Part shown: piece by piece, positions 1 through 19,556 of the stretch | Layout of the letters: every line of letters begins with the position of its first letter | Position numbering within the stretch: position 1 is the first letter of the stretch | DNA from: Candidatus Woesearchaeota archaeon | GTDB lineage: Archaea > Nanobdellota > Nanobdellia > Woesearchaeales > UBA525 | Reading direction: 5' to 3' | Length of the DNA: 19,556 nucleotides | Assembly (NCBI GenBank): GCA_013331575.1 | Contig: DUGD01000040.1 | Location: 1 to 19,556 of the forward strand | Position numbers and translations under genes: made by a program | Notes under the pieces: generated by a model | Databases searched by the model: none | What the model was told of the DNA's origin: nothing | Seen by the model: only the letters and a program-made list of their open reading frames with translations

Positions 1-714
1 GAACCATCCTGATTGCGGATCGCCGTAACGGTGATGTCCCCCCAGAAATAGCTTCCATCCCGCCGTAAGTAGCGCTTCTCGACACGGAATGCATCGATGG
101 CGCCCGAGGCCATTTGCTGCAGCAGTCTCCTCGAGGCTTCCCGGTCCTCGGGATGAGTGAGCTCCAGAGGGGTCTGAAATATGACCTCTTCCTGGCTCTC
201 ATACCCAAGCATTTCGAGGAAATGCCGGTTCACCTGAACCAGGCGGCCACTCGGATCCGACAAGGCTATGCCGACCTCCGCGTTGTTGAAAATCGCCTGA
301 AGACGAGCCTCGCTCTCACGTAGGGCCTGTTCGTTCCGCATCCTTTCTGATATATCGAAGACTACCCCAACCAGCGCGAGAATCGAGCCATCCTGATTGC
401 AGATCTCCGTGACCGAGATATCCACCCAAATATGACTTCCATCCCGCTTTAAGTAACGCTTCTCCATACGAAAGGAGTCGATAGCGCCCGAAACCATCTC
501 CAGCATAACCTTGCGGCAGGCCTCCCGGTCTTCCGGATGGGTAATATCCAGAGTACTCTTGCTCAATAGTTCTTCCTTACTATCGTACCCCAACATTTCC
601 ACCAGCTGCCGATTAACCTGAACCAGGTGGCCTTCCGGATCCGTTAAGGCTATGCCGATCGCCGCATTGTTGAAAATGGCCTGAAGATGGGCTTCGCTTT
701 CTCTCAGGGCTTTT
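1..714 (-). repeat. Tandem duplication of the PAS4/PAS5 coding unit
   Basis: Bases 1 to about 330 and 385 to about 714 are diverged copies offset by exactly 384 nt (128 codons). For example CCATCCTGATTGC occurs at 4 and again at 388. Both copies encode the phrases LQAIFNNA, GYxSxEE, THPEDREA, SGAID and EKRYLxRDGS. This is an in-frame domain duplication within the sensor gene. The left copy is cut by the window edge. Confidence 0.85.
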
Positions 715-1913
715 TCGGCGAGTTTTCTCTCCGTGATGTCGGTAAACAGTCCGCAAAGTCCCTTTGGACTGCCATCCCGGGCGAAAATGGGGACCTTGGT
801 GGTAAAATATATCCGGTCATCGTCCAGCCGCAGACGCTCCTCGGTGACCACCACCTTACCGGACTCGATTGTCTGCATGTCATCCCGGTGGATATTTTCG
901 GCAATTTCCCGGGGATAAAGATCGAAGGGAGTCTTACCGATTATCTCCTCGCTGCTTTTCCCGATTACCTCAGCGGCCTTGCGATTGACCAGCAGGTAGC
1001 GGTCCTGGAAGTCCTTGACCACGACCCCCGAGGTCAGGTTGTCCAGCAGGGTCTGGGTCAGCTCCTGCCTTTCCCGCAGGGCCTCCTCGGCCAGCTTGCG
1101 CCCGGTAGTCACCTCGCTGTAGAATATGATCCCGCCGATGCCTCCATCTGTCTCGTACCACGGACGGCACTCCCAGCGGTTATAGACGAGCGATCCGTCG
1201 AGGCGCAAAAACTGGTCCTCCTCCATTCTTTCCACCGCCCCGGCCAGCACCCGCTGGTAAACCTCTTTCATCCGCTGCGGGGTTTCGGGAAAAATCTCAT
1301 CGTGATGCAAACCGATAATTTCCTTGCCGTTAATGGCATACTCGGTAAGAAAAACATCGCTGACCATGATAAAGCGCAGCCCGGTGTCTAATACGGCGAT
1401 CGCGCTGGGGTTATATTTGAGGATGTACCGGAAACGTTCCTCGCTGGCCTGAAGGGTCTCGAGCGACAGCCTGAGTCCGGTGATGTCCTCAATCATCGTT
1501 AACAGGTACATATCTTTACGCGCCTTGACCAAAATCATATTCACCAAGCCAATGAAGGTCGAACCATCCTTGGCCCTGAGCGAGACCTCGTGATTACGGA
1601 CGAATCCATCGCGCCTCACTTTTTCCAGCAGCTCTTCCCGGTCCCGCGGAGACTGATAAAATTCAGCCGCATTGCGCTTCTGCAGTTCCTCCAGCGTGTA
1701 GCCGATTTTGTCCGTAATCGCCTGGTTGATCGAGATTACCTTACCTTCCAAGGTCGTCAGCGCAATGCCGGCCGGGGAATGCTCAAAAATAGCCCGCATG
1801 CGCTCATTGGTTTCGCGCAGCTCCTGTTCGGTGCGGCCCCTTTTTTCAAGCTCGGCCTCGAGTTCGCTTATCCTTTTCTCGAGTTCCTCGCAGGAGGGTT
1901 TCATTCCACTCAT
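1..1913 (-). CDS. Multi-PAS sensor protein, probably a histidine kinase or cyclase (C-terminus outside window)
   Basis: The minus-strand frame is open from ATG 1913 to the left edge (637 residues, no stop), so the output domain is missing. I see a short coiled coil (about residues 9-37) followed by five PAS domains: about 40-150, 154-270, 278-400, 402-527 and 530-637. Several end in the typical PAC/linker pattern, for example DITERKLAEKALRESE. PAS sensors read small ligands, redox state or light and pass the signal to a kinase, GGDEF or similar domain; which one is not visible. There is no transmembrane segment in the visible part. ATG 1913 is chosen because GGAG lies 8 nt upstream; in-frame ATGs at 1919 and 1961 are alternatives. 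Arginine codons CGG and AGG and leucine CTG are common, unlike the archaeal genes to the right, so the gene looks bacterial. Confidence 0.85.
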   Translation of the reverse strand, partial: MSGMKPSCEELEKRISELEAELEKRGRTEQELRETNERMRAIFEHSPAGIALTTLEGKVISINQAITDKIGYTLEELQKRNAAEFYQSPRDREELLEKVRRDGFVRNHEVSLRAKDGSTFIGLVNMILVKARKDMYLLTMIEDITGLRLSLETLQASEERFRYILKYNPSAIAVLDTGLRFIMVSDVFLTEYAINGKEIIGLHHDEIFPETPQRMKEVYQRVLAGAVERMEEDQFLRLDGSLVYNRWECRPWYETDGGIGGIIFYSEVTTGRKLAEEALRERQELTQTLLDNLTSGVVVKDFQDRYLLVNRKAAEVIGKSSEEIIGKTPFDLYPREIAENIHRDDMQTIESGKVVVTEERLRLDDDRIYFTTKVPIFARDGSPKGLCGLFTDITERKLAEKALRESEAHLQAIFNNAAIGIALTDPEGHLVQVNRQLVEMLGYDSKEELLSKSTLDITHPEDREACRKVMLEMVSGAIDSFRMEKRYLKRDGSHIWVDISVTEICNQDGSILALVGVVFDISERMRNEQALRESEARLQAIFNNAEVGIALSDPSGRLVQVNRHFLEMLGYESQEEVIFQTPLELTHPEDREASRRLLQQMASGAIDAFRVEKRYLRRDGSYFWGDITVTAIRNQDG

Positions 1914-2024
1914 CTTCATCTCTCCGGTGAACTTTGAGAAGCTAAGCTCAATGTTTGACATAATATATATTTAATCCGGACATGCGCAACCCGAAATATT
2001 GCGCTTCGCAATAGCTGTCCGGGG

Positions 2025-2061
2025 AAAAAAATCCCCGTCCGGTCTTGGCGACCGAACGGGG
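2025..2061 (-). terminator. Rho-independent terminator downstream of dnaK
   Basis: On the minus strand a 12-bp stem (arms at plus 2050-2061 and 2033-2044, one G-U-type mismatch, 5-nt loop) is followed by A and then seven T. It lies about 30 nt past the dnaK stop. A GC-rich stem plus T-tract is a bacterial intrinsic terminator. Terminators elsewhere in this window are plain T-rich tracts, as expected for archaea, so this supports a bacterial origin for the left end. Confidence 0.85.
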
Positions 2062-2093
2062 AAAAGGAATGCAGAGGATCAGAAAACTGTAAT

Positions 2094-3971
2094 TTATTTC
2101 TTGTTCTTGTCCTTATCCTCGTCCACCACCTCATAGTCCGCATCGACCACCTCGCCCTCGCCGGCCGAGGCCGGGCCGCTTCCAGGCTGGCTGTCGGCGG
2201 AGCCCTTCTGGCCGCCGCCTCCGGGCTGCGGCTGGGACTGGTAGAGCTTCTGGGCCGCGGTGTTCCAGATATTGGTCAGCTCCTCATTGACGCTCCTGAT
2301 CGCTCCGATATCGCCGCCCTTGAGCGACTCGCGGACCCGGTCCACCGCCGACTGGAGGCCGGAGCGGGTGCTCTCGTCCAGCTTGTCGCCCAACTCCTTG
2401 AGCTGCTTTTCGGTCTCATAGGCCATCTGGTCGGCCCGGTTGCGGGTTTCGACATCCTCTCTTTTCTGCTTGTCCTCCGAGGCATGGGACTCGGCATCCT
2501 TGACCATGCGGTCGATCTCCTGCTCCTTGAGCCCGCTGGAAGCCTCGATCCGGATTTTCTGTTCTTTGCTCGTGGCTTTGTCCTTGGCGGTCACATGCAG
2601 GATACCGTTGGCGTCGATATCGAAAATCACCTCGATCTGCGGTATTCCGCGCGGCGCCGGAGGAAGGCCGGTGAGCTGAAAACGGCCGATGGTCCGGTTG
2701 TCGATAGCCATCTGGCGCTCGCCCTGCAGGACATGGATTTCCACAGTAGTCTGGTTGTTCTCGGCGGTGGAGAAAATCTCGCTCTTCTTGGTCGGGATAG
2801 TGGTGTTGCGCTCGATGAGCTTCGTGAAGACGCCGCCGAGCGTCTCGATGCCCATGGAGAGGGGAGTGACGTCGAGAAGGAGGATGTCCTTCACTTCGCC
2901 GCCAAGGATTGCCGCTTGGATGGCCGCACCAAGGGCAACGACCTCGTCAGGGTTGACGCTCTTGTCGCCTTCCTTGCCCATGAGCTCCGTGACCATCGAC
3001 TGCACAGCAGGGATACGGGTGCTACCGCCAACGAAGATGACCTTGTCGATCTGCTCCTTCGTCAGGTTCGCATCCTTCATCGCTTTGATGGTCGGCTGCT
3101 TCAATCGCTCGATGATGGGAGCGATGAGCTGCTCGTATTTCGCGCGCGTGAGCTCCATGTTCACGTGTTTCGGGCCGTCCTTGCTCGCTGTGATGAACGG
3201 CAAGTTGATGGTCACCTTCGCTTTGCTCGAGAGCTCGATCTTCGCCTTCTCCGCCGCCTCAACGAGACGCTGGAGGGCAGTCTTGTCCTCACGCAAGTCG
3301 ATGCCGTACTGCTTCTTGAACTCGCTCGCGACATGATCCACGATAAGGGAGTCGATGTCGTCGCCGCCGAGGTGGTTGTCGCCGTTCGTCGATTTCACTT
3401 CGAAGACACCGTCTCCGAGCTCAAGGATACTGACGTCGAATGTTCCGCCGCCGAAGTCGAACACCAAGATGGTGTGCGCTTCTGTCTTGTCGAGGCCGTA
3501 CGCGAGGCTTGCCGCCGTCGGCTCGTTGATGATGCGCAGGACTTCGAGGCCTGCGATGACACCGGCGTCTTTCGTCGCTTGACGCTGTGCGTCCGTGAAG
3601 TATGCGGGCACGGTGATGACCGCGCGCTTGACTTCGCCGCCGAGGTATCCTTCGGCGTCTTTCTTGAGCTTTTGCAGCACCATCGCGCTAATTTCTTGCG
3701 GTGAGTACTCCTTGCCCCAGAGTTCGACCTTGAAATCCTCGCCCATGTGACGCTTGATACTGCGCACAGTATGCTCAGGGTTGCTGACAGCTTGGTTTTT
3801 TGCCACACGGCCGACCAGGCGTTCGCTGTCCTCAAGGACGCTCACTACGCTGGGCGTTGTGCGTTCTCCTTCCGCGCTGGGGATGATGACCGGCTTTCCG
3901 CCTTCCATCACTGCCACCGCGCTGAAGGTGGTGCCTAAATCTATGCCGATAATCTTGTTACTTTGTGCCAT
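2094..3971 (-). CDS. dnaK: Molecular chaperone DnaK (Hsp70), apparently a two-source hybrid
   Basis: This 625-residue protein is full length for DnaK. It has the phosphate-1 loop [13 protein letters not shown] (about 9-21), the NEPTAA segment, the phosphate-2 loop [11 protein letters not shown], the linker [11 protein letters not shown] (about 361-371), a substrate-binding domain and a Gly-rich tail ending in [14 protein letters not shown]. DnaK binds unfolded peptides in an ATP cycle driven by DnaJ and GrpE. The start ATG is preceded by GAGGTGA with 6 nt spacing, as in other archaeal genes here. It follows grpE and a small Cys-rich gene. Odd: none of the 14 Arg codons up to about residue 386 is CGG, AGA or AGG, whereas 6 of 13 after it are. 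The 3' side leads into a bacterial terminator and PAS gene, so the C-terminal third may belong to another genome. No dnaJ is present. Confidence 0.93.
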
Positions 3972-4074
3972 TGGGTGTCACCTCGGTGGTGTTTGTGGTT
4001 TTTGTAATTGGCCCGTTACCGGGTCGTTGGTTCTGTCGTTGGTAGCATGCCTTGATGGGCCGCTAGTACTATGA

Positions 4075-4485
4075 TCACTCATATTGTGATTGCGTATGAT
4101 GCGAGTAATGCGATGGGTTGTCTACTGGCCCGCCGTACGTGGTGGATGATGCGTGATAGCCGAATGACGGAGTGCTCGTCATCGAACCTCCGTTCGCTGA
4201 ACCAGCAGCATACGACCCGCCGCCATACCCGGAGCCCCGCCCGTAGGACGGAGTATCATTCCTCTTCGCGTTCCCTGCGCCGTAAACACCGCGATGCAGT
4301 GGGCAGGAACCGCAGGTGCATGATGTCGCGCTGTAACCCCCCGTCTTGTTCTTCGATGTGTAGGGACCGCCCGAGTTCATGCCGGCTCCTTGTTGGCGCG
4401 CCATCCCGGCAAGCGATGCGACGATAGGGTCGATACTCTGTTGCGCGCCTGCTCGCGCGTTGCTAAACAGCGATACGTATCCCAT
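4075..4485 (-). CDS. Small Gly/Ser/Tyr-rich protein with a Cys motif, between grpE and dnaK
   Basis: I do not recognise this 136-residue protein. Residues 1-35 look helical (GYVSLFSNARAGAQQS...), then comes a Cys cluster CTCGSCPLHRG (four Cys-type positions C-x-C-x2-C followed by His), then a long low-complexity tail rich in Gly, Ser, Tyr, Thr and His that is probably disordered. The Cys/His group could bind zinc or be redox-active; that is a guess. ATG 4485 is chosen because GGTGA sits 6 nt upstream, the same spacing as dnaK; ATG 4491 is in frame but abuts the GGTGA. It lies 76 nt after grpE and about 103 nt before dnaK on the same strand, so it is probably co-transcribed with the chaperones. 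It may be a lineage-specific stress or chaperone accessory protein. Confidence 0.7.
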   Translation of the reverse strand: MGYVSLFSNARAGAQQSIDPIVASLAGMARQQGAGMNSGGPYTSKNKTGGYSATSCTCGSCPLHRGVYGAGNAKRNDTPSYGRGSGYGGGSYAAGSANGGSMTSTPSFGYHASSTTYGGPVDNPSHYSHHTQSQYE

Positions 4486-4561
4486 CGTCATTCACCTTCG
4501 ATATACCGTATTAATCATAATCATGCAAGGTACAGTTTTTGCGTGTTCATTTCGTGCGTGT

Positions 4562-5203
4562 TCATTTCGCCACACTGACTTTCGCCGGACGAATTATCTT
4601 GCCGCCGCGTTGGTAGCCGGGTTGGAGCACCGTGACTATCGTCCCTCTCGGCACGCCCTCTTGCTGCACCATCATGAGCACTTCATGCATGCGCGGATTG
4701 AACGGGCCTGAACAATCTATAGCAGTGAGACCTTGGCTTTCGAGGAGGTGTTTGAGCTGGTCATGCAAGAGGAGGATTCCTTGGTAGAGATCCTCTCCGC
4801 GTACCGCGCCAGTATCATCTTTCGCGTGCTGGAGCGAGAGCTCGAAGGTATCTATGATGGGGAGGAGCGCTTTGAACAGGTTGTCTGTCGCGCCTGCGCG
4901 TTGTTCTTGCGCTTCGCGCTCTACGCGTTTTCTGTAGTTGTCGAATTCCGCCTGTATCCGTTGCGCGTGCGCGATGATATCCTGACGGTCATCGGTAGGG
5001 GATGGTACGCTTGGTGCATCAGTGGTTGTCGCGCCAAGCGTAGTACCATCATTTGCGGCAGCATCCGCATTCGTAGCACTATCAGCTGCGTCCGATGTCG
5101 CATCTGCTGCATCAGTTTGCGCATCAGCGCGCGATTCATCTAGGCATTCATCGCCCGCATTTGGCGGCACAGTATCATCGTTGTCGTGTCGTTTACGCAT
5201 CAT
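4562..5203 (-). CDS. grpE: Nucleotide exchange factor GrpE
   Basis: GrpE is the cofactor that releases ADP from DnaK. The N-terminal third (to about residue 70) is acidic, Ala/Asp/Thr-rich and probably disordered. It is followed by the long helix with the hallmark AEFDNYRKRVEREAQE (about 86-101), the four-helix region LLPIIDTFELSLQHA, and the C-terminal beta domain with FNPRMHEVLMMV and the ending GYQRGGKIIRPAKVSV. At about 213 residues it is slightly longer than typical because of the tail. The start is uncertain: GTG 5209, ATG 5203 and ATG 5200 are all in frame with no clear GGTGA site. A TATA box at 5278-5289 is consistent with any of them. It is the first gene of the grpE-dnaK operon and divergent from a winged-helix regulator. 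Confidence 0.95.
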   Translation of the reverse strand: MMRKRHDNDDTVPPNAGDECLDESRADAQTDAADATSDAADSATNADAAANDGTTLGATTTDAPSVPSPTDDRQDIIAHAQRIQAEFDNYRKRVEREAQEQRAGATDNLFKALLPIIDTFELSLQHAKDDTGAVRGEDLYQGILLLHDQLKHLLESQGLTAIDCSGPFNPRMHEVLMMVQQEGVPRGTIVTVLQPGYQRGGKIIRPAKVSVAK

Positions 5204-5277
5204 CGTCACTCAGCCATTCAGTTTACATGAATTCAATTCAGTTCATCTTAACTCAACGAAGTTGGTGTAACATCTAC

Positions 5278-5289
5278 TTATTTATATAG
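5278..5289 (-). promoter_or_regulatory. TATA box of the grpE-dnaK operon
   Basis: On the minus strand the sequence reads ACTATATAAATAAG, a good archaeal TATA box. Transcription would start near 5255, leaving a leader of about 50 nt before grpE. It lies in an AT-rich divergent region shared with the regulator at 5438. Confidence 0.6.
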
Positions 5290-5328
5290 TTTACGCAGAC
5301 CATATTTAAACACACAACTACCACCACA

Positions 5329-5343
5329 TCTACATTCAGTAGA
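5329..5343. promoter_or_regulatory. Candidate operator: inverted repeat in the divergent promoter
   Basis: TCTACATTCAGTAGA is a perfect 5-bp inverted repeat with a 5-nt spacer. It directly abuts the regulator's likely TATA box (ACTTTAAATAAAC, 5343-5354). The related string ACATCTA also occurs at about 5270 and 5432, flanking both promoters. It may be the binding site of the adjacent winged-helix protein, giving autoregulation and control of grpE-dnaK. Inference only. Confidence 0.35.
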
Positions 5344-5354
5344 CTTTAAATAAA
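5343..5354 (+). promoter_or_regulatory. TATA box of the winged-helix regulator gene
   Basis: ACTTTAAATAAA on the plus strand matches an archaeal TATA element. Transcription would start near 5375, about 60 nt before ATG 5438. A second AT-rich element (ATATTTAAA, 5302-5310) lies further upstream and could serve either direction. Confidence 0.45.
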
Positions 5355-5437
5355 CAAACCGCTTTACGAATGTAACAATAAATTACGACTATAACAATAC
5401 AGGACATAACAGCAAGACCGACACAGACGTGACATCT

Positions 5438-5884
5438 ATGCGATTCACCAGCATCACCATCAACCGCGTCGAGTACAAACCAGTACGCACGCCAGACATG
5501 AACGATGAACTGCAGTACCTAGGTGGGTGCCTAGGATTATTCAACCTCCGGGACAAGGACAAGAGCCGCTTTCGCATCTTCATCGCACTCCTCAAAGCGC
5601 TCAAAGCAGGAGAGGGCATGAGCTCAGACGAACTCGCGGATCATCTCGGACTGACGCGCGCCACAGTCATCCACCACCTACGCAACCTCATGGACGCAGG
5701 CATAGTGGAGGAGATACGCGGCAAGTACCAACTACGAGTCGACAACCTTGAAGAGCTGCTCGAACTGGTGCGCGGAGATATCGATAGGACCATAAGCGAG
5801 CTCAAAGAGGTGGCGCGCAACATCGATAAAGAGCTAGGACTCAGCGCCCCACGCAAAGAGGCGAAGAACAGGACGCCATTCTAG
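5438..5884 (+). CDS. Winged helix-turn-helix regulator (ArsR-like), divergent from grpE-dnaK
   Basis: This 148-residue protein has a winged helix from about residue 45 to 105: a helix FRIFIALLKALKAG, then the helix-turn-helix MSSDELADHLGLTRATVIHH with recognition helix ATVIHHLRNLMDAG, then a wing IVEEIRGKYQLRV. A C-terminal helical arm (about 108-138, DNLEELLELVRGDIDRTISE onwards) probably dimerises. It has no metal-binding Cys motif. Position and fold recall archaeal heat-shock repressors such as Phr and Hsr1, which are ArsR-like and bind heat-shock promoters, so its likely job is to control the neighbouring grpE-dnaK operon; that is inferred from context. The start is ATG 5438; GTG 5429 in the same frame is possible. 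No GGTGA site is visible. Confidence 0.85.
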   Translation: MRFTSITINRVEYKPVRTPDMNDELQYLGGCLGLFNLRDKDKSRFRIFIALLKALKAGEGMSSDELADHLGLTRATVIHHLRNLMDAGIVEEIRGKYQLRVDNLEELLELVRGDIDRTISELKEVARNIDKELGLSAPRKEAKNRTPF

Positions 5885-6344
5885 GAGAACAGACCGCGAA
5901 GTTCACCGCACCACATAGATGCTTAGCAGAATAGGTTCTCAGCAAGGAACGCCCGCCAGCCTGAAGGCGCTCGACCCCGAGCACCACAACACCACCGGAC
6001 GCTGACACGCAATGTCGAGCGCCGGACCACCGAGGCCGGAGTCAGCAAGACGAACGGCAAGCGAGGTGGTCGCTTGCGGGCGTCAAAGAATGAAACATGC
6101 AGAGGGAGATACTCTACGCATAACACTAAAACTCAAAACTCTTAGCAATAATCTCTTCTCCTGCCGCGGTGGAACTATTGCTTGCGCAACACGTGTTTCG
6201 GCACTCGCAGTGGCGGGGGCCCATCCCCGCACTCGCGCCTTAGATATCGCACCAAGGCGGCAGTCGCATATCGGGGTCGTGCACTGTTTACCTAAGAATT
6301 CACCACAAGGTACATTTTTAAACCTCCCGTCAATCCCCAGAAAA
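5885..6344. other. 460-bp gene-free region rich in inverted repeats (possible structured RNA)
   Basis: No convincing protein is encoded here. Three strong inverted repeats are visible: GGCGCTCGA (5966-5974) with TCGAGCGCC (6015-6023), 9 bp perfect; GCAAGCGA (6057-6064) with TCGCTTGC (6070-6077), 8 bp perfect with a 5-nt loop; and GCGGGG (6213-6218) with CCCCGC (6225-6230), extended by AGT/ACT. GCACTCGC is repeated directly at 6201 and 6229. Because cbf5 appears leaderless, this is not its 5' leader, so a separate non-coding RNA is possible. I found no diagnostic SRP, RNase P, tRNA or box C/D motifs. Confidence 0.4.
6313..6322 (+). promoter_or_regulatory. TATA box of cbf5 (leaderless)
   Basis: CATTTTTAAA is centred about 27 bp before ATG 6345, the distance expected if transcription starts at the start codon. 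This decides the start and rules out the long in-frame upstream extension. Confidence 0.65.
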
Positions 6345-7355
6345 ATGGGGCTTTTACCATTCGAACGCCGCGATAAGCAGACCCTCGTGCGCACGCAAGC
6401 GGAGACTTCGCCGAAATACGGCAAGCCACCCGAGACACGCACCACCGACGAACTCATCAAGAGCGGCATCGTCATCATCGACAAACCAGAGGGCCCGAGC
6501 TCGCACCAGGTCTCGGCGTACGTCAAACAGATACTCAAACTCGACAAGACAGGACACTCGGGAACGCTCGACCCTGGAGTCACCGGCGTCCTGCCTGTCG
6601 CGCTCGGGAATGGCACGCGCATCGTACAGAGCCTCCTCCCGGCAGGAAAAGAGTACGTCTGCCTCATGCACGTGCACCAAGAGGTTCCTGAGGAGAAGCT
6701 CCGCGCAGTCATCGCGCAATTCGTCGGTAAGATAAAGCAACTACCTCCCATCAAATCAGCGGTCAAGCGACAATGGCGCTATCGCAAGGTCTACTACATC
6801 GACATCCTCGATATCAAAGGACAGGATGTCCTCTTCGTCTGCGGCGTGCAAGCAGGCACCTACATCCGCAAGCTCTGCCATGACATGGGCGAGATGTTGG
6901 GTTGCGGCGCGCACATGGCGGAACTACGCCGCAGCAAGGCCGCGGGTTTCGTCGAGGCACAAGCCGTGACACTGCAAGACCTGGCGGATGCATTCCATTA
7001 CCACACGCAGGAGCATAACGAGGCACCGCTACGCAAGATGCTCCTGCCAATAGAAGCAGGAGTATCGCACCTGCCGAAGATATGGATCCAAGACAGCGCC
7101 ATAGACGCACTCTGCCACGGCATGCAACTCAAAGTACCGGGCATCGTACGCCTGGATAGCGATATCCAGATCGATGACCTGGTCGCGGTCATGACGCTCA
7201 AAGACGAGCTTGTCCTCGTCGGGAAAGCGCTCATCGCGAGCCGCCAGATGCTCGGAAGCAAAGGGATAGCGGTAAAGACAGAGCAAGTCTTCCTACCTCC
7301 CAGCACATACCCGAAGCAGGAACGGCAAGAGCAATCCGACGCGGTGAAACGATGA
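6345..7355 (+). CDS. cbf5: H/ACA RNA-guided tRNA/rRNA pseudouridine synthase Cbf5
   Basis: Cbf5 is the catalytic subunit of archaeal H/ACA ribonucleoproteins (with Nop10, L7Ae and Gar1) and converts uridine to pseudouridine in rRNA; it can also act on tRNA position 55. At 336 residues it has the usual archaeal length. Seen in sequence: an N-terminal DKCLD-like part, the TruB core with IVIIDKPEGPSSHQVSAYV, the catalytic loop TGHSGTLDPGVTGVLPVALG with Asp76, the segment KQLPPIKSAVKR, and the GTYIRKLCHDMGE motif. A C-terminal PUA domain (about 240-325) includes the DLVAVMTLKDELVLVGKA region. The open frame extends about 111 codons upstream, but the TATA spacing and homology support ATG 6345. The stop overlaps the next gene's ATG by 4 nt (ATGA), so the two are translationally coupled. 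Confidence 0.96.
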   Translation: MGLLPFERRDKQTLVRTQAETSPKYGKPPETRTTDELIKSGIVIIDKPEGPSSHQVSAYVKQILKLDKTGHSGTLDPGVTGVLPVALGNGTRIVQSLLPAGKEYVCLMHVHQEVPEEKLRAVIAQFVGKIKQLPPIKSAVKRQWRYRKVYYIDILDIKGQDVLFVCGVQAGTYIRKLCHDMGEMLGCGAHMAELRRSKAAGFVEAQAVTLQDLADAFHYHTQEHNEAPLRKMLLPIEAGVSHLPKIWIQDSAIDALCHGMQLKVPGIVRLDSDIQIDDLVAVMTLKDELVLVGKALIASRQMLGSKGIAVKTEQVFLPPSTYPKQERQEQSDAVKR

Positions 7356-7660
7356 CTGACGCGCACAGCAAAGCGACCAACATCGTCACGCCCGAAAAGC
7401 TCGCCAAGTATTTCGCAATCACCGAAGAGGCGCTCGCCATGGCGAAAGGCGCCGTCATCCCCGAGCGGCACGCCCAAGCGCTCGAGGCGCTCGATATGGC
7501 GGAACGATATGTCTCTGACGCGCACCACTTCCACGACAACGGAGATGATGTCCTCGCGTTCGCCGCGCTCAACTACGCGCACGGATGGCTCGATGCCGGT
7601 GCGCGGCTCGGCCTCTTCGACGTGCATGATTCACGGTTGTTCACAGTGGATGACCGATAG
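7352..7660 (+). CDS. DUF357 family protein
   Basis: This 102-residue protein is built of helices. The segment ALDMAERYVSDAHHFHDNGD followed by LAFAALNYAHGWLDAGARLG (about 45-87) matches, from memory, the archaeal DUF357 family, whose biochemical role is unknown. There is no signal peptide, membrane span or Cys. ATG 7352 overlaps the cbf5 stop codon (ATGA), so it is almost certainly made from the same mRNA, linking it to RNA modification or ribosome biogenesis. The length fits the family. Confidence 0.85.
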   Translation: MTDAHSKATNIVTPEKLAKYFAITEEALAMAKGAVIPERHAQALEALDMAERYVSDAHHFHDNGDDVLAFAALNYAHGWLDAGARLGLFDVHDSRLFTVDDR

Positions 7661-7782
7661 TCCCCCTTCTTTGTCACACGACAGCTAAAACTGCGTGATG
7701 ACGCTCGAAAAGACGAGACAGGACGGATCACAAATATAAGACTTGAGAAAATTGAAAGGAATCCACAACTCAGCTAAGGAAT
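7661..7782. other. Intergenic region between convergent genes
   Basis: This 122-bp gap holds only a weak T-rich stretch after the DUF357 stop (CCCCCTTCTTTG, about 7665-7676) and a small hairpin (CTCG 7704-7707 with CGAG 7714-7717, 6-nt loop). Either could help terminate the two convergent transcripts. No gene is visible. Confidence 0.4.
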
Positions 7783-8733
7783 CTACGTCTCCTCTATCTC
7801 GCTGAGGATGCGGTCGCAGAAATCCACCGCGCTAACATAGTAATGATCGACCGGGTCGCGATCGTTCGTCTTGAGCACATCGATGATGCGATCCTCGCCG
7901 TCCTTGTTGCGCGCGAGGTGTTTTATCGATGATAGCTCGCTCGGGTGGAAGACATCCTTCTCCTTCTGCGCGAACAACGCCAACCGGTCGCGTATCTTGC
8001 GCAGGAGCACAGCCGCCTGGTCCAGTTGCGCTTGACGGTCCTCTTTCTCGAGCGCATTGAACGCATTGAAGTCGTTATACCACTCGCTCGGTATCCGCAG
8101 GCGCTCGCGCATTTTCGCAGTACCACCGTTCGATGCCCTGTAGACGCGACCGATAGCGAAGTTGAGGGCTTTCGCCTTATCCTCAATAGCATGGACGTAC
8201 TCATCCAGCTTCTCGGGTTTGAACTCTACCGTGCGCGAAGACTCATCGTGCGCATCTTTGACGCTCTGCTTCACACGTTTCGCGTCAGCGAGCGTCACGA
8301 TGACCGTGATGACTGCAGTGAAGATAAGCGATGTGCTGATGCTGCCGGCGATATTCACCTGCTCGACAAGCGTAAGATTGAGCAGCCACAACACTCCTAT
8401 CGCGACAAGGTGCACGACCAAGAGCACGATCCAGAACGTGACCACCTTGTAATGCCGCGCTGCTAAAAGCGCATCGATGATGAGCGTGATAAGAAGCGGC
8501 GAGAGACCGAGGAGCACGTTGAGCATAGGCGATTCGGAGAGCACCGCGATGATGGGAATGCAGATGACGAAAGCGATGATCGCGACGACGAGAAGCGATA
8601 TCACGCGCCTCTCCTGCGCATCAAGAGAGGGATGAGCGTCGCCACGCGAGAGCGAATCCGTCATCGCAGCATCGGGGCCGACGTGCGGTTGCGCATGAGG
8701 CGTCGCTGCAGTGCGATCTCCTTCAGAGTGCAT
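7783..8733 (-). CDS. Hypothetical four-helix membrane protein with a long cytoplasmic C-terminal domain
   Basis: I do not recognise the family. From ATG 8733 it is 316 residues. A polar N-terminus (about 1-40) is followed by four hydrophobic segments: VISLLVVAIIAFVICIPIIA, MLNVLLGLSPLLITLIIDAL, VVTFWIVLLVVHLVAIGVLW and SISTSLIFTAVITVIVTLA (roughly 44-66, 70-92, 98-118, 128-148). The last 165 residues are soluble, charged and mostly helical (EFKPEKLDEYVHAIEDKAKA to the end) with no catalytic motif that I can name. It could be a membrane anchor for an intracellular helical domain. The start is set by the TATA box at 8754-8764, about 26 bp upstream, implying a leaderless mRNA; an upstream in-frame start at 8784 would lie ahead of this box and is unlikely. 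Confidence 0.75.
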   Translation of the reverse strand: MHSEGDRTAATPHAQPHVGPDAAMTDSLSRGDAHPSLDAQERRVISLLVVAIIAFVICIPIIAVLSESPMLNVLLGLSPLLITLIIDALLAARHYKVVTFWIVLLVVHLVAIGVLWLLNLTLVEQVNIAGSISTSLIFTAVITVIVTLADAKRVKQSVKDAHDESSRTVEFKPEKLDEYVHAIEDKAKALNFAIGRVYRASNGGTAKMRERLRIPSEWYNDFNAFNALEKEDRQAQLDQAAVLLRKIRDRLALFAQKEKDVFHPSELSSIKHLARNKDGEDRIIDVLKTNDRDPVDHYYVSAVDFCDRILSEIEET

Positions 8734-8753
8734 GCGCGAGCCGCGCCCATGAG

Positions 8754-8764
8754 AGTATATAAAT
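8754..8764 (-). promoter_or_regulatory. TATA box of the membrane-protein gene (leaderless)
   Basis: The minus strand reads CATTTATATAC, centred about 26 bp ahead of ATG 8733. This decides that start. Confidence 0.65.
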
Positions 8765-8854
8765 GTTGTGCGTGGAAAAGCCATGCAGAAATCATCGCTG
8801 CAGAGCGCCTACTGACACGTACGACGATCATACTACGGAAGTAGACTACCAAAC

Positions 8855-8878
8855 AAGAATAGAAAGAAGAATAGAAAG
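8855..8878 (-). terminator. Tandem 12-mer pyrimidine tract, likely archaeal T-rich terminator
   Basis: AAGAATAGAAAG occurs twice in tandem at 8855-8866 and 8867-8878. Read on the minus strand this is CTTTCTATTCTT twice, a T-rich tract about 30 nt after the stop of the minus-strand gene ending at 8908. T-rich tracts without hairpins terminate archaeal transcription. A small hairpin CTAC-GGAA-GTAG (8833-8844) follows. Confidence 0.45.
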
Positions 8879-8907
8879 ACTAACTGGCGGAAAGCAGTCT
8901 GCCAACA

Positions 8908-9294
8908 TCACAATGCCCGCAGCATGCGCGCGAATTGCTCGCGGGTGATACGCGTCTCCGGCGCCCACAAATCAACGCGCGATTGCAAGCGCGCCATATC
9001 GCCCTGCTTGACGACTGTCTTGAACATCGACAATGAGTGCTTGACGCGTTCGACGACCGACGCGACATCATGTTCGATTATGGCGAGCGCGTCGCGCAAC
9101 TGGGCGACCTCAACAGCGATATCCGCCATCGTGCGATCGAACTCCTCATGCGTATGGAAGACATCCTGTCGCACCGTTATCTCTGCGCGCTCGGTGCGCT
9201 GCACCCGTTCCGATACGCGATCGACATACGCGGGGTCAAGAGGTAGCATACCGGCTCCCGGGTGGACCTCTGATGGCTGACCGCCTTGTGACAT
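8908..9294 (-). CDS. Hypothetical small coiled-coil protein, divergent from a large coiled-coil gene
   Basis: This 128-residue protein is not recognised. After a Gly/Pro-rich start (about 1-18) it is nearly all helix, with coiled-coil character from DPAYVDRVSERVQRTERAEI through DIAVEVAQLRDALAIIEHDV and VASVVERVKHSLSMFKTVVK (about 20-100). It ends in a short motif WAPETRITREQFARMLRAL (about 109-127) that looks like a small capping domain. There is no membrane span, signal peptide or Cys. ATG 9294 is the most upstream ATG; GGCGGAT precedes it. It is divergent from the 743-residue coiled-coil gene, and both can use the AT-rich element at 9354-9366, so the two products may be co-regulated partners. 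Confidence 0.7.
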   Translation of the reverse strand: MSQGGQPSEVHPGAGMLPLDPAYVDRVSERVQRTERAEITVRQDVFHTHEEFDRTMADIAVEVAQLRDALAIIEHDVASVVERVKHSLSMFKTVVKQGDMARLQSRVDLWAPETRITREQFARMLRAL

Positions 9295-9353
9295 ATCCGC
9301 CCATCTACGTCCCCCTCATCAAAAACCCTTCGTTCTCTCCGCAGAATAGTGAC

Positions 9354-9366
9354 GAAAAATATATAA
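9354..9366. promoter_or_regulatory. Shared bidirectional TATA element for the coiled-coil gene pair
   Basis: GAAAAATATATAAGG (around 9354-9366) is a good TATA box in both orientations and the only AT-rich element between the two divergent genes. Starts would fall near 9385 (plus) and 9330 (minus), leaving leaders of about 55 and 40 nt. Confidence 0.5.
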
Positions 9367-9440
9367 GGACTCCGACGTGGTTTGCATGGTGTGGACCGGG
9401 GAGCGCTCCGAGACACCATCAAGGAGAAAGAGGGGGGAGA

Positions 9441-11672
9441 ATGAGCGACTTTGATCTGACACCGCCATCGCTGCCTGGCGAAGCGCCCGTGAAACGACGC
9501 GGATTCTTCGGCAAGCTATTCAGGAAAGATAGCAATGACGACCCGCAACAGCACTATTCGACACAAGCTCCTAGCGACCCCAAAGACTCTGACGCACCAA
9601 CACAACTCCCCGCGACAGAGTTCGGCAGCGCACCAGACCCTACAGGCATCAGTGGATCGACCTCTACCCCAAATATCGATGAGATCAGGCGTAAGCTCGG
9701 CATCGATACCGAACAGAACAGCCTACCTGTGAAGCAAGGCGCCTACCAGGATGATGATCATCATGAGAACAACAGCGTAGCGCAGCCAGCGGCGGATTCG
9801 ACGGTGAACGTCGGCGATTGGACGCAAGACGAAAGCGCCTCCACCATCACACCGATCACTGCGTCTGCGGCGACGCCATGGAACAACGAGATATCGCTCG
9901 ACGATGTCGCGTCGCAATCATTGCAAACGCCTATTGAAAAGGAAGAACAAGCACAATCCACCCATCCAGCGGCAGACACCGGTAGCGAACACAGCGATGC
10001 AAAAAGCGCTGTCGCAGATACTGCAGACCAGAGCACCACACCGCCAGCCGCGCACCAGGAAGACATGGCAGTGCCGCTTGTCATCGAAGGGACGCCTAAG
10101 CACCACGAACTCATCGAGCAGCACCTCGCGACGCTCAACCGGCAGCACGAAGAGATCGAGAAGAGACTCTCGGAGATAACGAACGAATCACCGCGACTCC
10201 CGGAATGGAAACTTCAAGAGCGGGAAGTGACCCCGGATAAGTATTTCTTCCTACGCAACGGCCAACCCCTACGGTCGCTCCCCGAGCTCGCCGACGCGCT
10301 CGAGTACATCGATGACATCACCTTCGAACACCATGTGAATGAGTACCGCAACGATTTCGCGAGTTGGGTACGCGATGCGCTTGGAAACCAGGAGCTCGCC
10401 ACACAGCTCCTCTCCGCGGAGAATCGCGCCGCGATGCTGCGTGAACTCCTCAGCCATAAACAGGCTGTCGCGAAAGGCGCCATCAAGGAGCACCGCGAGC
10501 TGCAGAAGACCATCGCCAAACGCAAAGAGGCGGTCCTTACGCTCCTCGAAGCCGAGAAAGAGATAGCCGAGCTCCAACGCAAAGTGACGCAGAAGAGCAA
10601 TGAGCTGATGGGCGAACGCAAGCGCAGCGCCAAGATGATCAAGGAACGCCTCGACGCGGAAGTGGAACGGCGACTCAAAGCTGAACGGAACGCGATGCTC
10701 AAAGCGCGCGGCGATCTCGCAACCGCCAAGCGGGAGTACGATGCGAAACTGAAAAACGTCGATGCGAAAGAGAAAGCGTTAGCGCAGCGCGAGAAACGCG
10801 TCATGATCGACGAGACAGAAGCGCGCAAGGATATCGAGATGGTCTCGCGCATGAAGCAGGAGATCGAGCCGATGCTGCGCGATGCCGCGAAAGTGAAAGC
10901 GGATATGGAGATAGCGAAGCGGGCCGAAACGTCCGCGAAGAGCATGCTTGCGCAAGTCCAGACGACCGAAGCGACGATCACCCGCAAGGAGGAGGCGCTC
11001 CGCATAAGAGAGAAGAAAGTCGCGGAGGACATAACGAAAGCATCGACGATGCGCGAGGAGCTCCGTGCGCTCAAGGCAGACCTCGATGCGCGTGAGACGG
11101 CAGTCCGCAAGACCGAAGTCGATGCGAAGAACATGCTTGCCGACGCGATGTCGCGACGCGATGCGGCCCTCACCGCAGAACGGACCACGCGCGAACGCAT
11201 CAACGCAGAGACGAAAAGGCTCACCGCACTCAAGGCGAAGATCGAGAAGGAGCTCGCGAAGACGATAGACCAGAAAGAGAAGGTTACCCGTGCCGTAGGC
11301 TTACGCAAGGAGTACGCCGAGGCGCTCGGGAGCGCGAAACGCGGCATCACCGCGGAGCGGGAGCGCTTGGAGAGCGAAGGGTACGCGTCGTTCATCAAGG
11401 AACGCGTGGAGACCACCCCCGCAGGGCAAAGGATAGAAGAGAACGCCGAAGACGCGCTCAAGGCGAAACACGGCGACATCTATGCGAAGGTCGAATCCTG
11501 CAGGCAAGCGCTCGAGACGGGCGACCTCGAGAAAGCGAAGACGGCGTACAAGGAACTGCGGGAGGACTATGTCCGCGCGAAGCTCGGAGCGACCGAGAAG
11601 GAGGCGCTCTACAACGACATCCGCGAGATCTACGACGACATCCACCTGATGATGCTCGCGAAACAGCAGTAG
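9441..11672 (+). CDS. Large coiled-coil protein with a DUF5752-like domain
   Basis: At 743 residues this is the largest complete gene. Visible parts: an N-terminal basic-hydrophobic motif KRRGFFGKLFRK (about 18-29); an acidic Ser/Thr/Asp-rich, probably disordered stretch to about 215; a helical lead-in; a compact domain (about 262-325) with YFFLRNGQPLRSLPELADAL, EHHVNEYRNDFASWVRDALG and LATQLL, which resembles from memory the DUF5752-type domain; a long Lys/Arg/Glu/Ala coiled coil (about 335-655); and a C-terminal helical-repeat-like unit (about 670-743). There is no Walker motif, so it is not an SMC ATPase, and no membrane span. It is probably a structural or scaffold protein. ATG 9441 is chosen because of the strong GGGGGGAG site just upstream; an in-frame start at 9273 would precede the TATA box. 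Confidence 0.8.
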   Translation: MSDFDLTPPSLPGEAPVKRRGFFGKLFRKDSNDDPQQHYSTQAPSDPKDSDAPTQLPATEFGSAPDPTGISGSTSTPNIDEIRRKLGIDTEQNSLPVKQGAYQDDDHHENNSVAQPAADSTVNVGDWTQDESASTITPITASAATPWNNEISLDDVASQSLQTPIEKEEQAQSTHPAADTGSEHSDAKSAVADTADQSTTPPAAHQEDMAVPLVIEGTPKHHELIEQHLATLNRQHEEIEKRLSEITNESPRLPEWKLQEREVTPDKYFFLRNGQPLRSLPELADALEYIDDITFEHHVNEYRNDFASWVRDALGNQELATQLLSAENRAAMLRELLSHKQAVAKGAIKEHRELQKTIAKRKEAVLTLLEAEKEIAELQRKVTQKSNELMGERKRSAKMIKERLDAEVERRLKAERNAMLKARGDLATAKREYDAKLKNVDAKEKALAQREKRVMIDETEARKDIEMVSRMKQEIEPMLRDAAKVKADMEIAKRAETSAKSMLAQVQTTEATITRKEEALRIREKKVAEDITKASTMREELRALKADLDARETAVRKTEVDAKNMLADAMSRRDAALTAERTTRERINAETKRLTALKAKIEKELAKTIDQKEKVTRAVGLRKEYAEALGSAKRGITAERERLESEGYASFIKERVETTPAGQRIEENAEDALKAKHGDIYAKVESCRQALETGDLEKAKTAYKELREDYVRAKLGATEKEALYNDIREIYDDIHLMMLAKQQ

Positions 11673-11870
11673 ATATTGCGCTCAACACATTATCTCTTAT
11701 GTAGTATTTCGCCTAACAACAGGAAGTGCGCTGCCTTGGTCGGGCTTTTCGGTTGGTGGACGCGTCCGAGCAATAGGCTCAACATCACCTAACCATGTGC
11801 GCTCTCTGACCGCAGCGAGACGACGGACAATAAGACGTAGTTGACTACGCGCAAGGGCGAGAATGACTGA
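11673..11870. other. Intergenic region between convergent genes
   Basis: This 198-bp gap has no convincing gene. It contains a perfect 10-bp palindrome GGACGCGTCC (about 11758-11767) and a hairpin CGTAG-TTGA-CTACG (11836-11849). Either may help end the two convergent transcripts. Confidence 0.35.
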
Positions 11871-12299
11871 CTAGATAAAATCCAGCTCGTCGGGGGTGAG
11901 CGGTTCGCCACGGGCGAGTTTCTGCCGGACGCGATCGCGCACCGTGCCGCCGACCATGTACTGGCCCCCCTGCGACGCAGGTCTCGATGACGCAGCATCA
12001 TTCGCGCCGGTTCCGCTCAACACCTTGCGTATTGCGTCGCCGTTGGCATCCATCATCTTCGCGAACGAGACTGCGCCGCAGCTCATGCAGGTGTAGAACA
12101 CACCGAACTTCGACTCGCGCTGGTCGAGCCAGCGGCCGCAGATGCACTTGAGGTCGGGAAGCCTCAGGGCCTTGTGTTTCGTACAACAGGGTATCCCTTG
12201 GTCGTTCTTCGCGAACGCCTGGCCGCCGCAGAACGGGCACGCCGAGACGGAGGACTGGCCGTAGCGTTTGGGAAGATGCATCAATACACCGAATGCCAT
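11871..12299 (-). CDS. Zinc-ribbon protein, possibly nucleic-acid binding
   Basis: This 142-residue protein has two Cys clusters. The first is CPFCGG (Cys21, Cys24) with CCTKH (Cys38, Cys39, His42). The second is CICG (Cys52, Cys54) with CMSC (Cys71, Cys74) in a context GRWLDQRESKFGVFYTCMSC that resembles the C4 zinc ribbons found in topoisomerases and many archaeal proteins. A flexible Ser/Gln/Gly stretch (about 95-118) leads to a short helical C-terminus VRQKLARGEPLTPDELDFI, like a SHOCT-type end. It probably binds DNA, RNA or a protein through zinc; the exact role is unknown. ATG 12299 is preferred over the in-frame TTG 12305. No GGTGA site is seen. Confidence 0.75.
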   Translation of the reverse strand: MAFGVLMHLPKRYGQSSVSACPFCGGQAFAKNDQGIPCCTKHKALRLPDLKCICGRWLDQRESKFGVFYTCMSCGAVSFAKMMDANGDAIRKVLSGTGANDAASSRPASQGGQYMVGGTVRDRVRQKLARGEPLTPDELDFI

Positions 12300-12345
12300 C
12301 GTCAAATAACCCTATTAAAAAGGTTTGGATTACCGTAGACAGGCA

Positions 12346-12375
12346 ATATTTAAACTCGAAGACAAAGCTTAAAAC
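12346..12375. promoter_or_regulatory. Divergent TATA elements between the zinc-ribbon and orphan genes
   Basis: GCTTAAAAC (12367-12375) is centred about 26 bp ahead of ATG 12397, suggesting a leaderless plus-strand mRNA. AATATTTAAA (12346-12355) read on the minus strand is TTTAAATATT and could serve the zinc-ribbon gene with a leader of about 25 nt. A third AT-rich element, CTATTAAAAAG, lies at 12312-12322. Confidence 0.45.
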
Positions 12376-12396
12376 ACGCCGCTCAATTCCACCATC

Positions 12397-12828
12397 ATGA
12401 CCACGCTCCCCCCAGCACTCGAAATATTGGCACAATCCAACGTCACATTGAGACAAGGAAGTTTTCCGCCTTCTAAAGAAGCATTGTTGCATGTAGTACA
12501 GCCAGATGCAAACGCTATTATTTACCACATTGAACCTGTCAATGATGGAACTATTGGCCTAGACATAGCAACAGACAAACGAAGAAAATACATGGCAACA
12601 GATATCAACATCTCATATCTCGACGACCGTGCCGTTGAGATTAGATTAAGAAAACCAAGACTGTTCGGCCCACCTGCACTAACATCTGGCATATTCAACA
12701 TCTACAGAAACCTCGGAACATACAGGCTAAACTTTCGTCAGGCCTGGCCTCAAGCCATTGAACATACCCTACCATTCCAAGAGTATGTAGACAGAATGAA
12801 TGAAATCAGAGGAGAAAACAAAAAATAG
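12397..12828 (+). CDS. AT-rich orphan gene, hypothetical protein
   Basis: I do not recognise this 143-residue protein. It looks like a mixed alpha/beta soluble protein, with strands near AIIYHIEPV, TIGLDIAT, INISYLDD and AVEIRLRKPR and a helical C-terminus EHTLPFQEYVDRMNEIRG. There is no signal, membrane span or Cys. Its codons differ from the neighbours: AGA for Arg, ATA/ATT for Ile, many A- and T-ending codons in an otherwise GC-rich region, which suggests recent acquisition. The start is supported by a TATA box 26 bp upstream (leaderless). Its Lys codons at the 3' end run into the terminator of the convergent SIMPL gene. Confidence 0.7.
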   Translation: MTTLPPALEILAQSNVTLRQGSFPPSKEALLHVVQPDANAIIYHIEPVNDGTIGLDIATDKRRKYMATDINISYLDDRAVEIRLRKPRLFGPPALTSGIFNIYRNLGTYRLNFRQAWPQAIEHTLPFQEYVDRMNEIRGENKK

Positions 12829-12829
12829 C

Positions 12830-12852
12830 AACAAAAAGAAAAGTAAAAGTAT
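12830..12852 (-). terminator. T-rich terminator of the SIMPL gene
   Basis: On the minus strand the gap reads ATACTTTTACTTTTCTTTTTGTTG immediately after the SIMPL stop, a classic archaeal T-rich terminator without a hairpin. It continues into the 3' end of the plus-strand orphan gene. Confidence 0.6.
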
Positions 12853-13596
12853 CTATTGCTCCAGTTCGTAGCTCATACTCACTGTCACACTCAAGCTCAC
12901 TTTCTGCGGGCTTATCTGTGTAGCACTGCCCGCTGCAGCAGATTCGAGCGTTGTTCGAGCATTATAGTACCACGGTTGGTAGTCGCCCGATTCGCTGATG
13001 GATATCACGTCGCCGAGTTCAGCACCGGCCGCGGACGCGAGCACCTGCGCCTTCTTCTGCGCGATAGCGGCCGCCTGCGCCATCGCCTCCTGCTTGTATC
13101 GCTGCTCAGTCGCATCTTTTAATTTGAACGCGACATCTTGCACGCTATTCGCGCCCGCGCCGACAGCGGCATCGACCAATCTCCCGACCTTGTCGAGATT
13201 CTCGGTCGTTATCTTGATGCTGTTGATCTGCTCGTAACCGAGATCCTCGTTGATCTGCTCCTTCCCATTCCACTCGTTCCAACGATGGAGGGAAAGACCT
13301 GTCGTCTCGATACTACCGGGTGCGACGCCTTGTTCTGCGAGAGCGACCATGACCTTGTTCACGAGCGCCTTGTTGTCCGCGCTCACCTGTGCAGCGTCTT
13401 TCCCGCGAGTGCTCACATCGAGCATGATGACCGCTTGGTCGGGAACGACCTCCATCACTTGCGTACCGGAGACCGAGATAGTATCTCTTTGCTCATCATC
13501 TCGCTCAAGCGAACCATCAATAGCGACGATCGAGACGACGAACATCGCCGCCACTACAAAGAACAACAACCCCAATAATCCTTTATTGACATCCAT
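12853..13596 (-). CDS. SIMPL domain (DUF541) envelope protein
   Basis: This 247-residue protein has one N-terminal hydrophobic segment (about 6-26, GLLGLLFFVVAAMFVVSIVA) acting as a signal anchor, then a SIMPL/DUF541 domain to the end. Family hallmarks are ISVSGTQVMEVVPDQAVIML, VSADNKALVNKVMVALAEQG, IETTGLSLHRW, and the helix AMAQAAAIAQKKAQVLASAA. The family is widespread, outward-facing, and its function is poorly known (stress or envelope roles are proposed in bacteria). ATG 13596 has AAGGTGA 4 nt upstream, and a TATA box ATAAATG lies around 13637-13648. It is a single-gene unit. Confidence 0.9.
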   Translation of the reverse strand: MDVNKGLLGLLFFVVAAMFVVSIVAIDGSLERDDEQRDTISVSGTQVMEVVPDQAVIMLDVSTRGKDAAQVSADNKALVNKVMVALAEQGVAPGSIETTGLSLHRWNEWNGKEQINEDLGYEQINSIKITTENLDKVGRLVDAAVGAGANSVQDVAFKLKDATEQRYKQEAMAQAAAIAQKKAQVLASAAGAELGDVISISESGDYQPWYYNARTTLESAAAGSATQISPQKVSLSVTVSMSYELEQ

Positions 13597-13637
13597 GGTT
13601 TCACCTTGAACAATCTATGCTATGGCCGGCGGATTCC

Positions 13638-13648
13638 GCATTTATAAC
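13638..13648 (-). promoter_or_regulatory. TATA box of the SIMPL gene
   Basis: The minus strand reads AGTTATAAATG here, about 48 bp ahead of ATG 13596. Transcription would start near 13620, leaving a short leader that contains the AAGGTGA ribosome-binding site. Confidence 0.55.
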
Positions 13649-13734
13649 TGTTCGTAAGAATGCAACTTGAATAGAAATCTCGAGACGAGAAAGCCATCAT
13701 GCAGAGAGTATCTGCGATGACGTGGATGAGAGAT

Positions 13735-13742
13735 AAAAAAAA
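13735..13742 (-). terminator. Poly-T terminator of proS
   Basis: Eight consecutive A on the plus strand give T8 on the minus strand, 14 nt after the proS stop. There is no hairpin, as expected for an archaeal terminator. Confidence 0.6.
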
Positions 13743-13755
13743 CAAGGAGTAGCTA

Positions 13756-15273
13756 TCAGTACGCCCGTCCGAAGTAGACGTTGTACTTTGCTTTCTGGCC
13801 GCAACGGATGCAGACCGCGCCCGCAGCCGGCTTGTCGCCTTTGAATGGGATGCAACGTGTGGTCACTCCCTTCGTGACCTCTTTTATCTCCGCTTCGCAT
13901 TCTGCTCCGGAGCAGTGCGGCGCGAGCACGAGCTTCTTCCCGTCGATGCCTGCGATGAACGCGTTCCATTCCGAGGCCTCGGTCGTGCTTGACTGCAGGA
14001 ATGCCTTCGCCTTTTCGAAGAGATTGGCCTGCATCGCATCGAGCGCATGGCGCACCTCGTCGAGTATCTGCGCGTTCGGCACGAATTTCTTCTCGCCCGT
14101 ATCGCGGCGCACGAGGACGACCTGCTCTTTCGCGATATCCTTGGGTCCGAGTTCGATACGCAAGGGGACGCCGTGCAGTTCGTGGTCGTTGTACTTCCAG
14201 CCCGCGCTGTAGCCCTCCCTGTCGTCGAGGACGGGATCGTAGCGCTTGAGGAGCTTCTGTATCTCTTTCGCTTTCGCGATCGTCTGCGCTTTCGTGTCGT
14301 CGAAGATGATGGGGACTATCGCTATCTTGTTCTTCGCGAGGCGCGGCGGCAGCACGAGGCCTTTGTCATCGGAGTGCGTCATGACCATCGCGCCGATGAG
14401 GCGTGTCGAGAAGCCCCAGCTGTTCTGCCATGGCGTCTGCGTCGTGCCGTCTTTGCCGAGGAAGCTGATGCCGAAGGATTTCGCGAACCCTTGCCCGAGG
14501 TCGTGGCTCGTGCCCATCTGGAGTGACTTGCCGTCGGGCATCAGGCTTTCGATTGCGTACGTCGCTTTCGCGCCGGCGAACTTGTCGTTGTCCGTCTTCT
14601 TGCCGAGGATGACGGGCACAGCGAGGAGTTCCTCAGCGACTTGACGGTAGAACTCCAAGTACTTCATGGTCTCCTTGTGGCATTCGCGTTCGGTCTCGTA
14701 CACGCAGTGGCCCTCTTGCCAGAGGAATTCGCGGGCGCGGATGAACATCTTCGTGTCTTTCGTCTCCCATCGCACGACGCTGCACCACTGGTTGATGCGC
14801 AAGGGGAGATCGCGCCATGAGCGCACCCACCTGCTGTAGCTATCGTACATGATGGTCTCGCTCGTCGGACGGATGGCGTAGCGCTCCGGGTCGTCCGGGT
14901 GCTTCTCGATCCACGCGACCTCGGGACTGAATCCTTCTGCGTGCTCCGCCTCTTTCTTGAAGAAAGACTCTGGGATGAGGAGCGGGAAGTACGCGTTGCG
15001 CACGCCAATTTTTGTGATTTTCGGGTTGAGTTCGTTCTGGATGCGCTCCCAGATGAGATAGCCGTTCGGTCGCAGGACGATGAAACCGCGCAGCGACGAG
15101 TAATCGGCGAGCTCTGCCTTGGCGACGACCTGGCCGTACCATTCCGCGATATCATCATTTTTCTTGACGGTAATGCCTTTCGTATCCGCTTTCACGTCGT
15201 TGTTCGGAGACGGGCGGGGAGCGGCATGATGATTACTCTGCTGTTGGTTCCCGTTATGTTGTCCGTCTGTCAT
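13756..15273 (-). CDS. proS: Prolyl-tRNA synthetase, archaeal/eukaryal type
   Basis: ProRS charges tRNA-Pro with proline using ATP. The 505-residue protein is a class II synthetase: motif 2 region RPTSETIMYDSYSRWVRSWR with QWCSVVRWE, then GTSHDLGQGFAKSFGISF, and motif 3 STRLIGAMVMTHSDDKGLVL. The anticodon-binding domain follows (about 310-405). A C-terminal zinc-binding domain has CSGAEC and CIRCGQKAKYNVYFGRAY; the terminal Tyr is typical of the archaeal/eukaryal form, which lacks the bacterial editing insertion. Odd: a His/Gln/Asn-rich N-terminal tail of about 30 residues before the usual start of the fold. ATG 15273 is set by the TATA box at 15296-15306, 28 bp upstream (leaderless). It follows rpoK after about 49 nt. 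Confidence 0.97.
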   Translation of the reverse strand: MTDGQHNGNQQQSNHHAAPRPSPNNDVKADTKGITVKKNDDIAEWYGQVVAKAELADYSSLRGFIVLRPNGYLIWERIQNELNPKITKIGVRNAYFPLLIPESFFKKEAEHAEGFSPEVAWIEKHPDDPERYAIRPTSETIMYDSYSRWVRSWRDLPLRINQWCSVVRWETKDTKMFIRAREFLWQEGHCVYETERECHKETMKYLEFYRQVAEELLAVPVILGKKTDNDKFAGAKATYAIESLMPDGKSLQMGTSHDLGQGFAKSFGISFLGKDGTTQTPWQNSWGFSTRLIGAMVMTHSDDKGLVLPPRLAKNKIAIVPIIFDDTKAQTIAKAKEIQKLLKRYDPVLDDREGYSAGWKYNDHELHGVPLRIELGPKDIAKEQVVLVRRDTGEKKFVPNAQILDEVRHALDAMQANLFEKAKAFLQSSTTEASEWNAFIAGIDGKKLVLAPHCSGAECEAEIKEVTKGVTTRCIPFKGDKPAAGAVCIRCGQKAKYNVYFGRAY

Positions 15274-15295
15274 AATGCATAGCACCTGCTAGGTA

Positions 15296-15306
15296 GTTTT
15301 TAAACG
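15296..15306 (-). promoter_or_regulatory. TATA box of proS (leaderless)
   Basis: The minus strand reads CGTTTAAAAAC, centred about 28 bp ahead of ATG 15273. It gives proS its own promoter although it follows rpoK. Confidence 0.6.
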
Positions 15307-15322
15307 TGTCGCCGGGGCGGTA

Positions 15323-15547
15323 TTACTTGCGCTCGCCCACGACACGTCGCACGGTAAGCGGCATGACGCCGGCGTCGAACTCGAGCTTCGCGATTTCGAC
15401 CGGATTGTACTTGATGGCGATCATCTCCTCTTCAGAAAGCTTGACGAGGATAGGAGCGCCCTGGCTGAGCTGCAACGCACGCGCACCGATGATACGGGCA
15501 CGTTCATACTTGGTGTAGACGTCAGCGGAGCGTTCGACAGTTAACAT
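15323..15547 (-). CDS. rpoK: DNA-directed RNA polymerase subunit K (Rpo6)
   Basis: Rpo6/RpoK (eukaryal Rpb6, bacterial omega counterpart) binds the clamp side of the polymerase and helps assembly. The 74-residue protein contains the signature [21 protein letters not shown] (about 12-32) followed by [20 protein letters not shown] and MPLTVRR near the end. Size and motif fit archaeal RpoK. The frame stays open upstream to 15610, but ATG 15547 matches the family start and lies about 27 bp from the TATA box at 15569-15579, so the mRNA is leaderless. It is upstream of proS on the same strand. Confidence 0.95.
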
Positions 15548-15568
15548 ACCCCGTGGAACAGGGGAGGG

Positions 15569-15579
15569 GTTTAAAAAGG
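15569..15579 (-). promoter_or_regulatory. TATA box of rpoK (leaderless)
   Basis: The minus strand reads CCTTTTTAAAC, centred about 27 bp ahead of ATG 15547. This decides the rpoK start. Confidence 0.65.
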
Positions 15580-15640
15580 TTATGGTCGGGACATTTGTAC
15601 AAAAAGACAACTTCTTATTTCAGAGACGATTCACAGTCAC

Positions 15641-16273
15641 ATGCCTGAGTTACGAGGATATCACTACACCAACTCGCGAGCCTACCGCTCGATACAAACC
15701 AAAGGCATAGAGGGATTTTTCACCGGTAAATACGACGAGTTCACCGGACTCATCCCTCGAAGAAGATTCGTCTATATCGGTGACGGGCACGGATTGCCGA
15801 ACGCCGCGCACGACGGCGTGATTGAGGGACTTCTTGAACCTCGACCAACATCGTGGATCGAAAATCCAGAGTTCCCTGACCTCTGGCGCTATCTCATGCA
15901 CGATATCTGCAGGAAAAAAGAGGTGATGCTTCTTAGCTTTCCCATCCTGCGTAGCGACAAAGCGTATGTTGTCGAACGCGCCCACGTGGAACGAGAACTA
16001 TACCGGGAGGCAAAAGGATTGGGGAAGCCTACCAAAGAGACGCGCGATGAAGCGTTCAGGAGATATTGGGAGTCGAGAGTCCGCGCACATCGCTACGATG
16101 GTAACTATGCGGTGCCGCAGCTCGCCATCTGGTCCGGCATCCCGTTCGAGCGTTTACAAGTGGAATGGTCGCGCCCGACGGACGATGTCTGGAACGAAGT
16201 ACTTGCCGAAAGCGAATCGCAAAAAAGTCACGTGCGCAAGAAGAATGCGAAAAAGATTGCGAAAAGTTCTTAA
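15641..16273 (+). CDS. Hypothetical protein, possible ADP-ribosyltransferase-like fold
   Basis: This 210-residue protein is not firmly recognised. It begins RGYHYTNSRAYRSIQTKGIEG (residues 5-25). A His in a YHxT context followed by a helix and a KGI turn is how several ADP-ribosyltransferase-like enzymes (KptA, Arr, DarT types) start; this similarity is weak and may be chance. Later parts include VMLLSFPIL, IWSGIPFERLQVEW and a basic tail RKKNAKKIAKSS. There is no signal or membrane span. The start ATG 15641 has a weak TATA-like CTTCTTATTT about 25 bp upstream. It is divergent from rpoK and close to the following lipoprotein gene (23 nt apart). Confidence 0.65.
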   Translation: MPELRGYHYTNSRAYRSIQTKGIEGFFTGKYDEFTGLIPRRRFVYIGDGHGLPNAAHDGVIEGLLEPRPTSWIENPEFPDLWRYLMHDICRKKEVMLLSFPILRSDKAYVVERAHVERELYREAKGLGKPTKETRDEAFRRYWESRVRAHRYDGNYAVPQLAIWSGIPFERLQVEWSRPTDDVWNEVLAESESQKSHVRKKNAKKIAKSS

Positions 16274-16296
16274 CGACCCGAGATAATGGAGGAGTT

Positions 16297-16653
16297 ATGA
16301 GGCGTATATACATCGCACTCGCGATGCTTATCATCTGCATCATCGCTTTCGCGTGCTCGACGGAGAGCACAGATAACGCGCAGCTTGCCAATCCCGCATC
16401 GACACATTGCGTCGAGAATGGCGGGTCGCTTGAAATCGTCGATAGAGATGACGGACAAGTAGGCGTCTGCACACTGTCTGACGGCACACGATGCGAGGAG
16501 TGGGCATTCTACCGCGGCGAATGTCCGAAAGCCTGCGATCCATGCCCTGAGTATGTCATGCCAGGTCCTGAGTTCTGTCCGAACGGCGCGATCATCCAAG
16601 GCATCCCCGACGATTGTGGTTGCGCAGGACCGCCGATATGCATGAAGAAGTAG
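16297..16653 (+). CDS. DUF333 lipoprotein with a Cys-rich tail
   Basis: This 118-residue protein starts with MRRIYIALAMLIICIIAFACS, a lipoprotein-type signal with a lipobox ending at Cys19, so it is probably exported and lipid-anchored. Residues about 31-68 match DUF333: NPASTHCVENGGSLEIVDRD followed by GVCTLSDGTRCEEWAFYRGEC. The rest is a Cys-rich tail (CDPCPEYVMPGPEFCPNG, then DDCGCAGPPICMKK) that probably forms disulfides. The function of DUF333 is not established. ATG 16297 is chosen because GGAGG lies about 5 nt upstream and the signal peptide begins there; the longer open frame upstream is not coding. It is 23 nt after the previous gene, so the two may be co-transcribed. Confidence 0.85.
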   Translation: MRRIYIALAMLIICIIAFACSTESTDNAQLANPASTHCVENGGSLEIVDRDDGQVGVCTLSDGTRCEEWAFYRGECPKACDPCPEYVMPGPEFCPNGAIIQGIPDDCGCAGPPICMKK

Positions 16654-16820
16654 CCATCGATGAATCGCCGCAGCATCTCCTCATAACGCTTAAGGAACGC
16701 GGAGCATCTAACTCACTCCGTTCCGGGCACATGCGAAATCGTGCTTGCATGAATCAGCACGATTTCTGGAGGAACTCCAAGGCGTTCTTCCTCGAGCTGA
16801 AGCACGAGGTATGTCAATAG
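16638..16820 (+). CDS. Doubtful small ORF overlapping the lipoprotein gene end
   Basis: A 60-residue frame from ATG 16638 overlaps the last 16 nt of the lipoprotein gene in another frame. The peptide (MHEEVAIDESPQHLLITLKE onwards, ending FFLELKHEVCQ) has an amphipathic C-terminal helix but no domain that I recognise. There is no clear ribosome-binding site. It is plausible as a coupled small gene, but could equally be chance; otherwise 16654-16875 is empty apart from the next promoter. Confidence 0.25.
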   Translation: MHEEVAIDESPQHLLITLKERGASNSLRSGHMRNRACMNQHDFWRNSKAFFLELKHEVCQ

Positions 16821-16846
16821 GATTAACTAAACAAGTTCAGAAAGAA

Positions 16847-16855
16847 TTTATAAAC
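16847..16855 (+). promoter_or_regulatory. TATA box of the AT-rich membrane-protein gene (leaderless)
   Basis: TTTATAAAC is centred about 25 bp ahead of ATG 16876, again at the leaderless distance. Confidence 0.65.
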
Positions 16856-16875
16856 CCCATTTTCTCCACAAAACT

Positions 16876-17241
16876 ATGCGAACAAAACAAATCAAAGTAG
16901 TTCTTTGGGGCCTCATAATCACATTTGCTATTCTCACTGCGATTTATGCGTTCAGAGTTTTTGCTGATCAGATTGCTCCATTTCCGGATCCGTACTCGCA
17001 AGAAACAGCCATACTAAATGATCCGATAGAACTTGTAAATGCAGTACAAGGATTTTCCATCACAATATTGAATATGCACATTAAAAAAATCAATGATGAA
17101 AATCGCACCGTAAACCTCATCACATGCATCGGATATGGCGCAAGCATGATTGCATCAATAGTTACTCTTGTAGAATCCAGCAAGAAACCAAAGAAGCATA
17201 AACCAATAAATATTGACAAAAAAAGAACTAAAAAAAAGTAA
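16876..17241 (+). CDS. AT-rich orphan membrane protein
   Basis: I do not recognise this 121-residue protein. One clear membrane helix lies at about 9-29 (VLWGLIITFAILTAIYAFRVFA) and a second hydrophobic segment at about 81-98 (LITCIGYGASMIASIVTLV). Between them is a polar region of about 50 residues. The C-terminus is Lys-rich (KKPKKHKPINIDKKRTKKK) and would face the cytoplasm. The gene is much more AT-rich than its neighbours, with many A/T-ending codons, as in the orphan at 12397, suggesting acquisition. The start is supported by the TATA box. Its 3' A-tracts double as the terminator of the convergent exosome operon. Confidence 0.7.
   Translation: MRTKQIKVVLWGLIITFAILTAIYAFRVFADQIAPFPDPYSQETAILNDPIELVNAVQGFSITILNMHIKKINDENRTVNLITCIGYGASMIASIVTLVESSKKPKKHKPINIDKKRTKKK
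17218..17237 (-). terminator. Double poly-T terminator of the exosome operon
   Basis: Plus-strand A7 (17218-17224) and A8 (17230-17237) give T8 and T7 runs on the minus strand just after the rrp42 stop. They lie inside the Lys-rich 3' end of the convergent gene. Confidence 0.6.
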
Positions 17242-17242
17242 T

Positions 17243-18028
17243 CTATCGGATCGCTTTCTTGAGCAATTCGCGGAGCTCTTCGGCTTTCTCCGAGGCGAGG
17301 TCGAGCATCTGGCTGACTTCCTCGAGCGAAAGCGCTGCGTCGCCGCCCTTTTGCATCGCGCAGAGGCGGCCGTCCTCCATCGTGGTGACGGTCAAGCGTG
17401 CGTCAGCCGTCTTGAACTCGTCATCTGACGGGTCCACGAGGAGCGTGTCGCCGATCTTGACGATGGTCACGGGGATGGGGATGCCACCAACGGGCAATCG
17501 TACATCGGTCGGCTTGCCGTACACGACCTTGTCGCCGTCCATGGAGGGATAGCGCGTGCTTTTGAGGGCCGCGATCGCCGCCAGGGCACCGACATCGATC
17601 ATGTTGCCGTCCGTATTGAGCGGGCACAGATCGACGTTGACCATCCAGACGAGCTCGCCCGCACGGATGCACAGCGCATGATCATCGATGGTCTTCGATT
17701 CGCGTACGCCACGGTCGATGACACGAGCGACCTCGATCGATTCTATCGACGGCGGTCCTTGCTCGAAGTCGGGGTTGCTGATGGAGAGCAGCTCTGCGTT
17801 CACCATGAGCACTCCGCGGTCCGGCGTGTCGGAGTAGGGCTTGCCCACTGCCATCTTGACGCCTGCGAGCACTTCCGTGTCGCCGACTTTCACGCGTGCG
17901 CTGCCTTCTGCCGTGCTGATGAATCCGGTCTCGATCGTTATCGGGCGGAACTCGAGCGGTTTTCTACCGTCGAGACGGACGCCTTTCTTGAGCGACGAGA
18001 TGATGTGTTCCTTTGATGTGTATACCAT
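17243..18028 (-). CDS. rrp42: Exosome complex subunit Rrp42
   Basis: Rrp42 is the non-catalytic RNase PH-like subunit that alternates with Rrp41 in the hexameric ring of the archaeal exosome and helps bind RNA. The 261-residue protein has the RNase PH fold: GVRLDGRKPLEFRPITIETG near the start, GSARVKVGDTEVLAGVKMAV, GPPSIESIEVARVIDRGVRE, VDLCPLNTDGNMIDVGALAA, and a C-terminal helical end. The usual length is matched. ATG 18028 has GAGGTGA 4 nt upstream, and the site overlaps the rrp41 stop codon (9 nt between genes), so translation is likely coupled. It is the last gene of rrp4-rrp41-rrp42. Confidence 0.96.
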   Translation of the reverse strand: MVYTSKEHIISSLKKGVRLDGRKPLEFRPITIETGFISTAEGSARVKVGDTEVLAGVKMAVGKPYSDTPDRGVLMVNAELLSISNPDFEQGPPSIESIEVARVIDRGVRESKTIDDHALCIRAGELVWMVNVDLCPLNTDGNMIDVGALAAIAALKSTRYPSMDGDKVVYGKPTDVRLPVGGIPIPVTIVKIGDTLLVDPSDDEFKTADARLTVTTMEDGRLCAMQKGGDAALSLEEVSQMLDLASEKAEELRELLKKAIR

Positions 18029-18037
18029 CGTGTCACC

Positions 18038-18763
18038 TCACTCCTCGCCGCGTCCCCAGCGGTCGAATTTATCCTTGATGGCCTGTCGTTGTATCTCCGC
18101 TATCTGCGCGAAGATCGGACGCGCTTGGTCGATGGCCTTGATCAGCTCTTCCTTGCTGATTTTACCGTCCATCTGCAAGAGCGTTATCTCGCCCGTGCTC
18201 GGCACCATAGCGACCGGGACGTCAGCGACATTGCCGCTGTGGCCGCCCCATGCCTCCTCATCATAGTCGAGGTCCACCATGAGCTTGTCTTCGACTTTGC
18301 CCACGGAGAACGCTGATACCATGTCTTTCATCTGGATGCCTGCGTCCGCGAGCGCGATGGCTGCGGCGCAGATGCCTGCGCAGCGCGAACCGGCGTCGGT
18401 CTGCGGCAACTCGATGAAGACGTCGACTACCGCATTCGGGAAGTCGTCGAGGTTGACCACGGGAAGGAGTGCCTTCGCTGTGACCATGCTTATCTCCTTG
18501 CTGCGGCGGCTGGGTCCGGGCTTGACTCTTTCACCAGCGCCCGAGAAGGGCATCATGTTGTAGTTGCAGCGCAAGACACCGCGCTTCGGGTCTTGCATGA
18601 ACTTCGGGTGCAGCTCGCGCGGGCCGTACACTGCCGCGTAGGCCTCGGTCTTGCCGATCTTGAAGTAGCCGCTGCCGTCGGCTTTCTTGATGACGCCGGC
18701 TTTCGCGATGATTGGTCTCGGTTCGAGCCAATCGCGGCCGTCATGTCGTTTGTCGTATGCCAT
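18038..18763 (-). CDS. rrp41: Exosome complex catalytic subunit Rrp41
   Basis: Rrp41 carries the phosphorolytic 3'-5' exoribonuclease site of the archaeal exosome (and the reverse tailing reaction). The 241-residue protein shows RNase PH features: HDGRDWLEPRPIIAKAGVI (about 7-25), the RNA/phosphate-binding arginines in PGPSRRSKEIS (Arg86, Arg87), QTDAGSRCAGICAAAIALAD (121-140), and the acidic catalytic segment MVDLDYDEEA (Asp164, Asp166, Asp168). Length is typical. ATG 18763 has GGTGA 4 nt upstream, and the site overlaps the rrp4 stop (8 nt between genes). It sits between rrp4 and rrp42, the conserved archaeal order. Confidence 0.97.
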   Translation of the reverse strand: MAYDKRHDGRDWLEPRPIIAKAGVIKKADGSGYFKIGKTEAYAAVYGPRELHPKFMQDPKRGVLRCNYNMMPFSGAGERVKPGPSRRSKEISMVTAKALLPVVNLDDFPNAVVDVFIELPQTDAGSRCAGICAAAIALADAGIQMKDMVSAFSVGKVEDKLMVDLDYDEEAWGGHSGNVADVPVAMVPSTGEITLLQMDGKISKEELIKAIDQARPIFAQIAEIQRQAIKDKFDRWGRGEE

Positions 18764-18771
18764 GTGTTCAC

Positions 18772-19556
18772 CTAGTTAGTATCGTCGTTCTTGAACGCCT
18801 CTCCCTGGGGAGGTCGTGGTGCTGCGTCGCTTCGCGGCGGCCTGTCGCCGTCGCGTCGGGGAGGGCTTCCACCGTCTCTTGGACCGCCACGGAATCCACC
18901 ACGGTCACCGCCGCCGCGGAACCCGCCACGGTCTCCACCGCTGCGGAATCCACCACGGTCACCGCCGCGATCGCCGCCACCGCGGAATCCACCGCGATCG
19001 CCGCCACCTTCGCTACCGCCCTCTTCGCGGCGCTCAAAGCGCGGGAATCGGTTGCGCTGCTCTTGGGCAGCCGCATCCTCGGCCTCTGCTTCGCGTGTGA
19101 TAGCTTCCATATCCAATGTCTTGCCCGTGCGCTCCTCAAGGAAGACCTTGACGCGCTCGGTGAGACCGGAGATGTGGCCTTCGCGCTCTATCTTGCGGAC
19201 CGCATTGACCGCGATGACCTCTTGGTCCGGTTCGCCCGAGATCCAAGCGAGGCCGTTTTGCCCGACGACCATCTGGCAGCCAGTGGCGTGCTTGATCATG
19301 GTGATCATGCTGCCCTTACGGCCGATGATGCGCGGTACTTTCGCGGCGTTCACTGTCATGAACTGGCCGCCGCGCAGCTTGCGCAAGCCCGGTCCTTTCA
19401 TGCTGACGTCGATCAGGTTCTGACTCGTCACCTGCGTGATCTTGCAGACCACATAGTCTTCGAGCGCGAAGTAGTTCGTCAGGTCGTCGCCCTTCTTGAT
19501 GAAGTCGAAGGTTGCGTCCTTCAAGGGGATGACCGCGCTGTATGGGCAATTGATGT
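18772..19556 (-). CDS. rrp4: Exosome complex RNA-binding subunit Rrp4 (N-terminus outside window), with an RGG-rich tail
   Basis: Rrp4 forms the RNA-entry cap of the archaeal exosome. The frame is open to the right edge; upstream of residue TTG 19524 it reads INCPYSAVIPL, which matches the Rrp4 N-terminal/S1 boundary, so the gene continues beyond the window. Visible: the S1 domain (DFIKKGDDLTNYFALEDYVV, KGPGLRKLRGG), a KH domain with PRIIGRKGSMITMIKHATGC, then a helix. The last 90 or so residues are unusual: repeated GGDRGGFRGG units followed by PPRRDGDRPPR. Known archaeal Rrp4 proteins end soon after the KH domain, so the tail is an added low-complexity, RNA-binding-like extension. Confidence 0.95.
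   Translation of the reverse strand, partial: INCPYSAVIPLKDATFDFIKKGDDLTNYFALEDYVVCKITQVTSQNLIDVSMKGPGLRKLRGGQFMTVNAAKVPRIIGRKGSMITMIKHATGCQMVVGQNGLAWISGEPDQEVIAVNAVRKIEREGHISGLTERVKVFLEERTGKTLDMEAITREAEAEDAAAQEQRNRFPRFERREEGGSEGGGDRGGFRGGGDRGGDRGGFRSGGDRGGFRGGGDRGGFRGGPRDGGSPPRRDGDRPPRSDAAPRPPQGEAFKNDDTN
18880..19020 (-). repeat. Minisatellite-like RGG repeats in rrp4
   Basis: The region encodes repeated GGDRGGFRGG and shortened variants. At the DNA level the units (for example GATTCCGCGGTGGC-like) recur with period 27-30 nt and little divergence, which suggests expansion by slippage or unequal exchange. The repeats make the tail length likely to vary between strains. Confidence 0.75.

Follow-up and report, generated by a model that had tools for sequence, protein, structure and literature searches.

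A dnaK gene that is archaeal at its 5′ end and bacterial at its 3′ end on one contig of a Woesearchaeota draft genome, most likely through a misjoin

Results

A complete dnaK reading frame between bacterial-type and archaeal-type genes

The DNA analyzed here, which we call the window, spans all 19,556 bases of contig C19 (DUGD01000040.1) of an archaeal draft genome, G000. The draft comprises 1,625,642 bases in 99 contigs and is rated 74.59% complete and 1.45% contaminated. On its minus strand, at 2094-3971, lies a dnaK gene with an open reading frame of 625 residues. The predicted protein matches the HSP70 profile over its whole length (PF00012, profile positions 1-599 of 599, 809.6 bits). Upstream of dnaK, on the same strand, is grpE (4562-5209, PF01025), and the two genes are also neighbors in five archaeal relatives (L144 to L148).

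The rest of the right part encodes proteins with TruB/DKCLD/PUA domains, as in a Cbf5-type pseudouridine synthase, as well as Rpb6, a prolyl-tRNA synthetase (ProRS), and two RNase PH proteins accompanied by a KH-domain protein, as in the exosome. These domains are those of archaeal housekeeping proteins. The order Cbf5, HTH, grpE, dnaK is the same as in the same-genus genome G002. Two genes in this part have features of their own. The listed Cbf5-type frame (6012-7355) carries about 110 extra residues before its DKCLD/TruB domains, and its true start is probably further in. The gene at 9273-11672 encodes a charged, coiled-coil-like protein of 799 residues with only a marginal match to DUF5752.

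On the other side of dnaK, the contig ends inside a gene for a multi-PAS sensor histidine kinase of bacterial type. Its N-terminal part, with five PAS stretches, occupies 1-1961 on the minus strand and runs off the contig end. The spacer between the two genes (1962-2093) holds a single hairpin-plus-T-run terminator on the minus strand at 2062-2032, with 13 pairs in its stem, compared to 0.1 such terminators expected in shuffled sequence. A first-pass annotation, made from the letters of the window, had described a five-PAS sensor and an intrinsic terminator on the left and archaeal genes on the right, and all three are recovered here. It had also proposed that dnaK itself contains a join between bacterial and archaeal sequence at about 2690-2820.

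The two halves of DnaK have different relatives

We searched the two halves of the protein separately against a database of about 5.8 billion sequences. In each search, about 8000 candidates sharing the most words with the query were scored and the best 120 were listed. For residues 1-380, the closest of the matches listed is an archaeal-type DnaK (P0121; 90% identity over 99% of the query), and the listed matches that bear an organism name are from Woesearchaeota, Nanoarchaeota or Euryarchaeota. For residues 405-625, the closest non-self match listed is the DnaK of Candidatus Glassbacteria GWA2_58_10 (P0002), at 100% identity. Pairwise alignment extends this identity to residues 385-625 (241 of 241), and the alignment with P0121 collapses past about residue 396.

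Comparison with complete genes gives the same division. We used the DnaK of a bacterial genome described below (G068) and 19 archaeal DnaKs, which are the 20 loci returned by a genome search minus that of G000 itself; further matches came without a locus. Residues 1-384 of the window protein are identical to G068 at 258 of 384 positions (67%) and to an archaeon at up to 322. For residues 385-625 the relationship is reversed: all 241 positions are identical in G068, and at most 123 in any of the 19 archaeal proteins. Three of these (L003, L004 and L009) come from the same genus and have archaeal C-terminal halves, in which 105-107 of the 241 residues agree with the window.

In maximum-likelihood trees built from 41 sequences, among them 14 of 80 bacterial loci and 6 of the 239 proteins found, the halves separate with high support. 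The N-terminal half groups with the archaeal P0121 and P0122 and with same-genus L003 (support 99), and the C-terminal half groups with P0002, G068 and P0006 (support 100). One sequence labeled simply “archaeon” (P0004, from a TPA metagenome-assembled genome) groups with the Glassbacteria-type DnaKs in both trees; it is probably mislabeled or from a contaminating contig.

The window protein thus resembles a Woesearchaeota/Nanoarchaeota-type DnaK (Hsp70) over residues 1-384 but is non-archaeal over residues 398-625. Conversely, it is identical to the GWA2_58_10 protein over residues 385-625 but only 67% identical over the first 384, as counted against the near-identical G068 DnaK. No second mosaic DnaK appeared among the matches listed, with at most 8000 candidates scored per search, and the mosaic forms a single-member cluster on one contig.

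The bacterial segment has its own locus in another genome

To place the left part at the DNA level, we compared window 1-2820 with 395 genomes sampled from the phylum to which a Gemmatimonadetes record belongs. Some match was present in 353 of them, but G068 alone matches 6-2820, at 99% identity. The next-best genomes match at 78% over 721 bases and 80% over 611 bases, both within dnaK. G068 probably belongs to the Glassbacteria group, because its DnaK is nearly identical to P0002 (642 of 644 residues, counted from the bacterial start). On a 41,732-base contig of this genome (C169), a complete dnaK is followed by the same PAS kinase, here as an open reading frame of 1172 residues (L143) with a short stretch read as N. 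The foreign segment therefore has a genome context of its own elsewhere.

Next to the join, the window and G068 are indistinguishable: there is no mismatch in 593 bases at 2224-2816, nor in the 132 bases of the spacer that carries the terminator. Mismatches number 19 in 2715 bases at 102-2816 and 39 in 2816 over the entire left part. Past the join, an ungapped comparison of 2817-3974 gives 494 mismatches in 1158 bases.

Two patches of the otherwise nearly identical PAS gene differ from G068 at many positions (20 of the 101 bases in 1-101 and 16 of the 69 in 1140-1208), perhaps through strain variation or as a second small mosaic. We looked for their source in other repeats of the PAS gene, in six other bacterial loci and in 19 stretches of G000, and in each case the same place in G068 remained the best match. 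A homologous protein (P0240, 1156 residues) shows 100% identity across 98% of the G068 query and is therefore presumably no closer to the variant patches of the window. The exact source strain was not found among the genomes searched. Window 1-2820 matched five of six bacterial genomes compared separately, with dnaK at 67-80% and one 32-base match elsewhere; none was nearly identical over the length. A near-match search of the same segment against a phage collection gave no match.

The join lies within 36 bases of dnaK

Rightward from 2224, the window departs from G068 for the first time at base 2817. In the other direction, base 2780 sets both the window and G068 apart from all 19 archaeal relatives, which have CAG, CAA or AAA in place of GAG. 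The corresponding residue 398 is glutamate in the window and the bacterium, and is glutamine in 18 and lysine in one of the archaeal proteins. Together, these two positions confine the join to 2781-2816, which narrows the interval of the first-pass annotation. The affected codons, residues 386-397, lie about 20 residues past the motif DILLLDV (362-368), which we take to be the interdomain linker.

The gene can accordingly be divided into an archaeal 5′ part (2817-3971, residues 1-385), a join interval that is identical to G068 and clearly assignable to neither source, and a bacterial 3′ part (2094-2780, residues 398-625 and the stop codon). The stretch possibly common to both sources at the join is at most 36 identical bases. 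Near this point, the 19 archaeal relatives have at most 18 consecutive bases in common with G068, and the same-genus L003, L004 and L009 have 12, 14 and 14.

Codon choice changes at the same place. As the first-pass annotation had noted for arginine, CGG, AGA and AGG account for none of the 14 codons up to residue 388 and for 6 of 13 from residue 419 (at residues 426, 474, 504, 512, 545 and 559). The one-sided hypergeometric chance of this split is about 0.006, with a boundary picked after the fact. Other amino acids change as well: CAA makes up 6 of 13 glutamine codons up to residue 352 and none of 17 from residue 407, and the share of GCC among alanine codons rises from 5 of 35 (up to residue 354) to 12 of 19 (from residue 403).

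We also located the change with the boundary left free, using a log-likelihood ratio between codon tables trained on G068 and on G000 that considers synonymous choice only. The G068 table was built from eight reading frames of one contig, with the PAS kinase included and dnaK left out, and the G000 table from 139 mechanically chosen reading frames in 19 stretches. The best change point falls after residue 389, and its score was reached by none of 2000 codon shuffles. No such switch is seen in the dnaK of G068 or in that of six archaeal relatives (of the 19 aligned); in these genes 479 to 2000 of 2000 shuffles reach the observed value.

The draft genome gives no match to an archaeal 3′ end of dnaK or to dnaJ

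Among eight archaeal relatives (G001-G008), all have a DnaJ_C match. In the six that carry both genes on one contig (G001, G002, G004, G005, G006 and G007), the DnaJ_C domain starts 0.4-1.2 kb past the end of dnaK on the same strand. At the corresponding place, the window contains the bacterial spacer and PAS kinase, and G000 as a whole has no DnaJ_C match. As this draft is only 74.6% complete, the missing dnaJ is weak evidence by itself. A search of G000 with the archaeal P0121 at E values up to 10 returned only the window locus and no second piece of dnaK. Likewise, 20 kb around the bacterial locus of G068 matched G000 only in the window. As far as the join, the contig thus resembles ordinary archaeal DNA, and beyond it comes whatever follows there in the bacterium.

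The dnaK gene is also interrupted in other drafts. It was matched in 52 of 58 genomes, a tally that includes G000; of the 51 others, 7 have a split or partial dnaK (G007, G014, G021, G035, G047, G050 and G051). In six of these seven, a dnaK piece begins within 10 bases of the first base of a contig. This pattern suggests that dnaK is a hard spot, and a recurrent break, for short-read assembly.

Discussion

The first-pass annotation had proposed comparing the two halves of DnaK separately and had held that a shared set of closest relatives would speak against a join. We find that the halves differ in their best matches and in their tree positions, and that the left part has a bacterial source at the DNA level. 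We conclude, with a probability of roughly 0.92, that the contig is chimeric: its first 2.8 kb come from an unrelated bacterium and were joined to archaeal DNA inside dnaK by an error of assembly or library preparation.

That the junction arose in the laboratory or the computer rather than in a cell is inferred, and the main alternative, which we regard as unlikely, is a real and very recent transfer. In that case, the 3′ part of a Glassbacteria-type dnaK, the terminator and the PAS kinase would have recombined into an archaeal chromosome, producing a mosaic chaperone and displacing dnaJ. The preserved frame and open fusion gene fit such an event, although a join at homologous codons would keep the frame in any case. 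So does the absence of a dnaJ match from G000, and so does the shortness of the shared stretch at the join, which is atypical of a crossover in large-k assembly. A short shared stretch would, however, presumably make recombination in a cell no easier. Against a transfer stands, above all, the absence of any mismatch in 593 bases and in a non-coding spacer, which would make the event almost contemporary with sampling. Moreover, the left part retains bacterial codon use and reaches the contig end without archaeal DNA resuming, so the far flank of the foreign segment lies beyond the contig. The fusion is represented by one sequence on one contig among the candidates scored, and three relatives from the same genus have archaeal C-terminal halves. 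Still slightly less probable, in our estimation, is the full picture that a transfer would imply: a living archaeon with an in-frame inter-domain dnaK fusion, acquired too recently for substitutions to have accumulated near the join, and with a bacterial PAS kinase standing where dnaJ would be.

Two further explanations are already contradicted by the data, and we give them almost no credence. The genome might instead be that of a bacterium carrying transferred archaeal genes, and the contig does hold bacterial DNA. Yet the right part has its genes in the same order as the same-genus archaeal G002 and carries archaeal-type housekeeping genes, and the bacterial parent has a locus of its own. 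Alternatively, there might be no join at all, only a single archaeal dnaK with a fast-evolving and codon-biased C-terminal half. C-terminal parts of DnaK do diverge faster, and mean identity to archaeal proteins drops along the gene, but this cannot account for a half that is identical to a bacterium at 241 of 241 residues and differs at 19 of 2715 DNA bases.

A misjoin therefore remains strongly favored, in agreement with the first-pass annotation, which had preferred an assembly crossover to a genuine mosaic gene. In such a misjoin, DNA of a Woesearchaeota/Nanoarchaeota-like archaeon and of a bacterium of the Glassbacteria type, either as sequencing reads or as a chimeric molecule in the library, would have been connected within a short, conserved part of dnaK that lies directly beyond the linker to the substrate-binding domain. 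The DNA to the right of about 2816 is archaeal. To the left of about 2781, the 3′ part of dnaK, the terminator and the PAS kinase are bacterial, and the archaeon's own dnaK 3′ end and dnaJ would have been omitted from the draft.

With at most 36 bases, the shareable stretch is short for a large-k assembler and at odds with a simple crossover at a long k-mer. Assembly at low k, scaffolding or a chimeric molecule in the library might each have produced the join. Passages of a 2016 aquifer study place Glassbacteria among newly named groups and describe 33 separate IDBA-UD assemblies with k from 40 (PMC5079060).

GC content is the same on either side of the join (0.559 and 0.560), so composition-based binning would probably miss it, and the completeness and contamination values of the draft give no warning of it. 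Chimerism in metagenome-assembled genomes is the problem that GUNC, as presented in PMC8201837, addresses. Like other chimeric contigs in such genomes, this one brings two lineages together in one fragmented draft. Here, however, the junction is intragenic and in frame, and yields a plausible full-length DnaK.

The half-archaeal, half-bacterial dnaK should thus most likely not be taken as biology, and its main significance is for quality control. A clean fused DnaK of 625 residues may pass in databases as archaeal and could be quoted as a case of recombination between domains, and the sensor fragment of 653 residues would count as an archaeal signaling protein. The case also shows that codon preference changing within one gene, when noticed by eye, can pinpoint a misjoin to within a few dozen bases. 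If the fusion were real after all, it would represent a rare example of inter-domain gene transfer at the present day, and one inside a core chaperone.
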